Source: an uncultured Clostridia bacterium (lineage in GTDB: Bacteria > Bacillota > Clostridia > UMGS1883). From it: a stretch of DNA of 64,000 nucleotides. Position numbers and translations under genes: made by a program. The notes under the pieces were generated by a model. The model had not been told where the DNA came from. It saw only the letters and a program-made list of their open reading frames with translations, and searched no databases. Numbering within the stretch: the first letter of the stretch is position 1; each line of letters opens with the position of its first letter. The stretch spans positions 318,339 through 382,338 of the forward strand of contig CANQRB010000002.1 in NCBI GenBank assembly GCA_947626145.1, written 5' to 3'. Shown here one piece after another: positions 1-64,000 of this stretch.

Positions 1-16
1 AAAGGACGGATTGTTT

Positions 17-1084
17 ATGCCGGATACATTTTCAAATGCCCTATATTATCCCACCATTGATATAAGAAATATAAACTGGCTAAAGACAGCTATACTGTTT
101 TGGGACTCAATTTCCACTATTGTTCCGAAATCCATGGAGCAACCGTACACAAAGCCGGAAACACAATATCTTGCCGACATTGGTTTTCTGCGGCCTCTTT
201 TTGTGAATCCTGAAGATAAGTCTGTTGTGGGAATTGAGAACGATATATTAGACTTGTTATATTCATCTGAATTTTTGCAGCTTACACGAAATAACCGAGA
301 CGGAAATAACTTTGACCGTTATGTCCTCGATGGGATATACGATGAGAAAATGTCTCATATTATACAGAATGAATTGAAGGATTTCAGCCGTCACCTTGGT
401 GAGCGGGATGTTTATTGTTTGGGAAAGGATTTCACAAATATCTATATGACAATATTGGCAGGCAAATTATGTGCTAATCATGGACTGGGTATGGTTACAG
501 ATGATACATTATGCTTTGATGTTGGCAATATGACAAAATTGGATAATTATACAGCCAGTTATCCTATGGGGCATTTCAGTGACAGATACTCGCGAAATCG
601 TCAAATGGAGCAGGGACTGCTGCTTAATTATATAATAGAAGGGCTTTCAATTTCGCCGGAAACTAATTTTGCGGATATTATTTCTTTTAAAAATTGTCAT
701 CGGGATGAGTTAGGCAAATTTAAGATACAGCTTGCCAAGCTCACCCGGAGTTTTTCCGATGATATGCCTGCAGACGCTATGCGTCAGGAAATCAGTGATA
801 TATACAACAATGAATTTCTTCCTGCTTTTAATGACTTTAAGTCCGCTCTCAACGGATTTCGTATCAAGTGGTTTACGGAAACATTCCTTAGAGTATCAAC
901 TCTTTCCGCAAGCGCGACAGGTATTCCTATGGCGCTTTTAGGAATGTCTGTGCCTCAGGCGGTCTTTGCCGGATTGGGAGCATCGGTTGTCGCATCCGTG
1001 ATCTCATATAATGCTGAAAAGAAACAGTATTTGCGAAAAAATCCGTATTCATATTTACTCTCTATAAAACAGGAATACATATAA
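17..1084 (+). CDS. DUF6236-like hypothetical protein
   Basis: This encodes a protein of about 355 residues. Its opening, with LYYPTIDIRN and then WLKTAILFWDSISTIVP, resembles the DUF6236 family, whose function is unknown. The C-terminal quarter holds a hydrophobic Ala/Gly/Val-rich stretch (about residues 295-330) that could be a membrane hairpin. A TTG at 11 lies in frame, but AAAGGA at 1-6 is better spaced for the ATG at 17, so I start there. The gene is AT-richer than the housekeeping genes further along, which hints at an acquired gene. It lies at the window edge, so its upstream partner is unknown. The family name is from memory of the motif and no function should be read into it. Confidence 0.6.
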   Translation: MPDTFSNALYYPTIDIRNINWLKTAILFWDSISTIVPKSMEQPYTKPETQYLADIGFLRPLFVNPEDKSVVGIENDILDLLYSSEFLQLTRNNRDGNNFDRYVLDGIYDEKMSHIIQNELKDFSRHLGERDVYCLGKDFTNIYMTILAGKLCANHGLGMVTDDTLCFDVGNMTKLDNYTASYPMGHFSDRYSRNRQMEQGLLLNYIIEGLSISPETNFADIISFKNCHRDELGKFKIQLAKLTRSFSDDMPADAMRQEISDIYNNEFLPAFNDFKSALNGFRIKWFTETFLRVSTLSASATGIPMALLGMSVPQAVFAGLGASVVASVISYNAEKKQYLRKNPYSYLLSIKQEYI

Positions 1085-1302
1085 AAATCAATGTTTAGGA
1101 AAAATCACAATGTCCAACGGTTTGGTGTTCAATAGCTTTGCAAAGAAATTAAAAATAGTATCGGTGTCAATGATGTGTTACACATAAAAAAGAATTTCTC
1201 CGTCCTGCACAAAAGCGGAAACAAAATCTTGTGACAAAAACAATAGAAGGGCTGAAGGTAATGGAGGGTGAGTGAAATTACATTTATAAATAACAGTGTA
1301 TA
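1085..1302. other. AT-rich intergenic stretch without a recognisable gene
   Basis: No ORF with a good ribosome site is visible. Short in-frame runs on the plus strand could be a decayed gene end, but I cannot name one. The stretch ends at a pair of terminators. Confidence 0.4.
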
Positions 1303-1330
1303 AAAAAGTAGCCGGAATTGGCTGCTTTTT
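1303..1330 (+). terminator. Rho-independent terminator
   Basis: An 11-bp stem (AAAAAGTAGCC with GGCTGCTTTTT, one G-U pair) around a GGAATT loop ends in five T. It closes transcription coming from the first gene. Confidence 0.8.
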
Positions 1331-1367
1331 ATGCTATATCGAAAATAACGGCATCACATTAAAAAAA

Positions 1368-1414
1368 CACCTGCGGCAAGCTCACGATAAAGAGCTTGTC
1401 GCAGGTGCTTTTTT
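1368..1414. terminator. Bidirectional terminator left of the invertible element
   Basis: A 16-bp stem (CACCTGCGGCAAGCTC with GAGCTTGTCGCAGGTG) is followed by TTTTTT on the plus strand and by TTTTTTT on the minus strand, so it can stop transcripts from either side. It sits 16 bp left of the inverted site at 1430. It would therefore end transcripts that leave the invertible promoter leftwards. Confidence 0.85.
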
Positions 1415-1429
1415 ATATGATTTCATCGA

Positions 1430-1457
1430 ACTTCCGATAAGAAATACTATCGGAAGT
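1430..1457 (+). repeat. Inverted recombination-type site, left, cassette 1
   Basis: The site consists of arm ACTTCCGATA, 8-bp spacer AGAAATAC and arm TATCGGAAGT. It is itself palindromic apart from the asymmetric spacer. The same site occurs inverted at 1738-1765. The 10-8-10 architecture fits a tyrosine-recombinase crossover site, but the enzyme class is inferred. Confidence 0.85.
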
Positions 1458-1591
1458 AAAACCGAGCGGCCTTTTATTGCCTTTTGGCTGGCTTTGCAGT
1501 CGACCTCTGCGCCGTCAACCGGGCAAATCCGGCTTAACACGGCCTTTTTCCGAGACTTTCCCGTGATCGGCACATGAAATTTTATAATCTA

Positions 1592-1621
1592 ATTATACTA
1601 CTTTTGCCATAAAAAAGTCAA
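1592..1621 (-). promoter_or_regulatory. Sigma-A promoter inside invertible element 1
   Basis: On the minus strand, TTGACT and TATAAT are separated by 18 bp. Transcription would start near 1585 and run left, away from the secreted-protein gene. No comparable promoter is seen facing right between the element and the gene. Confidence 0.8.
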
Positions 1622-1737
1622 TATCTTTCCCTTATCCATAATGTACAAAATTGTTGTGAGCAATTGTGCAATTTCAACAAATAATTTCCAATTTTCATTT
1701 TTGTGTTGTTAATGTTGCTGTAAAACGGCATAAATTT

Positions 1738-1765
1738 ACTTCCGATAGTATTTCTTATAGGAAGT
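1738..1765 (-). repeat. Inverted recombination-type site, right, cassette 1
   Basis: This is the inverted partner of the site at 1430. Read on the minus strand it is ACTTCCTATA, AGAAATAC, TATCGGAAGT. The outer arm has T where the left site has G, while the spacer and inner arm are identical. Similarity extends a little beyond the 28 bp on both sides. Confidence 0.85.
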
Positions 1766-1818
1766 GCGCATGAAATCGAGAATTTATTTTTTAGTAAAAT
1801 TTTAAGGAGGTAACAAAA

Positions 1819-4800
1819 ATGAGAATCAAAAAAGTTCTGTCATTGGCCGTGGTTCTGGCCATGGTATTGACAGTAGTGCCCATGTTTGGGCTGACCGCCA
1901 GTGCGGCGGAGAAAGTTACGGCTGATCAAATCATAGATGAGACATACCTTGTTTATGATGCCGCAGACAAAAAAACATACTCTGCTGAAACATATGCTGA
2001 GTCTGCGGGTATTATTGCCATGGAATTCGACTTGGGAGCAATGAAAAACAGTAACTATAAGGATTTTGGTATTACTGACGCTATGGGGCGTGTCATTGCC
2101 GGAGCAACTGACGCTTGGAAAGCAGGGGACGGCTTTTATGCTACGGACGGTGAACGTTCAGTGCCTCTTGAATATGGTAATACGCAAATCTCCGCTACCG
2201 GTGCAAAAGTTATTAAATATAACGATTTTAACGGGAATGCAAAGGTACGAATAGTTATTGAAAGAGTAGATACCAATAAATATAATGTAACATACTCTAC
2301 TGTTTCCGATGGTACCGCCACTCCATTTGCAAATGTTGAGTATACTGGCACAGTAATCGGTATTTCTATTCCTTCTGCTTGGGATTATACCGGATGGAGC
2401 GACAGCGTCGATAAAGCTTCTGCCGAAACAGCTTTTGCAAACTGCAAAATCTACGCCGCAAATTACTCTGGCACCAGCGTAAAAATTTCTTACAAATTCA
2501 ATGGGACAGAAATATTTAATGAAACAGTAAAAGGTTACTACACCGGCGAAAGCTTTACTCCGTCAATAGCTACGGGCACGTATTATGCCGATGAAAAAAC
2601 CAAAAAGCTTTATAGAATCGGTAAGCCCGATAAAGATAAGATTGAACCTCTCGTTGCGAGCGCAACCGGCGAGGAAAACCTTATAACCGTTGATCTTTCA
2701 GCATACAAGAATATCGTGGGTGAAAATAAGGTTGCAAACCCCAGCTTCGAAGAGGACACTACAGACTGGACGAAAGGTGACGGCGGAGAACTTCCGTCTA
2801 CAGACTTTGAGATAACAACCGTGCCGAGAAACGTTACTGACGGTACAAAAGCCCTTTTTGCTAAGGGAAGCAGCGGTGAAGGCGTAGCATTGGATACGGC
2901 TTGGACAGTTACTGCTGGAAAGGATTATTTCATCGCGGTTGACGTTAAAGCCACAAAGCGTTATAATGGAAACCAGAACGCCTGGTTCTATGCTAATGAA
3001 AGTGGAACAAAAATAGCAGCCGATGCTAGCGGTACAATTGATCTCGATATTGTCGGGAAATGGTACAAAAAACAATACATTGTAACTCTCAGCGATACTC
3101 AAACCAAAATTGGCTTTTACGGGAGTTGGTTTGCTAACGATGCCGCACCCTATTTAGACAATTTCCAGGTTTACGAGCTCAGCGACATCGAAGACACCCT
3201 CGAATCCCTTGATAAGCCTGAGAAGATTCAAGTTATACAGGGCAACAGTCCCGTTCTTCCCAAGACCCTTAGCGGCCGTGGCGAGCAGGGCACCGCTATG
3301 GACAACGTCGCCATAACCTGGGACGAGCCTGAGGGGGGTTATGCTGAGACAACAACTTATACGGTAAAAGGCACCACAGAAACACCGGGCGTAGAAACAT
3401 CCGTAGACGTTGAGGTGTTGCCCTGTACTGACGCTACTAACGTCGGACAGATACTTTCAAAGAAAGCCAATGACTCAACTGCCGTCCATGCTTTTGATAA
3501 CCAAATAAATGGTAATGTTTACTTTGAGTTTGACCTCAGGTTCACATCCTTTGACATGATGACAAATGCCGGCGAATCAGGAAATATGGGCATATTCCTT
3601 GGATACAGCAATGGCGGTAAAAATTCCACTGGATACGGTTCAGAAGGGAACGCTATTGGCTTGCAGGGAGTTAGAAAAGCACAATTTTCATTCAAAAACG
3701 GCGATAACAAAGGCAACCAAAATCCGTCTAACGTCTTTACCGCAGAAACGGAAAAAACTTACAGGGTATTAATTAATGCAAACATCGAAAATAATAATTA
3801 TACCGCCATTGTAAGGGATGAGGACGGTAACGTCATCTGCAACGAAAATACTGCCATTGGTTTCAGACGGGCCGTTGAATGTATCGACGCTGTACTTGTA
3901 TCTACAAACGGTAGGGGAAACGACGACATAGTTGAAGTAAACAACTTCCGTATTTCCTGGACGGACGAGGACAAATACACCAACGTAACCGTTAAATATT
4001 TCTTTGACGATAGGAAGGAATATCAGTGCGGCGACACTGTTGTAAAGACCGTAGAGAAGAATACGAGTGCGCACTTCGACGCCGTTGAAGGTCGCAAGGA
4101 CGGCAAGTTCTATGTGGCGGAGGCTCAGGAGATACCGGTGGAGGATTCTCCCATAGAAAAATCCGTTGTTATGAAGCTGGACGAATCCAGACCCGCCGCG
4201 GATAAGATGTTCATGTATACAATTAATGATGGTGGACAAAACGAACCAACTGATGAAGTAGGCAACGGCTATCGTATAGAGTCTCCTTGGGCCGCAAATC
4301 CCATAATTTTCATGTCCATACCTGCGCCTGAAGTAAGCGACAACCAGAAAATTACGAGTGCAAAACTGAACTTCTATATGCCTCAAGTAGATAATACAAA
4401 TCTGAATTATGGCTATAAGGTATATGTGGTTCCGGCAGAAAAGGCAGATTTTAACCAAAAGAATGTTAATAACGGAGAAATACAACGCAACGGAGACTAT
4501 GGATGGGCAGGAACTGTTGGAGCAGTAGAAGTATTTAGCGATAGTTATACAACAAATGCCTCTCCCGCAAGCAGAAGCGTAACCTTAGATCTTAGCAAGG
4601 CAAATATTACTGGAGATATCGTGCTCGCATTGCAAATTACTGCACACAATCTCAATGTTGCCGGTCTGGCCTATGAATCCGGAAACTACGCTCCCTATCT
4701 GTCCGATATCGTTATAAAGGACGTTCCCGGTGATGCACAGGTATCCCTTGGCTATGACGAGACCAACAGCAAGTTCCGCTTCCTTGTTACATCTGAAAAG

Positions 4801-5385
4801 GCAGAATCCATTACGGCATCTGTTGAAAACGAAGCTGATCAGACGGTACCGCTTGAAGGCAAGGACGGTCTGGCCCTCGCCACTGAAAAGACTAACGCCA
4901 TTTATACATTCAAAGGCGTAAAAGATGGAGTTGAGGGTAAAGCTTCCGAGCCTGCCAGCATATATAGCCTTGTCGCTAAAGCCCTTAACGATGGCGGCTT
5001 TAGTGCTGAGAATACTATCAAGAATATTGCTGTTGTAAATAAAGTTGTTTCTGATGGCGGACTGAGCACCGATGCAAGTGGCAGTCTTAACGAGCAAGCC
5101 GCTATGATATTTACTATGGAAAAGAATGTTCTTTCTATCAAAGACAACCTTTATAATGCCGGTGTAAAGCTTACAGCACTGCAATATAGTGTAGGCGGGG
5201 CTGAACCTAAAAATGCTGAAATAGGAAGTGACGGTAAGACGGCAACGCTTACAGACGTTAATATCGCTGCACTGGACAGCGTTATCACCTTTGAGGCCGT
5301 AGAGTTTGAGTTTGTAGAAACTGAGATTGCCGAGTCCGTTGACGAAAGTGCGGACAGCGAAATCGACTTCATTGAAGAATTATAA
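1819..5385 (+). CDS. Large secreted modular surface protein, cassette 1
   Basis: This 1188-residue protein has a classic signal peptide (MRIKKVLSL, a hydrophobic core, cleavage near TASA-AE at residue 29). A module with NPSFEEDTTDW near residue 306 resembles CBM4/9-type carbohydrate-binding folds. An Ig-like segment follows (about 490-560), then a jelly-roll-like region (about 575-720) and a segment resembling DNRLRE/CBM96 (about 795-975). The last 210 residues form a domain shared with the paralogue at 23617, ending in a very acidic tail (ESVDESADSEIDFIEEL). No catalytic domain, LPXTG, SLH or dockerin is visible, so anchoring is unknown. AGGAGG lies 9 bp before the ATG. The gene is preceded by the invertible promoter and followed 14 bp later by a 52-aa peptide gene. 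Domain names are by resemblance only. Confidence 0.8.
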   Translation: MRIKKVLSLAVVLAMVLTVVPMFGLTASAAEKVTADQIIDETYLVYDAADKKTYSAETYAESAGIIAMEFDLGAMKNSNYKDFGITDAMGRVIAGATDAWKAGDGFYATDGERSVPLEYGNTQISATGAKVIKYNDFNGNAKVRIVIERVDTNKYNVTYSTVSDGTATPFANVEYTGTVIGISIPSAWDYTGWSDSVDKASAETAFANCKIYAANYSGTSVKISYKFNGTEIFNETVKGYYTGESFTPSIATGTYYADEKTKKLYRIGKPDKDKIEPLVASATGEENLITVDLSAYKNIVGENKVANPSFEEDTTDWTKGDGGELPSTDFEITTVPRNVTDGTKALFAKGSSGEGVALDTAWTVTAGKDYFIAVDVKATKRYNGNQNAWFYANESGTKIAADASGTIDLDIVGKWYKKQYIVTLSDTQTKIGFYGSWFANDAAPYLDNFQVYELSDIEDTLESLDKPEKIQVIQGNSPVLPKTLSGRGEQGTAMDNVAITWDEPEGGYAETTTYTVKGTTETPGVETSVDVEVLPCTDATNVGQILSKKANDSTAVHAFDNQINGNVYFEFDLRFTSFDMMTNAGESGNMGIFLGYSNGGKNSTGYGSEGNAIGLQGVRKAQFSFKNGDNKGNQNPSNVFTAETEKTYRVLINANIENNNYTAIVRDEDGNVICNENTAIGFRRAVECIDAVLVSTNGRGNDDIVEVNNFRISWTDEDKYTNVTVKYFFDDRKEYQCGDTVVKTVEKNTSAHFDAVEGRKDGKFYVAEAQEIPVEDSPIEKSVVMKLDESRPAADKMFMYTINDGGQNEPTDEVGNGYRIESPWAANPIIFMSIPAPEVSDNQKITSAKLNFYMPQVDNTNLNYGYKVYVVPAEKADFNQKNVNNGEIQRNGDYGWAGTVGAVEVFSDSYTTNASPASRSVTLDLSKANITGDIVLALQITAHNLNVAGLAYESGNYAPYLSDIVIKDVPGDAQVSLGYDETNSKFRFLVTSEKAESITASVENEADQTVPLEGKDGLALATEKTNAIYTFKGVKDGVEGKASEPASIYSLVAKALNDGGFSAENTIKNIAVVNKVVSDGGLSTDASGSLNEQAAMIFTMEKNVLSIKDNLYNAGVKLTALQYSVGGAEPKNAEIGSDGKTATLTDVNIAALDSVITFEAVEFEFVETEIAESVDESADSEIDFIEEL

Positions 5386-5399
5386 GGAGGGCGATTGAA

Positions 5400-5558
5400 A
5401 TGAAGAAATTTGTTTTTCCCGAGATAAACTGTGTTGAGCTTTCCAAGACTGAAGCCATAATGACGTCTACTGATGTTGGAGAATCAACTAAAGGTTATCA
5501 GTTGAGTGAATCACAGCTCACGAATGATTACAAAATCTGGAAGGGTTTCTCTAACTAA
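5400..5558 (+). CDS. 52-aa peptide, cassette 1
   Basis: This small gene begins MKKFVFPEINCVELS and ends IWKGFSN, and has AAGGAGG well placed before its ATG. It starts 14 bp after the secreted-protein gene, so the two are almost surely cotranscribed. The counterpart in cassette 2 (27342) has exactly the same length. The first 23 residues agree at most positions and both end in WKGF plus two residues, while the middle (about 24-44) differs. The layout of conserved front and variable core, with an FxxPEI motif, resembles RiPP leader peptides bound by RRE domains. No modifying enzyme or exporter is nearby, so that remains a guess. It has no signal peptide. Confidence 0.8.
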   Translation: MKKFVFPEINCVELSKTEAIMTSTDVGESTKGYQLSESQLTNDYKIWKGFSN

Positions 5559-5576
5559 TCATTCCATATTCACACC

Positions 5577-5800
5577 GTGGCCGCAATATAACGGCCACCC
5601 CAACCCAAGTTGACCGCCGCTTTCCAAAGGCGAGGCCACCCCTGATCCGCCCGTCTGCAGCGGTGCCGGACAGAAAAAAGGCGGTATGCGCGAGGAAGCT
5701 GCCGCCCGGAGAACCGAGCTGAAAGAAAGCGTGGTTATAATTTCTTCCTTAAATTACAGGCATAAGGCCGCCCTGCCTCGACCACAGGGCGGCCCGAGCC
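5577..5800 (+). ncRNA. Conserved structured 3' region, cassette 1
   Basis: About 220 nt after the peptide gene closely match 27514-27740 but lack any shared reading frame. Predicted stems include GTGGCCG with CGGCCAC (5577-5598) and a perfect 10-bp stem GGCCGCCCTG with CAGGGCGGCC (5766-5794) around a 9-nt loop. Where the two copies differ within stems, pairing is largely kept through G-U pairs. It is either a structured 3' UTR or a processed small RNA. Confidence 0.6.
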
Positions 5801-5804
5801 AAAC

Positions 5805-5832
5805 AAAAACGGAACCGAAAGGTTCCGTTTTT
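5805..5832 (+). terminator. Terminator of cassette 1
   Basis: A perfect 12-bp stem (AAAAACGGAACC with GGTTCCGTTTTT) surrounds a GAAA tetraloop and ends in T. The poly-A on its left means it may work in both directions. Confidence 0.9.
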
Positions 5833-5900
5833 GTTATGTAATTTAATCCCAAATTAAAAGCATAAATATGCAAGTTTATTACGGTAACAATGACAGATTA

Positions 5901-6072
5901 AAAAGGCTTCCCCTCGAGGGGAAGCTGTCGGCGAAGGCGACTGATGAGGTGTAGCCGCTGTGCGGCGTTAGTGTTACCGTAAACGCATAACGGATGCTTT
6001 GCATCCTACACCTCATCCGGCACTTCGTGCCACCTTCTCCTCAAGTAGAAGGCTTTGTCCTTGTCATTGTTA
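5901..6072 (+). repeat. Multi-hairpin intergenic repeat, copy A
   Basis: This is a chain of short palindromes: GGCTTCCCCTCGAGGGGAAGC, GCCGCTGTGCGGC, GGATGCTTTGCATCC and GGCACTTCGTGCC. The same series occurs in reverse orientation at 50097-50281. It carries no ORF and behaves like a REP- or MITE-type intergenic repeat. The remainder of the gap up to 6184 holds another G/C-rich half-palindrome (CCCCTCAAAGGGG) and nothing else I can name. Confidence 0.8.
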
Positions 6073-6184
6073 ACTTAATGCGGGCCACCGTCAGACAATG
6101 TCTGTCCCCTCAAAGGGGAAGGATTTATTAGCCGCTTTTAATTGGGATTAGTATAATATGCTGCCATTCGGGTTGTCCCCGCGC

Positions 6185-7552
6185 TTATTCCGGTATGTCC
6201 TTTAGCTTTTTGCTGTACGTCACCTTGAGGAATACGGCGCAGAGCACCAGCGATACAAACTCGGCGATGAGGAAGCTCCACCACACGGCCGTTACCTCGC
6301 CGGTCAGGGACAACAGCCAGGCCGCCGGTAAAAGCACTACAAGCTGACGGGCCACGGAGATTAACAGGCTGAAAAATCCGTTGCCCAAAGCCTGAAATAC
6401 GCTGCTGGAGATTATGCTGAAGCCCGCCAGCAGGAAGTGCAGGCTTATGATGCGCAGGGCCGGAACGCCCAGCTCAAGCATGGTCGGCGTGGCGTCAAAG
6501 AGGTTGAGCAGGAAGCTGCCGCCGAACTGGAATATCAAAAATCCGATGAACATCAGCGACACCGCGTAAACCACGCTGAGCTTTATTGTGCCCGTTATGC
6601 GCTTGCGTTTCCGCGCCCCGAAGTTGTAGGCCACTATCGGTATCATGCCGTTGTTCAGGCCGAAGATGGGCATGAAGATGAAGCTCTGGAGCTTGAAATA
6701 CGCGCCGAACACCGAAACAGCCGTTTCGCCCACCTTTTCAAAGCCAAGCAGTATCTGGTTCATGGTGTAGGTCATTACCGAGCCGATGGCCACCATAAGT
6801 ATCGAGGGAAAGCCCACCGCGTAAATGCGCCTGATGACTCTTGGCCGGGGGCGCAGACCCTTGAGGGTGAGGGTAACCTCGGGATTGAACTTGAAGTTGC
6901 AGACCACGGCCACCGCCGCCGCCACCCACTGGCCGATTACCGTGGCCACCGCCGCTCCGGCAACGCCCCTGCGGGGCGCGCCGAAATAGCCGAAGATGAG
7001 GATGGGGTCGAGTATGATGTTGATCAGCGCCCCCGAAAGCTGAGTCCACATGGTGATGAAGGTTTTGCCCGTGGCCTGAAGCAGCCGCTCGAAGGTTATC
7101 TGCACATACACGCCAAGGCTGAATATGGCGCATATGCTCAGGTATTGGGTGCCGTAATTTATGACGTTTTCGGTTGCCTTCTGCGTTTCAAAAAAGGCTC
7201 TTGCCCCGAAAAGGCCGAATATCAGGAATACCGCGTAGCTGCACAGGGCCAGGAACACGCCGTTGCCCGCCGCTGCGTTCACGTTGTCCCTGTCCTTTTC
7301 GCCGAGGCTTTTGCTGAGCATGGCGTTGATTCCCACGCCGGTGCCCGTGGCCACGGCTATCATCAGGCTTTGGACGGGAAAGGCCAGCGACAGGGCCGTC
7401 AGACCGTCCTGGGAAAAGTGGGACACAAAGATGCTGTCCACCACGTTGTACAGGGCCTGCACCAGCATGGAGAGCATCATCGGCGCCGCCATGGTGATGA
7501 GCAGTCGGTTCACCGGCATGACGCCCATTTTATTTTCTTTAGTTTCCGTCAT
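6185..7552 (-). CDS. MATE family efflux transporter
   Basis: This is an integral membrane protein of about 455 residues with twelve likely membrane segments and the MATE signature. The N-terminal half carries PMMLSMLVQALYNVVDSIFV followed by ALSLAFPVQSL, and a matching half follows. MATE proteins export cationic drugs or metabolites using sodium or proton gradients, but the substrate here is unknown. I start at the ATG at 7552 (MTETKENKMG), which has GAAAGGG 7 bp upstream, rather than 20 codons earlier. It is transcribed alone, divergently from the acyl-CoA synthetase. Confidence 0.9.
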   Translation of the reverse strand: MTETKENKMGVMPVNRLLITMAAPMMLSMLVQALYNVVDSIFVSHFSQDGLTALSLAFPVQSLMIAVATGTGVGINAMLSKSLGEKDRDNVNAAAGNGVFLALCSYAVFLIFGLFGARAFFETQKATENVINYGTQYLSICAIFSLGVYVQITFERLLQATGKTFITMWTQLSGALINIILDPILIFGYFGAPRRGVAGAAVATVIGQWVAAAVAVVCNFKFNPEVTLTLKGLRPRPRVIRRIYAVGFPSILMVAIGSVMTYTMNQILLGFEKVGETAVSVFGAYFKLQSFIFMPIFGLNNGMIPIVAYNFGARKRKRITGTIKLSVVYAVSLMFIGFLIFQFGGSFLLNLFDATPTMLELGVPALRIISLHFLLAGFSIISSSVFQALGNGFFSLLISVARQLVVLLPAAWLLSLTGEVTAVWWSFLIAEFVSLVLCAVFLKVTYSKKLKDIPE

Positions 7553-7583
7553 AGAAAAAACCCTTTCTTGTGTAGTTCCTTTT

Positions 7584-7612
7584 ATTATACATACTGTAAA
7601 ACAAAAATGCAA
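7584..7612 (-). promoter_or_regulatory. Promoter of the MATE gene
   Basis: On the minus strand, TTGCAT and TATAAT are 17 bp apart, about 30 bp upstream of the chosen start codon. Confidence 0.6.
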
Positions 7613-7647
7613 TATACAATAGTTACAAATTATTCAAAATGTAGAGA

Positions 7648-7676
7648 TTGACACGGGGATAAATATATGCTAAAAT
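7648..7676 (+). promoter_or_regulatory. Promoter of the acyl-CoA synthetase gene
   Basis: TTGACA and TAAAAT are 17 bp apart, about 40 bp before the start codon at 7716. With the MATE promoter it forms a divergent pair. Confidence 0.75.
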
Positions 7677-7715
7677 GATTTTGTACATAAATTCGAAAGG
7701 ATTTGGAAAACTATA

Positions 7716-9386
7716 ATGGAACAGATGGTTTACGAAAAATTTGTTGATTTCACGCTGGACGGCAGCGGCGTCCTCTCTGACATAAAATTCAAAAATACCG
7801 ACCGGTTCAACTTCGCCTTTGACGTGGTGGACGCTCTGGCGGAAAAGTGCCCCGACAAGGTGGCCCTCGTTTATGTGTCCAACGACAAGGTGTGCCGCCG
7901 CTTCACCTTTAAGGAGATAAGCGAATACTCCAGCCGGGCCGCGAATTACTTTGAGGTGCTGGGTATCCGTCCCGGCGACAGGGTGATGCTGGTGCTTAAG
8001 CGCCACTATCAGTTCTGGTTCGCCATACTGGGACTGGCGAAGATGGGGGCTATCGCGATACCGGCCACAAATCTGCTTGTTAAGCATGATTTCGAGTACC
8101 GTTTCAATTCCGCCATGGTTCGGGCCATGATCTGCACCGCCGACGGCGATGTGGCCGACCACGCCGAACAGGCCATGTACGAGACCGGCCGTGTCGATAT
8201 TCGCATGATTGTGAACGGTGAGCGGGAAGGGTGGCACAGCTTCGACGAGGAGATAGAGAAGTGCTCGCCCATATATAAAAGGAAGGATTCCAGCCCAAAG
8301 GGCGACGATCTGATGCTGATGATGTTCACCAGCGGTACCACAAAGTATCCCCGTATCGCCGCCCACAGTCATAAGTACCCGCTGGGCCACTTTGTGACGG
8401 CGAAGTTCTGGCACAACAACAGTCCCGACGGCCTCCACTTCACCATCAGCGACACCGGCTGGGGAAAAGCCCTTTGGGGCAAGCTCTACGGCCAGTGGCT
8501 CTGCGAGTCGGCGATTTTTGTCTACGACTTTGAACGCTTCAAGGCTGAGGAAATACTGCCCCTGTTTAAGGAGTACGGCATAACCACTTTCTGCGCTCCG
8601 CCCACAATGTACCGCTTCTTTATCAAGGACGATTTGAGCAAGTACGACCTGAGCTCGATAAAATACAGTAACACCGCCGGCGAGGCGCTCAATCCTCAGG
8701 TTTTCTATGACTGGAAAAAGGCCACGGGGCTTGACATTATGGAAGGCTTCGGCCAGACGGAAACGACGCTCACAGTTGGCAACCTTGTGGGTATGGAGCC
8801 CCGGCCCGGCTCGATGGGTAAGCCAGTGCCGGGATATAAAGTGGACATTCTGAACAGCGACGGCGAGCCCTGCGGAGTGGGGGAGACCGGCGAGATTGTT
8901 ATCTATACCGATGAAAGCCTGCCCTGCGGCCTGTTCACCGGCTATTACCTTGACCGTGACAGCACCGAGGCGGTGTGGAAGGACGGTGTTTACCATACCG
9001 GCGACACGGCCTACCGTGACGGCGACGGCTACTATTGGTATGTGGGCCGTACCGACGACATAATCAAGTCCAGCGGCTACCGCATCGGGCCCTTTGAAAT
9101 AGAGAGCGTAATAATGGAACTGCCCTATGTGCTTGAGTGCGCCATAACCCCCGTGCCCCATCCCATTCGGGGCCAGATAGTTAAGGCCACCGTGGTTCTG
9201 GTGGAAGGACGGGAGCCCAGCGAGGATTTGAAAAAGGAAATTCAGGATTACGTCAAGCGTCAGACCGCGCCGTATAAATATCCCAGAGTGGTGGAGTTTG
9301 TGAAGGATATGCCTAAGACGATCAGCGGCAAGATACGCCGGGCCGAGATAAAGCGTCAGGACATTGAAAAATATAAAAATCAATAG
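7716..9386 (+). CDS. AMP-forming acyl-CoA synthetase (ACSM-like)
   Basis: This 556-residue member of the adenylate-forming (ANL) superfamily would activate a carboxylic acid to acyl-AMP and then acyl-CoA in the cytoplasm. The phosphate-binding loop appears as FTSGTTKYPRIAAHS, where the usual GxPK is KYPR. Other signatures are GFGQTETT, the hinge region YHTGDTAYRDGDGYYWYVGR with DDIIKSSGYRIGPFEIE, and the C-terminal KTISGKIRR that supplies the catalytic lysine. The closest resemblance is to short- and medium-chain synthetases. The exact substrate cannot be read from sequence. It has its own promoter and is followed after 16 bp by a small YkvA-like gene. Confidence 0.85.
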   Translation: MEQMVYEKFVDFTLDGSGVLSDIKFKNTDRFNFAFDVVDALAEKCPDKVALVYVSNDKVCRRFTFKEISEYSSRAANYFEVLGIRPGDRVMLVLKRHYQFWFAILGLAKMGAIAIPATNLLVKHDFEYRFNSAMVRAMICTADGDVADHAEQAMYETGRVDIRMIVNGEREGWHSFDEEIEKCSPIYKRKDSSPKGDDLMLMMFTSGTTKYPRIAAHSHKYPLGHFVTAKFWHNNSPDGLHFTISDTGWGKALWGKLYGQWLCESAIFVYDFERFKAEEILPLFKEYGITTFCAPPTMYRFFIKDDLSKYDLSSIKYSNTAGEALNPQVFYDWKKATGLDIMEGFGQTETTLTVGNLVGMEPRPGSMGKPVPGYKVDILNSDGEPCGVGETGEIVIYTDESLPCGLFTGYYLDRDSTEAVWKDGVYHTGDTAYRDGDGYYWYVGRTDDIIKSSGYRIGPFEIESVIMELPYVLECAITPVPHPIRGQIVKATVVLVEGREPSEDLKKEIQDYVKRQTAPYKYPRVVEFVKDMPKTISGKIRRAEIKRQDIEKYKNQ

Positions 9387-9402
9387 TAGGAGCTGCATAA
9401 AA

Positions 9403-9897
9403 ATGAGCGAAAATGTTTTTGAAACCGAGGTATTGGAGGACGACGAGCAAAGCCAGAGCATGAGAATGGATTTTTACCGCAAGCTCAGGATGAAGATAGA
9501 CGATTACATTGATAAGCACCCCTTCTGCAAGCTGGGTAAGTATCTGGCCGCCGTGCCGGACGTGTTCTATCTGATGATAAAGCTGGCGGTGGACTCCGAG
9601 GTGCCGCTGAGCGCAAAGGCCAAGCTGGGCGGAGCGGTGCTGTACTTTATCTCGCCCATAGATATTGTGCCGGACTTTATTCCCGTGGCGGGCTGGATGG
9701 ACGACCTGATTGTGGCTGTCACCCTGCTTAACCGGGCCATGGACGAGATAGATCCCGCCATAGTGGACAAATACTGGCTGGGCGAGGACAAGGTTTATGA
9801 TTTTATCAAGAACGTACTGGATAAAGGCGACAAGCTTGTCGGCTCCAAGATATGGAACCAGATAAAGAAGCTTTTTGACAATAAGGACAACAAATGA
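9403..9897 (+). CDS. DUF1232 (YkvA-like) membrane protein
   Basis: This is a protein of about 164 residues. Its core, AKLGGAVLYFISPIDIVPD followed by FIPVAGWMDDLIV, is the hallmark of the DUF1232/YkvA family, small proteins with one or two membrane-embedded helices and no firm function. AGGAG lies 10 bp before the ATG at 9403. An upstream in-frame start would overlap the synthetase gene and lacks a ribosome site. It is probably cotranscribed with the preceding synthetase. Confidence 0.8.
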   Translation: MSENVFETEVLEDDEQSQSMRMDFYRKLRMKIDDYIDKHPFCKLGKYLAAVPDVFYLMIKLAVDSEVPLSAKAKLGGAVLYFISPIDIVPDFIPVAGWMDDLIVAVTLLNRAMDEIDPAIVDKYWLGEDKVYDFIKNVLDKGDKLVGSKIWNQIKKLFDNKDNK

Positions 9898-9926
9898 TTG
9901 ACACCGAAAGCAAAATATGATATAAT
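9898..9926 (+). promoter_or_regulatory. Consensus promoter of the 62-aa gene
   Basis: TTGACA and TATAAT are 17 bp apart, a perfect sigma-A promoter. It overlaps the end of the DUF1232 gene and lies 35 bp before the next start codon. Confidence 0.9.
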
Positions 9927-9960
9927 CATATAAAAGAAATAAAAAACGGAGGGATAAAAA

Positions 9961-10149
9961 ATGACCGATGTAAAGCAAAGGGGCCCCATCGGCAGCGGGT
10001 GCAGTGAGCTGAACCTGCAGGAGCACCGACATGACCGTGTCGAGGCCGGACGCAGCAGGCTTATGATGAATCGGGAGCCGGCAAAGCCCACGGCGGAGCA
10101 GAAGGTGCGCAGCTTTAATGTGCGCAATTCGCTGGAGCTCGGAAAGTAA
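9961..10149 (+). CDS. Small 62-aa protein of unknown function
   Basis: This is a hydrophilic, charged protein of 62 residues. It begins MTDVKQRGPIGSGC and contains the stretch EQKVRSFNVRNSLELGK at its end. There is no signal peptide or membrane segment. GGAGG sits 8 bp before the ATG, and the gene has its own consensus promoter and its own terminator. It is therefore a complete and probably strongly expressed single-gene unit. I do not recognise a family. Confidence 0.7.
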   Translation: MTDVKQRGPIGSGCSELNLQEHRHDRVEAGRSRLMMNREPAKPTAEQKVRSFNVRNSLELGK

Positions 10150-10161
10150 TAATCACAAAAA

Positions 10162-10186
10162 AGTCCGGTGGGTGCCGGGCTTTTTT
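10162..10186 (+). terminator. Terminator after the 62-aa gene
   Basis: The stem GTCCGG with GCCGGGC around a short loop is followed by six T, ending 20 bp before uvrC. Confidence 0.8.
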
Positions 10187-10206
10187 ACCGAAACGGGGTG
10201 TAAACA

Positions 10207-12051
10207 ATGGCGTCAGAGCTGATAGAGGAAAAGCTGAAAAAGCTGCCCGACTGTCCCGGTGTGTATCAGATGAAGGACAAGACCGGAAAAATAATCTATA
10301 TCGGTAAGGCAAAGGTGCTTAAAAATCGGGTGCGCCAATATTTCCACTCCTCGGCGGGCCACAATCTCAAGACCCAGCTCATGGTGAGCAACATCGCCGA
10401 TCTGGACTACATTATATGCGACAGCGAGGTAGAGGCCCTTGTGCTGGAGAGCAACCTCATAAAGGAGTACCAGCCGAAATACAATATTCTGCTCAAGGAT
10501 GACAAGCATTACCCTTATATCAAGCTGACCATGAACGAGGAATATCCCCGCGTCCTCTATGTCCGCCGCATAGAAAACGACGGGGCAAAGTATTTCGGCC
10601 CGTATCCGGCGGGCTTTTCCGTGCGGGAGACCCTCGACCTGCTGAAAAATATCTTCCGCATTTCCCACTGCAAAAAGCAGTTTCCCCGGGACATAGGGAA
10701 GGAGCGGCCCTGCATATATTACTCTATGGGCCGCTGCATGGCCCCGTGTCAGGGAAATGTCAGCAGCGAAGAGTACAAAAAGCTCTTCCGCTCCATCGCC
10801 GCTTTCATGGAGGGCAGGGATCAGGAGGTTATCGACGAGCTCACCGCCGAGATGTATAAGGCCTCGGAAAATCTGGAGTTTGAAATGGCCGCCGTGCTGC
10901 GGGACAGGATACAGTCGGTGAAGGCCCTTAGCCAGCGGCAAAAGGTCATAACCGACAACGACGCGGACATGGACGTGTTCGCCCTCGCCGCCGAGGACGG
11001 CCTGAGCTGTGTGGAGGTATTCTATATCCGCCACGGCAAGCTCATCGGCAGGGACAGCTTCGACGTGTCCAACACCGTTTCGGACAACGGGGAGGCCCTT
11101 GAGAGCTTCGTCACCCAGTATTATCGGGGGGAATACTATATCCCGAAAATGATACTCCTTTCCCACGAAACGGAGGACGAGACCATGCTGGAGCGCTATC
11201 TTTTCGAGCTTCGGGGTAAAAGGACTCAGGTTCGCTGCCCGCAGCGGGGAGCAAACCGGCGTATTGTGGAAATGGCTCTGGAAAACGCCTCCAAAAATAT
11301 AATGAACATGAAAACTGAAAAGGTTAAGGAGCAGCTGAAGGCCAACGCCGCCATTGAGCTGGCCCGGGCACTCTGTCTGGAGGTTGTGCCCGACCGCATA
11401 GAGTCCTACGATATTTCTCACACATCGGGCGCCGACAGCGTGGCCTCGATGGTGGTGTTCGTCAACGGCCGTCCGGCGAAGAAGGAATACCGGCACTTCA
11501 GGCTTGATCCGGAGATAGGCAACGACGATGCGGCCTCGATGAAGCACGTGCTTACACGCCGCTTTACCCACGAGAGCAGGAAGGGCGACGGCCGCTTTGC
11601 GGCCATGCCCGATCTGATACTTATGGACGGCGGACTGGGGCAGGTTCACGCAGCCCGGGAGGTGCTGGACGGGCTGGGGCTTGACATTCCCGTGTTCGGC
11701 ATGGTGAAGAACGACAGGCACCGCAGCCGAGGCATAGTCGGCGACTTCGGGGAGATAACGTTACCGCCCCAGGGCAGCGCCTTCCGTCTGACGGCCCAGA
11801 TACAGGAGGAGGTTCACCGCTTTGCCATCGAATACCACCGTAAGCTGCGGGGCAAACATATCGAGGAAAGCGAACTGGACAAGGTGCCCGGCATCGGTAA
11901 GGCGAAAAAGGCCGGGCTTCTTAAGCAGTTCAGGAGCATAGGCAATATAAAAAAGGCATCAAGGGCCGATCTTTGCCGTGTCAGGGGCATAAGTCCGGCC
12001 CTCGCCGACGGTATATACAAGCATTTTCATGGGGAAGAGGAACAAAAATAG
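10207..12051 (+). CDS. uvrC: Excinuclease ABC subunit C
   Basis: UvrC is the dual-incision nuclease of nucleotide excision repair. It acts on the UvrB-DNA complex and cuts on both sides of a lesion. The 614 residues match the usual length. The N-terminal GIY-YIG nuclease is seen as CPGVYQMKDKTGKIIYIGKAK (residues about 16-35), followed by a UVR motif near 205-240. The C-terminal RNase H-like nuclease (DRIESYDISHTSG, DLILMDGGLGQ) comes next, and the protein ends in helix-hairpin-helix repeats (VPGIGKAKKAGLL). The ribosome site (GGGGTG) is weak. It stands upstream of the str operon but has no visible link to it. Confidence 0.97.
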   Translation: MASELIEEKLKKLPDCPGVYQMKDKTGKIIYIGKAKVLKNRVRQYFHSSAGHNLKTQLMVSNIADLDYIICDSEVEALVLESNLIKEYQPKYNILLKDDKHYPYIKLTMNEEYPRVLYVRRIENDGAKYFGPYPAGFSVRETLDLLKNIFRISHCKKQFPRDIGKERPCIYYSMGRCMAPCQGNVSSEEYKKLFRSIAAFMEGRDQEVIDELTAEMYKASENLEFEMAAVLRDRIQSVKALSQRQKVITDNDADMDVFALAAEDGLSCVEVFYIRHGKLIGRDSFDVSNTVSDNGEALESFVTQYYRGEYYIPKMILLSHETEDETMLERYLFELRGKRTQVRCPQRGANRRIVEMALENASKNIMNMKTEKVKEQLKANAAIELARALCLEVVPDRIESYDISHTSGADSVASMVVFVNGRPAKKEYRHFRLDPEIGNDDAASMKHVLTRRFTHESRKGDGRFAAMPDLILMDGGLGQVHAAREVLDGLGLDIPVFGMVKNDRHRSRGIVGDFGEITLPPQGSAFRLTAQIQEEVHRFAIEYHRKLRGKHIEESELDKVPGIGKAKKAGLLKQFRSIGNIKKASRADLCRVRGISPALADGIYKHFHGEEEQK

Positions 12052-12094
12052 AGGGGAATAGATAAAAAACTTTAATGTTTTTTGTGAAAAACAC

Positions 12095-12123
12095 TTGACA
12101 TTTTTATCTGAACTTGTTATAAT
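12095..12123 (+). promoter_or_regulatory. str operon promoter
   Basis: TTGACA and TATAAT are 17 bp apart, a perfect sigma-A promoter about 70 bp before rpsL, as expected for a highly expressed ribosomal operon. Confidence 0.92.
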
Positions 12124-12192
12124 ATTGAATTGGCGCAGGGGTAGATTTCCCCTCGTGCCGCAAATCAACAAAAACGGAGGTGAAATCAGAAT

Positions 12193-12606
12193 ATGCCGAC
12201 ATTTAACCAGCTTGTCAGAAAGGGCAGAGAGGTGAGCGTGTCCAAGTCCAAGTCTCCCGCTCTTCAGAAGGGTCTCAATTCCCTCAGGAAGCTCCCTACT
12301 GATCAAAGCGCTCCTCAGAAGAGAGGCGTTTGCACCGTGGTTAAGACCACTACGCCCAGGAAGCCCAATTCCGCTCTTCGTAAGATAGCGAGAGTGCGGC
12401 TCTCCAACGGTATCGAAGTTACCAGCTATATCCCCGGCGTTGGTCACAACCTTCAGGAGCACAGCGTGGTTCTCATTCGCGGAGGAAGAGTTAAGGATTT
12501 GCCCGGTGTGAGATACCACATTATCCGTGGTACTCTGGATGCGGCAGGCGTTGCAAAGAGAATGCAGAGCCGCAGCAAGTACGGCGCAAAGAGGCCCAAG
12601 AAGTAA
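12193..12606 (+). CDS. rpsL: 30S ribosomal protein S12
   Basis: S12 sits at the decoding centre of the small subunit. The 137 residues have the extended N-terminal form typical of Gram-positives and the invariant blocks [17 protein letters not shown] and [17 protein letters not shown]. In the key loop the sequence is [13 protein letters not shown], with Arg at residue 56 where most bacteria have Lys. That position corresponds to E. coli K42 and B. subtilis K56, a classic streptomycin-resistance site. AACGGAGGTG precedes the ATG. It is the first gene of the str operon. Confidence 0.98.
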
Positions 12607-12769
12607 GGGCGCACCGGTTGTCGGAAAAATTTTCGTGTGAAATTTTCTCCGCAGAATCGGAAAAATAGTGCGACTGCGGATTTTTATATATTTGTTGTTG
12701 CACTGACGGCCTGAAAAACGGCCGAGTACCTGTGAATTCATCTAATTTTTAATGAAGGAGGGAAGACAA

Positions 12770-13240
12770 GTGCCAAGAAGAGGTTTTGTTCCCAAACGTG
12801 ACGTATTACCCGATCCCGTCTATAATGACGTGATCGTGACCCGGCTCATCAACAATATCATGCTCGACGGCAAGAAGGGCGTGGCCCAGAAGATCGTTTA
12901 CGGCGCCTTTGATATTGTAAGAGAAAAGACCGGCAAGGATCCCCTTGAAGCTTTCCGTGAGGCTATGGATAACATCATGCCCGTCCTTGAAGTAAAGGCG
13001 AGACGTGTAGGCGGCGCCACCTATCAGGTGCCCATGGAGGTTCGTCCCGAGCGCAGACAGACTCTGGGTCTTCGGTGGCTTACGACCTTCAGCCGCACCA
13101 GGAGCGAGCGCACAATGAGCGAACGTCTGGCCGGCGAGATCATGGACGCCATCAACGGACTGGGCGGAGCGGTTAAGAGACGCGAGGAAACCCACAGAAT
13201 GGCCGAGGCCAACAAGGCCTTTGCCCACTACCGCTGGTAG
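12770..13240 (+). CDS. rpsG: 30S ribosomal protein S7
   Basis: S7 nucleates assembly of the 30S head. Starting at the GTG at 12770 gives 156 residues beginning [16 protein letters not shown], the standard length. AAGGAGGG lies 8 bp upstream, which rules out the in-frame ATG at 12752 that overlaps this ribosome site. It lies second in the str operon, after a 163-bp spacer containing a CGGCC/GGCCG hairpin. Confidence 0.97.
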
Positions 13241-13309
13241 TCAGCGCGCGGCCGCAGGGCCGTCGGCTTTACACTTATCCAAAGCTATCCTTATGGAAGG
13301 AGGACAAAA

Positions 13310-15391
<2,082 letters not shown>

Positions 15392-15430
15392 TAAATTTAC
15401 AGATTATTTTCAATATTTGTAAAAAAACTA

Positions 15431-15459
15431 TTGATTTTTATTCTGTTTTCAATTATAAT
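15431..15459 (+). promoter_or_regulatory. tuf promoter
   Basis: TTGATT and TATAAT are 17 bp apart in the gap between fusA and tuf, so tuf can be transcribed independently of the str operon promoter. Confidence 0.8.
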
Positions 15460-15501
15460 ATAATTAACCGTAAACAAAAATCATAAAGGAGGCAATTTAA
15501 A

Positions 15502-16704
15502 ATGGCTAAGGAAAAATTTGAAAGAACCAAACCTCATGTAAACATCGGTACTATTGGTCACGTTGACCATGGTAAGACATCTCTTACCGCCGCGATCACT
15601 AAGGTTCTCGGCATGAAGGGACAGGCTAACTACACCGCATACGATCAGATCGACAAGGCTCCCGAGGAGAAGGCTCGTGGAATCACGATATCCACCGCCC
15701 ACGTTGAGTATGAGACCGACAACCGTCACTACGCTCACGTTGACTGCCCCGGCCACGCCGACTACGTTAAGAACATGATCACCGGTGCCGCTCAGATGGA
15801 TGGCGCTATCCTGGTAGTTTCCGCCGCCGACGGCGTTATGCCCCAGACCCGTGAGCACATCCTGCTCTCCCGTCAGGTTGGCGTTCCCTACATTGTTGTA
15901 TTCATGAACAAGGTTGATCAGGTTGACGACGACGAACTTCTTGAGCTTGTTGAGATGGAGATCCGTGACCTGCTCACCGAGTATGAGTTCCCCGGAGATG
16001 AGATTCCCGTAGTTAAGGGCAGCGCTCTTCAGATGCTGGAGTCCACCTCTACCGATGTTAACGATCCCGTTTACAAGCCCGTTCTTGACCTTATGGATGC
16101 CGTTGACAGCTATATCCCCACTCCCCAGCGTCCCACCGACGCTCCCTTCCTTATGCCCGTTGAGGACGTATTCTCCATCACCGGACGCGGCACCGTTGCC
16201 ACCGGCCGTGTAGAGAGAGGTACCCTTAAGGTTTCCGAGGAAGTTGAGATCGTTGGTCTTACCGACGAGGCCCGCAAGGTCGTTGTTACCGGTATCGAAA
16301 TGTTCCGCAAGCTTCTTGACAGCGGACAGGCCGGCGACAACATCGGCGCTCTGCTCCGTGGCGTACAGAGAAACGAGATCGAAAGAGGCCAGGTTCTTGC
16401 TAAGCCCGGTTCCATTCATCCTCACACCAAGTTCTCCGGTCAGGTTTACGTACTGACCAAGGAAGAGGGCGGCCGTCATACTCCCTTCTTCAACAACTAC
16501 CGTCCCCAGTTCTATTTCAGAACCACTGACGTTACCGGCGTTATCACCCTTCCCGCAGGCACCGAGATGTGCATGCCCGGCGATAACGTAAAGATGGACG
16601 TTGAGCTTATCACCCCCATCGCTATTGAGGAAGGTCTCCGCTTCGCTATCCGCGAGGGCGGCAGAACCGTTGGTTCCGGCGTAGTTTCCTCTATCAACGA
16701 GTAA
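15502..16704 (+). CDS. tuf: Elongation factor Tu
   Basis: EF-Tu delivers aminoacyl-tRNA to the ribosome as a GTP complex. The 400 residues show G1 [11 protein letters not shown]3 [13 protein letters not shown]4 NKVD and the full three-domain architecture ending in [19 protein letters not shown] precedes the ATG. It closes the str operon and is followed by a terminator. Confidence 0.98.
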
Positions 16705-16724
16705 TTACTTTCCAATGCTTTTTA

Positions 16725-16756
16725 CAGGGGCCGTCTGAAAAGGCGGCTCCTGTTTT
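16725..16756 (+). terminator. Terminator of the str operon
   Basis: The stem CAGGGGCCG with CGGCTCCTG (one G-U pair) is followed by TTTT, 20 bp after the tuf stop codon. Confidence 0.8.
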
Positions 16757-16773
16757 CGCGCACAAAAAAATCC

Positions 16774-16802
16774 TTGACCTCAGCGGCAGAACGTGGTATA
16801 CT
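16774..16802 (+). promoter_or_regulatory. Promoter of the GH2 gene
   Basis: TTGACC and TATACT are 17 bp apart, about 60 bp before the start codon at 16862. Confidence 0.75.
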
Positions 16803-16810
16803 TATACTGA

Positions 16811-21208
<4,398 letters not shown>

Positions 21209-21228
21209 TTTGAAATGGAGGATATAAC

Positions 21229-22098
21229 ATGAAATCAAAGGTTTATTTTACACGGACGATAACTCCGGAAAAGGTGCTTGAGCTTTATAAGCTCCTGAAC
21301 GTTGAGCTGCCCGGCCGGGTGGCCGTAAAGGTTCACTCCGGCGAAGCCGGAAATCAAAACTTCCTTCGCCCGCCCTTCTGGAAGCCCGTTGTCGACTTCG
21401 TCAAGGGCACCGTTGTCGAGTGCAACACCGCCTACGACGGCGAGAGGGACACCACCGAAAAGCACCTGCGCACCATAGCCCTCCATGGCTGGAATGACTG
21501 CTTTGATTTTGACCTGCTGGACGCCGAGGGCCCGGACATGGAGCTGCCCGTTCCTAATGGAAAAGTGATAAAAAAGAATTACGTTGGCAAAAATCTGTCC
21601 AAATATGATTCCCTGCTTGTGCTGTCCCATTTCAAGGGCCATCCCATGGGCGGCTTTGGCGGCGCGCTGAAGCAGCTTTCCATCGGCACGGCCTCCTCCT
21701 ATGGCAAGGCTTATATCCACGGCGCCGGTGAGCCTGACAAAATCTGGTCCTCCGACCACGATTCCTTCCTCGAGTCCATGGCCGACGCCGCCTCTTCGGT
21801 AGTGAAGCGCTTTGAGGGCAGGATTGCCTGCATTAACGTAATGATGAATATGTCCGTGGACTGCGACTGCTGCGCCGTGGCCGAGGATCCCTGCATGGCC
21901 GACATCGGCATACTGGCCTCCGCCGACCCCATAGCCGTTGATCAGGCCTGCCTTGATTTGGTCTACGCCGCCAAGGACGATCCCGGTCAGGCCCACCTGC
22001 TGGAGCGCATCGAGAGCCGCCACGGCGTACACACCGTTGAGGCCGCCGCCGCTCTGGGCTTCGGCTCCCGGGAGTATGAGCTGATAGAAGTAAAATAA
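21229..22098 (+). CDS. DUF362 domain protein
   Basis: This 289-residue protein shows the DUF362 hallmarks: KVHSGEAGNQNFLRP near residue 33, LVLSHFKGHPMGGFGGALK near 128, and CDCCAV with a SADPIAVDQA block near the C terminus. DUF362 proteins are often annotated as iron-sulfur proteins, but no ferredoxin-type CxxCxxC cluster is seen here. The role is unknown. TGGAGG precedes the ATG, and the gene sits 20 bp after the glycosidase, probably in one transcript. Confidence 0.85.
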   Translation: MKSKVYFTRTITPEKVLELYKLLNVELPGRVAVKVHSGEAGNQNFLRPPFWKPVVDFVKGTVVECNTAYDGERDTTEKHLRTIALHGWNDCFDFDLLDAEGPDMELPVPNGKVIKKNYVGKNLSKYDSLLVLSHFKGHPMGGFGGALKQLSIGTASSYGKAYIHGAGEPDKIWSSDHDSFLESMADAASSVVKRFEGRIACINVMMNMSVDCDCCAVAEDPCMADIGILASADPIAVDQACLDLVYAAKDDPGQAHLLERIESRHGVHTVEAAAALGFGSREYELIEVK

Positions 22099-22107
22099 AG
22101 CTGTCAA

Positions 22108-22138
22108 AAAGGGAATTTGTTGTTGACAAATTCCCTTT
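22108..22138 (+). terminator. Perfect hairpin overlapping the next promoter
   Basis: A perfect 13-bp stem (AAAGGGAATTTGT with ACAAATTCCCTTT) around a 5-nt loop lies 9 bp after the DUF362 stop codon. The T run is short, so it may be a weak terminator. Its right arm and loop contain the -35 box of the following promoter. Confidence 0.6.
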
Positions 22139-22151
22139 ACTGTGCTATTAT
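22123..22151 (+). promoter_or_regulatory. Promoter of the FMN riboswitch-ribU unit
   Basis: TTGACA and TATTAT are 17 bp apart. Transcription would start about 25 bp before the riboswitch. Confidence 0.85.
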
Positions 22152-22183
22152 ATAGATGAGGCCATAACCTCACATAATCGAAT

Positions 22184-22342
22184 ATCTTCGGGGCAGGGCG
22201 AAATTCCCTACCGGCGGTAAAGTCCGCGAGCCCGCTTTTGGGTTGATCCGGTGAAATTCCGGAACCGACGGTTCAACCCGGGGCCGCTTCGGGCCGCGTT
22301 ATGCGGCATGGGGCCCCCGGTCACAGTCCGGATGAGAGAAGA
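22184..22342 (+). ncRNA. FMN riboswitch (RFN element)
   Basis: All conserved RFN blocks are present in order: TCTTCGGGGCAGGG, GAAATTCCCTACCGGCGGTA, AAGTCCGCGAGC, GATCCGGTGAAATTCCGG, ACCGACGGT, and AGTCCGGATGAGAGAAGA closing the first stem. The variable arm is a G/C-rich hairpin of about 45 nt. It senses FMN and controls ribU downstream through the terminator at 22374. Confidence 0.97.
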
Positions 22343-22373
22343 GAGGTGTTTTTTGTGCGTGAAATTACCTGAA

Positions 22374-22402
22374 CTCCGATTTTTTATCGGAGCCGTTTTT
22401 TT
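22374..22402 (+). terminator. Riboswitch expression-platform terminator
   Basis: The stem CTCCGAT with ATCGGAG around a T-rich loop is followed by CCGTTTTTTT, placed between the aptamer and ribU. This is the expected OFF structure when FMN is bound. Confidence 0.85.
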
Positions 22403-22430
22403 GTAAATAAACATGAAAGGAACCTGAAAA

Positions 22431-23153
22431 ATGAACGAATTGCTTCAAACCCTGAGAGAAAATCTCTCCTTTGTTTTGGTGTGCGTCGTGGCGGCGGCGG
22501 CCATAATCGGCCTTGCGCTGCTGGCGGAGCGCACAATTTTGAAGGGCCGCCTCATCAGAATGAGCCCCACCCGCCGCACGGCCACCTGCGCCATGCTGGC
22601 GGCGGCCGCGGGACTGCTGATGTTTTTTGAATTCCCCATCCCGATCGTCGCTCCCGCCTTTTACGAGGCGGATTTCAGCGAGGTGCCGGTGCTCATCGGG
22701 GCCTTTTCCATGGGCCCTGTGGCCGGAGCGGTTATCGAGCTGGTCAAGGTCTTTGTAAAGCTGGTGCTCAAGGGCACGACCACCGCCTTTGTGGGCGACT
22801 TCGCCAACTTTTTCATCGGCTGTACGATGATAGTTCCGGCCTCGATCATATATCACCTCAAAAAGACACGAACCAACGCCGTCGTATCGCTGCTTTCGGG
22901 CACGGCCTTTATGGCGGTTTTCGGCAGCGTGTTCAACGCCGTGTACCTCATACCCAAGTTTGCCCAGCTTTTCGGCGCTCCGCTGGAGGCCATAATCGCC
23001 ATGGGCGCCGAGATAAATCCCCATATCACAAGCGCGTGGAGCCTTGCCCTCTGGGCGGTGGTGCCCTTCAATGTGATTAAGGGCGTCGGCGTGTCGGTCA
23101 TTACCATGCTTTTGTATAAGCCGCTTTCGGGGATTATCAAAGGAAAAAAATAG
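22431..23153 (+). CDS. ribU: Riboflavin ECF transporter S component
   Basis: RibU is the membrane substrate-binding subunit that works with the shared ECF energising module to import riboflavin. The 240 residues contain the diagnostic FEFPIPIVAPAFYEADFSEV and PVLIGAFSMGPVAG near the N-terminal third, then EIVKVF-like helices (VIELVKVFVKLVLKGTTTA) and an NxxK motif late (PFNVIKGVGVSV). An extra N-terminal helix precedes the conserved core. Control by an FMN riboswitch confirms the role. GGAACC precedes the ATG weakly. No ECF ATPase genes are in the window. Confidence 0.95.
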   Translation: MNELLQTLRENLSFVLVCVVAAAAIIGLALLAERTILKGRLIRMSPTRRTATCAMLAAAAGLLMFFEFPIPIVAPAFYEADFSEVPVLIGAFSMGPVAGAVIELVKVFVKLVLKGTTTAFVGDFANFFIGCTMIVPASIIYHLKKTRTNAVVSLLSGTAFMAVFGSVFNAVYLIPKFAQLFGAPLEAIIAMGAEINPHITSAWSLALWAVVPFNVIKGVGVSVITMLLYKPLSGIIKGKK

Positions 23154-23200
23154 AAAAAAATCAACAAAAAAACGCGGGACAATCGCCGCGCACAACAAAA

Positions 23201-23226
23201 AATCCGCTCAATGGAGCGGATTTTTT
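23201..23226. terminator. Bidirectional terminator between ribU and invertible element 2
   Basis: A perfect 9-bp stem (AATCCGCTC with GAGCGGATT) is flanked by A6 on the left and T6 on the right, so it can work both ways. It ends ribU and would also stop leftward transcripts from the invertible promoter. Confidence 0.9.
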
Positions 23227-23230
23227 AGTT

Positions 23231-23258
23231 AGTTCCGATAAGAAATGCTATCGGAAGT
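23231..23258 (+). repeat. Inverted recombination-type site, left, cassette 2
   Basis: The site consists of arm AGTTCCGATA, 8-bp spacer AGAAATGC and arm TATCGGAAGT. It matches the site at 1430 except for one base in the outer arm and one in the spacer (A to G). Confidence 0.85.
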
Positions 23259-23391
23259 AAAACCGAGCGGCCTTTCATCGCCTTTTGGCTGGTTTTGCAG
23301 TCGACCTCTGCGCCGCCAACCCGGCAAATCCGGCTTAACACAGCCTTTTTCCGATGATTTCCATAATCAGCACATGGAATTTCTTAGCTTC

Positions 23392-23421
23392 ATTATACTA
23401 CTTTTCCCACATAAAAGTCAA
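23392..23421 (-). promoter_or_regulatory. Sigma-A promoter inside invertible element 2
   Basis: On the minus strand, TTGACT and TATAAT are separated by 18 bp, identical in design and relative position to the promoter at 1592-1621. Confidence 0.8.
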
Positions 23422-23537
23422 TATCTTTCCCTTATCCATAATGTACAAAATTGTTGTAAGTAATTGTGCAATTTCAACAAATAATTTCCAATTTTCATTT
23501 TTCTGTTGTGGATTTTGCCACAAAACTGCATAGTTTT

Positions 23538-23565
23538 ACTTCCGATAGCATTTCTTATAGGAAGT
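23538..23565 (-). repeat. Inverted recombination-type site, right, cassette 2
   Basis: Read on the minus strand it is ACTTCCTATA, AGAAATGC, TATCGGAAGT. It shares the G-containing spacer with its left partner and the outer-arm T with the right site of cassette 1. Confidence 0.85.
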
Positions 23566-23616
23566 TGGCATGGAATCGAAAATTTATTATTTTGTAATTT
23601 AAGGAGGAAACAAAAA

Positions 23617-26600
23617 ATGAGAATCAAAAAAGTTCTGTCATTGGCCGTGGTCCTCGCCATGGTATTGACAGTAGTGCCCATGTTTGGGATCACCGCAAGC
23701 GCGGAAGAGACGAAACCAGATGTATCATCTCTTGAGCTAGTTTTCAACGGAGCCAGAGAAGGGAGTTTCAGCGACACGCCAATTAATGTCGCTTATACAG
23801 ATTGGTCATCAGAAACTACGGACAGTGACGGTCATGTAAATGTACAAAAATATGAAGGTTTTGGTGAAAAAGGTACGACTATACAGTTTTATGCTGGAGC
23901 ATGGGATGGCAACGGTGGTGCTATAAATAAAGAATGTACTGTTACAGCTAAGACTACTCTAGCTATAGATGCTGAAATGATTGTATTAGAATGGTACAAT
24001 GAATTTAACGAAGAGGATGGCAACTACAGGACATTTACATTCATTGATAGTGTCGGCGCTGATATAGATTCTTACGAAATTGACACTAATAGCGGTTTAC
24101 ATTGGAAAGGTTTAAAGCGTGTTTTTGGATATCCGGTAAATAAAGCAAAATACACCTTTGTTGCAGTTAACAACACGGAGGCTAATACTCACAGCACATT
24201 TTATTACGTAAATGACAAACTCAGTGCGAAAAATGAAGGGCTATCTGGCACATTCAATGGCTTTGGGGGCATTAAGTGTTTAATCGGTAAGTGGAATAAA
24301 AAAGGCAGAAATTATGGCTTTGCTGATTTAAAGATTTATTCCGGAAGTATTAAAACTGTTGGTGTTACCGTGAAAATTGCTGAACAGGGTAAGGAGTCTA
24401 ATCCTATACATTCGTTTACAGAAAATGTTCTTATAGGTAGCATGTATACACCAAATATTGACAACTACTATATAGATTCTGAAAACAGTATGGTTTACAA
24501 ACTTCAGTCTGTAGAACCTGTAGAAATAACAGCGGAACCTGAAGATATAGTTGTTACTGCGACACCTTATCGTAAAATATCTAGTGAAAAACAAAATCTT
24601 ATAACTAATGGAAGTTTTGAAAACGAAGCCGGAAATTTTGATACTACGGGCTGGCTGTCTCCACAATCAAATGCTGAAATTCCAAACCCGCAAAATAATA
24701 ATACGGGACACTTTATGGCTGTAAAAAAGGATGATGGATATTATTTTGAATCATCTCATAAAGATTGGAGTACCGGCGATGATGGTATGCCTACGAAAGC
24801 CGATGGTAATCCAACGGATGGCAGCTGGTACCTTCTCGGTAAATATGGTGACCCATATGATGGACTTTGCTCTTTAAAGCGGACGTTTGATTTAACCCCA
24901 GGAGCAAGTTATGTTTTCAGCTTTGATACAAGAATGCTTAAAGGGAGTGGCTCTGGAGACAATATTCATTTTGGACTTGTTGCTGAGGGTAAGGATATAT
25001 CCGATGAGAATGCTGCACTTGGAGAAAAGACGACTGGAAAGCTTGACGACAATTGGAAGACAGTATCCTTTGTGTTTGTGGCAGATGAGAATCTTAATGC
25101 ATTGCAGTTTAGAGCTTGGTGCATTGGAAGTGAAGGGTCGCTTGCTGGAGAGGGAAGACTTTGTTTTGATAACTTCAAACTTTACAAGTTAGAACCTCTC
25201 GATACACAAACGGAGGTAAAGGTGACCTACAAGTGCGGCGAAAAAACTTTGTTAGAAAAATACGTCACATATGAAAAGGGTGAAGATGGGGTTACTTTCC
25301 CCGAAAGGTATCTATATAACGACGGCGAAATTTACTATCTCCCCGAGGTTCAACTCACCGAAAGTAAAGAAATCACAGATGCTGATGGAGTAAGAAAGGT
25401 TGACCATTATACTTCCAAAACGCCCAATGTTCCTTTCTCTGTTGACGGTGAAAAATTCTATAAGCTAACAGAAGGCGCTGAGAGCGTTGTTGTAAACGGT
25501 AATTTTACTACCGGTGATGCACTTGGCTGGACAGCACGCAGTGGTAATAAAAATAATGGTACTGTACGCAAAGAAGCCGTTAAAGGTGTTGAAACGAATG
25601 TCCTCAAAGCAGGAAATCAAAACGATAACACTATAGGCCAAATTTGGGCCCTTGCACCAGCTACGACATACTTTATAAGCTTTGATGTGGCAGGAGTAGC
25701 TAAAGATGGCCAAGGTAACTTATATGCTTCTTTAGTACCCAGTGCTTCGGCAGAAGCAGCAAGAACTGCTGCCACAAACAATATATCTTCTGATAACGGC
25801 GATCTCCTCAAAGATAAATGGCAGGTATCTACAAATTGGATAAATTACAGCATGATTTATACCTCCGAAGCCGGAACACCATATTTGTCACTTTGCTTTG
25901 CTTATATGGGCAATGCCAGACTGGCAAATGTAGAGATCATACCGGTTGAAGAAGTTGGAAGCTCTACAGATATAACAGTATCTTTTAAGAATGAGGGCAC
26001 TGAAGTATATTCGTCTACCCAAAAAGGATTGGATGGAGCAGAGATCAAAGTTCCCTATCAAATAGTAAAGGGTTCATCAGACGAAAAGAATTATGTACTT
26101 CCGCATGATGCTACGAAAGTAGCTGATAATGGTAAAGTTGAGGTTGATGTTGTACCCGTGAAAGCGTTTACATGGAATAAAGTGAATAATGTTATCCATG
26201 TTCAGAATCCAGGCGATGATCTTGATTACGCCACACAGGCAGTGAATGCCAGCCACGACCTTAACCGTGAGGGCTACGCCGTTATTGACAATGTTCCTGA
26301 AAACGCCAATGTGCTTGTTCTTGACGCATGGTTCAATAATGTTAACGGTGATACCGTACAGTATCCAAAACTTACATTTAACGCGGTTTCCGGCACTGGT
26401 CTTGAAACTATCAATCTTACCGAAGGGGAAGCGACAACAACTGCTTTGAACAAAATGTTTGAGACACCTGTTCAAACAGTAACTGAATTTGACACCACAG
26501 GAGCCGTTCCTGTTCCCGCCGATCATCATCAGGGCGTTACAGTAAAAGTATATGTTCCTATGGATCTTGCCAGCCTCAGTGGAACCGGAGCGTCCATAAA

Positions 26601-27327
26601 AATGACTACAGTTTCTACTCAGGGCGGTATGATTACCGTTTACGGTATGTCTGCCGAACACGTTGATGTACCCGGGAAAGCCGCAGTTGAATTGGGTTAT
26701 GACGAGAAAAGTAATCAGTTCCGCTTCCTTGTTACGTCTGAAAATGCGGACTCTATTAAGGCGTCCGTTGAAGGTAAAGGTGATCAGACAGTACCGCTTG
26801 GAGATACTGACGGTCTTGCTCTCGCCGCTGAACAGACTAATGCCATTTATACATTCAAAGGCTTAAACAATAACGTTGAGGGTGAAGTTTCCGAGCCTGC
26901 CAGCATATATAGCCTTTTGGCTAATGCTCTTACAAATGGATTTGACGCTAACAACAAGATCAAGAATATTGATGCGGTAAACAAAGTCGTTTCCGCCGGA
27001 GGTCTTGCGTTTAAGACCGGCAACACGGAACTCAACACAGAGGCCGCAATGATATTTGAGTTTAAAGATAATACGGTCTCTGTTAAAGATGCTCTTTACA
27101 ACGCCGGTATAATACTCAGTAAAATTACTTATGTTGCAGGTGAAAAAACCGGTGAAATTGAATCTGCTGACGGCAAGAGCGTTGATCTTACAGAGGTACT
27201 CACTACTCAAGCAATTGACAGCGTTATCACCTTTGAGGCCGTAGAGTTTGAGTTTGTAGAAACTGAGATTGCCGAGTCCGTTGACGAAAGCGCGGACAGC
27301 GAAATCGACTTCATCGAAGAATTATAA
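23617..27327 (+). CDS. Large secreted modular surface protein, cassette 2
   Basis: This 1236-residue protein is a paralogue of the one at 1819. The signal peptide is nearly identical (MRIKKVLSLAVVLAMVLTVV) with cleavage near TASA. The N-terminal region is unrelated in detail to the paralogue. Two CBM4/9-like modules are suggested by NGSFENEAGNFDTTGW (near 327) and NGNFTTGDALGWTA (near 624). The last 215 residues align with the paralogue (VELGYDEKSNQFRFLVTSE) and the acidic tail is identical in protein. No enzyme signature or wall anchor is seen. AAGGAGG precedes the ATG at 23617, which rules out the in-frame start inside the invertible element. The gene is AT-richer than its neighbours. Confidence 0.8.
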   Translation: MRIKKVLSLAVVLAMVLTVVPMFGITASAEETKPDVSSLELVFNGAREGSFSDTPINVAYTDWSSETTDSDGHVNVQKYEGFGEKGTTIQFYAGAWDGNGGAINKECTVTAKTTLAIDAEMIVLEWYNEFNEEDGNYRTFTFIDSVGADIDSYEIDTNSGLHWKGLKRVFGYPVNKAKYTFVAVNNTEANTHSTFYYVNDKLSAKNEGLSGTFNGFGGIKCLIGKWNKKGRNYGFADLKIYSGSIKTVGVTVKIAEQGKESNPIHSFTENVLIGSMYTPNIDNYYIDSENSMVYKLQSVEPVEITAEPEDIVVTATPYRKISSEKQNLITNGSFENEAGNFDTTGWLSPQSNAEIPNPQNNNTGHFMAVKKDDGYYFESSHKDWSTGDDGMPTKADGNPTDGSWYLLGKYGDPYDGLCSLKRTFDLTPGASYVFSFDTRMLKGSGSGDNIHFGLVAEGKDISDENAALGEKTTGKLDDNWKTVSFVFVADENLNALQFRAWCIGSEGSLAGEGRLCFDNFKLYKLEPLDTQTEVKVTYKCGEKTLLEKYVTYEKGEDGVTFPERYLYNDGEIYYLPEVQLTESKEITDADGVRKVDHYTSKTPNVPFSVDGEKFYKLTEGAESVVVNGNFTTGDALGWTARSGNKNNGTVRKEAVKGVETNVLKAGNQNDNTIGQIWALAPATTYFISFDVAGVAKDGQGNLYASLVPSASAEAARTAATNNISSDNGDLLKDKWQVSTNWINYSMIYTSEAGTPYLSLCFAYMGNARLANVEIIPVEEVGSSTDITVSFKNEGTEVYSSTQKGLDGAEIKVPYQIVKGSSDEKNYVLPHDATKVADNGKVEVDVVPVKAFTWNKVNNVIHVQNPGDDLDYATQAVNASHDLNREGYAVIDNVPENANVLVLDAWFNNVNGDTVQYPKLTFNAVSGTGLETINLTEGEATTTALNKMFETPVQTVTEFDTTGAVPVPADHHQGVTVKVYVPMDLASLSGTGASIKMTTVSTQGGMITVYGMSAEHVDVPGKAAVELGYDEKSNQFRFLVTSENADSIKASVEGKGDQTVPLGDTDGLALAAEQTNAIYTFKGLNNNVEGEVSEPASIYSLLANALTNGFDANNKIKNIDAVNKVVSAGGLAFKTGNTELNTEAAMIFEFKDNTVSVKDALYNAGIILSKITYVAGEKTGEIESADGKSVDLTEVLTTQAIDSVITFEAVEFEFVETEIAESVDESADSEIDFIEEL

Positions 27328-27341
27328 GGAGGGCGATTGAA

Positions 27342-27500
27342 ATGAAGAAATTTGTTGAACCTGAGATTAACTCAGTTGAACTTTCCCAAATGGAAGCTAT
27401 AATGGACTCTAAAAATGCGGGAAATTCATATAGCAATTATGCGGAAGCAGATTCCGTGATAAAAGATGGATTTAATACTTGGAAAGGATTTACTGAATAA
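27342..27500 (+). CDS. 52-aa peptide, cassette 2
   Basis: This peptide begins MKKFVEPEINSVELS and ends TWKGFTE, with AAGGAGGG before the ATG, 14 bp after the secreted-protein gene. It has the same length as the peptide at 5400. Positions 1-5, 7-10 and 12-15 are identical, EAIM recurs at 18-21, and the C-terminal WKGF recurs at 47-50. Residues 24-44 are essentially unrelated. It has no signal peptide and no cysteine. The conserved head resembles a recognition leader. A secreted or modified product is possible but unproven. Confidence 0.8.
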   Translation: MKKFVEPEINSVELSQMEAIMDSKNAGNSYSNYAEADSVIKDGFNTWKGFTE

Positions 27501-27513
27501 TTTCCACTCGTAA

Positions 27514-27740
27514 CATGGCCGCAACAGACCGGCCACCCCAACCCAAGTTAACCGCCGCTTTCCGAAGGCGAGGCCACCCCTGATCCTCCCGTCTGCAGCG
27601 GAGCCGGACAGAAAAAAGGCGGCACGCGCGAGGAAGCTGCCGCCCGTAGACCCCGGCCGGAGGAAAAGCGTGGTTAAATAATTTTCCCTTAAATATGGCG
27701 CAAGGCCGCTCTGCCTCGACCACAGGGCGGCCTCGGGCCA
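27514..27740 (+). ncRNA. Conserved structured 3' region, cassette 2
   Basis: This region matches 5577-5800 and shows the same stems: TGGCCG with CGGCCA at 27516-27535, and GGCCGCTCTG with CAGGGCGGCC at 27704-27732, where the C to T change keeps pairing as U-G. It has no shared reading frame with copy 1. The rest of the gap to 27834 holds only the terminator. Confidence 0.6.
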
Positions 27741-27743
27741 AAC

Positions 27744-27776
27744 AAAACGGAGCCGAAAGGTTCCGTTTTTGTTTTT
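27744..27776 (+). terminator. Terminator of cassette 2
   Basis: An 11-bp stem (AAAACGGAGCC with GGTTCCGTTTT) closes a GAAA loop and is followed by T runs. It is homologous to the terminator at 5805. Confidence 0.9.
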
Positions 27777-27834
27777 TATCGCAAATCCGCTCAAAATACG
27801 GTGCCGACGCCGCAAAAATTACGGTAATTCGTGC

Positions 27835-27863
27835 TTGTTAAATAGGCCGTGACGTGCTATAAT
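27835..27863 (+). promoter_or_regulatory. Promoter of the Lrp-aminotransferase operon
   Basis: TTGTTA and TATAAT are 17 bp apart, about 110 bp before the Lrp start codon. Confidence 0.65.
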
Positions 27864-27975
27864 AAAAGAAAGATTGTCATGGCTTATCCCTTTTTTTCGG
27901 AAAAGATAAATCATGGCGGGATATGGACTTATATTGTATAATGATAAAATACATAGCTTGAAAGGAACGGTTTTT

Positions 27976-28458
27976 ATGAAAAATGACATTCTCAGGCTCC
28001 TCGAAAGGGACAGCCGCTACACCGTGGATCAGCTGGCCACTATGCTTGGCACCACCCCCGAGGTGGTCGCCGCCGCCATAAAGGAGCTGGAGGACGAAAA
28101 AATAATTCTGGGCTATAAAACCCTCATCAACTGGGAGCGCACCGACCGGGACAACATCAGCGCCATAATCACCATGCGCATCACTCCCCAGCGGGGCGAC
28201 GGCTATGACAAAATGGCCGAGCGCATTTACAAATATCCCCAGGTCAAGGGCGTTAACCTCATGAGCGGCAGCTTTGATCTGCTGGTCAGCGTGGAGGGCA
28301 AGAGCCTTAAGGAGGTCGCCATGTTCGTGTCCGAAAAGCTGGCCCCCATGGAGGGCGTTGTTTCCACCAACACCCACTTTACCCTCAAGACCTATAAGAA
28401 GGAGAACGTTATCTTTACCAGCGAGGAGCTGGACGACAGGGAGGTCATCACCATATGA
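27976..28458 (+). CDS. Lrp/AsnC family transcriptional regulator
   Basis: This 160-residue regulator has an N-terminal winged helix (MKNDILRLLERDSRYTVDQL, then TPEVVAAAIKELEDEKIILGY) and a C-terminal RAM domain (VKGVNLMSGSFDLLVSVEG). Such proteins sense amino acids and usually control the neighbouring metabolic gene. The ATG at 27976 has AAAGGAAC 7 bp upstream. Its stop codon overlaps the start of the aminotransferase (ATGA), so the two are translationally coupled. Autoregulation and control of the aminotransferase are inferred. Confidence 0.9.
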   Translation: MKNDILRLLERDSRYTVDQLATMLGTTPEVVAAAIKELEDEKIILGYKTLINWERTDRDNISAIITMRITPQRGDGYDKMAERIYKYPQVKGVNLMSGSFDLLVSVEGKSLKEVAMFVSEKLAPMEGVVSTNTHFTLKTYKKENVIFTSEELDDREVITI

Positions 28459-29624
28459 GGGACATTTCCGAGTTTATATCCCCCCACATTGCGGAAATGG
28501 CCCCCTCCGGCATACGTAAATTTTTTGACATCGTGGCCGAAATGAAGGACGCCATCTCCCTTGGCGTGGGCGAGCCCGACTTCGTTACCCCCTGGGCCAT
28601 CAGGGAGGCGGGCATCTACGCTCTGGAAAAGGGCCACACCCACTACACCTCCAACGCCGGACTTAAGGAGCTGCGGCAGGAGCTGTGCCGCTACACCCAC
28701 CGCACCTCAGGCCTCGACTATGAGGAGGATCAGGTGCTTATCACCGTGGGCGGCAGCGAGGCCATAGACCTTATGGTTCGGGCCATAATCTCAAAGGGGG
28801 ACGAGGTGCTTGTGCCGGAGCCATCCTTTGTCTGCTACAAGCCCTGCGTCACCATGGCCGGCGGCACTGCCATACCCATCGTCACAAAAGAGGAGGACGA
28901 GTTCCGTCTGACACCTCAGGCTTTGGCAGAAAAGATAACCGACCGCACCAAGCTCCTTGTGCTGCCTTACCCCAACAACCCCACCGGCGCCATTATGGAG
29001 CGGCAGCACCTCGAGGCCATTGCCGACGTTATACGCGATAAGGACATTCTTGTCCTTTCCGACGAAATTTACGGCGCCCTGACCTATAAGGGCGAGCACG
29101 TGCCCTTTGCCGCCATCGACGGCATGAAGGAGCGCACCGTGACAATAAACGGCTTCAGTAAGGCCTTTGCCATGACGGGCTGGCGGCTGGGCTACGCCAT
29201 GGGGCCGAGGCCCCTCATCAAGGCCATGCTCAAGATACACCAGTACGCCATAATGTGCGCCCCCACCACCAGCCAGTACGCCGCCGTGGAGGCTCTGCGC
29301 AGCTGTGAGGACGACGTGACCGCCATGCGGGACGAGTACAATCTCCGCCGCCGGGTGATGGTCAAGGGCTTCCGTGATATGGGCCTGTCCTGCTTTGAGC
29401 CCATGGGGGCCTTCTATGTGTTCCCCAACATCAGCAGCCTTGGCATGAGCAGCGAGGACTTTGCCACCAACCTCCTCAAGGAGGAAAAAGTGGCCGTTGT
29501 GCCCGGCACTGCTTTCGGCGACAGCGGCGAGGGCTTTGTCCGGTGCAGCTATGCTTACAGTATACGCAATATCGAAATTGCGTTGGAAAGAATAGGAAAT
29601 TTTGTAAAAAGACACAAAATATAG
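28455..29624 (+). CDS. PLP-dependent aminotransferase class I/II
   Basis: This 389-residue cytosolic enzyme transfers amino groups between an amino acid and a 2-oxo acid. Visible fold-type I signatures are SLGVGEPDFVTPWAIREA, the PNNPTGAI motif, SDEIYG, and the PLP lysine in NGFSKAFAMTGWRLGY. The length is normal. Pairing with an Lrp regulator is frequent in Firmicutes for alanine- or aromatic-type aminotransferases, and the exact substrate cannot be fixed. It overlaps lrp by 4 bp. Confidence 0.92.
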   Translation: MRDISEFISPHIAEMAPSGIRKFFDIVAEMKDAISLGVGEPDFVTPWAIREAGIYALEKGHTHYTSNAGLKELRQELCRYTHRTSGLDYEEDQVLITVGGSEAIDLMVRAIISKGDEVLVPEPSFVCYKPCVTMAGGTAIPIVTKEEDEFRLTPQALAEKITDRTKLLVLPYPNNPTGAIMERQHLEAIADVIRDKDILVLSDEIYGALTYKGEHVPFAAIDGMKERTVTINGFSKAFAMTGWRLGYAMGPRPLIKAMLKIHQYAIMCAPTTSQYAAVEALRSCEDDVTAMRDEYNLRRRVMVKGFRDMGLSCFEPMGAFYVFPNISSLGMSSEDFATNLLKEEKVAVVPGTAFGDSGEGFVRCSYAYSIRNIEIALERIGNFVKRHKI

Positions 29625-29652
29625 TTAAATAACGAATATGAGGGAAAATAAA

Positions 29653-31386
29653 ATGAAAAAGCTTTTGTCTGTACTTTTGGTTTTGTCAATGCTCTGCGCG
29701 CTGACGCCGGCCTTTGCGGCGGCGTCCTTCACCGACATATCCGGCCACTGGGCCGAGGGGGCAATTAACGCTATGGCCGAGGCCGGAGCGGTGAGCGGCT
29801 ATCCCGACGGCACGTTCAGGCCCGACGAGCCGGTGACAAGGGCGGAGTTCGCCAAGATCATCACCGAGCTTTACGGCTTTGACACCACCGACAGCGGCTG
29901 GCTGTTCTTCCCCGACGGGGAAAAGGACGCCTGGTACGGGCCGTATATGCCGGCCTACAAGGTGCTTGTGGATTGGCAGCTTTTTAAGGCCTGCTCCGAG
30001 TACGGCTATCCCGAGGGCTGGAGCGAGGACACCTTCAAATATTTTGACGCCGAAAAGCCCCTGACCCGCATAGAGGCCGCTCAGGCCATACGCTTTGTGG
30101 TGGGGATAGGCGACGGCAGTTTTGACGATGAGCTGGCGGCTCTTGCCGCGTCCAACGCCGACGGCGGGGACTATGCGGATAACCGGGGCATTTCCGTACT
30201 GATAGGCGCGGTAATGTATTTGGAGCTGATGAACGGCGACGGCAACGGCCGCTTCCGTCCCTTTGACCCCATTACCCGGGCCGAGGTCTGCACCGTCCTC
30301 GAAAGGGCACGCAGAGATCACGGAAGGAGCAACGTCAACGAATTTATCACGGTGGCGGTTTATATGGCGGATCAGGAGGCCGGAAAAACTCCCGAACAAA
30401 TATCCGCCGAGGAAGAGGAACGTATTATTGCAAGATTTGAGAAAATGGCGGCGTCAGATGGCTTCCTTTCCGAGGAAAAAAAGACCGACGCCGACCGTGA
30501 GATCGTCGCGGCCTTCGGCGGCGTGGAGTTCAGCCGGGCGGACTATGACCTCTTAAGCTGGCTCTATTATTGGCTTTATTCCGGCCTCTTTGAAGAACAT
30601 ATGGAACAAAACGGCATCGACGGCTGGGAAATAGAAATGTACGGCGGAATCTTTAACAACAGCGGTGATTATGCGGGTCTCGCCTTTGACGAGGCGGCGG
30701 CGAGGGCCGTAGTCGATGAGATGAAGCGGATGGCGGCGGCCGAGATAAAATTTGACGAGTTTGGCCTTGACCGGCGGACGGCCTTTGCAAACGGCTACAG
30801 CGCTTACCACTTTTCCGACCTCGACAGCGACGGCGAGGACGCGGAGCGCCTTAAGCTCCACGGCGGCACGGATTACGCCATTGAAAGACTGCTGTATTTT
30901 GAGGCCGTGGAGGATATGCTCCGCGACTTTATGACCGAGCCCGGCGGCCAATGCTATCCTGACACTACGGAGGATATGCGGCAGTACTGCTTTAAGACCT
31001 GTCATGTGCTGGCCCTTGCGGACGGCGCCGACGACGCCGAGGCTAAGGCGAGGGCCGAGGCGGTGATCGCCCGCCTTGACGCCGGGGAGGATATGAGCGC
31101 AATCATCGACGGGTGCGGCGGGGAGCCGGGTATGGAGGTCAGCCGCGGCGACGTTTTCACCGAGGGCGATATGATAGACGAGTTATATCAGGAGGCAAAG
31201 GCCCTCGAGCCGGGCCAATATTCAAAAGAACCCGTTAAAACCAAATACGGCTATTTCGTTGTCTGCCGCCTGCCCATTGTCGGCGACGAGCCGGAATTGG
31301 AGTGGCTGAGGAACAGGGTCGCCCGAAAGATGTTTGACGATTTTATGGAGCTTTGCGTGGAAGAATTTGAAGATAACCCGCGGTAG
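29653..31386 (+). CDS. SLH-anchored parvulin-type foldase 1
   Basis: This 577-residue exported protein has a signal peptide ending near AFAA. Three SLH repeats follow (FTDISGHWAEGAINAMAEAG with PDGTFRPDEPVTRAEFAKI; two more up to about residue 220), and these bind pyruvylated wall polymer. A SurA/PrsA-like chaperone helix region follows (DREIVAAFGGVEFSRADYD). The C-terminal parvulin rotamase domain includes CHVLALADG, RAEAVIARLDAGEDM, and EPVKTKYGYFVVCRLP. It probably folds secreted proteins at the cell surface. GAGGG lies 8 bp before the ATG at 29653. A tandem paralogue follows 22 bp later. Confidence 0.88.
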   Translation: MKKLLSVLLVLSMLCALTPAFAAASFTDISGHWAEGAINAMAEAGAVSGYPDGTFRPDEPVTRAEFAKIITELYGFDTTDSGWLFFPDGEKDAWYGPYMPAYKVLVDWQLFKACSEYGYPEGWSEDTFKYFDAEKPLTRIEAAQAIRFVVGIGDGSFDDELAALAASNADGGDYADNRGISVLIGAVMYLELMNGDGNGRFRPFDPITRAEVCTVLERARRDHGRSNVNEFITVAVYMADQEAGKTPEQISAEEEERIIARFEKMAASDGFLSEEKKTDADREIVAAFGGVEFSRADYDLLSWLYYWLYSGLFEEHMEQNGIDGWEIEMYGGIFNNSGDYAGLAFDEAAARAVVDEMKRMAAAEIKFDEFGLDRRTAFANGYSAYHFSDLDSDGEDAERLKLHGGTDYAIERLLYFEAVEDMLRDFMTEPGGQCYPDTTEDMRQYCFKTCHVLALADGADDAEAKARAEAVIARLDAGEDMSAIIDGCGGEPGMEVSRGDVFTEGDMIDELYQEAKALEPGQYSKEPVKTKYGYFVVCRLPIVGDEPELEWLRNRVARKMFDDFMELCVEEFEDNPR

Positions 31387-31408
31387 AGGCGGGGTTGGAG
31401 GTTGCTTA

Positions 31409-33130
31409 ATGAAAAAATTTTTGTCTGTACTTTTGGTTTTGTCAATGCTCTGCGCGCTGACGCCGGCATTCGCGGCGGCGTCCTTCACCGACGTATCCGG
31501 CCACTGGGCCGAGGGTGCCATTAATGCCATGGCCGAGGCCGGAGCGGTGGACGGTTACCCTGACGGCACATTCAGGCCCGACGAGCCGGTGACAAGGGCG
31601 GAGTTTGCAAAAATAATTACCGAGTATTTTGACCTGCCCGCCAGCGATTACGGCTGGTATGTATTTGACGACGTGGACGGGGCCGACTGGTACGCCCCCT
31701 ATGTCGTGAATTACAAGGTGCTTGTTTTTGACGGATTTAAGGATTGGCCCGACCCACGGCTGGGCGAAAACTACGGTGTCGCCTTTGAAGCCGAGGCGCC
31801 CGTCACCCGTATAGAGGCGGCTTTGCCCCTGCTCGCCTGCGGCTGCCGGGAAAAGCTGGACGAGTCCATGGGTCGGTATGAAGAACTGTCTGACGCGTTC
31901 TCGGCTTTGGCGGCTGAAGCGGCGAAATATACAGACTTTGAGGATTTGGGCAGTGAAAACGGCAGCAGCCTGTGGCTCGCGGCGGCTCTGGCTTCCTCCG
32001 CCGGACTGATGACCGGCGACGGCGAAGGGCGGTTCCGTCCCTGGGACGGACTGAGCCGGGCGGAGCTTTGCACCCTGCTGACCAGATGCTCCAAGGATGT
32101 TAACGACTATATAGTGGAGGAGATCTCGGATTACAATATAAGACTCAATAGGCTGGCGGACTTCATGTCCGAGGAAAAAAAGACCGACGCCGACCGTGAG
32201 ACCGTCGCCACGATATGCGGCACGGACGTCAGCCTTGCAGACTACAATTACATATATAATATTTGGGCCGCGTTGTATGAGGACGATTACGGCGAGGACT
32301 GGGCGAGCCGGCCCTGCGATATGTACGGAGCGGCTCACGAAGGTTATACCCTGGGAAACGCGGCCCGTGCGGAGACTCTGTCCGCTCTGGGAGGGCTGGT
32401 GTGCGCGGCCCGGGAGGCCGCCGAATACGGCTGGGACAGTCCATCCTTAAAATATACGGCGGCGGAAGAAATGTACACATATATAAATACAGAATATGAC
32501 AGTTTGGACGAGCATAGGGCGGAACTGGAGAATATCGGCTCCTCTTTGTACGCCGAGGAAAAATACGAGTATATGTGTGCGCTGATGTATATGCTTGAGG
32601 AATCGTACATCATGCCCGGCGGCCTATATTATGCCACGCCGGAGGAGGTAGTGCAAAATTACCTTAAGGCCGGTCATGTGCTCATCCTTGCTGACGGCGA
32701 CACCGACGACGCCGAGGCAAAGGCAAGGGCCGAGGAGGTTATCGCCCGTCTTGACGCCGGGGAGGATATGCGGACCCTCATTGATGAGTGCGGCGAGGAT
32801 CCCGGCATGAGGAACCGTGACTACTATATGTTCACCGAGGGCGACATGGTGGACGAGTTCTATGAGGGGACAAAGGCCCTTGAGCCCGGCCAATATTCCA
32901 AGGAGCCCGTCAAGACCGACTACGGCTATCACGTTATTTACCGCCTGCCCATTACCGGCGACGAACCGGAGATAGAGGAACTTAGGGAGGAGCTGTCGTA
33001 CAAAAAATTCGATGCCCTTGTGGATGAATGGATGACCGAAATATGCGGGAATATCGGGATAAAAAGTGACGCGGCGGGGATAACGCCCGAGGATATCCGG
33101 CTTATTTCACTCTTGTATTCGCGTGATTAA
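31409..33130 (+). CDS. SLH-anchored parvulin-type foldase 2
   Basis: This 573-residue tandem paralogue of the preceding gene has a signal peptide and first SLH repeat nearly identical even in nucleotides. The later SLH repeats and the chaperone region are diverged. The parvulin domain (GHVLILADG, ARAEEVIARLDAGEDM, EPVKTDYGYHVIYRLP) keeps the conserved pattern and is followed by a C-terminal extension of about 40 residues not seen in copy 1. GGAGG precedes the ATG at 31409. The two copies probably serve different clients or arose by recent duplication with homogenised 5' ends. Confidence 0.87.
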   Translation: MKKFLSVLLVLSMLCALTPAFAAASFTDVSGHWAEGAINAMAEAGAVDGYPDGTFRPDEPVTRAEFAKIITEYFDLPASDYGWYVFDDVDGADWYAPYVVNYKVLVFDGFKDWPDPRLGENYGVAFEAEAPVTRIEAALPLLACGCREKLDESMGRYEELSDAFSALAAEAAKYTDFEDLGSENGSSLWLAAALASSAGLMTGDGEGRFRPWDGLSRAELCTLLTRCSKDVNDYIVEEISDYNIRLNRLADFMSEEKKTDADRETVATICGTDVSLADYNYIYNIWAALYEDDYGEDWASRPCDMYGAAHEGYTLGNAARAETLSALGGLVCAAREAAEYGWDSPSLKYTAAEEMYTYINTEYDSLDEHRAELENIGSSLYAEEKYEYMCALMYMLEESYIMPGGLYYATPEEVVQNYLKAGHVLILADGDTDDAEAKARAEEVIARLDAGEDMRTLIDECGEDPGMRNRDYYMFTEGDMVDEFYEGTKALEPGQYSKEPVKTDYGYHVIYRLPITGDEPEIEELREELSYKKFDALVDEWMTEICGNIGIKSDAAGITPEDIRLISLLYSRD

Positions 33131-33172
33131 CGGCGGGAAAACAATATTTATATGAACAGGGAGATGTATGAA

Positions 33173-34339
33173 ATGAAGAAATTTTTGACGTTGATTTTGA
33201 CCTTTGCGATGCTCTGCACGCTGACGCCGGCCTATGCGGCGTCCTTCACCGACACCGCCGGCCACTGGGCCGGGGCGGATATCGAGGCCATGGCCGCCGC
33301 CGGAGTTGTGAACGGCTATGACGACGGCTCCTTCCGCCCCGACGCTCCCGTGACAAGGGCGGAGTTCGCCAAAATTCTGACCGAGCTTTACGGCCTGCCC
33401 ACGGGCGATTACGGCTGGTATTTTTACGGCGACGTGGAGCCCGGCCAGTGGTACACCCCCTATGTGCCGGCCTATTGTGTGCTGGTGGATCTGCCCCTGG
33501 CCGGAATGTGCGATTACTTTGGATGGCCCAGGAGCTGGGGCGATGATTATTTCTATGACTTTGCCCCTCAGCGGCCTCTGACCCGCATCGAGGCGGCTCA
33601 GGCTTTGGATTACATCACGGGCAGCATAGAGGATGAGGAGATGTACGATTTCCTCATAGAGTTGGGCTTAAGCACCGCCGACAGCCCGGACTATGCGGAC
33701 AATCCGGGCATATCCCTTCTGGCGGGCAGCGTTATGTTCAAGCAGCTCATGAACGGCGACGATCAGGATCGCTTCCGCCCCTATGACACCATCAGCCGGG
33801 CCGAGGTCTGCACCCTTCTGAACCGTGCCGTAAACGCCTATGACCTCGATGACATCGCTTACATGGACGTACAGAGCGCCGTTGACGCTCTGGCGGAAGC
33901 ATACTTTGAGGAGGAAGGCGGCGGCTATTTTGACGGCGTAACCGCCGGCGGCGATTTTTCCGACTGGGCCCTGGAGGTGCTCGATCTGGTCAACGCCGAG
34001 CGCGCTAAGGAGGGGGCTGCTCCTCTCGAGCTGGACGCCGACCTCTGCGCCGTGGCCCAGCTTCACAGCAACGACATGGTGGCCCGGGGCTTTTTCGACC
34101 ACTACAACCCTGACGGCCTGTCCCCCTTTGACCGCATGAGCGCTTACGGCATCAGATATATGGCCGCCGGTGAAAATATCGCCGCCGGTCAGCGGTCGCC
34201 CGAGGCCGTCATGAACAGCTGGATGAATTCCCCCGGCCACCGGAGCAATATCCTCAATCCAAGCTACAAAAAAATGGGCATTGCCTGGGCCGATGGCGGC
34301 GACTACGGAATTTACTGGACACAGTGCTTCACAGATTAA
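33173..34339 (+). CDS. SLH-anchored CAP/SCP domain protein
   Basis: This 388-residue exported protein has a signal peptide and three SLH repeats (FTDTAGHWAGADIEAMAAAG and following). A CAP (SCP/PR1) domain covers the last 125 residues: LDLVNAERAKEGAAPLELD, QLHSNDMVARGFFDHYNP, AGENIAAG, NSWMNSPGHRSNILNP. The His and Glu of the CAP cavity are present. The function of bacterial CAP proteins is poorly known. I prefer the ATG at 33173, since AGGGAG lies 11 bp upstream, over the ATG at 33152. It ends the three-gene SLH cluster. Confidence 0.87.
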   Translation: MKKFLTLILTFAMLCTLTPAYAASFTDTAGHWAGADIEAMAAAGVVNGYDDGSFRPDAPVTRAEFAKILTELYGLPTGDYGWYFYGDVEPGQWYTPYVPAYCVLVDLPLAGMCDYFGWPRSWGDDYFYDFAPQRPLTRIEAAQALDYITGSIEDEEMYDFLIELGLSTADSPDYADNPGISLLAGSVMFKQLMNGDDQDRFRPYDTISRAEVCTLLNRAVNAYDLDDIAYMDVQSAVDALAEAYFEEEGGGYFDGVTAGGDFSDWALEVLDLVNAERAKEGAAPLELDADLCAVAQLHSNDMVARGFFDHYNPDGLSPFDRMSAYGIRYMAAGENIAAGQRSPEAVMNSWMNSPGHRSNILNPSYKKMGIAWADGGDYGIYWTQCFTD

Positions 34340-34378
34340 TTGAACGGAATTAATTTTGCAAAAGAATTTTGAAATTGC

Positions 34379-34407
34379 TTGACATACTGCCCCTGAAATG
34401 ATATAAT
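34379..34407 (+). promoter_or_regulatory. Promoter of the CotH gene
   Basis: TTGACA and TATAAT are 17 bp apart, a consensus promoter about 45 bp before the start codon. Confidence 0.9.
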
Positions 34408-34454
34408 TGTGTTAAAGTAAGATGCAATAATTATATCATTTTGGGGGTGTATTT

Positions 34455-37400
34455 ATGAAGAAATTTTTAGCGGCAGTCATAACCCTCTGTATGGCTTTGA
34501 CGGTGATGCCGGCGATCAGCCTTGCGGCGGAGACGGTCAGCATAGGCACGGCCGAAGAGCTCATGCAATATTTTGAACAGCTGCGCGGCGGCGTTCAGAA
34601 TAACGCTGTGCTTACGGCTGACATCGACCTGTCGGGCTATCTGTCCGTTGACAACCCCATGCGGCCCATACCTGTCTTTGAAGCAGTGTTTGACGGCGCT
34701 CTCCACAGCGTTAAGGGACTTCACATAGGCTCGGCCGAAAGCGCCGCTCTCTTTGTTGAGCTTGGCGGAACGGTCATGAACGTGAGCCTTGAGGGCACCG
34801 TGGCGGCGGAAGAGGCCGCCGGAATAGCCGTCAGCAGCAGGGGCACGATCTCTCACGTCAAAACGGTAATGAACGTTTTCGGCCGTACAAGGGCCGCCGG
34901 AATGGTGCTGACAAATACCGGTGTAATTGTCGGCAGCGACAGCCGCGGCGACGTGAAGATAACCGAAAACAACAGCCTTGCGGCGGGCATCGCCTGCGTG
35001 AACAGCGGTATAATTTCCGGCTGCGCCAATTACAGCACCGTGGCCGGCAGAACCCTTGACGGCGGCGCCAAATTTGCCGGCGGCATATGCGCCTTTTCCA
35101 CCGGAACGGTTACCGGCTGCGCCAACGCCGGAGAAGTTTCCGGCGGAGATATGGAGGACACCGGTAATGAGAATTACACCGCCAACATCAGCTCCGCCAC
35201 CGGAGTGGGCGGCGCCGGCGGTATCGTCGGCGTGGCCGAGGGTGCGGGCAAAATTGAAAATTGCGTGAACAGCGGCCTCGTCAGCGGCGACGGTATAATC
35301 AACGTTGGCGGCATCGCCGGATTCAGCGCCCAGACCGTGACGGATGTGACCAATTACGGCGAGGTGGCCGCATATACTCATAACGACGAGGCGGCGGATA
35401 AGAACGAGGCGGCGTCCACCGGCGGTATAGCCGGTATGGCGAGGGCCGCCGTTGAAAACGCCCGTAACTTTGGCCGTATTTTCGGCGACACCCGCACGGG
35501 CGGCATCGTCGGCACTGGCAGCGACACTAAAAACAGCGTGAATTACGGCCGTATCGAGGGCACCGACACTCAGGGCGGAATTGCCGGCGAGGTGAACGGC
35601 CTGGCCTACGGCTGCACCAATTATGGAGAGATACACGGCAGCGAGGACCGTACCGGCGGCGTCGCCGGTAAGCTCGGCTCCGGCAGCATAGAGCTTTGCG
35701 CCAACATGGGCGTGGTTTCCGGCGCGGAAAACAGGGAGCTTACCTCGAACTACACCGGCGGCATTGTGGGCCGCATGGACGAGGGAGCCGCCGGACTGAA
35801 GAATGTGTACGGCACCGTTGAAATTTCGGCCCCCTACGGCTCCGCCGGAGGAGCGGGCTGCAAGCTCAACACCGACCTCAGCGGCTTTATCATCAATCTC
35901 GGGCCGCACAATATTGACGGCTCTCAGGGCAACCGCCACTTTGAAGACGCCAACTTCTATTGGCGTGACAACAAGTGGGGCGAGGACAAATGGCCCGAAA
36001 ATATTGTCGATCTGCTTAATGCCGGAGACGATGTTTGGGTAATGGGCCCTGACGGCTATCCTGTTTTCGCAAAGGATACGCTTTCCGACGGCACCGTTCA
36101 TGTGCGGAGCGCCGAAGAGCTCAGGAACGCTCTGGCCAACGAGGCGGCGATGAACGTCGTTGTTGACGGTGTAATTGATGTTGACGGGGACGTCAGCGTT
36201 GTCGGCGGCAAAACTCTGTCCGGCAGCCAGCTCAGGCTGAACGGCGGCAGCCTTGTCATGGCGGCCTGGGGCGAGTTTAATCTCGGCAATATCAGCATCC
36301 GCACCTCCGGCGCTCCGGCTGTGCGTGTGAACGGAACCTTAAACATAAAGGGAATAGTCGATACAAACGCTTCGATTATTGGCGAAACCGGCGTGATATA
36401 TGATGTGGACGGTATAATCCTCAACGGCGGAGAGAATGCCGCCGGGCCGGACATAACCATCAGCGACTCCACCGGACTTTACTATGTGCGCCCCTATCGC
36501 AGGGACGGCATGAGCTTCTATAATTACGTTCCCGAGGATGCGGCGGTGGTTGCCGGAATTGCGGCCCTTGCCGCCGACAATCCCTCACTGGCCTTTGATG
36601 TGTACGCCGTTGTAAGGGGCGGCGCGGCACAGCTGTTCCTTCCCGGCACGGCAAATCTCGCTTCGGTCACCTTTACCGGCGTCAACGGTGACGGGCTGCC
36701 CGTTCAGGACAAAAAGTGGACCGCCGATCTTTCCGGCGGAAAGACCTACGGCCCTGTCCGTATCGGCGGCTTTGACTATACGGTGTCCGCCTTACAGTCG
36801 TCGCTGCCCGCTCTTTCCTTTAACATTGATGAGAGCTTTGGCACCATCGCCGCCATGAACACCTCGACGGATCACTCCGTCAAGTGCTACGGCAGCGCCG
36901 ATATCTATGTTCCCGAGGCCTTGAAGGCTCAGAAGGGCTGGACTGACATCAGCAGCCTTGACTATCAGGACAAGGATCCCGACAAATCTCCCGGAACCAT
37001 GGAGATAAAGGGCAGGGGCAACAGCACCTGGGTGGCCGACCTCACCACCAAAAAGCCCTATCAGTTCAAGTTCGAGAAAAAAGTGGACGTTCTCGGCATG
37101 GGCGAGAGCAAGACATGGGTCATTCTGAAAAACGACGAGAGATACATAATCAACAAGCTGGCCTTTGACCTCGGTCTGGAAATGGGCCTGGAAAACTCCT
37201 CTCACAGCGAGTTTGTGGACGTGTTCATGAACGGCGAATACCTCGGCAATTATCTGCTCTGCGAAAAGGTAGAGGTGGGCAAGAGCCGTGTCAATGTTTC
37301 CGATTTGGACGACGAGTACGAGGCCAACGGCAACAGCGTCGAGGGTCTTGACCTCACCGGCGGCTACCTGCTGGAGATAGACAACTGGGACGGCGACGCC

Positions 37401-38081
37401 GTACAGATTCAGTATGATCCGGACAATGACGGAGTGAACGACACCGTTGTTTCCATCAAGTCGCCGGAGGATCTGGCCGTGACCGCCTCCGCCGATGCGG
37501 ATAACCCATACAGCTATATTTACAACTATGTCACCGATTTCCTTGACGCGGTCTATGGCGACGGCATCATGTCCGACGGCAGGAGCTACCTTGACCACAT
37601 CGACAAGGACAGCTTTGTGAAGTATTTCCTGCATCAGGAATTCCTGCGCAATAAGGACTGCGGCATCGGCAGCACCTATCTTTACAAGGATAAGGACGGC
37701 ATCGATCCGCTGCTTTACGCCGGCCCGCTCTGGGACAACGACCGTGCGATTTCCAGCTGGACCTATGACGAGTGGACAATGAGGACCGTCACCCGTCCGC
37801 CGAACGGTTCGGTAGCCCTGTACAATCAGCTTAGCCGTCGGCCCGACTTTGCCGCCCTTGTAGTTGACTACTATCGGAACTCCGATGTCAGGACGGTGTT
37901 CGCCAACGCCTACAGGCACATTGAGGACTATAACGCCTATGCGGGCTCGTCCTTCGCCATGGACGCCCTTCGCTGGGACATCACCGTCAACAACGAGTGG
38001 ATGATAGATATACTCAGGAAGCGGGCGGAGTGGTTCGACGCCAATTATCAGGAGCTGCTCACTCTGGCGCAGTCAGAATAA
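34455..38081 (+). CDS. Secreted beta-helix/GLUG repeat protein with CotH kinase domain
   Basis: This 1208-residue protein has a signal peptide (MKKFLAAVITLCMALTVMPA). Residues about 100-470 form repeats of about 20-30 residues with GGIAG or GGIVG and CANxGxVSG patterns, as in GLUG or pectate-lyase-like helices. The C-terminal third is a CotH domain: KGRGNSTW near 852, then KNDERYIINKLAFDLG, FMNGEYLGNYLLCEKV, and a late AGPLWDNDRAISSW. CotH proteins are atypical kinases; spore-coat CotH phosphorylates coat proteins, and extracellular forms are common in cellulolytic Clostridia. GGGGGTG precedes the ATG. It is monocistronic. Confidence 0.87.
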   Translation: MKKFLAAVITLCMALTVMPAISLAAETVSIGTAEELMQYFEQLRGGVQNNAVLTADIDLSGYLSVDNPMRPIPVFEAVFDGALHSVKGLHIGSAESAALFVELGGTVMNVSLEGTVAAEEAAGIAVSSRGTISHVKTVMNVFGRTRAAGMVLTNTGVIVGSDSRGDVKITENNSLAAGIACVNSGIISGCANYSTVAGRTLDGGAKFAGGICAFSTGTVTGCANAGEVSGGDMEDTGNENYTANISSATGVGGAGGIVGVAEGAGKIENCVNSGLVSGDGIINVGGIAGFSAQTVTDVTNYGEVAAYTHNDEAADKNEAASTGGIAGMARAAVENARNFGRIFGDTRTGGIVGTGSDTKNSVNYGRIEGTDTQGGIAGEVNGLAYGCTNYGEIHGSEDRTGGVAGKLGSGSIELCANMGVVSGAENRELTSNYTGGIVGRMDEGAAGLKNVYGTVEISAPYGSAGGAGCKLNTDLSGFIINLGPHNIDGSQGNRHFEDANFYWRDNKWGEDKWPENIVDLLNAGDDVWVMGPDGYPVFAKDTLSDGTVHVRSAEELRNALANEAAMNVVVDGVIDVDGDVSVVGGKTLSGSQLRLNGGSLVMAAWGEFNLGNISIRTSGAPAVRVNGTLNIKGIVDTNASIIGETGVIYDVDGIILNGGENAAGPDITISDSTGLYYVRPYRRDGMSFYNYVPEDAAVVAGIAALAADNPSLAFDVYAVVRGGAAQLFLPGTANLASVTFTGVNGDGLPVQDKKWTADLSGGKTYGPVRIGGFDYTVSALQSSLPALSFNIDESFGTIAAMNTSTDHSVKCYGSADIYVPEALKAQKGWTDISSLDYQDKDPDKSPGTMEIKGRGNSTWVADLTTKKPYQFKFEKKVDVLGMGESKTWVILKNDERYIINKLAFDLGLEMGLENSSHSEFVDVFMNGEYLGNYLLCEKVEVGKSRVNVSDLDDEYEANGNSVEGLDLTGGYLLEIDNWDGDAVQIQYDPDNDGVNDTVVSIKSPEDLAVTASADADNPYSYIYNYVTDFLDAVYGDGIMSDGRSYLDHIDKDSFVKYFLHQEFLRNKDCGIGSTYLYKDKDGIDPLLYAGPLWDNDRAISSWTYDEWTMRTVTRPPNGSVALYNQLSRRPDFAALVVDYYRNSDVRTVFANAYRHIEDYNAYAGSSFAMDALRWDITVNNEWMIDILRKRAEWFDANYQELLTLAQSE

Positions 38082-38134
38082 AAAATTGGCTCTACGTTAG
38101 GAATAGCGGTATAAAATCCTGCAAAGAATTTACG

Positions 38135-38166
38135 AAACAGGTTTCGGCCAAGGCCGAGGCCTGTTT
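38135..38166 (+). terminator. Terminator of the CotH gene
   Basis: The outer stem AAACAGG with CCTGTTT and inner stem CGGCC with GGCCG are followed by T, 50 bp after the stop codon. Confidence 0.75.
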
Positions 38167-38221
38167 TTATATGAACCGTCAGCTTGTTTGCGGCTGTTTC
38201 AATGTTTTTTATGATTGCCCC

Positions 38222-38250
38222 TTGAAAATCGAGAGTTTCTGTTGTATAAT
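38222..38250 (+). promoter_or_regulatory. Promoter of the LytTR two-component operon
   Basis: TTGAAA and TATAAT are 17 bp apart, about 100 bp before the response-regulator gene. Confidence 0.7.
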
Positions 38251-38349
38251 TATTTGCAGAGAGTATGTTCATTTCCTCTGTTTATAGTATAGAACCGAAA
38301 AATATCGTAAAACCGTTATATATTATAACATAAAGTTAGGAGGGTGATT

Positions 38350-39069
38350 ATGGCAAAGCTGCTTCTGGCAATATGTGATGATGATCATTTTGACCTGCGA
38401 ACAGAAAAAGAGTTAATATGTGATGTCCTCTCAAGTAAAAATATAGAGACGGAAGTGGACACTTTTGCAAGCGCGGAAGCTTTACTTAATTCCAATAAAA
38501 GATATCCGATTGTAATACTTGATATAGAAATGAACGGCATAAATGGCATATCGACCGCGGAGGCGCTGCATAAGAGATGTCCGGGCTGTCTGATATTCTT
38601 TGTTACCAATCACGAAAAATATATGGATGAAGCGTTAAACAAGCACGCTTTTAGATTTTGGACAAAACCGATAGACCCATACAGACTGAGTTACGGTATT
38701 GTTTCGGCGATCAGGGAAATAAAGAACAGGCAAAGCTTTATAAAAATAAACGTAAATAAAAAACCGGTAAGTGTACTGTGCAGTAAAATCATTTACGCCT
38801 ACACCGAAAATCGCGTGTGTAAGATTATTACAGCCGATGAAGAGATAGTGACTAAAGATACATTTAAAAGCGTTAAAGAGCAGCTTACAATGGACTTCTT
38901 TTGTGATGTTCATGCCAGCTATTGTGTAAATATGAACTTTGTAGTCGGATATTCGTCCACGTTTGTTTTATGCCAGTGTAATGGCACAAAGTACAAAATC
39001 GATATGTCAAAAAGGAAATCTTCAGAGTTTCAGAAAAGGTTCACCGAGTGGTCCGGAGGAACGGTATGA
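38350..39069 (+). CDS. LytTR family response regulator
   Basis: This 239-residue regulator has an N-terminal receiver: acidic pocket CDDDH at 9-13, phosphoacceptor Asp58 in VILDIEMNG, and conserved Lys in WTKPIDP. A C-terminal LytTR DNA-binding domain spans about residues 130-237. It resembles AgrA/VirR-type regulators that control surface proteins, competence or virulence. AGGAGGG lies 6 bp before the ATG at 38350. Its stop codon overlaps the start of the kinase gene. The two genes are markedly AT-richer than their neighbours. Confidence 0.9.
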   Translation: MAKLLLAICDDDHFDLRTEKELICDVLSSKNIETEVDTFASAEALLNSNKRYPIVILDIEMNGINGISTAEALHKRCPGCLIFFVTNHEKYMDEALNKHAFRFWTKPIDPYRLSYGIVSAIREIKNRQSFIKINVNKKPVSVLCSKIIYAYTENRVCKIITADEEIVTKDTFKSVKEQLTMDFFCDVHASYCVNMNFVVGYSSTFVLCQCNGTKYKIDMSKRKSSEFQKRFTEWSGGTV

Positions 39070-40334
39070 GAATTGATACTGGATTGGTTTTAGGTATTCT
39101 GCTGGAATATCTGCTTATGTTATACTTTGCAAATACCACCTTCTATCCAAAGACAGGCTATATTAAAAGCGGAGTTATTTCTTTTGCCGGTTATGCCATA
39201 CTTTTTGCCGTAAACACGGCCGGATATCCGGCTGTGGCAATAACGGTGTTTTTTATAATTAACTATTTGTGCATAATATTGGGATATAATGTCAATTCAA
39301 AGACGGCGGTGTACAGCAGTCTGTTGTTGGATGTTCTGTCAGTTATAAGTGAATATGTTGTCCTCATTATAATGAAAATAAGTTATAATTTTACCGCTCC
39401 GACAGTCATCTCTCCGCATCAATCTTTTGTGCTTACCGTAACAAGTAAGTTGATTTACTTTGTCTGCCTTGTTCTTATAAAGAAGATCAGGAAAAAGCAA
39501 AAAAACTCCGATGATGATGAACCGCTTTTATTATTGGTTCTGGTGCCGATTACCACAATAATTTGTCTAACTGTAATGATGCACATGGATGTAGAGATAA
39601 AAGCTTTTGAGGTAATTTGTATATCTATGCTGATAATGAATATAATGGTATTTGCTGTAGATGAGATTATCAGATTGAGAAACAGGGAATTAAAGTTTCT
39701 TCGGGAGGAAAACAGCAAAAATCAGCTTTACGCGGCAGAATGTGGATTTATTTCCGCTCAATACGAGAGTATACATATTTTAAAGCACGATTTAAAGAAG
39801 CATCTTGGCATTTTAAAGGAGCTGATAAAAACAAACTCTCAGGAAGCGCAGGCATATATACAGCATTTATTGAAGGAACAAAGCGAAATAAATTATGAGA
39901 AATATACAAATAATGCCGTTTTAAATATTCTGTTGTCACAAAAGCTGCAGGAGTGTAAAGACAAGGAGATAAAACTGCAAATTACTGTAAAATACAGCAA
40001 ATATGATTTTTTGTCCGATGTTGACACGGTGGCAATATTTTCAAACCTTATTGACAACGCCATAGAATCGTGCGAACGCTCTGACGAAAAAAGCATTTTC
40101 ATTGATTTGTATGCCGCAAACAACATATTTCCGTCGGTCAAAATTGAGAACAGCGCGGACTCTGCGCCTGTAATTCTCAACAATGTATTCAGAACGCAAA
40201 AAGAACATGGGGAACTCCATGGCTTTGGAATTAAAAGTATAAATAAAGCAATAAAGAAATATAAAGGAAACTTGTTTTTTTCTTATGACGATAAAAATAA
40301 GTTCTTTAGAATGGTGATAATACTAAATACGTAG
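39066..40334 (+). CDS. GHKL sensor histidine kinase (AgrC-like)
   Basis: This 422-residue membrane kinase has five or six N-terminal membrane segments (residues about 5-205) and almost no extracellular domain. The H box follows (HILKHDLKKHLGILK), then an N box (FSNLIDNAIESCERS) and a G box (HGFGIKSINKAIKKYKG). This is the HPK10/AgrC layout, which often senses peptides. No agrB or agrD pair is next to it. It overlaps the regulator by 4 bp (ATGA). The in-frame start at 39048 has no ribosome site. Confidence 0.9.
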   Translation: MRIDTGLVLGILLEYLLMLYFANTTFYPKTGYIKSGVISFAGYAILFAVNTAGYPAVAITVFFIINYLCIILGYNVNSKTAVYSSLLLDVLSVISEYVVLIIMKISYNFTAPTVISPHQSFVLTVTSKLIYFVCLVLIKKIRKKQKNSDDDEPLLLLVLVPITTIICLTVMMHMDVEIKAFEVICISMLIMNIMVFAVDEIIRLRNRELKFLREENSKNQLYAAECGFISAQYESIHILKHDLKKHLGILKELIKTNSQEAQAYIQHLLKEQSEINYEKYTNNAVLNILLSQKLQECKDKEIKLQITVKYSKYDFLSDVDTVAIFSNLIDNAIESCERSDEKSIFIDLYAANNIFPSVKIENSADSAPVILNNVFRTQKEHGELHGFGIKSINKAIKKYKGNLFFSYDDKNKFFRMVIILNT

Positions 40335-40411
40335 AGGCCGTAAAAAATGGCGCAGACCGTTCAAGGGACAGAAGTCTTTAATTAAGGCAAATTTATGTAT
40401 TGATGTGGAAT

Positions 40412-40446
40412 AACCGCCTTTTTACAAAAAGACGGTTTTTCTTTTT
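40412..40446 (+). terminator. Terminator of the two-component operon
   Basis: The stem AACCG-CTTTTT with AAAAAG-CGGTT (one internal mismatch) is followed by T-rich sequence. Confidence 0.75.
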
Positions 40447-40478
40447 ATAAACCCCTTTTGCCGGCCCTGAAATAGGGC

Positions 40479-40507
40479 TTGCTTTTTTGCAGAATATGTG
40501 GTATAAT
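40479..40507 (+). promoter_or_regulatory. Promoter of tgt
   Basis: TTGCTT and TATAAT are 17 bp apart, 45 bp before the tgt start codon. Confidence 0.7.
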
Positions 40508-40551
40508 CTGTTATAAATAAATTACGGTTTTATCTCATAAGGAGATTTTTT

Positions 40552-41682
40552 ATGTTTAAACTGCTAACGACAGAGGGCCGGGCCCGCAGGGGCACATTTG
40601 AGACGGTTCACGGCACGGTACAGACTCCGGTGTTCATGAATGTGGGCACCTCCGCCGCCATAAAGGGGGCCGTGTCCACCTTGGATCTGAAAGAGGTGGG
40701 CTGTCAGGTGGAGCTGTCCAACACATACCACCTTCACGTCCGGCCCGGCGACGATCTTATCCGGGATATGGGCGGTCTGCACAAATTCATGAACTGGGAC
40801 AGGCCCATCCTCACCGACAGCGGCGGCTTCCAGGTCTTTTCGCTGGCCTCTCTGCGTAAAATAACCGAGGAGGGGGTCAGCTTTCAGAGCCATGTGGACG
40901 GTCGGCACATATTCATGGGACCGGAGGAAAGTATGCGAATACAGTCAAATCTGGCCTCCACCATCGCCATGGCCTTTGACGAGTGTATCGAGAACCCTTC
41001 TCCCTACGATTACGTAAAAAAGAGCTGCGACCGCACCTACCGCTGGCTGGAGCGGTGCAAGGCCGAGCTGACCCGGCTCAACTCCATGCCGGAGACCATA
41101 AATAAAAATCAGATGCTGTTCGGCATAAATCAGGGCGGAACCTACGACGACCTGCGCGTTGAGCACATGGATAAGATCGCCGCGCTGGATCTGGACGGCT
41201 ACGCCATCGGCGGCCTTGCCGTGGGGGAGAGCGCCGAGGAGATGTACCATATCATAGACGTTGTGGAGCCTCATATGCCCAAGGATAAGCCCCGGTACCT
41301 TATGGGCGTCGGCACGCCTCAGAACATCCTTGAGGCCGTGGAGCGGGGCGTTGACTTTTTCGACTGTGTGATAACCAGCCGCAACGCCCGTCACGCCAAC
41401 CTTTTCACTGACGTGGGCGTGCTCAACCTCAACAACAACAAGTTCGCCCGGGACGGGCGGCCCCTTCAGGAGGACTGCCAATGCCCGGCCTGCCGGAATT
41501 ACAGCCGGTCATATATCCGCCACCTCATAAAGGCCAGGGAAATGCTTGGTATGCGGCTTTGCGTTCTCCACAATCTGTACTTCTACAACGACCTTATGGC
41601 AAAAATCCGTTCCGCCGTCGAGGCCGGCGACTTCGCCCGCATGAAGGCCGAAATGCTGCCAAAGCTTAATCAGAGGGTGTGA
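40552..41682 (+). CDS. tgt: tRNA-guanine transglycosylase
   Basis: Tgt exchanges guanine 34 for a queuine precursor in tRNAs with GUN anticodons. The 376 residues match the family: VELSNTYHLHVRPGDD, the catalytic pocket DSGGFQVFSL, GINQGG, the second Asp in FDCVITSRNAR, and a zinc site CQCPAC with a later His. AGGAG lies 9 bp before the ATG. The pseudouridine synthase follows after 3 bp, so this is an RNA-modification operon. Confidence 0.97.
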   Translation: MFKLLTTEGRARRGTFETVHGTVQTPVFMNVGTSAAIKGAVSTLDLKEVGCQVELSNTYHLHVRPGDDLIRDMGGLHKFMNWDRPILTDSGGFQVFSLASLRKITEEGVSFQSHVDGRHIFMGPEESMRIQSNLASTIAMAFDECIENPSPYDYVKKSCDRTYRWLERCKAELTRLNSMPETINKNQMLFGINQGGTYDDLRVEHMDKIAALDLDGYAIGGLAVGESAEEMYHIIDVVEPHMPKDKPRYLMGVGTPQNILEAVERGVDFFDCVITSRNARHANLFTDVGVLNLNNNKFARDGRPLQEDCQCPACRNYSRSYIRHLIKAREMLGMRLCVLHNLYFYNDLMAKIRSAVEAGDFARMKAEMLPKLNQRV

Positions 41683-41685
41683 GCC

Positions 41686-42552
41686 ATGCTGCGCTTTAAA
41701 ATCACCAAAAATGACGCCGGGCTCAAGGCCGTCCGCTTCCTCGCGAAGGCCACCGCCGCTCCCTCATCTTTGATTTACAAGACATTCCGTAAAAAAGATG
41801 TGAAAATAAACGGAAAATGGATAAAGGAGGACTATATCCTCAGTGAGGGCGAGGAGCTGACCACCTATATAAGCGGCGAATTTGTCAACCGTGCGGAAAA
41901 AATCGATCCCGGCCTCATGCCGGAGGTGGTGTACGAGGACGAAAACCTTGTGGTGATGAATAAGCCCGCCGGCCTTAAGTCCCAGCCGGACAAGGCGGGG
42001 GAGGACGCCCTAAGCAGCCGCCTCAAGGCTTACCTCGCCGCCAGGGGCGAATACGACCCGGCGGCGGAGAGCGCCTTTTCTCCGGCGATATGCAACCGTC
42101 TTGACCGGAACACCGACGGCCTTGTCATAGGGGCCAAAAACGCCGCCGCCCTGCGTGAGATGAACCTCGCCATAAGGGAGCGGCGTGTGCGTAAGCTCTA
42201 CCGCTGCATAACCGAAGGAGTGCCGAAGGAAAAAACGGCCACGCTGACCTCAACCATACAAAAGGACGAAAAAACCAACAAAAGCACCGTGGGCCGGGGC
42301 GGCAAGGCCGTATCTCTGACCTATCGGGTGACGGATGTCCAAGGGAACCGCGCCTGGCTGGAGGTGGAGCTTCACACCGGCCGCAGCCACCAGATAAGGG
42401 CTCAGCTTGCGGCCATCGGCTGCCCCATAGCGGGGGACGTCAAGTACGGAGCCCGCACCGGAGGTGGCCAGCGGCTGACGGCCTTTCGGCTGGAGTTTCA
42501 CATTACCGAAGGAATACTGTCGTACCTCAACGGCAAAACAGTTGAAATATAA
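41686..42552 (+). CDS. RluA family pseudouridine synthase
   Basis: This 288-residue enzyme converts a uridine in rRNA or tRNA to pseudouridine. It has an N-terminal S4-like RNA-binding segment (RKKDVKINGKWIKEDYILSE) and the catalytic motif ICNRLDRNTDGLVI with Asp as nucleophile. TGRSHQIRAQLAAIGCPIAGD is also present and split by no gap. The usual HRLDxxTSG is changed at two positions, as in several Firmicutes paralogues. Target uridine unknown. It starts 3 bp after tgt. Confidence 0.93.
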   Translation: MLRFKITKNDAGLKAVRFLAKATAAPSSLIYKTFRKKDVKINGKWIKEDYILSEGEELTTYISGEFVNRAEKIDPGLMPEVVYEDENLVVMNKPAGLKSQPDKAGEDALSSRLKAYLAARGEYDPAAESAFSPAICNRLDRNTDGLVIGAKNAAALREMNLAIRERRVRKLYRCITEGVPKEKTATLTSTIQKDEKTNKSTVGRGGKAVSLTYRVTDVQGNRAWLEVELHTGRSHQIRAQLAAIGCPIAGDVKYGARTGGGQRLTAFRLEFHITEGILSYLNGKTVEI

Positions 42553-42567
42553 GAGGAGGAAACCGAA

Positions 42568-43341
42568 TTGCCATTTATTAACGGATATTATCTGCCCTAT
42601 TGGGTGCTGTTTTTCTTTATCTACTGTTTCCTGGGCTGGTGCATCGAAAGCGCCATCGTGTCGCTGGACACGAAAAAGCTCACCAACCGGGGCTTCCTTC
42701 GGGGGCCCTTCCTGCCCATATACGGCTTCGGCGCGCTGACAATAATTTTCTGCACCATGCCGGTCAGGGACAATATTTTCCTCTGCTACATAGTGGGCGT
42801 CGTGGCCTGCACCGCTTTGGAATACGTCTGCGCCGTGATAATGGAAAGTATATTCAAAACTAAATACTGGGATTATACCGGACATTTCATGAATTTTCAG
42901 GGACGCATCTGTCTGGTCAGCTCCCTGTTCTGGGGAGTGCTGACCCTGCTGGTCATCCACGTCATTCACGAACCCATCTCGGGCTTTGTCACCGGCAAAA
43001 TGAGGCTGGCGCTTACGACCGTCATTGACGTGATTTTGCTTGTGATACTCAACGTTGACCTGTACATATCCGCCCGCGCGGCTTTCGACCTGAACAAGGC
43101 CGCCGCCAGGCTGGAGGAGCTGGGCGTTCAGCTGGAGCTGGCGAAGATGGAGCTGCGGGACGCCGTGGAGGAGAAGGCTCAGGAGCTGGAGGAGCGTGTC
43201 AACAGCCTTTCCGCCGGTCGGGAGGAGCTTGCCGCACGGCTGCGGCTTGGTGTGCGCAGCCTTGTAAGGGGCAATCCCACCGCCGTACACAAGCGCTTTG
43301 AAAAGGGCTTTGAGGAACTGCGTGAAATAATAAAGAAATAG
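42568..43341 (+). CDS. CmpB-type (putative ABC transporter type IV) membrane protein
   Basis: This 257-residue membrane protein has about five transmembrane helices. Its motifs FLGWCIESAIVS, NRGFLRGPFLPIYGFG, and CALEYVCA-like segments (here CTALEYVCAVIMESIF) are typical of the ABC_trans_CmpB family. A helical, charged C-terminal tail (about 170-250) looks like coiled coil. The family is of unclear function despite its name. The start is a TTG at 42568, chosen because GAGGAGG lies 9 bp upstream; no closer ATG exists. It closes the tgt operon. Confidence 0.82.
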   Translation: MPFINGYYLPYWVLFFFIYCFLGWCIESAIVSLDTKKLTNRGFLRGPFLPIYGFGALTIIFCTMPVRDNIFLCYIVGVVACTALEYVCAVIMESIFKTKYWDYTGHFMNFQGRICLVSSLFWGVLTLLVIHVIHEPISGFVTGKMRLALTTVIDVILLVILNVDLYISARAAFDLNKAAARLEELGVQLELAKMELRDAVEEKAQELEERVNSLSAGREELAARLRLGVRSLVRGNPTAVHKRFEKGFEELREIIKK

Positions 43342-43365
43342 CTCTTGTAAAGGCAATAAAGTATA

Positions 43366-43420
43366 GGCAATACCGTACAAAGACCGTCGGCGGATTTTGT
43401 GCGGTATTGCCTTTAATTTT
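43366..43420 (+). terminator. Terminator between the tgt and feo operons
   Basis: A perfect 10-bp stem (GGCAATACCG with CGGTATTGCC) encloses a 26-nt loop and is followed by CTTTAATTTTT. Confidence 0.8.
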
Positions 43421-43461
43421 TGTGTATAATATACAAATCTGAAAAAATTTTAAAATTAGTA

Positions 43462-43494
43462 TTGACAAATTAAATTAGTTATGTTAAACTAATT
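43462..43494 (+). promoter_or_regulatory. feo promoter with overlapping operator
   Basis: TTGACA and TAAACT are 17 bp apart. An inverted repeat AATTAGTT with AACTAATT (43473-43494) covers the -10 box. The half-site TTAGTT(T)AA recurs before feoB. This is what a metal-dependent repressor of the DtxR/MntR or Fur type would need, and the regulator itself is inferred. Confidence 0.7.
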
Positions 43495-43529
43495 CTTGTA
43501 ATTAAAACTAACACGAGGAGTTGAGAGCT

Positions 43530-43739
43530 ATGCCCTTGTTGATGTTGGGTTCGGGAGTGAAAAAACACATTGTGAAAATCAGCGGCAAGGATAAGGTGCG
43601 CCGGTTTCTGGAAAGTCTGGGCTTCGTTGAGGGAGCGGAGGTAAGCGTCGTCTCGGAAATGGCCGGGAACGTTATCGTCAACGTCAAGGAGTCCCGAGTC
43701 GCGCTGGACAGAGATCTGGCTAAATGTATAATTGTATGA
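43530..43739 (+). CDS. feoA: FeoA domain protein 1
   Basis: This 69-residue SH3-like cytosolic protein is an accessory factor of the ferrous iron transporter. The sequence KDKVRRFLESLGFVEGAEVS and the final LAKCIIV fit FeoA. GAGGAG lies 9 bp before the ATG at 43530. It is the first gene of the feo operon, with a second feoA 18 bp downstream. Confidence 0.9.
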   Translation: MPLLMLGSGVKKHIVKISGKDKVRRFLESLGFVEGAEVSVVSEMAGNVIVNVKESRVALDRDLAKCIIV

Positions 43740-43757
43740 TTTGGAGGAGGTTTTGAT

Positions 43758-43979
43758 ATGAAAACGCTTAGAGATGCCGGTATAGGCGAGACCGTCACCG
43801 TGACGAAGGTGGGCGGCGAGGGCGCCGTCAAGCGCCGCATTATGGACATGGGCATAACCCGTGGCGTTCAGATTTACGTCCGCAAGGTGGCTCCCTTGGG
43901 CGACCCGGTGGAGGTCAACGTCCGCGGCTATGAGCTTTCGCTCCGTAAGGCTGACGCCGAGAATATTTTGGTAGGTTAA
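43758..43979 (+). CDS. feoA: FeoA domain protein 2
   Basis: This is a second FeoA-type protein of 73 residues. It begins MKTLRDAGIGETVTVTKVGG, continues RRIMDMGITRGV and ends SLRKADAENILVG, the standard FeoA pattern. GGAGGAGG precedes the ATG. Tandem feoA genes before feoB are common in Clostridia. Confidence 0.93.
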   Translation: MKTLRDAGIGETVTVTKVGGEGAVKRRIMDMGITRGVQIYVRKVAPLGDPVEVNVRGYELSLRKADAENILVG

Positions 43980-43993
43980 TTTTTTTGAAGATA

Positions 43994-44030
43994 AGTTAGT
44001 TTAATATAATCTAAATAAATTAAACTAACT
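43994..44030. promoter_or_regulatory. Operator-like inverted repeat before feoB
   Basis: A perfect 12-bp inverted repeat (AGTTAGTTTAAT with ATTAAACTAACT) is separated by 13 bp and contains a TATAAT at 44005. Its half-sites match the palindrome at the feo promoter, suggesting a second control point inside the operon. Confidence 0.65.
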
Positions 44031-44073
44031 ATATATTACCCACTGCGAAAAATAAAATGAGGAGGAGTTTACA

Positions 44074-46494
44074 ATGGCTTTGACCATAGCCCTTGCGGGC
44101 AATCCGAACAGCGGCAAGACCACCCTGTTCAACGCGCTGACCGGCGCCAACCAGTTCGTCGGCAACTGGCCCGGCGTCACTGTGGAAAAAAAGGAGGGCC
44201 GGCTGAAGGGGGAGAAGGACGTCACGATTATGGATCTGCCCGGTATTTATTCCCTTTCGCCCTACACCCTTGAGGAGGTAGTGGCCCGGAATTATCTCAT
44301 TAACGAGAAGCCTGACGCCATAATCAATATAGTTGACGGCACCAATCTGGAGCGCAACCTCTACCTGACCACCCAGATAATGGAGCCGGGTATACCCGTG
44401 GTTATGGCGATAAACATGACGGACATCGTCGAAAAACGGGGGGACAAAATCGACGCCAAAAAGCTGGGCGAAAAGCTGGGCTGCACCGTCATTCCCATTT
44501 CCGCCCTGAAGGGTACAAATATCGACAAGGTTACCGAAAAGGCCGTCTCTCTGGCACGTAACAAGACCAAGACCCCGGCGGTTCACAGCTTTGACAAGAA
44601 GGTGGAGGGTTATCTGGACGAGATAGAAAAGCGTTTAACCTCCGTGCCAACCGAGCAAAAACGGTTTTACGCCGTCAAGCTCTTTGAGCGGGACGACAAG
44701 GTGGACGTCAAGGCCAGCGTTTCCGACATAATAGCCAAGGCCGAAAAAGAAATGGACGATGACAGCGAGAGCATCATCACCAACGAGCGCTATAACTACA
44801 TAGCCTCCATAATAGACAGCTGCTACACTAAAAAGAACAGGGAAAAACTCAGTGTTTCCGATAAGATAGACAAAATCGTCACCAACCGCGTTCTGGCTCT
44901 GCCAATTTTTGCCGTGGTAATGTTCATTGTGTACTTTGTGTCGGTTACCACTGTGGGTACTTATGTGACGGATTGGACAAACGACGGTCTTTTCGGCGAC
45001 GGCTGGTTCATGTTTGGCCGTGGCCGCGCCGCCTTTGACGAGGCCTCAGAGGAGTTCGCATCCTCCGACGCGATTATAGCCGCCTTTGAAGCCGCCGCAG
45101 CCGAGGCGGGCTTTGAGGACGCCTCTCAGGCTGTGGATGTCACCGCTGAGGTTGACGTTTACGACGAGGAGGGCAGCGTCGAGGTAATCCCCGTTGACCA
45201 CGCCGCATATATGGCCGAGACGGCCAAGGGCCTTGAAGAGCCCGACCCCGCCGATTACGGCCCCTGGGTGCCGGGCGTACCGGTGATAATCGAAAAGGGC
45301 CTGACTGCGGTGGGCTGCGCCGACTGGCTCCAAAGCCTGATACTGGACGGCATTGTGGCCGGTGTGGGAGCGGTGCTGGGCTTCGTGCCCCAGATGCTGG
45401 TGCTGTTCATCTTCCTGGCCTTCCTCGAGGGCTGCGGCTATATGGCGAGAATAGCCTTCATAATGGACAGGATATTCCGCCGCTTCGGTCTGTCGGGCAA
45501 GTCCTTTATACCAATGCTCATCGGCAGCGGCTGCGGAGTTCCCGGCGTCATGGCCTCGAGAACCATCGAGAACGAGCGTGACCGCCGCATGACCATAATG
45601 ACCACCACATTTATTCCCTGCGGAGCTAAGCTCCCCATCATTGCCCTTATTGCCGGCGCATTGTTCAACAACGCGGGTTGGGTAGGCGCCAGCGCCTATT
45701 TTATCGGCGTGGCGGCGATAATAGTCTCCGGCATAATCCTTAAAAAGACAAAAATGTTCTCCGGCGATCCCGCCCCCTTTGTTATGGAGCTCCCCAGCTA
45801 TCACATGCCAACCGTTGGCAGCATACTCCGCAGTATGTGGGAGCGGGGCTGGTCCTTCATCAAAAAGGCCGGCACCATCATTCTGATTTCCACAATTTTC
45901 GTGTGGTTCACCTCCAACTACGGCTTTACCGAAAGCGGCTTCGGCGCCGTTGACGAGATGGGCAGCCAAAGCATACTGGGCATAATCGGCGGTGCCGTGG
46001 CCTGGATATTCAACCCCCTCGGCTGGGGTGACTGGAGAGCGGCCGTGGCGGCCGTTACCGGACTTGTCGCCAAGGAGAACGTGGTCGGCACCTTTGGAAT
46101 TCTCTACGGGGCCGAGGTGGCCACCGAGAGCGGCGCCGAGATATGGAGCGCCATCCGTGACGGCTTCAATGCTTCGGCGGCGGGCTTCGGCGGACTTGCG
46201 GCCTACTCCTTCCTGATATTCAATCTGCTTTGCGCCCCCTGCTTCGCGGCTATCGGCGCCATCAAGCGGGAAATGAACAGCGCCAAATGGACCTGGTTCG
46301 CCATCGGTTATCAGTGCGTGTTTGCCTATCTTGTTTCCCTCTGCGTGTTCCAGATCGGCAAAGTAGTTTCCGGCGGAGGCTTCGGCATAGGCACCTTCGC
46401 GGCGGTTATAGTGATAGCGCTGTTTGCTTTCCTGCTTTTCAGAAAAAACAGTTTTGAGCAAAACAGGCTTGACAACCGTGCTTTTGTGCGGTAA
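44074..46494 (+). CDS. feoB: Ferrous iron transporter FeoB
   Basis: FeoB is the membrane protein that imports Fe(II), with an N-terminal GTPase. G1 is GNPNSGKTTLFNAL, G3 DLPGIYSL and G4 NMTD, followed by a helical GDI region. The membrane part has the Cys-containing GSGCGVPGVMASRTIE and PCGAKLPI signatures of the pore. At 806 residues it is longer than many FeoB proteins. An acidic, Ala/Asp/Glu-rich insert of about 95 residues lies between the first two membrane helices (about 300-395) and would face outside. GAGGAGG precedes the ATG. Confidence 0.96.
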   Translation: MALTIALAGNPNSGKTTLFNALTGANQFVGNWPGVTVEKKEGRLKGEKDVTIMDLPGIYSLSPYTLEEVVARNYLINEKPDAIINIVDGTNLERNLYLTTQIMEPGIPVVMAINMTDIVEKRGDKIDAKKLGEKLGCTVIPISALKGTNIDKVTEKAVSLARNKTKTPAVHSFDKKVEGYLDEIEKRLTSVPTEQKRFYAVKLFERDDKVDVKASVSDIIAKAEKEMDDDSESIITNERYNYIASIIDSCYTKKNREKLSVSDKIDKIVTNRVLALPIFAVVMFIVYFVSVTTVGTYVTDWTNDGLFGDGWFMFGRGRAAFDEASEEFASSDAIIAAFEAAAAEAGFEDASQAVDVTAEVDVYDEEGSVEVIPVDHAAYMAETAKGLEEPDPADYGPWVPGVPVIIEKGLTAVGCADWLQSLILDGIVAGVGAVLGFVPQMLVLFIFLAFLEGCGYMARIAFIMDRIFRRFGLSGKSFIPMLIGSGCGVPGVMASRTIENERDRRMTIMTTTFIPCGAKLPIIALIAGALFNNAGWVGASAYFIGVAAIIVSGIILKKTKMFSGDPAPFVMELPSYHMPTVGSILRSMWERGWSFIKKAGTIILISTIFVWFTSNYGFTESGFGAVDEMGSQSILGIIGGAVAWIFNPLGWGDWRAAVAAVTGLVAKENVVGTFGILYGAEVATESGAEIWSAIRDGFNASAAGFGGLAAYSFLIFNLLCAPCFAAIGAIKREMNSAKWTWFAIGYQCVFAYLVSLCVFQIGKVVSGGGFGIGTFAAVIVIALFAFLLFRKNSFEQNRLDNRAFVR

Positions 46495-46517
46495 AATAAG
46501 TACAGGAGATGTTCTGT

Positions 46518-46688
46518 ATGGGTACGGTCTTAGTATTGATAATATTGGCGGCGCTGGTGGGGCTGGCGGTGTTCAGCCTTGTGCGGAAGCGTAAGTCCGG
46601 CGGCTCCTGCGGCTGCGGGTGCGGCTGCGGAGGCTGCGCCATGGCCGATGCCTGCCGCCAAAAGCGCGGCGATACTGCGGCAAAATAG
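46518..46688 (+). CDS. FeoB-associated Cys-rich membrane protein
   Basis: This 56-residue protein has one membrane helix (VLVLIILAALVGLAVF), a basic patch (RKRK), a glycine-cysteine cluster (CGCGCGCGGC) and a further cysteine nearby. This matches the FeoB-associated Cys-rich family, thought to help handle iron at the membrane. AGGAG lies about 10 bp before the ATG, and the gene starts 23 bp after feoB. Six cysteines are present. Confidence 0.88.
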   Translation: MGTVLVLIILAALVGLAVFSLVRKRKSGGSCGCGCGCGGCAMADACRQKRGDTAAK

Positions 46689-46710
46689 ACTCTGAAAATC
46701 GTATACGCTT

Positions 46711-46736
46711 ACGGCGGCATCACCCGATGCCGCCGT
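46711..46736 (+). terminator. Hairpin ending the feo operon
   Basis: A perfect 11-bp stem (ACGGCGGCATC with GATGCCGCCGT) encloses an ACCC loop. The T tract is poor (TTAAACGTTT), so efficiency is uncertain. Confidence 0.65.
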
Positions 46737-46852
46737 TAAACGTTTACAGCGGCAATAATATATAAAATAATATGTTGCATATTTTACCCAACCTTTTTTA
46801 CTCTTTCCATGTCTAATTTATGAAAGCTTTCAAAAACGAAAGGATGATGAGA

Positions 46853-49800
46853 ATGGCATATCCTGATAAGAGCGACGGCACCCTTGTGCTGCTGACCCTG
46901 GCCGGGGACGAAGGGGCCTACGGCGCCCTTGTGGAGCGGCATCAGAGGGGTGTGCTGGCGGCGGCAAGGGCGGCTGTGAACAACCGCCATCTGGCCGAGG
47001 ACGCCGCACAGGACGCCTTTATCGCCGCTTGGATGAAGCTGAACCTCCTGCGGGAGCCGGAAAAGTTCGGCTCATGGGTGCGGCGCATAGCAAAAAACTG
47101 TGCCCTGAACACGGCCCTCCGGTTTCGGAGCTACATAAGCCTTGAGGACGCTCCGGCTCTGAGGGAAATGCGCGACCCCGACGGCGGCCCGGAGGAAATG
47201 CTCATGTCGTCCGAGGAGGCACGGCTGGTGCGGAGCGGCGTTGACCGCCTGCCCGAGCGGGCCCGACAGGTGGTGTACCTCCACTATTACGAGGATATGA
47301 CCGTGGAGAAGATAGCCGCCCGACTGGGAATTTCCGAGGGAACGGTCAAGTGGCAGCTCCACGACGGCAGAAAGAGGATAAGGAAGGAGCTAAGCGCAAT
47401 GGACGAAAACATAAACGATACATTGGTAAGAAAGGTAATGAAAAAGGTAAACGAGTTAAAGCTGTGGAAGCTGAAAAACGACAAAACCGGCTTTGAAAAG
47501 GAATATAAAGACGTGATGGCCGACATCGGGGCCATGCCCGAGTGCGGCAAAAAATACCACGCCCTGGCCGACGTGCTCATGCGGGGCTACTGGTGGCTGC
47601 CCGGGGCGGAAAACGACGCCCTGTTCGAACGGATAAGAGAGGCCGCCGAGCTTGGCAAAAACGACGAGGTAATGGCTTTCATCGCAAGTCGGGAGGATCA
47701 CCGCCGCTGGGACAGGGACAGGATAAAATTCATCAGGGAGGTTCAGATACCAAGGCTGGAAAAGGGCGGCTTCACAGGCGCCCTCGGGCAGGAATGGCTC
47801 CAGCTGGCCTGGGATCTGGCCAACGCGGGCGAAGCCTTGGAGGCGGAGGCCGCCGTGGATACGGCACTGAATATCCTGCCCTCCGGCGACCACAATTACG
47901 CCTGCGCTATGGCGTCAAGGGATGTGATACCCACCGTCGCCGACCGGAAGTTTCAAGACGACAAAATTCATCGGAGAGCGACGGCTTTCGGAGCGGAAAT
48001 CAGGCTTGACGGCGGCGCCCTCCGGTGCTGGGATTACAGCCATCGCTTTGCCGGATGGATGAGATCGGGCGACGACCTTGCCGAGACGCTCATATTGACC
48101 GCCGCTCTCTGCGACAGATATCTCACCGTTCCAGGCCTTAAGGTTGGAGAGGCCTACACGGGAACCGACGGGTCGTCCCTGACCTTTGAGAGCGATAACG
48201 CCACGGTTGAGACTCCCTGCGGCGTCTTTGACGGCTGTCAGGTCTGGGTCACGGTGAAGGGAACCGAGCGCGTCCGGGCCTGCTATAAGGAGGGAGTGGG
48301 CCTCGTCCGGCTGGAGCACCGCCTTGACGGCGTCACCGAGGCGCGGAGCCTAAAGGCCTGCAAGGTTCGAGGCGGCGGTCTGCTGCCCTTGAACCGGGGC
48401 AACCGATGGGAGTACGCGGCCGGCTTCGATCCCGAGTGCGTCAGCTATGACACGGGGATGGAGGTAATATATTCCGACGGCGAAAAAGCGCTTTTCACTC
48501 AGGCCAGCCATATCCGCCGCATGGGGTACGACGAAAATTCCTGGACGGAAATGATGATGCAGATACGCAACGAATATTATCATTTTGAAAACGGCGACGA
48601 ACATATCTGTGACGTGAGCCATGCTGTGGAGCGGGCGGAGCTGCTGGCAAAAACGCCTCTCGAAAAGGCACACACCCGTCTTGCGGCTTCCACCGTCAGG
48701 CGGATCATGGCCACTGATCCGGACTTCAATCCCGGCTGTGCCTCCGTCGGCCACTGGAACTTTTTCCAGCGCAATACGGCCGTGGAGCGGGACGGAAAGA
48801 TGATTTTGGAGAACAGCCACCGCTGGAGCTTTGAGTGGAAGCTGGGCGCCAAGCTGGGCGCCGCCGGTGAACCTATCCTCTGCAGCCACATTTACGGCAT
48901 ACTCTCCGACGCCTGCGGCTGTCTTTGGGCCGATGGCTGGCAGTCAGGGCTTGAGCTCACCGAAAACCGCTTTTGCTACGGCGAGCCCACCACCACGCAC
49001 ATGGTATTTGAGGACGCCGGAACGGTGTCCGTTATCGCCGGTGAGTTCCACGGCTGTCTACGGCTCAGGCTGGACATCAAAGGCATGGGCGAGTACACTC
49101 AATATAGGGCCGGTAAAAAGGAATACTATTTCGCTCCCGGCGTCGGCATTGTGAAAACCGTCAACTATAACCGGAAGGACGGCAGCGCCTCGTCCTTCGA
49201 GCTGGCGTCCTACGAGGGCGGGGGAGAGGGCTATATGCCCTTTGAGGACGGGCTCGTCCGCCGCTATGAGGCGGTAGGCCTCACCGACGGCTTCACCGCC
49301 GCCGCCGAGTACGCCTATGTCAGGGACGGGGACGGGAATATCGTCATTTTTGAGGAGAATGTCGGCGTCCGCACGGCGCCCCGGGGCGTGACCCGCTACG
49401 ACTCGATAGAGGCCGAGCAGAGGGAACGGGCCCTGAACGATGAGGAAAAATACAAGGAAGGCGCGGCTTTGGGCGCTTACAACAACTTTATGGTGCTGTA
49501 CCACGAGCTCCGCCGCCTGCCCTGCGGTGAAAACACCCTCCGCAACGCCGCTTGGCAGAAGTACCACCTTCGCCGCTGTGAGGCGGCTGGAGAGGACGGC
49601 CAGGTTCCGCCCGCTCTTCTGGGCTTCTGCACAAAAATGGCCCTGTGGGCGGCCTCCGATCTGGCCGGCGGCGGAGAAAAGGAGGAGAGCTACGCGTATA
49701 TCGAGCGCGCCATCGAATATGAGAAGCGGTGGACGGCCTACCCCAAGGGCGCAAAGCTGTCGGTGGGCGATCCGCTGGTGTTCGGCGGCATAAAATATGT

Positions 49801-50002
49801 TAAGGGCGAAGGCGTCATCGAGCTTCCCGACGGCGGCCGTAAGCAGCTTGACGACGACTGGTTTGTCGACCGGAACTGGAACATGGAGGCCCTCGCCGTG
49901 TATTACGCCCTCACAGCGCCACGGGGCTGGGAGCGGTTCGACTCCATGCGTGACGAGGCGCGGTATAAGACTCTTGTGGAACGGGCGAAAAATCTGATAT
50001 GA
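46853..50002 (+). CDS. ECF sigma factor with very long C-terminal extension
   Basis: The first 180 residues are a complete ECF sigma factor. Region 2 is seen as HLAEDAAQDAFIAAWMKLN and GSWVRRIAKN. Region 4 is seen as LPERARQVVYLHYYEDMTVE followed by IAARLGISEGTVKWQLHDGRK. A further 870 residues follow, with a helical segment and then several beta-rich repeats, where pairs such as PLNRGNRWEYAAGFDPE and YMPFEDGLVRRYEAVGLTD look related. No membrane helix is seen. Long C-terminal extensions are known in some ECF groups and may sense or autoinhibit. No anti-sigma gene is adjacent. AAAGGA 9 bp upstream supports the ATG at 46853 over that at 46820. Confidence 0.85.
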   Translation: MAYPDKSDGTLVLLTLAGDEGAYGALVERHQRGVLAAARAAVNNRHLAEDAAQDAFIAAWMKLNLLREPEKFGSWVRRIAKNCALNTALRFRSYISLEDAPALREMRDPDGGPEEMLMSSEEARLVRSGVDRLPERARQVVYLHYYEDMTVEKIAARLGISEGTVKWQLHDGRKRIRKELSAMDENINDTLVRKVMKKVNELKLWKLKNDKTGFEKEYKDVMADIGAMPECGKKYHALADVLMRGYWWLPGAENDALFERIREAAELGKNDEVMAFIASREDHRRWDRDRIKFIREVQIPRLEKGGFTGALGQEWLQLAWDLANAGEALEAEAAVDTALNILPSGDHNYACAMASRDVIPTVADRKFQDDKIHRRATAFGAEIRLDGGALRCWDYSHRFAGWMRSGDDLAETLILTAALCDRYLTVPGLKVGEAYTGTDGSSLTFESDNATVETPCGVFDGCQVWVTVKGTERVRACYKEGVGLVRLEHRLDGVTEARSLKACKVRGGGLLPLNRGNRWEYAAGFDPECVSYDTGMEVIYSDGEKALFTQASHIRRMGYDENSWTEMMMQIRNEYYHFENGDEHICDVSHAVERAELLAKTPLEKAHTRLAASTVRRIMATDPDFNPGCASVGHWNFFQRNTAVERDGKMILENSHRWSFEWKLGAKLGAAGEPILCSHIYGILSDACGCLWADGWQSGLELTENRFCYGEPTTTHMVFEDAGTVSVIAGEFHGCLRLRLDIKGMGEYTQYRAGKKEYYFAPGVGIVKTVNYNRKDGSASSFELASYEGGGEGYMPFEDGLVRRYEAVGLTDGFTAAAEYAYVRDGDGNIVIFEENVGVRTAPRGVTRYDSIEAEQRERALNDEEKYKEGAALGAYNNFMVLYHELRRLPCGENTLRNAAWQKYHLRRCEAAGEDGQVPPALLGFCTKMALWAASDLAGGGEKEESYAYIERAIEYEKRWTAYPKGAKLSVGDPLVFGGIKYVKGEGVIELPDGGRKQLDDDWFVDRNWNMEALAVYYALTAPRGWERFDSMRDEARYKTLVERAKNLI

Positions 50003-50096
50003 TTTGAAACTGGGCCGTAAAAAATGTCGTCGCGCGATGGTTTGAGCCTTTTCCTTGAGGGGAAGCCTATAATATTGTGCGGCAATTACACAACTT

Positions 50097-50281
50097 GTTA
50101 ACAATGACAAGGGTAAAGCCTTCCCCTATGAGGGGAAGGTGGCACGAAGTGCCGGATGAGGTGTAGGATGCGAAGCATCCGTTATAAAAAATACACCCAC
50201 GTTTACAATAACGCCGCACAGCGGCTACACCTCATCAGTCGGCCTGCGCCGACAGCTTCCCCTCGAGGGGAAGCCTTTTTT
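50097..50281 (-). repeat. Multi-hairpin intergenic repeat, copy B
   Basis: This is homologous, in reverse orientation, to copy A at 5901-6072. It has the same order of small palindromes, including CTTCCCCTCGAGGGGAAG at its right end and CCTTCCCCTATGAGGGGAAGG near its left. The adjoining 50003-50096 holds a further related half-palindrome and no gene. Confidence 0.8.
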
Positions 50282-50338
50282 GTGTGTCAGCACGACGCTG
50301 TACTGTAAGAAAAATTTTGAACATATTGAAAATAATAC

Positions 50339-50367
50339 TTTACAAATGAAAAAATGTGTGTTATACT
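50339..50367 (+). promoter_or_regulatory. Promoter of the BspA-like gene
   Basis: TTTACA and TATACT are 17 bp apart. The next start codon is 375 bp away, implying a long leader. Confidence 0.65.
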
Positions 50368-50741
50368 GAAATTGCCACATAATTGATATTGTAAGAACCC
50401 AAGGCACGTTTTTACGTGTGCGCTTTTTGCGTACAAAATTTTATTTTTTAGTTGTGCCTTAAAAAGTGAATAAAGCAATAGCTGAAAGTGCAATTTATAA
50501 GTTGTGGCAAAAATGCTGCTCCTATAATTGCACTGGCAGCGCTTTATTCGGCATGATATCGAGAGGCGTTCCTTGGGTTATATCAATTTATGTGGCAGTA
50601 AATTCGGAGCAAGCGTTTTTCGTGCGCGGCTTCGGTAAGCTGCGCATTTTTTATTTGCGCCGCTTTCGGGAAAACATAGGGCGCGGCGACTGCGAGATGA
50701 GTCTCCCCGTGCGCCGAATAAAACACAAGGAGGAAAAAAAC
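50368..50741 (+). ncRNA. Long structured 5' leader of the BspA-like gene
   Basis: Nested stems GAATAAAGC with GCTTTATTC (50468-50549) and AGTGCAATT with AATTGCACT (50487-50534) form a long hairpin. A G/C-rich hairpin at 50624-50645 (GCGCGGCTT with AAGCTGCGC) is followed by ATTTTTT and looks like an intrinsic terminator inside the leader. This layout suggests attenuation. I could not match it to a known riboswitch class. Confidence 0.5.
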
Positions 50742-51224
50742 ATGAACAAATTCAAAAAACTTCTGGCCGTGCTGGTGTGTGCGGCAATGGCGCTGGCAGT
50801 TATGCCGGGCGTGGCGTTGGCGGCTGGGGTGCCAAGCGGACTGGAATACGACTTGTATGACGACCAAGTGGAGATAACCGGCTATACTGGTGATGCGGCC
50901 GAACTTGAAATTCCCGCCGAGATTGAGGGACTGCCTGTCACCACCATTGGTAATTATGCCTTTGAAGGATGCACCGGCCTTACGAGCGTGACAATTCCCA
51001 GTAGTGTGACCTCCATTGGGTATAGCGCCTTTGAAAACTGCGAAAGCTTGACGAGCGTGACAATCCCCGGCAACGTTGGGACTATCAACAACGGTGCGTT
51101 TGAAGGTTGCACCGGCCTCTCTGAAATTACGATAAATGATGGTGTCAGAAGAATCAATAATTGGGCCTTTGCTGACTGCACCAGTCTAACAAGTGTTATA
51201 ATTCCTGATGTAATGATACCGTAA
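50742..51224 (+). CDS. Short BspA-like leucine-rich repeat protein
   Basis: This 160-residue secreted protein has a signal peptide (MNKFKKLLAVLVCAAMALAV) cleaved near ALAA. About four LRR_5/BspA repeats of 23 residues follow (FEGCTGLTSVTIPSSVTSIG and similar). BspA proteins usually carry many more repeats plus an anchor. This one stops after VIIPDVMIP with no anchor, so it may be truncated or a fragment. AAGGAGG lies 9 bp before the ATG at 50742, and the upstream in-frame starts fall in the structured leader. It ends where the phage-like region begins. Confidence 0.8.
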   Translation: MNKFKKLLAVLVCAAMALAVMPGVALAAGVPSGLEYDLYDDQVEITGYTGDAAELEIPAEIEGLPVTTIGNYAFEGCTGLTSVTIPSSVTSIGYSAFENCESLTSVTIPGNVGTINNGAFEGCTGLSEITINDGVRRINNWAFADCTSLTSVIIPDVMIP

Positions 51225-51277
51225 TTGATACGTTGTGCCTATGTAAACCCCTGTAAATCAAGGCGTTTTCAGTTTGT

Positions 51278-51302
51278 GACCCAGACGGGTCTTATTTTTT
51301 TT
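51278..51302 (+). terminator. Terminator after the BspA-like gene
   Basis: The stem GACCC with GGGTC around AGAC is followed by TTATTTTTTTT. Confidence 0.75.
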
Positions 51303-51351
51303 GCTTTTGTGAATCGGTCTAAATTTCTTGATATGTGCAACTTTGAACGAA

Positions 51352-51399
51352 CCATAAATAAATGAACGAACCTATCTGTGTTCGTTCATTTATTTATGG
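51352..51399. repeat. Perfect 20-bp inverted repeat at the phage-region border
   Basis: The arms are 20 bp, identical when reversed, and separated by 8 bp. The left arm starts CCATAAATAAATG and the right arm ends CATTTATTTATGG. A TATAAT follows directly at 51400. There is no T tract, so it is not an ordinary terminator. It could be a regulator site or the trace of an integration border. Confidence 0.75.
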
Positions 51400-51490
51400 T
51401 ATAATAACAGTGCTTCTAAAATTAATATGTTTTAAATGCAATCGACCCGATTAAACACACATTTAATGGTATATTCGCAAAAAATACTTG

Positions 51491-52042
51491 TTACTCGAAG
51501 TAGGAATCATAAGGGACCTCCATGTCCTTAAGGAAATTGCTTCGCGCGTTTATCGGCGGCTCTGCCAGCTTGTAGCCCTTCCACTTCATTATTCGGAACT
51601 TAAAGTCAAGCAGTTCTATTGGAACGTGCAGAATGGCGGCGGCCTGAAAGAATGTGGTGTCACGGTTAAGCGCGTCAAGAACCTCATTATCGTCCAAAAG
51701 CAGCTCTGCCGCAAAAAGATTGGCGTCCTTTTCAAGTACGGATGTCTGGTCAAACATCGCAACGTCGTGGAAAGCATGAATTTTGCTGTTTCTATGGTTG
51801 ATTGCATGACATAGCTCATGAGCGATGATTATCCTCTGGATGATCTCCGGCAGGTCGTCATTTATGGTTATTGTCCGTATTCTTTTGCATTCCAAAAAGA
51901 AACCCTTAATAGCGTCATCGTGAGTTCCGAGGGATTGATACAGCAACTTTATATCCATGTCCTCACAGAGCCGCACAGGATCGTTTTCCTTAAACTTTCT
52001 CTTCAGTTTATTCACAGAACGGCATATAGCTTCGTAGGTCAA
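51491..52042 (-). CDS. ImmA/IrrE family metallopeptidase
   Basis: This protein of about 183 residues has the zinc motif HELCH in AHELCHAINH and the supporting EKDANLFAAELL. ImmA peptidases cleave a partner Xre-type repressor to release prophage or ICE genes. The partner here is the xre gene just upstream. The start is uncertain: a GTG at 52051 overlaps GAGGAGG, whereas the TTG at 52042 lies 8 bp after it and is preferred. Confidence 0.9.
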   Translation of the reverse strand: MTYEAICRSVNKLKRKFKENDPVRLCEDMDIKLLYQSLGTHDDAIKGFFLECKRIRTITINDDLPEIIQRIIIAHELCHAINHRNSKIHAFHDVAMFDQTSVLEKDANLFAAELLLDDNEVLDALNRDTTFFQAAAILHVPIELLDFKFRIMKWKGYKLAEPPINARSNFLKDMEVPYDSYFE

Positions 52043-52077
52043 TGCAAACACCTCCTCGGCGGTAAAAGGAAAGACCT

Positions 52078-52509
52078 TTATTTATCTTTTGGCCCAAACT
52101 TGATCTTTGCGGCCTCTTTGCAGGTGATGTAGGCTGTCATCACTGCCTCGAAATATGCGTTCTTTTCTTCTTGGGACAGTTCGCCGCCCGCAAACAGCGC
52201 CTTGTTCTGTTCAAGCAGGAAGTCAACGTCAATCGCTCCCGACAGGCCGTAAAGGGCGCGGGCTTTTTCTATGTAGCCATCCTTTTCAATATCCTCCACG
52301 GGATTTTCGCAAGCGTCGTCAGACAAATACTTAGAGGAAACCTTTAGAGCCTTAGCAAGTTTGAGCAAGGTGGCAGGGCGTGGAGTTTTAGCTCCGGCCT
52401 CGTAAGCGAATATCGAACGAGATGATATTCCGACCTGCTTTGAAAGCTGATTCTGAGATAAATTAAGTGTCACGCGGGCGTTTTTCAATTTGGTGGGAAA
52501 CGATGTCAT
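52078..52509 (-). CDS. Xre family repressor
   Basis: This 143-residue protein has an N-terminal HTH_3 domain (LKNARVTLNLSQNQLSKQVG, then RSIFAYEAGAKTPRPATLLK) and a C-terminal helical region that is the probable target of the ImmA peptidase. It most likely represses the rightward early promoter at 52574. AAGGAG lies 11 bp before the ATG at 52509. The gap to immA is 35 bp, so they form one operon. Confidence 0.9.
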   Translation of the reverse strand: MTSFPTKLKNARVTLNLSQNQLSKQVGISSRSIFAYEAGAKTPRPATLLKLAKALKVSSKYLSDDACENPVEDIEKDGYIEKARALYGLSGAIDVDFLLEQNKALFAGGELSQEEKNAYFEAVMTAYITCKEAAKIKFGPKDK

Positions 52510-52573
52510 AAAGTTATCACTCCTTGTTAAAATCAAAAAATTCGTAAAAGTTCAACAAAATTTAAAAAAACTA

Positions 52574-52602
52574 TTGACAAAATTTCAGCGTCGTGCTATA
52601 CT
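52574..52602 (+). promoter_or_regulatory. Rightward early promoter
   Basis: TTGACA and TATACT are 17 bp apart. GAAC/GTTC words around it (GTTCAAC at 52543, GAACCC at 52610, CGAACTTT at 52619, GGTTCAC at 52678) could be repressor half-sites. Confidence 0.85.
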
Positions 52603-52632
52603 TGATTATGAACCCAATCGAACTTTAATTTA

Positions 52633-52661
52633 ATTATATAACGAAGATGATGATTTGTCAA
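52633..52661 (-). promoter_or_regulatory. Leftward promoter of xre-immA
   Basis: On the minus strand, TTGACA and TATAAT are 17 bp apart. Its start point (about 52626) lies to the right of the rightward start point (about 52609), so the two promoters face each other. Confidence 0.85.
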
Positions 52662-52707
52662 GAGAAAAATGCAAAATGGTTCACAAAAATTCATGGGAGG
52701 GTAAAAA

Positions 52708-52893
52708 TTGAGAAATCAAAAGAAAAGACTGCTTCGCACACCCAAATATAAAATCCCGATTGGGGAGCCGATAAAAATGGCCGATGGCGGCTATGTGCTT
52801 CGCATAAAAAGACCTAATGGCAGCGACGTTGAAGAGATATCAATGGAAAAAATGTTTGCCATGGTGGTTAAGGAAGCACATGACGGCGCATAA
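52708..52893 (+). CDS. Small phage-region protein (61 aa)
   Basis: This basic 61-residue protein (MRNQKKRLLRTPKYKIPIG and RIKRPNGSDVEEISMEKMF) is of no known family. It starts at a TTG placed 6 bp after GGGAGGG. As the first gene after the rightward promoter it may be a Cro- or antirepressor-like early regulator, but no HTH is visible. It is transcribed towards the replication genes. Confidence 0.6.
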   Translation: MRNQKKRLLRTPKYKIPIGEPIKMADGGYVLRIKRPNGSDVEEISMEKMFAMVVKEAHDGA

Positions 52894-52896
52894 AAA

Positions 52897-53058
52897 ATGC
52901 CGCAAAGCAGGAAGCCCCGGCATGAGGGCATCCGCTTCACATACATAGACCGCTCCGACGAGCAGGACCGATATGAGTTCAGCCGGTACGAGTATTCAAC
53001 AGACGAGAGTCTGTTGGTATTCGTGTCGGCTTTTTTCGTTAGAGCGATAAAAAATTAA
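52897..53058 (+). CDS. Possible small ORF (53 aa)
   Basis: This reading frame begins 3 bp after the previous stop codon and would give MPQSRKPRHEGIRFTYIDRS followed by a charged stretch. Its 3' half coincides with a strong hairpin terminator (52981-53036), so the C-terminal part may not be selected as protein. No separate ribosome site is seen. Low confidence. Confidence 0.35.
   Translation: MPQSRKPRHEGIRFTYIDRSDEQDRYEFSRYEYSTDESLLVFVSAFFVRAIKN
52981..53036 (+). terminator. Long-stem terminator in the early region
   Basis: A stem of about 23 bp (AGCCGGTACGAG and on to CAACAGAC, pairing with GTCTGTTG to GTCGGCT) around GAGA is followed by TTTTTT. It overlaps a possible small ORF. Confidence 0.8.
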
Positions 53059-53232
53059 TTGTCTCAACCGCCTTGAGATGCGCATTAAAGGCGATGGATA
53101 CAAAGAACCCGGACGGAAATTTCCGTTTTGAAAATCCGGATGTACCACCGTTATTTCGCCATGCTCATTTTTAACGCGGGTTTATCGGTGTATCATCTTG
53201 ATATGCCGATATTTATATAAAAACACAAAAAA

Positions 53233-53415
53233 CTGTCCCAAGGCTCATCCGCTGACGAGTGGGTGCCCAGAGCGGAGGGACGGAAAAAAGTAAAATTAAG
53301 TCAGCCTACTGGGGTGGTTGACCACATGAAATGGAGTGTCATTTTATGATGGTCGACAAGGAAATAAAAATATTTTCAGTGGCTCTCCATTTCGACTTCA
53401 GGTCGATGGAGGGAC
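53233..53415 (+). ncRNA. Structured leader of the sigma-like gene
   Basis: Three structured blocks lie in a row. First, a two-part stem: CTGTCCC with GGGACGG, and TCCGCT with AGCGGA, at 53233-53283. Second, a 17-bp hairpin at 53317-53357 (GTTGACCACATGAAATG with CATTTTATG-A-TGGTCGAC). Third, a hairpin at 53385-53411 whose ATGGAG arm includes the start of the ribosome site GGAGGGA. The last one could hide the ribosome site. The rest of the 53059-53421 gap shows no gene. I do not recognise an RNA class. Confidence 0.55.
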
Positions 53416-53421
53416 CGCAGA

Positions 53422-53922
53422 ATGATAAAAAAAGATAGACAAAGTGTTGACAAACAGTATTTTATTCCTATGGAAGTGACCAATGAAACAATGAGGGATT
53501 TCGGAATTAACCATGATGATTTAGTATGGACCAAAATAGGGAACCGAAGGGTTAGGGCGATAATGGTTCCGGTAACTAAAGAACAATATTATGAGTTCAT
53601 GCGTCCATTATGGAGAGAGGACAAGCGAAGTCAAAGAGCTGTGCCGGCAGTTTCGCTCGACAAACTTTATGATGAGAATGAATATGAGGTTGCGGACGAT
53701 ACAGATATTGAGGAGAATTATATGAAAAAGCTCCTTGTTGAAGAATTAAATAAAGCCCTCGATGAACTTGACGAGGTAGACCGTGTCATTATGGATTTGT
53801 TTGGCAAGGGAAGCACGGAGACCGAAATCGGTGTCGTTATAGGTATGTCACAAAAAGGCGTAAATAAACGCAAGCGTAAAATTTTTGAAAGACTAAAAAA
53901 CAGGCTTAAGGATTACAGATGA
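53422..53922 (+). CDS. Sigma-70 region 4-like regulator
   Basis: This 166-residue protein has a C-terminal half with a sigma region 4 HTH: LDEVDRVIMDLFGKGSTETE followed by IGVVIGMSQKGVNKRKRKIF. The N-terminal half (TNETMRDFGINHDDLVWTKI) is seen in sigma-like proteins of Firmicutes phages and conjugative elements. It lacks region 2, so it is likelier a DNA-binding regulator than a full sigma factor. GGAGGGA lies 8 bp before the ATG and is partly paired in a predicted leader hairpin. Confidence 0.75.
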   Translation: MIKKDRQSVDKQYFIPMEVTNETMRDFGINHDDLVWTKIGNRRVRAIMVPVTKEQYYEFMRPLWREDKRSQRAVPAVSLDKLYDENEYEVADDTDIEENYMKKLLVEELNKALDELDEVDRVIMDLFGKGSTETEIGVVIGMSQKGVNKRKRKIFERLKNRLKDYR

Positions 53923-53925
53923 TTT

Positions 53926-53966
53926 ATATCCCTGTCTCAAAAATTTTTGAGGCAGGGATATTTTTT
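53926..53966 (+). terminator. Terminator after the sigma-like gene
   Basis: An almost perfect 18-bp stem (ATATCCCTG-T-CTCAAAA with TTTTGAG-G-CAGGGATAT) is followed by TTTTT. Confidence 0.92.
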
Positions 53967-54046
53967 GGTTCTTAAAGTGAGCGTATTTGTCCTATAACCT
54001 TCAGAGGGCCAGCAATAGCGGCCCGGAAAGGAGAAATAAATGGGCA

Positions 54047-54244
54047 ATGAAAAACAAATCATGCACCGACTGTAATCAAAATATCGATACTGAGGTATCA
54101 GACTTATTGATTGCAATAAGTGTCAAAGCCAAGAGACTTGCACAAAAATTTATCAGGTTGAATGCTGAAAGACAGATTGGGCAAAGCCGTAAGGAAGATG
54201 CGGCATATCGCTGCAATAATTATAGAGGTGCCGGAGGGAGGTGA
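54047..54244 (+). CDS. Small phage protein with CxxC (65 aa)
   Basis: This 65-residue protein (MKNKSCTDCNQNIDTEVSDL, LLIAISVKAKRLAQKF) is of a type often found before phage replication genes in gut Clostridia; function unknown. An ATG at 54040 has the better spaced AAAGGAG but reads only 11 codons in another frame. The real start may be 54047, or the short frame may be a coupled upstream reading frame. Confidence 0.55.
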   Translation: MKNKSCTDCNQNIDTEVSDLLIAISVKAKRLAQKFIRLNAERQIGQSRKEDAAYRCNNYRGAGGR

Positions 54245-54246
54245 GG

Positions 54247-54546
54247 ATGATGGATGAGAAGTTTGAGATAAGGCTTATCAGGAACGCCGCCAGAGGTATG
54301 CGCGAGTGCGCGGACACACTCGATAAGATTCTGGCTGACCTGACAGGTGCGGAAACCGCACCCAAGGAGGGAGCCGTGGAAAAGCCCGTAACACTGGAAG
54401 ATGTCCGAGGTCTTCTGGCAGATAAATCCCGCGCGGGACACACGGCGGAGGTCAAGGCTCTGCTCATAAAGCATGGCGCGGACAGGCTGTCCGGCATTGA
54501 CCCGGCAAACTACGCCGCTCTTATGGCGGACGCGGAGGAGCTGTGA
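54247..54546 (+). CDS. Small phage protein (about 99 aa)
   Basis: This acidic, helical protein of about 99 residues ends with LLIKHGADRLSGIDPANYAAL. Homologues in phages are sometimes labelled rRNA biogenesis protein rrp5, a label that says little. GGAGGGAGG lies 5-9 bp before the ATGs at 54247 and 54250. Its stop codon overlaps the start of the DUF2800 gene by one base, showing a tight operon. Confidence 0.7.
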   Translation: MMDEKFEIRLIRNAARGMRECADTLDKILADLTGAETAPKEGAVEKPVTLEDVRGLLADKSRAGHTAEVKALLIKHGADRLSGIDPANYAALMADAEEL

Positions 54547-55667
54547 TGTCTTTACACGCATTGTTGTCCGCGTCGTCCAGCCACAGATGGCTGGCCTGCC
54601 CTCCCTCGGCGCGGCTCTGCGAGAGCTTCGGGGACAAGGGCAGCGAGTACGCCGCCGAGGGCACGGACGCGCACACCCTCTGCGAGTATAAGCTCCGTAA
54701 GGCCCTCGGAGAAAAAGTCAAAGACCCCACGGAAAATCTCGAATTCTATGACTCCGAAATGGAGCGGTGCGCCGAGGACTACGCGGCCTACGTCTTGGAG
54801 CTGGTTGAGAAAGTCCGGGCCGTTTGTCTCGACCCGGTGGTGCTTGTGGAGCAGCGGCTGGACTATTCCCGCTTCGTGGAGTCAGGCTTCGGCACCGGCG
54901 ACTGTGTCGTCATCGGCGATGGAACCCTCCATGTGGTGGACTACAAGCACGGGAAAGGCGTGGAGGTATCTGCGGAAAGAAATCCGCAGATGATGTGTTA
55001 TGCGTTGGGGGCGATGGAGCTGTTTGACGGCATATACGACATAGATACTGTGACCATGACAATTTTTCAGCCCCGCAGGGAAAACGTCAGTGTGTTTACA
55101 ATGACAAAGGCCGATCTTTACTCATGGGCGGAAAATGTCCTCGCTCCGACCGCGAAGCTGGCATACGCCGGCGAGGGTGAGTTCAGCGCCGGGGAACACT
55201 GCCGGTTCTGCAAGGCCAAAGCTATTTGCCGTAAACGGGCGGAGTACAACCTTGAACTGGCGAGGTACGACTTTCAGCCGCCGTCGCTTCTTGAGGACGA
55301 CGAGGTCGCCGCCATACTTGGAAAGGCCGGGGAGCTGGCCGCATGGGTGGAGGACGTCCGGGAGTACGCGCTCAGGCTGGCGGTGAGCGGAAAGGAATGG
55401 CCGGGCTGGAAGCTGGTCGAGGGCCGCTCCAACAGGAGATATACCGATGAGACGGTGGTGGCCGAGACGGTGGTGAAGGCCGGACTTGACCCATACGAAC
55501 ATAAAGTGCTCGGCATAACCGCTATGGAGAAAATGCTGGGCAAGGGCCGATTTGATGAGCTTCTCGGCGGTCTGACGTTCAAGCCGCGGGGAAAGCCCAC
55601 GCTGGTGCCGGAGAGCGATAAACGTCCGGCCATAAATACCGCAAAAACAGATTTTGAAGAAATTTAG
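54546..55667 (+). CDS. DUF2800 protein (PD-(D/E)XK nuclease-like)
   Basis: This 373-residue protein opens with LSASSSHRWLACPPSARLCE and carries GTGDCVVIGDGTLHVVDYKHGKG split as GTGDCVVIG and HVVDYKHGKG. The latter is the D...xK core of a PD-(D/E)XK nuclease. A cysteine cluster CRFCKAKAICRKR later resembles the iron-sulfur site of Cas4/AddB-type nucleases. The role is probably DNA end processing or recombination together with the DUF2815 protein downstream. Confidence 0.85.
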   Translation: MSLHALLSASSSHRWLACPPSARLCESFGDKGSEYAAEGTDAHTLCEYKLRKALGEKVKDPTENLEFYDSEMERCAEDYAAYVLELVEKVRAVCLDPVVLVEQRLDYSRFVESGFGTGDCVVIGDGTLHVVDYKHGKGVEVSAERNPQMMCYALGAMELFDGIYDIDTVTMTIFQPRRENVSVFTMTKADLYSWAENVLAPTAKLAYAGEGEFSAGEHCRFCKAKAICRKRAEYNLELARYDFQPPSLLEDDEVAAILGKAGELAAWVEDVREYALRLAVSGKEWPGWKLVEGRSNRRYTDETVVAETVVKAGLDPYEHKVLGITAMEKMLGKGRFDELLGGLTFKPRGKPTLVPESDKRPAINTAKTDFEEI

Positions 55668-55679
55668 GAGGTAAACATT

Positions 55680-56243
55680 ATGTCAACAATCGTAAATCCC
55701 ACAAAGGTGATCACCGGTCCCCGGACACGCTGGAGCTACGCCAACGTCTGGGAGCCAAAGTCCATCAACGGCGGCACGCCGAAATACTCGGTGTCACTCA
55801 TCATACCCAAGTCCGACACCGCCACGGTCGCGAAGATAAAGGCCGCTATTGAGGCGGCGTATCAGGACGGGCAGGCCAAGCTCAAGGGCAGCGGAAAATC
55901 CGTTCCCTCCCTCGCCTCGCTTAAAACGCCTCTGCGGGACGGCGACATCGACAGGCCCGATGATCCCGCCTACGAGAACAGTTACTTCATAAACGCCAAC
56001 TCCGCCACGGCTCCCGGCATAGTGGACGCCGACCGCAATCCCATACTCACCCATTCCGAGGTATACAGCGGAGTGTACGGCAGAGCCAGCATCAATTTCT
56101 ATGCCTTCAACTCCAACGGAAATAAGGGAATTGCCTGCGGACTCAATAATCTCCAGAAAATAGCCGACGGAGAGCCGCTCGGCGGCAAGATAAGCGCCGA
56201 GATGGATTTCGCGGACGATGACGATGAGGACTTCCTCGGATGA
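55680..56243 (+). CDS. DUF2815 protein (ssDNA-binding-like)
   Basis: This 187-residue protein has the DUF2815 pattern (GPRTRWSYANVWEPKSINGG, SVSLIIPKSDT, SGVYGRASINFYAFN) and a very acidic tail (DFADDDDEDFLG). The tail and fold are reminiscent of T7 gp2.5-type single-strand DNA-binding proteins, whose acidic end contacts the replisome. AGGAGG precedes the ATG. Its stop codon overlaps the polymerase start (ATGA). Confidence 0.85.
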   Translation: MSTIVNPTKVITGPRTRWSYANVWEPKSINGGTPKYSVSLIIPKSDTATVAKIKAAIEAAYQDGQAKLKGSGKSVPSLASLKTPLRDGDIDRPDDPAYENSYFINANSATAPGIVDADRNPILTHSEVYSGVYGRASINFYAFNSNGNKGIACGLNNLQKIADGEPLGGKISAEMDFADDDDEDFLG

Positions 56244-59152
56244 GGTCCATGTCCATAGATATTGAAACGTACAGCAGCGTAGACCTCGCCAAAAGCGGGG
56301 TTTACCGCTACTGCGAGTCCCCGGATTTTGAAATACTGCTGTTTGGATACTCGGTTGACGGCGGCACCGTGGAGGTCATTGACCTTGCAAACGGTGAAAA
56401 GATACCGGAGGAGATACTTGAGGCTCTAATCGATGAGTCTGTTGTTAAGTGGGCATTTAATGCGAATTATGAACGCGTCACTTTGTCCCGTTATCTACAT
56501 AATCTCGGAAAGAGCCTCGACAAGTTCCACGACAGACATCCAATGTCTGTGGAGTGCGCGAGATTCCTTAATCCCCGCTCATGGCGATGCACTATGGTCT
56601 GGTCAGCATACATGGGACTGCCACTCTCCCTTGAGGGAGTGGGCACAGTACTGAAGCTGGACAAGCAGAAGCTCACCGAGGGCAAAGAACTGATAAGGTA
56701 CTTCTGTGTCCCCTGCTCTCCGACAGGAGTCAACGGCGGCAGGACGCGAAATCTGCCGTCCCACGCCCCGGAAAAGTGGGAAAGGTTCAAGGCGTACAAC
56801 AAGCGGGACGTTGAGACCGAGATGTCCATTCAGACGAGACTCGCAAAGTTCCCCGTGCCGGAGTTCGTGTGGGAGGAATACCATCTCGATCAGGTGATAA
56901 ACGACAGAGGTGTTCGGTTGGATATGGATTTGGTAAAGCGGGCTATTGAAATGGACGAGCACTCACGCGCCGAGCTTACCGAGGCCATGCGCAGGCTGAC
57001 CGACTTTGAAAATCCCAACTCCGTCACGCAGATGAAGCGGTGGCTGTCGGACAATGGCTTAGAGACAGACACTCTCGGCAAAAAGGCGGTGGCGGAGCTG
57101 CTCAAAACCGCGCCGGAACCCCTCCGCGACGTGCTGACCCTGCGCCGGCAGCTCGCCAAATCCAGCGTCAGGAAGTATGCGACTATGGAGAACGCGGTCT
57201 GTTCAGACGGCAGAGCGAGGGGAATGTTCCGGTTTTACGGAGCGAACCGCTCCGGGCGATGGTGCTTGACCGGGGATCATGAGATTCTTACCGAAAATGG
57301 CTGGCTCCGATTCGATGAATGGAGCGGAGGGAAAATCGCCTGCTGGAATCCGTACGGGGAAACTATTTCATTTCAAAATGCGGCTTCACTCTCATTCCCG
57401 TACTCTGGAAAAATGTATGAATACAGCGACAAACGAATTGCGCAGATCAGTACACCGGACCACAAAATGTATGTCAAACGTCGGTATGACGCCGGTTGGG
57501 AAACGGATACGGTAGAGAATATGCAATCCTATCGACCGAGCATTCCCTTTACAGGATATCGATACACGGTTTCCGGATTGGAACAGGAAAAACTGCGTGT
57601 CCTCATAATGGTACAGGCGGACGGATGCTTTGCGGAAGACGGAAGCGTACAGCTGGGATTCACAAAACAGCGAAAAGCAGAAAGGTGTAAACGGCTGTTA
57701 AGAAGCGCTGGGATTTCATTCGTTTATAAAGTTTATGAAAACAACCCCAAGCCGCGCCATCAATATAAAATATTTTCCCGTGATATTCCAATGTGGCTCA
57801 GGCTGTTTCGGAATAAAACATTCGGGACATGGCTGTTCAATGAAAGCGCGGATGTGTTTTTTGATGAACTTGCTTATTGGGACGGATATCGCAGCGGGCC
57901 CAACAGCATCCAGTATACCACCTGCAACAAGCAAAATGCGGATATCATTCAGGCGTTTGCTCATCTGAGTGGTCGAGCGGCGCAGATGAAGGTAAAGGAT
58001 CGAAGAGAACAACATCCAAATTGGAACACTGCCTATGTACTGGATATATGGCTTACACCAAAAAACTGCCATGAAATCCGCACAAAGGCGAAATCCATGG
58101 ACTTTAATGGTACTGTGTACTGTGCGGAAACATCCACCGGATTTTTCTTAGTACGCCGAAACGGGAAAGTTTGGGTGACCGGAAACAGCGGCAGACTTAT
58201 ACAATTGCAAAATCTGCCTAAGAACCAGCTCCCCGACCTGGAACAGGCTCGCGCTCTGGTCAAGGACGGGAATTACGACGCGGTAAAGATGCTCTATGAC
58301 GATGTGCCGGACACACTCTCCCAGCTGATACGGACGGCGTTTATTCCGAGGGAAAACGCCAAGTTCATCGTGGCCGACTTTTCGGCGATAGAAGCGCGGG
58401 TCATAGCGTGGCTTGCTGGAGAGAAGTGGAGGCAGAAGGTATTTGACAACGGCGGCGACATCTACTGCGCGTCAGCCTCGCAGATGTTCAAAGTCCCGGT
58501 GGAAAAGCACGGCGTCAATGGGCATCTGCGGCAGAAAGGAAAGATAGCGGAGCTGGCGTTGGGCTATGGCGGGAGCGTGGGAGCGTTGAAGGCTATGGGC
58601 GCACTGGAAATGGGACTTAAGGAGTACGAGCTTAAACCGCTTGTGGATGCGTGGCGCTCCTCAAATCCGAATATAGTCCGGCTATGGTGGGACGTTGACC
58701 GGGCTGTCACAGCCGCTGTCCGGAATAAGTCCGCCGAAAGCACACACGGCCTCAGCTTCATATACCGCGGCGGGATGTTGTTTATTGAACTGCCCTCCGG
58801 CCGGCGGCTGGCATACGTCAGACCGAGGGTCGAGGAGAACTCCTTCGGCGGCGAATGCGTCACATACGAGGGCGCCGGAGCCGGAAAAAAGTGGGGACGA
58901 ATAGAGACCTTCGGCGGTAAGATGGTTGAGAACATTGTGCAGGCCACGGCCAGAGATATTCTGGTGTATGCCATGAAAACTCTTAGATACTGCAATATAG
59001 TGATGCACGTTCACGATGAGATTATTATAGAGGCCGATAAGCGAATGTCCGTGGAGGCGGTATGCGAACAGATGAGCCGCACGCCTCCGTGGGCCGAGGG
59101 GCTGCGGCTCCGGGCGGACGGTTACGAAACCGTGTTTTACAAGAAAGACTGA
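56240..59152 (+). CDS. Phage family A DNA polymerase interrupted by an intein
   Basis: The host protein is about 662 residues once the intein (residues 342-649) is removed, normal for phage Pol I-type replicases. The N-terminal 3'-5' exonuclease begins SIDIETYSSVDLAKSGVYRY. Polymerase motif A is VADFSAIEARVIAWLAGE, motif B region KIAELALGYGGSVGALK, and motif C MHVHDEIIIEA. Splicing would rejoin SGRW with SGRLIQLQNLP, the conserved template-handling motif. The ATG at 56240 overlaps the previous stop codon; an ATG at 56249 is an alternative. Confidence 0.95.
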   Translation: MRSMSIDIETYSSVDLAKSGVYRYCESPDFEILLFGYSVDGGTVEVIDLANGEKIPEEILEALIDESVVKWAFNANYERVTLSRYLHNLGKSLDKFHDRHPMSVECARFLNPRSWRCTMVWSAYMGLPLSLEGVGTVLKLDKQKLTEGKELIRYFCVPCSPTGVNGGRTRNLPSHAPEKWERFKAYNKRDVETEMSIQTRLAKFPVPEFVWEEYHLDQVINDRGVRLDMDLVKRAIEMDEHSRAELTEAMRRLTDFENPNSVTQMKRWLSDNGLETDTLGKKAVAELLKTAPEPLRDVLTLRRQLAKSSVRKYATMENAVCSDGRARGMFRFYGANRSGRWCLTGDHEILTENGWLRFDEWSGGKIACWNPYGETISFQNAASLSFPYSGKMYEYSDKRIAQISTPDHKMYVKRRYDAGWETDTVENMQSYRPSIPFTGYRYTVSGLEQEKLRVLIMVQADGCFAEDGSVQLGFTKQRKAERCKRLLRSAGISFVYKVYENNPKPRHQYKIFSRDIPMWLRLFRNKTFGTWLFNESADVFFDELAYWDGYRSGPNSIQYTTCNKQNADIIQAFAHLSGRAAQMKVKDRREQHPNWNTAYVLDIWLTPKNCHEIRTKAKSMDFNGTVYCAETSTGFFLVRRNGKVWVTGNSGRLIQLQNLPKNQLPDLEQARALVKDGNYDAVKMLYDDVPDTLSQLIRTAFIPRENAKFIVADFSAIEARVIAWLAGEKWRQKVFDNGGDIYCASASQMFKVPVEKHGVNGHLRQKGKIAELALGYGGSVGALKAMGALEMGLKEYELKPLVDAWRSSNPNIVRLWWDVDRAVTAAVRNKSAESTHGLSFIYRGGMLFIELPSGRRLAYVRPRVEENSFGGECVTYEGAGAGKKWGRIETFGGKMVENIVQATARDILVYAMKTLRYCNIVMHVHDEIIIEADKRMSVEAVCEQMSRTPPWAEGLRLRADGYETVFYKKD
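57263..58186 (+). other. Intein with homing endonuclease domain
   Basis: This 308-residue intein starts at Cys (CLTGDHEILTENGWLRF) and has block B as STPDHKMYV. It ends VWVTGN before Ser+1. Two DOD-type motifs (VLIMVQADGCFAEDG and ELAYWDGYRSG) mark a LAGLIDADG homing endonuclease. The penultimate residue is Gly instead of the usual His. Insertion is exactly inside a conserved polymerase motif. The intein DNA is somewhat AT-richer than the flanking polymerase sequence. Confidence 0.93.
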
Positions 59153-59161
59153 GGTGAGATT

Positions 59162-59587
59162 ATGTGTATAAGCAAACTGAACGCCGAGCGGTACAGCGAC
59201 CCTACCGCTTACGAGGCGCTGACAAATATCCGCAAGGAGGAAAAGGCGGCGAGGGTCTACCGTCCGCTTGTATATATCTGTTCCCCATATTCCGGCGACA
59301 TCGCCGCCAATGTGGAGGCGGCCCGGAGATACAGCCGATTTGCGGTGGACAGGATGGCGATCCCCATCACGCCTCACCTGTTGTACCCGCAGTTCCTCAA
59401 TGACTCCGACCCTGCGGAACGTGAGCTGGGGATGTCCTTTGGCAATGTCCTGATGAGCAAATGCTCTCAGCTATGGGTGTTCGGAGAAAAGACGACCGAG
59501 GGCATGGTGCGGGAGATAGCCCGCGCAAGGCGCAAGGGCATAACGGTCAGATATTTTTCGGAGGCTTTGGAGGAGGTCCGCAATTAA
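59162..59587 (+). CDS. DUF4406 (nucleoside deoxyribosyltransferase-like) protein
   Basis: This 141-residue protein has VYICSPYSGDIAANVEAARR, PITPHLLYPQF and SQLWVFGEKTTEGM, which fit DUF4406, a Rossmann-like family related to nucleoside 2-deoxyribosyltransferases. The probable role is nucleotide metabolism or base modification in the phage. GAGGTGAG precedes the ATG. Its stop codon overlaps the next start (TAATG). Confidence 0.85.
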   Translation: MCISKLNAERYSDPTAYEALTNIRKEEKAARVYRPLVYICSPYSGDIAANVEAARRYSRFAVDRMAIPITPHLLYPQFLNDSDPAERELGMSFGNVLMSKCSQLWVFGEKTTEGMVREIARARRKGITVRYFSEALEEVRN

Positions 59588-61869
59588 TGTTTACAATATA
59601 TTACTCAGATGTGCTCGGTCAGGCCGAGAACTGTCTGTATCCTCATAAGGCGGAGATCACCGATAAGGCGTCGCTGGTCAAAGCCGTAAGCCGCGATTAT
59701 GTTTGCGCGGAGTATATGAACAACTACAGAAGCGGAGACAATTTTCTCGGCAGTGACTGTCTCGCTGTAGATTGCGACAACGACCACTCCGAAAATCCGG
59801 CGAAGTGGGTCACACCGAATGATGTGGCGGCCGCTTTTCCCGGTGTGACCTTTGCCGTTCATTACAGCCGCTTCAACCTTCGAGAGAAAAACGGGAAACT
59901 GGCACGACCAAAGTTCCATGTTCTGTTCCCCATTGACTATGTGGCCGACGCCGAGCTTTACAGCTCCATGAAGAAACTGGTCAATTCCATTTTCCCATAC
60001 TTCGACACGCAGGCTTTGGACGCGGCGCGGTTTTTCTTCGGTACAAAAAACGCAAAAGTAGAAATTCATGGTGGGAAAATGAATTTGACAGATTTCCTTG
60101 ATGCTTCGGAGCCGTTCGATGAGAACATGAGCGATGGTAAATATGGCGAACGCGTTATTTCTAAAGGAAGCCGCAACGCCGCCATGTCTCATTTTGCGGG
60201 GCGGATCATTAAAAAGTTCGGAGATACGGACGAGGCGTATCAAGGATTCCTTGAAGAGGCGGCAAAGTGCGACCCGCCTCTTCCCGCCGGAGAGCTGCAA
60301 ACGATATGGCGCAGTGCGCGGAAGTATTATGAAAAAATCAAAAAGCAGCCCGGCTATGTCAGCCCGGAAGAATATAACGGGGACGCAAAATGGGAGGAGC
60401 CGCTGCCGTTTGAAAGCGAGAAGATGCCGGATTTTCCAATCGACGCTCTGCCTTCGGTTTTACGGGATTATGCCGCGGAGGTTGGCAAATCGACCCAGAC
60501 GCCGGTGGATATGGCGGCCGTCGCCTGCCTTACCGCCTGCTCGGCGTGCATGAGAAATCTATATAAGGTCGAGGGAAAATCGGACTGGATGGAACCGACA
60601 AATCTTTACAGTGTCATCATAGCGGAGCCATCAGAAAGGAAGTCATCGGTTATACGTTTCATCACAAAGCCGATTGATGACTTTATCGACGAGTTCAACA
60701 AAGCTCACAGCGTGGATATCGAAATGTCGAGGGCGCGGAGACAGAGACTTGAAAATAAGAAGAACAGCCTTATTTCCCAAAGAAAAAACAAAGGTGAAGA
60801 GAAGTGCTCGGAGGATTTTGACGACGCCTTGAGGAGTATAGTGGATCAAATCGTAAATTTCAAGGACATAAAGCCTATGAGGGTCTATGTTGACGATGTT
60901 ACACCGGAAAAGCTGACCGAGGCGCTTGCCGAAAACGACAGCGCGATTTCCATAATATCATCGGAGGGCGGCATCTTTGATGTGCTGTCAGGGACGTATT
61001 CAAACAAGGTGAACATAGATGTGTTCCTGAAAGCGTATTCGGGAGAAAACATATCCGTCGACAGAATTATGCGTCAGTCGATATCGGTGAGAAACGCCTG
61101 TCTCACGATACTTCTCTCGGCACAGCCTATCGTGATAAGTGAGCTTATGAGCAACAAAAAATTCCGCCATAGAGGGTTAACGGCGAGATTTCTTTACACC
61201 ACGCCGAGATCACTTGTGGGTTCACGGTCGCTTAACTGTGAACCCGTGTCGGCGGCGACAGCGTCAAAATACAAATCGTTGATATATAACATTCTTCAAG
61301 AGCAGCGCCACGGCGAGGCTGAAATCATACATCTTACAAACAATGCCAAACAGACGCTGAGTGATTTTTATGACTGGGTAGAGAAAAGACTCGCGGGTGA
61401 ATTCTCAATGTACAGCGACTGGCTCGGCAAGCTCGTGGGCAATACTCTGCGCATTGCGGGAGTGCTTGCACGGTGCAGTGTTTTCAAAAAGGATATCGGT
61501 GACGCCATATTCGAGTGCGACAACGATGTTGTGATCGACGATGAAATAATGAACAGCGCCATAAAAATAGGCAGGTATTTCCTTGTACACGCGGTAAGCG
61601 CCTATGGCAGCATGGGCATAAGGTCTGATTTTAAGACGCTTCTTATGGTGCTTGAAAAGCTCAAAGAAAAAAGGCCGACATCCGTCACGCGCAGAGACAT
61701 AATGAGATTTTGCCACTGGGTAAGCTCGGCGGACGAGGCGCAGAATATTTTGAACAGCCTTGAGGATTACGGTTATGTCAGAATGACCGCCGTAGACATC
61801 TCAGACAAATTGCGCTGCGGCAGGCCGAAAAACGCTGTTTATTCGGTCAACCCAAAAATATTTGAATAA
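59587..61869 (+). CDS. Phage primase-helicase-like protein (DUF3987)
   Basis: This 760-residue protein has an N-terminal archaeo-eukaryotic primase-like domain (LGSDCLAVDCDNDHSENPAK; ARPKFHVLFPID; DAARFFFG) and a PriCT-like linker. The C-terminal DUF3987 helicase-type domain has a Walker A-like AEPSERKSSVIRF and VYVDDVTPEKL as a probable Walker B. The two activities in one chain suggest that it opens and primes phage DNA. It starts at the ATG at 59587, overlapping the DUF4406 stop codon by one base. AT-rich inverted repeats follow it. Confidence 0.82.
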   Translation: MFTIYYSDVLGQAENCLYPHKAEITDKASLVKAVSRDYVCAEYMNNYRSGDNFLGSDCLAVDCDNDHSENPAKWVTPNDVAAAFPGVTFAVHYSRFNLREKNGKLARPKFHVLFPIDYVADAELYSSMKKLVNSIFPYFDTQALDAARFFFGTKNAKVEIHGGKMNLTDFLDASEPFDENMSDGKYGERVISKGSRNAAMSHFAGRIIKKFGDTDEAYQGFLEEAAKCDPPLPAGELQTIWRSARKYYEKIKKQPGYVSPEEYNGDAKWEEPLPFESEKMPDFPIDALPSVLRDYAAEVGKSTQTPVDMAAVACLTACSACMRNLYKVEGKSDWMEPTNLYSVIIAEPSERKSSVIRFITKPIDDFIDEFNKAHSVDIEMSRARRQRLENKKNSLISQRKNKGEEKCSEDFDDALRSIVDQIVNFKDIKPMRVYVDDVTPEKLTEALAENDSAISIISSEGGIFDVLSGTYSNKVNIDVFLKAYSGENISVDRIMRQSISVRNACLTILLSAQPIVISELMSNKKFRHRGLTARFLYTTPRSLVGSRSLNCEPVSAATASKYKSLIYNILQEQRHGEAEIIHLTNNAKQTLSDFYDWVEKRLAGEFSMYSDWLGKLVGNTLRIAGVLARCSVFKKDIGDAIFECDNDVVIDDEIMNSAIKIGRYFLVHAVSAYGSMGIRSDFKTLLMVLEKLKEKRPTSVTRRDIMRFCHWVSSADEAQNILNSLEDYGYVRMTAVDISDKLRCGRPKNAVYSVNPKIFE

Positions 61870-61888
61870 TTTAGTCATGAAAACGGCT

Positions 61889-62000
61889 TTTTGTCACGTT
61901 GTCCGCAGTGCAATATTAGTATATTGTATATAAAAAACTATATAAATAAATAATTATTATTTATATAGATATCTAAGACAGCTGTGACAACGTGACAAAA
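61889..62000. repeat. Nested inverted repeats in an AT-rich gap (possible origin)
   Basis: An outer perfect 15-bp repeat (TTTTGTCACGTTGTC at 61889, its reverse complement at 61986) encloses an inner perfect 12-bp repeat (CTATATAAATAA at 61938, reverse complement at 61957) in almost pure A/T. Its position directly after the primase-helicase gene suits a phage replication origin or a regulator site. Confidence 0.65.
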
Positions 62001-62020
62001 CTATCAGACAGGAGGATTTT

Positions 62021-62359
62021 ATGATGTTAAACAGATCAAAAAGAACGATAGAGAAATACAAGCTTGCCGGAGCGGAGACGCGGCTGTTTAAAGCTCTCTG
62101 TGCGAGGCTTGCCGTAGATGTCGGTTGTGTGCTTTCGAATTCGGATATGGACAAGCTCATAAGGGCAATCGACAGAATTCATGAGGTATGTTCAAGAGCG
62201 GAGGACAATATGTTCCGTGATCACCCGGAGGTTTCCAATGAATACCTTGATGTGTTCTATGGCGATATGGGCTTTGAACCGAGAAATGAAGTGGACAGGG
62301 ACGTTATCGAGATAGCGAGGAATATTGCAAATGAGCTCTTTGAGAGAAAAAACCATTGA
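62021..62359 (+). CDS. Hypothetical phage protein (112 aa)
   Basis: This 112-residue helical, charged protein (KLAGAETRLFKALCARLAVD; DKLIRAIDRIHEVCSRAEDN) is not recognised as any family. GGAGG lies 4-8 bp before the ATG pair at 62021 and 62024. Its end overlaps the start of the VRR-NUC gene by 29 bp. Confidence 0.7.
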   Translation: MMLNRSKRTIEKYKLAGAETRLFKALCARLAVDVGCVLSNSDMDKLIRAIDRIHEVCSRAEDNMFRDHPEVSNEYLDVFYGDMGFEPRNEVDRDVIEIARNIANELFERKNH

Positions 62360-62651
62360 ACAAAAGTTAGCAAAAACTGTCAAGGGCCTCGGCGGACTCT
62401 GCCTTAAGCTGGTGTGTCCGGGCCTTGACGGGATGCCGGACAGACTCGTGCTGTTGCCCGGTGGACGGATTGCCTTTGTGGAGCTTAAGGCTCCCGGTAG
62501 AAAGTCCCGGACTCTTCAGATTTCGCGGCACAGCCTGCTTCGGCGGATGGGCTTTAAGGTGTATGTTATTGACGGCATGGATCAGATCGGAGGGATGCTT
62601 GATGAAATACAATGTGACCGGTGTGGCAAATTGTTTGAAAGCGAGGGATAA
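62331..62651 (+). CDS. VRR-NUC domain endonuclease
   Basis: This 106-residue protein shows the VRR-NUC core: GLDGMPDRLVLLPGGRIAFV, then ELKAPGRKSRTLQ with the catalytic E-x-K and a late Q. Such stand-alone nucleases act on branched DNA in phage recombination and sit next to SNF2 helicases. A short CDRCGKLFE tail adds a CxxC pair. The ATG at 62331 is preferred. The SNF2 gene starts 2 bp after its stop codon. Confidence 0.88.
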   Translation: MSSLREKTIEQKLAKTVKGLGGLCLKLVCPGLDGMPDRLVLLPGGRIAFVELKAPGRKSRTLQISRHSLLRRMGFKVYVIDGMDQIGGMLDEIQCDRCGKLFESEG

Positions 62652-62653
62652 AC

Positions 62654-64000
62654 ATGGAAGATTTGTTAAGCAAGGATGATTTACACGAATACCAAAGGTA
62701 TAGCGCAAACTTCATTGAAGGCCATCCAATATCGGCGCTCCTGCTTGACTGCGGCCTTGGTAAAACGGTGATAACGCTCACCGCTCTTGATGAATTGCTG
62801 TTTGACAGTTATGATATTCACCGTGTCCTTGTAATATGCCCGCTTCGTGTTGGAAACGTGTGGAAAAACGAGGTGGAAAAATGGTCGCATCTTAAAGAAC
62901 TGATTTTGAGCGTTGCAATCGGAACAGAGAAAGAGCGTCTTGACGCTTTAAACAGGCGGGCCGACATTTACATAATCAACCGGGAGAACGTGCAGTGGCT
63001 CATAGAAGAAAGCCAAATTCCCTTTGACTTTGACGCTGTTGTGATAGACGAGCTGTCGTCCTTCAAAAATCATCATACAAAGCGGTTCAGGGCTTTGATG
63101 AAGGTAAGACCGGGAGTCAGGCGCATGGTGGGGCTGACCGGCACGCCGGCGTCAAACGGCCTGATGGATCTGTGGGCGGAGTTCCGTCTGCTGGACAAGG
63201 GACAGCGGCTGGGAAGATTCATCGGCCGGTACCGCGAAGCCTTCTTTAAGCCCGACAAGCGAAACGGACAGGTCATCTTTTCCTACAAGCCTCTCCCGGG
63301 AGCGGAGGACGAGATATACCGGCTCATCGGCGACATCACGATTTCCATGAGAGCCGGAGAATATCTCCCCATGCCGGAGCTGGTGACCTCGCCCTTCACC
63401 GTCTATCTGTCCGAGGATGAGCGGCAAAGGTACAAAGCCTTAAAGGACGAGCTGGTTCTGCAGCTTGGCGAAAGCGAGATTACAGCCGCCAACGCCGCAG
63501 CACTATCGAATAAGCTGTCCCAGATGGCAAACGGAGCGATATACTCCGACGGCGGCGAGGTCATTCAAATACATGACCGAAAGCTGGACGCCCTTGAAGA
63601 CATCATCGAGAGCATGAACGGCAGACCGCTCCTCGTGGCGTATTGGTACAAGCACGACCTCCTGCGGATAGCCGAAAGGCTGCGCCAGCTGCATATCCCC
63701 TTTGCCAAGCTGGACACGGGCGAAAGCATAGACCGCTGGAACAACGGCGAGCTTCCCGTGGCTCTGATACATCCGGCCTCAGCGGGGCACGGACTTAATC
63801 TTCAGTCAGGCGGAGCGGTGCACGTGTGGTTTGGCCTGACATGGTCTTTGGAATTGTATCAGCAAACGGTGGCAAGGCTCTGGCGTCAGGGGCAGACGGC
63901 TGGGACGGTGGTGGTGCGCCACATTGTAACCGAGGGGACCATTGACGAGAGAATTTTAAGGGCCGTCAAAAACAAGGACGCGACCCAAGCCTCCCTGCTG
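62654..64000 (+). CDS. SNF2-family DNA helicase, cut by the window end
   Basis: This open frame of 449 codons runs off the window. Walker A is LLLDCGLGKTVIT, the DEAH-like box is VIDELSSFKNH, motif III is GLTGTPASNG, and the helicase C half includes PASAGHGLNLQSGG and QQTVARLWRQGQTAGTV. Phage SNF2 helicases of this type accompany VRR-NUC nucleases and polymerases in replication or recombination. Few C-terminal residues are likely to be missing. Confidence 0.92.
   Translation, partial: MEDLLSKDDLHEYQRYSANFIEGHPISALLLDCGLGKTVITLTALDELLFDSYDIHRVLVICPLRVGNVWKNEVEKWSHLKELILSVAIGTEKERLDALNRRADIYIINRENVQWLIEESQIPFDFDAVVIDELSSFKNHHTKRFRALMKVRPGVRRMVGLTGTPASNGLMDLWAEFRLLDKGQRLGRFIGRYREAFFKPDKRNGQVIFSYKPLPGAEDEIYRLIGDITISMRAGEYLPMPELVTSPFTVYLSEDERQRYKALKDELVLQLGESEITAANAAALSNKLSQMANGAIYSDGGEVIQIHDRKLDALEDIIESMNGRPLLVAYWYKHDLLRIAERLRQLHIPFAKLDTGESIDRWNNGELPVALIHPASAGHGLNLQSGGAVHVWFGLTWSLELYQQTVARLWRQGQTAGTVVVRHIVTEGTIDERILRAVKNKDATQASLL

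Follow-up and report, generated by a model that had tools for sequence, protein, structure and literature searches.

The window analyzed here, a stretch of 64,000 nucleotides, is part of contig C2 of an uncultured Clostridia genome (G000; 2.44 Mb in 23 contigs). Near its start, two inverted 28-bp sites at positions 1430–1457 (minus strand) and 1738–1765 (plus strand) enclose 280 bp, as the original prediction had described, and form part of longer inverted repeats of 34 nt (1427–1460 and 1735–1768; 94% complementary). The distal site consists of an 11-nt arm, a 6-nt core (GAAATA, 1441–1446) and a second 11-nt arm; the gene-proximal site is its inverted copy with an identical core (1749–1754). 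The strong promoter that had been predicted between the sites is present as a sigma-70-type element (TTGACT-18-TATAAT, 1592–1621, minus strand) which matches the consensus at 11 of 12 positions and points away from the gene. It is the sole 11/12 match within positions 1080–1900 (read from 1621 to 1592), an interval in which no gene-directed, plus-strand promoter-like site was found in the present orientation. A transcribed leader (1458–1585, minus strand) lies downstream of the promoter, moves with it and would form the 5′ UTR of the gene once the cassette is ON. Upstream of the -35 box, the cassette alignment reveals an A/T-rich conserved region with TTGT/ACAA motifs (1622–1690, minus strand), which may be a regulator site.

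Outside the distal site, the expected bidirectional intrinsic terminator occupies positions 1368–1407 with a 16-bp stem flanked by A/T tracts on both sides; its predicted role is to end the outward OFF transcript and to shield the gene from upstream read-through. On the gene side, a Shine-Dalgarno sequence (AAGGAGG, 1804–1810, plus strand), conserved among the loci described below, precedes the controlled gene (1819–5385, plus strand), whose 1,188-aa product starts with a signal-peptide-like N-terminus and matches the large secreted protein that had been anticipated just downstream. A search of positions 1000–2000 on both strands found no Rfam family at its gathering threshold. A RAGATH-12 match covering the gene-side site and 5′ UTR (1746–1812, plus strand; 29.8 bits vs. 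a gathering threshold of 75) contains many broken pairs and was rejected as probably due to chance.

Four occurrences of the site pattern were found in the window, against none expected from 100 dinucleotide shuffles, and they make up two inverted pairs. The second cassette (L004) comprises a distal site (23231–23258, minus strand), a promoter pointing away from the gene (23392–23421, minus strand), a gene-proximal site (23538–23565, plus strand) and a controlled gene (23617–27327, plus strand) encoding a secreted protein of 1,236 aa with a CBM_4_9 domain and with N- and C-termini as in cassette 1. The window also contains two large secreted-type ORFs encoding a GH2 beta-galactosidase with a LamG domain (16862–21208) and a protein with a CotH domain (34455–38081), which mark a carbohydrate-directed neighborhood.

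Eight homologous cassettes are found in the genome as a whole. Six of these have two sites (L001, which is cassette 1, and L002–L006), and the remaining two (L007 and L008), arranged in tandem at 152–156 kb of contig C1, retain a degenerate gene-side site only and have a promoter that faces the gene. Seven further paired cassettes were identified in two other species of the genus, five in G007 (a bin of uncultured Clostridia whose sample carries the label “Lapin”; rabbit metagenome) and two in G002. Across 15 homologous cassettes the promoter hexamers hardly vary, with TATAAT and TTGACT themselves invariant, and none of the paired cassettes adjoins a recombinase gene. Site-like matches with 3 mismatches in other genera of the family were without an inverted partner and were treated as chance. 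Neither the site nor the leader matched anything in IMG/VR, which gives no sign of a phage origin.

Every site shows the same layout of 11 + 6 + 11 nt, which is typical of tyrosine recombinase sites. The cores vary between pairs (GAAATA, GAAATG, GGAATG, GGAACA, and GTATTA among them), yet within 12 of the 13 pairs the two cores are identical, as strand exchange requires; the sole mismatched pair is L040. This amounts to one observed core mismatch within pairs as opposed to 21.3 expected on random re-pairing (permutation p ~1e-5), a count which has to be read with the reservation that the cassettes are paralogues and not fully independent events. The six pairs of the window's own genome taken alone show no core mismatch vs. 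4.3 expected (p 0.017). The outer arms are less constrained, with 1–6 differing positions. In L002 and L003 the inner sequences are almost identical while the cores differ, each core being matched on both sides. The sites therefore appear to belong to the tyrosine-recombinase type, with two inverted arms around a core that is shared by the partners in 12 of 13 pairs.

In all 13 assembled paired cassettes the promoter is directed away from the gene, corresponding to the OFF state (p ~1e-4 under 50:50 orientation). Since assemblers report the majority sequence, each cassette is likely to be mostly OFF in its source population, a bias to be anticipated where only a few members of the family are active in a given cell at any moment. 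On the outward flank, a terminator-like hairpin is present in 10 of the 13 cassettes (weak in L005 and L006, none found in L042 and L044), and several of these hairpins are unrelated in sequence, which fits an insulation of the neighboring genes in the OFF state.

The effect of inversion can be examined in silico by comparison with the one-site loci L007 and L008. After flipping, 11 of the 13 cassettes become collinear with L007/L008 over ~280 bp (70–79% identity, 107–220 bits), a stretch which includes promoter, leader, site, Shine-Dalgarno sequence and start codon; the two others, the G002 cassettes L041 and L043, are too diverged to tell. In unflipped cassettes, only the gene-proximal ~50–110 bp align (60–100 bits). 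Based on this collinearity and on the site architecture, the segment expected to invert in cassette 1 extends from core to core (1441–1754), and the cassette promoter would reach the gene in one orientation only. Promoter and leader also read toward the gene side at one-site loci in G007:C25 and G006:C50. The ON arrangement thus exists in nature in the form of locked versions, and L007 and L008 are probably locked-ON derivatives. A search for the ON-specific junction pattern returned nothing from 84,980 species genomes, a collection which may leave out the window's own genome. The arrangement originally proposed, with an OFF-oriented promoter enclosed by inverted recombination sites, is confirmed and is further backed by additional cassettes, matched cores, ON-like loci and the co-occurring recombinase described below. 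The sequence logic of such a switch is well supported, and from it we infer the flip itself.

Between promoter and site, ~130 nt of leader are conserved, within which AGAGGTCGACT is invariant. In cassette 1, the structured part (1477–1526, minus strand) forms three nested helices topped by an apical hairpin at 1496–1510 (GCAG-AGGUCGA-CUGC). Across 14 sequences, 92.7% of cells in these helices are paired, compared to 24–46% in slid controls, with some bias remaining in this figure because the structure was derived from the family on which it was tested. Seven pairs have changed on both sides, and the apical stem occurs in compensated versions such as GCAG/CUGC, ACAG/CUGU, and GUAG/CUAC. A covariance model of the leader matched exclusively alongside these cassettes among 21 genomes of the family. 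By eye, a c-di-GMP riboswitch had been suspected; no Rfam family reaches threshold for the leader, and a known riboswitch was rejected. As part of the 5′ UTR, the leader may have a cis-regulatory role. A description of a leader RNA that is co-inverted with its promoter was not found in the open-access literature searched.

A candidate for the responsible enzyme is a 290-aa tyrosine recombinase encoded away from the cassettes (G000:C6:74476–75345), beside genes which we take to be dipicolinate-synthase-like and HflX-like. The protein matches PF00589 (Phage_integrase) above the cut-off with 89 bits, and the active-site residues R, K, HxxR, H, and Y, located by eye in the alignment, appear intact. 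Its closest solved relatives are XerC-like, XerA and XerD proteins; it falls below the NCBIfam equivalog cut-offs for XerA (115 bits vs. 220) and XerC (96 vs. 335), and XerD failed as well. Orthologues occur in G007, G006, and G002 only, with 83, 67, and 66% identity, respectively, and the identity in the remaining genomes of the 21 in the family is at most ~31%. An orthologue of at least 65% identity is accordingly present in all four genomes with genuine sites and in none of the 17 without them, an association which rests on four related genomes and ignores kinship. The genome also encodes serine recombinases and two other Xer-like tyrosine recombinases, the latter being found in genomes of the genus whether or not these carry sites.

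The proteins controlled by the six paired and two one-site loci share a common signal peptide and a C-terminus ending in DFI(P/E)EL (DFIEEL in cassette 1) and differ between these termini. They range from 1,034 to 1,236 aa, and their domains include LamG, CBM_4_9, and Big_4-like domains; the Big_4-like domain of the cassette 1 protein is sub-threshold. At least five more genes of the genome (L219, L221, L222, L223, and L224) encode a similar signal peptide and lack a recognizable site or leader.

Several contigs end at the sites, and some loci suggest versions of the arrangement that act over longer distances. In G002 (C32, C16, and C7; L206, L207, and L208), three gene-side contig ends (the start of C7 and both ends of C32) lie within one base of the promoter-side edge of a site. 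The first 77 bases at these ends differ from one another, and the terminal overlap between C32 and C16 is exactly 77 bp long, an assembler k-mer. Read most simply, this pattern suggests that in the sample more than one sequence lay upstream of each gene start, a hint of active recombination that falls short of proof. C32 itself, 16 kb long, has a site at each end, and each end also carries a family gene, the two genes being convergent. The same layout is found in intact form in G007:C25 (11284–22790; L213/L214), where inverted 29-bp sites are located 11.45 kb apart at two convergent secreted-protein genes, with promoter and leader on the left side only and pdxS/pdxT-like genes between the sites; judging from this layout, an inversion would place the other of the two genes behind the promoter. 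Contig C4 of the window's own genome has a 29-bp site a single base away from its end (L225), and the first ~77 bases of contig C3 (L220) repeat the 5′ end of the C4 gene. As a 5′ UTR and signal-peptide stretch is common to C3, a simple repeat could explain the break, and the C4 end was rejected as proof of two orientations. The ends of G006:C50 and C180, which have paralogous flanks with one difference, were likewise not counted as proof. A site near pyrG-like genes is seen both in G006:C180 (L212) and at L225, and the arrangement of site and gene relative to pyrG differs between them, as if a rearrangement had separated the two species.

Taken together, the cassette is very probably a promoter inverton run by a dedicated XerA/XerC-like tyrosine recombinase, with the OFF state prevalent. 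In the proposed mechanism, the 290-aa recombinase would bind each of the two 28-bp sites at its 11-nt arms, and strand exchange across the identical 6-nt cores would invert ~310 bp. In the OFF state, as assembled, the promoter and the structured leader would fire away from the gene into the terminator. Inversion would create the order promoter, structured leader, site, Shine-Dalgarno sequence, and gene, from which the 1,188-aa secreted protein could be made. One enzyme would serve the six paired cassettes of the genome, flipping each of them independently of the rest, and cells would consequently differ in which of the secreted, partly carbohydrate-binding family proteins they make. We infer the action of this recombinase on these sites, inversion in vivo, and an expression that follows orientation. 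A more tentative extension, which we regard as possible but doubtful, is that the leader with its invariant AGGUCGA loop represents an undescribed riboswitch-like or protein-binding element; the gene would then require both a flip to ON and a leader signal, the OFF promoter would produce a separate terminated leader RNA, and one recombinase would serve local flipping as well as the swapping of genes over 11–16 kb.

The main rival explanation for the OFF bias is a fixed orientation, in which the sites are relics and the cassettes are locked OFF, their genes being silent archives or driven by an undetected promoter. That all 13 cassettes face one way agrees with this, as do the core mismatch in one of 13 pairs (L040) and the divergence of some outer arms; however, 12 of 13 pairs have kept identical cores despite divergence between pairs, no gene-directed promoter was found in the present orientation, and the promoter hexamers and leader are conserved. 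With the ORFs intact as well, and the recombinase apparently so, these matched cores and conserved elements point to continuing selection for a working switch, and a fixed orientation is considered improbable. Even less credible is the idea that the outward transcript is a functional small RNA of ~220 nt, with the inverted repeats serving merely as a hairpin or insulator. The 231-nt outward transcript does fold stably (-91.4 kcal/mol, z -7.0), is terminated, and contains a covarying leader, but at L007, L008, and G007:C25 promoter and leader are directed into the gene, so that the leader belongs to an mRNA there. From one cassette to another the outward terminators share no sequence relationship, which suits insulation, and a small RNA would need no matched 6-nt cores. 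An outward small RNA could nevertheless coexist with the switch.

Two further alternatives accept recombination at the sites and differ from the dedicated promoter inverton in the enzyme or in the scale of the event. Inversion could be real and carried out by the housekeeping Xer pair, or by another recombinase of the genome, on dif-like sites, which we judge unlikely. Two Xer-like genes are available, and the gene-side arm ACTTCCTATAA may be similar to the XerC arm known from dif sites of Firmicutes. A precedent is the Vpma inversion of Mycoplasma agalactiae, which is driven by Xer1 (PMC2268961). On the other hand, a B. subtilis-type dif has no match in the genus at up to 3 mismatches (the genus may use another dif), and both Xer-like genes occur regardless of the sites, whereas the 290-aa enzyme is encoded only where sites occur; housekeeping Xer action on dif-like sites was rejected on these grounds. 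It is also very improbable that the sites serve mainly larger rearrangements, i.e., gene swapping between loci, instead of local promoter flips. Such a role is suggested by G007:C25, with sites 11.45 kb apart, two convergent genes, and only one side bearing a promoter, and by the 16 kb of G002:C32 bounded by sites at both ends. Cassette 1 and 12 others, however, have a complete local pair with the promoter inside (spaced by ~300 bp in cassette 1), and cores often differ between cassettes, which would block exchange.

A dedicated promoter inverton would extend the use of one recombinase for many invertible promoters to a genus of uncultured Clostridia, together with a candidate invertase, matched sites, and an inventory of the secreted proteins concerned. 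Phase-variable secreted proteins of a carbohydrate-binding or adhesin-like nature shape the encounters of gut bacteria with mucus, food, phages, and immunity, and a co-inverting leader would add a second regulatory layer over phase variation. Paralogous cassettes and natural, probably locked-ON versions further offer a comparison of switched and constitutive genes inside one genome.

Among known systems, a close parallel is Bacteroides fragilis, whose invertase Mpi is a serine recombinase. Mpi is described as a global invertase acting on many invertible promoters (Coyne 2003, as cited in PMC11868660 and PMC2268961). Both systems would combine one recombinase with dispersed invertible promoters of surface products, each switched ON or OFF separately. 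They differ in that Mpi, a serine enzyme, controls capsule operons, whereas a tyrosine-type enzyme, 11-6-11 sites, single secreted-protein genes, and an RNA leader inside the inverton characterize the present cassettes. Most mpl (P35) lipoprotein genes of Mycoplasma penetrans have their own adjacent invertible promoter (Horino 2003, as cited in PMC2268961). According to that account, they likewise constitute a paralogous surface protein family with invertible promoters spread over the chromosome; the likeness is one of architecture, and in contrast to the present case they encode lipoproteins of a wall-less bacterium, with no leader RNA in the description given in PMC2268961.

Within the Clostridia, Clostridioides difficile switches cwpV, flg, pdcB, and cmrRST, several of them via RecV (PMC7446863, PMC9286219, PMC2784873). 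Short inverted repeats, an OFF state in the reference and surface functions are shared with the present cassettes, and the pdcB switch also carries its own promoter; the C. difficile loci are, however, few, have unrelated targets, and in several cases involve regulatory RNAs. To our knowledge, none of them has a conserved leader that is inverted along with the promoter. In gut Clostridia, inverton group 139 has been linked to tyrosine recombinase group 35 (PMC11892184), which likewise associates Clostridia invertons with a tyrosine-type recombinase. This likeness is one of general description, and the recombinase of that group adjoins its inverton, whereas the candidate enzyme here is encoded elsewhere in the genome. 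In the vpma locus of M. agalactiae, finally, inversion by Xer1 links silent genes to one promoter (PMC2268961); this also involves an Xer-like tyrosine recombinase, and the long arrangement at G007:C25 would similarly link genes to one promoter, in contrast to the window cassette, which would move the promoter and not the gene. As far as their sequence organization indicates, the cassettes appear to belong to the known strategy of one recombinase serving many invertible promoters, with the invertible RNA leader as the apparently unusual part.

Follow-up and report, generated by a model that had tools for sequence, protein, structure and literature searches.

The window analyzed here, a stretch of 64,000 nucleotides from the genome of an uncultured Clostridia bacterium, carries two intergenic cassettes with the same layout, each preceding a long gene for a predicted secreted protein (Table 1). 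The one at 23231-23616 is bounded by two 28-bp near-palindromes in inverted orientation, each with a single mismatch to ACTTCCGATA-N8-TATCGGAAGT, and an inverted-repeat search aligned positions 23233-23263 with 23533-23563 (31 nt, 97% complementary). Four such sites are present in the window at up to 3 mismatches, and none appeared in 100 dinucleotide shuffles. Between the two sites of this cassette there is a strong sigma-70 promoter (23421-23392, minus strand) that agrees with the consensus at 11 of 12 positions, with an 18-nt spacer. Inverted repeats and an outward-directed promoter near a gene, the combination by which invertible promoters (invertons) are recognized, are thus found together at 23231-23565. 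An earlier sequence-only reading of this DNA had described an invertible promoter in the OFF state, and our searches recovered its sites and its leftward promoter exactly where it had put them, with the promoter directed away from the gene that starts at 23617.

The same reading had placed a bidirectional terminator at 23201-23226. The fold search did detect a hairpin there (CCGCTCAATGGAGCGG), with T in 6 of the 8 bases that follow, but it was missing from the list given by a consensus terminator scan, which contained a hairpin at 23191-23172 instead. We still regard it as likely that the hairpin at 23201-23226 is a bidirectional terminator insulating the switch. Within the switch itself, 12 Rfam matches were all under their gathering scores (SAM-III, 31.5 versus 45) and were taken as chance. 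The gene upstream codes for a component of an ECF transporter (22431-23153) and is located behind an FMN riboswitch (22180-22347, 98.9 bits), i.e., an ordinary case of riboflavin uptake. Elsewhere in the window (29638-34339), there are three related tandem genes with repeated segments and a period of ca. 1.76 kb.

Table 1. Features of the two cassettes in the window and positions of the other site pairs in the genome
Feature	Position	Strand	Details or basis
Left recombination site AGTTCCGATAAGAAATGCTATCGGAAGT	23231..23258	+	order: outer arm, spacer AGAAATGC (8 nt), inner arm
Right recombination site, inverted copy	23538..23565	-	outer arm TATAGGAAGT adjoins the gene; spacer equal to that of the left site
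Segment expected to invert, 279 bp	23259..23537	.	genome copies
Promoter TTGACT-18-TATAAT, directed away from the gene (OFF)	23392..23421	-	consensus match
TTGCACAA box; the -35 hexamer lies 50 nt downstream	23464..23471	-	candidate regulator site
Leader motif AGAGGTCGACTGCAAA, conserved; expected in the ON-state mRNA leader	23294..23309	-	comparison of cassettes
Hairpin with an A-run before and a T-run after	23201..23226	.	by eye and fold search
Putatively switched gene, 1236-aa predicted secreted protein	23617..27327	+	signal peptide MRIKKVLSLAVVLAMVLTVVPMFGITASAEE, CBM_4_9 carbohydrate-binding domain, ends in DFIEEL
Sister cassette, left site	1430..1457	+	site search
Sister cassette, right site	1738..1765	-	site search
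Sister cassette, promoter, also OFF	1592..1621	-	consensus match
Sister cassette, terminator, 16-bp stem, other sequence	1368..1407	.	hairpin search
Sister cassette, putatively switched gene, 1188 aa	1819..5385	+	weak Big_4 match
Other four site pairs in the genome	C2:212251/212559, C2:241095/241401, C4:3274/3581, C4:37128/37436		genome site search

Site pairs in the genome and the genus

At up to 3 mismatches, the whole 2.44-Mb genome contains exactly 12 sites of 28 nt, forming six pairs 306 to 308 bp apart, all of which precede members of one gene family; the genome-wide search for the full set of loci that the sequence-only reading had suggested thus came to six. Two other genomes of the same genus provided five (G007) and two (G002) more cassettes, for a total of 13. 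The segment 23259..23537 has five other copies in its own genome at 81 to 88% identity and two further ones, at 70 to 72%, that are oppositely oriented relative to their genes. Viral contigs scanned for the site gave 2 stretches, with a single site each.

In the two window cassettes, the sites are spaced by 308 and 307 bp, and the distance from the start of the left site to the low end of the promoter is 162 and 161 bp, bearing out the earlier statement that positions match to within one base across the two loci. In all 13 cassettes, the promoter is found at 116 to 118 nt from the segment's far end and is directed away from the gene, and a hairpin with a T-run is located to the left of the switch (13/13, at a loose score). 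Terminators differ from locus to locus, except that two loci have a left flank in common. The six putatively switched genes of the genome code for proteins of 1034 to 1236 aa with a common signal peptide and a common C-terminal region ending in FI[PE]EL, whereas their middles differ: CBM_4_9, Laminin_G_3 (two proteins), a weak Big_4, and two without any match above the cut-off. The two proteins of the window agree at 54% over about 293 aa (the C-terminal region) and at about 25% elsewhere. By these sequence features, the six proteins look secreted and glycan binding. The proposal that switch and gene were duplicated as a unit holds for the cassette, the signal peptide, and the C terminus, which are conserved, but not for the protein middles and the terminators.

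The exact TTGCACAA/TTGTACAA box is found in 8 of the 13 cassettes, always exactly 50 nt ahead of the -35 hexamer, as well as with 13 of 20 other genes of the family (3 occurrences across the whole window); it is possibly a regulon box of this family of secreted proteins. A leader motif, AGGTCGACYG, is kept in the mRNA leaders of switched, locked-ON (see below), and constitutive paralogs. No Rfam family reached the gathering threshold in the region of this motif, which might represent a new 5' UTR element.

Site spacers and paralog orientation

None of the 13 two-site cassettes, from three genomes of the genus, is in the ON orientation; all are OFF. The 8-bp spacers of the two sites are equal within the locus in 11 of the 13 (2.0 expected), and the identical central spacer typical of invertible promoters is found in 12 of 13 over 6 bp (2.5 expected). 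When the right sites were shuffled among loci, 0 of 100,000 shuffles reached the observed value in either comparison, a figure that is not a strict probability because the 13 loci are related. There are seven different left spacers among these loci. The inner arms have a mean of 0.31 within-locus mismatches per 11 bases and the outer arms 2.77, the latter being degenerate at several loci (up to 6 mismatches in 11).

Two paralogs on contig C1 (C1:151998/C1:152107 and C1:155913/C1:156023) have the same promoter and leader directed at the gene. Their right sites are decayed, with 3 and 5 mismatches, and the left site is absent from both at up to 6 mismatches. We interpret them as locked-ON derivatives, indicating that both orientations existed in the past. 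Several site-less paralogs also have the order promoter, leader motif, and gene, so a promoter directed toward the gene can be considered the normal order for expression. The spacer matching and the locked-ON forms lend indirect support to inversion.

A candidate recombinase

A profile search gave seven PF00589 matches in the genome, and there were 10 matches to serine recombinases. A tyrosine enzyme is preferred over a serine one because the short spacer and the arms suit the former and because a tyrosine enzyme adjoins the sites elsewhere. Two of the PF00589 matches are XerC- and XerD-like and have relatives in nearly all genomes of the genus, with or without sites (7/8 and 8/8, respectively). 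The tyrosine recombinases at C8:44498, C5:68839, C8:75, and C2:73 resemble element integrases or fragments, none was found beside sites, and they were discarded. The best candidate is a 290-aa protein encoded at C6:74473-75345, which scores 88 bits against PF00589 (cut-off, 27.1) and has every catalytic residue (R, K, HxxR, H, and Y) in the alignment. The sequence-only reading had expected the recombinase to lie beside one of the loci, but this gene is solitary and on another contig; there are no sites within 6 kb of it, and, being solitary, it would act in trans. It matches a psrA-annotated plasmid protein of Streptococcus dysgalactiae at 54.5% over 266 aa (54.7% by tblastn). No hsdS gene lies beside it, and since its neighbors are flavoprotein, dipicolinate synthase A-like, and gyrB-like genes, we consider it a PsrA homolog and not an hsdS invertase.

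The enzyme is present in 4 of 21 genomes of the family, all of them of its own genus (its own genome, G002, G006, and G007), and has no close relatives in the 13 family genomes outside the genus; among 391 Clostridia genomes, it was found in 6 (E ≤ 1e-60). All three site-bearing genomes encode it, and G006 has the recombinase, yet sites were not found in it at the mismatch limits used. Taken alone, the co-occurrence of recombinase and sites among the 8 genomes of the genus is weak evidence. In the recombinase neighborhoods of G164 and G381, no site was detected at up to 5 mismatches, and a viral scan using the G007 recombinase gave no match.

We scanned public genomes with the DNA pattern of the site alone and recovered 96 stretches, of which five encode a relative of the recombinase above 100 bits. 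An inverted site pair follows the end of the gene at 48 bp in an uncultured member of the Lachnospiraceae (L159) and at 36 bp in Lachnospiraceae bacterium 3-2 (L206). One site begins 169 bp ahead of the recombinase gene in Hungatella hathewayi WAL-18680, and in a Bacteroidales MAG a recombinase fragment is flanked by sites. The case of Clostridiaceae 1XD21-29, with a site and a partial recombinase gene more than 7 kb apart, says little. Two of the 10 inverted-pair loci belong to G007, and a recombinase relative accompanies three of the eight others; L165, L196, and L228, for example, have inverted pairs and no recombinase within the scanned stretch. There were also 20 plasmid matches, and hsdS genes were found near the recombinase in all five neighborhoods examined. 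Four of these five loci have the arm CTTCTCATAA, often followed by N6-TTATC, which is similar to the arm of the switch. The hsdS-linked enzymes group in a single clade of the tree (95/98), with the site-adjoining enzymes of Clostridia outside and the one from Bacteroidales inside. The C6 enzyme is probably the one that flips the six switches.

Proposed phase variation, alternatives, and known systems

Our preferred interpretation, to which we assign a probability of ca. 0.78, is that 23231-23616 is a phase-variation switch in which a PsrA-type recombinase, most likely that at C6:74473-75345, inverts the 279-bp promoter segment. The recombinase would bind each site at its 11-bp arms (ACTTCCGATAA-N6-CTATCGGAAGT), and strand exchange across the short spacer would invert the segment. 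In the OFF state, i.e., the one assembled, the promoter would fire into the terminator just outside the left site, which would also stop read-through toward the gene. With the segment in the ON orientation, promoter, upstream box, and conserved leader would be directed at the gene, giving an mRNA with the leader, the right site, the ribosome-binding site, and the coding region. The sites, their orientation and copy number, the matching of spacers, the locked-ON paralogs, the catalytic residues, and the recombinase relatives beside sites are read directly from the DNA, and we infer that inversion occurs, that the C6 enzyme has this role, and that expression follows the orientation. Since six switches would control six large secreted proteins of the carbohydrate-binding type, the proteins on display would vary from cell to cell within a clone.

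The uniform orientation of the two-site cassettes and the degeneration of the outer arms could also be explained by a frozen duplicate, in which sites and promoter were copied with the genes, inversion was lost, and the leftward promoter makes a short RNA or idles. We find this unlikely, since spacers and inner arms are identical within loci and different between them, the recombinase is intact and retained, and the locked-ON forms point to both orientations having once existed. It could also be the housekeeping XerC/XerD, and not a PsrA-type enzyme, that act on the sites: XerC- and XerD-like genes are present in the genome, and the right outer arm, read on the other strand (ACTTCCTATAA), resembles the XerC arm of the Firmicutes dif. 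However, these genes are found in nearly all genomes of the genus regardless of sites, and in place of the single dif site of XerCD/dif the genome has 12 paired sites. We consider a role for XerCD very improbable and rejected it; no site in the genome matched the dif pattern used for the search, and in other Clostridia PsrA-type genes, not Xer genes, adjoin the sites.

Short inverted terminal repeats, a noncoding piece of ca. 280 bp, and several copies are also what a MITE or another transposed repeat would have, and the sequence-only reading had named random intergenic copies with target duplications as the mark of such an element. No such scattered copies were seen across the genome at up to 3 mismatches: the 28-nt sites, 12 in the 2.44 Mb, belong without exception to the six ordered pairs before one gene family, and promoter, leader, and matched spacers are conserved. 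The MITE explanation, which we see as hardly credible, was discarded as refuted.

Inversion of promoters at multiple loci is best known from Bacteroides, and in Bacteroides fragilis a single enzyme, Mpi, flips the promoters of many surface products. Mpi differs in being a serine recombinase that uses other sites and belongs to another phylum. In Clostridioides difficile, RecV serves several loci, and its switches (cwpV and flagellar) are likewise invertible regulatory segments in a member of the Clostridia. The nearest description is that of inverton group 139 (PMC11892184), with 33 invertons, 32 of them from Clostridia, tied to "invertase group 35," which is of the tyrosine type; reads show flipping in Clostridium sp. 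D5 and Intestinimonas. It shares with the present loci the short inverted repeats in Clostridia (26 bp in D5, by coordinates) and the tyrosine-type recombinase linked by proximity, but its invertase is nearby, whereas ours is solitary. PsrA of Streptococcus (PMC4948785, PMC7096588) is of the same recombinase family as the C6 enzyme, with a similar arm at hsdS-linked loci; it is, however, located inside a type I restriction locus and reshuffles the hsdS coding sequence, whereas the sites of the present switches border promoters of genes for secreted proteins, and the hsdS-linked enzymes are a separate clade (95/98). In the parts of the inverton and PsrA literature covered (PMC11892184, PMC4948785, PMC12324116, PMC7096588), we found no description of the switched gene family. 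Invertible promoters are a known kind; what is new is the set of six switches, together with their site motif and a candidate for the invertase. In this uncultured lineage of Clostridia, at least six switches would form one consistent set. The motif, by which switches of this type can be located in further genomes, is tied to an enzyme family described so far, in the parts of the literature covered, for the shuffling of restriction specificity.

A second layout is represented by 29-nt sites, with one extra spacer base, at G007:C25:11284, G007:C25:22762, and the end of contig C4 of our own genome. The two G007 sites are inverted and 11.5 kb apart, with convergent genes, one starting just inside each site, and a leader and likely promoter only outside the left one. 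In this single assembled MAG contig, inversion would swap the gene placed under the outside promoter. Contig C4 ends at its site (G000:C4:191249-191277) with a gene inward of it, and contig C3 begins with sequence (G000:C3:1-100) that shares 93% identity with the first 100 bases of this gene; the end of C4 is probably a member of the second class split by assembly. Sites also mark contig ends in G002, each with a family gene after it (both ends of C32, where the genes converge, and C7:1-28). C32 has the look of a large invertible segment, although repeats alone could break an assembly. The breaks at G002:C7, G002:C32, and G000:C4 were dropped as a sign of mixed orientation because similar sequence after the site is enough to break assemblies. 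Tentatively, one solitary PsrA-type invertase might be an in-trans global selector of displayed glycan-binding proteins in an uncultured group of gut-type Clostridia. It would use two layouts with identical arms, short promoter flips at 28-nt sites and large inversions at 29-nt sites, and with all-off as the default, display would be the rare state.

The same site pair was also found before a csrA-type gene in three members of the Lachnospiraceae (L206:6812-7293, L159:3645-4214, and L228:7502-7994), with a CsrA match in L206 and a flagellin gene adjoining the csrA-type gene in L228. By eye, the segments of L206 and L228 contain a sigma-28-like motif directed away from csrA. These loci might be a phase switch for flagella, operated by enzymes of the same family.
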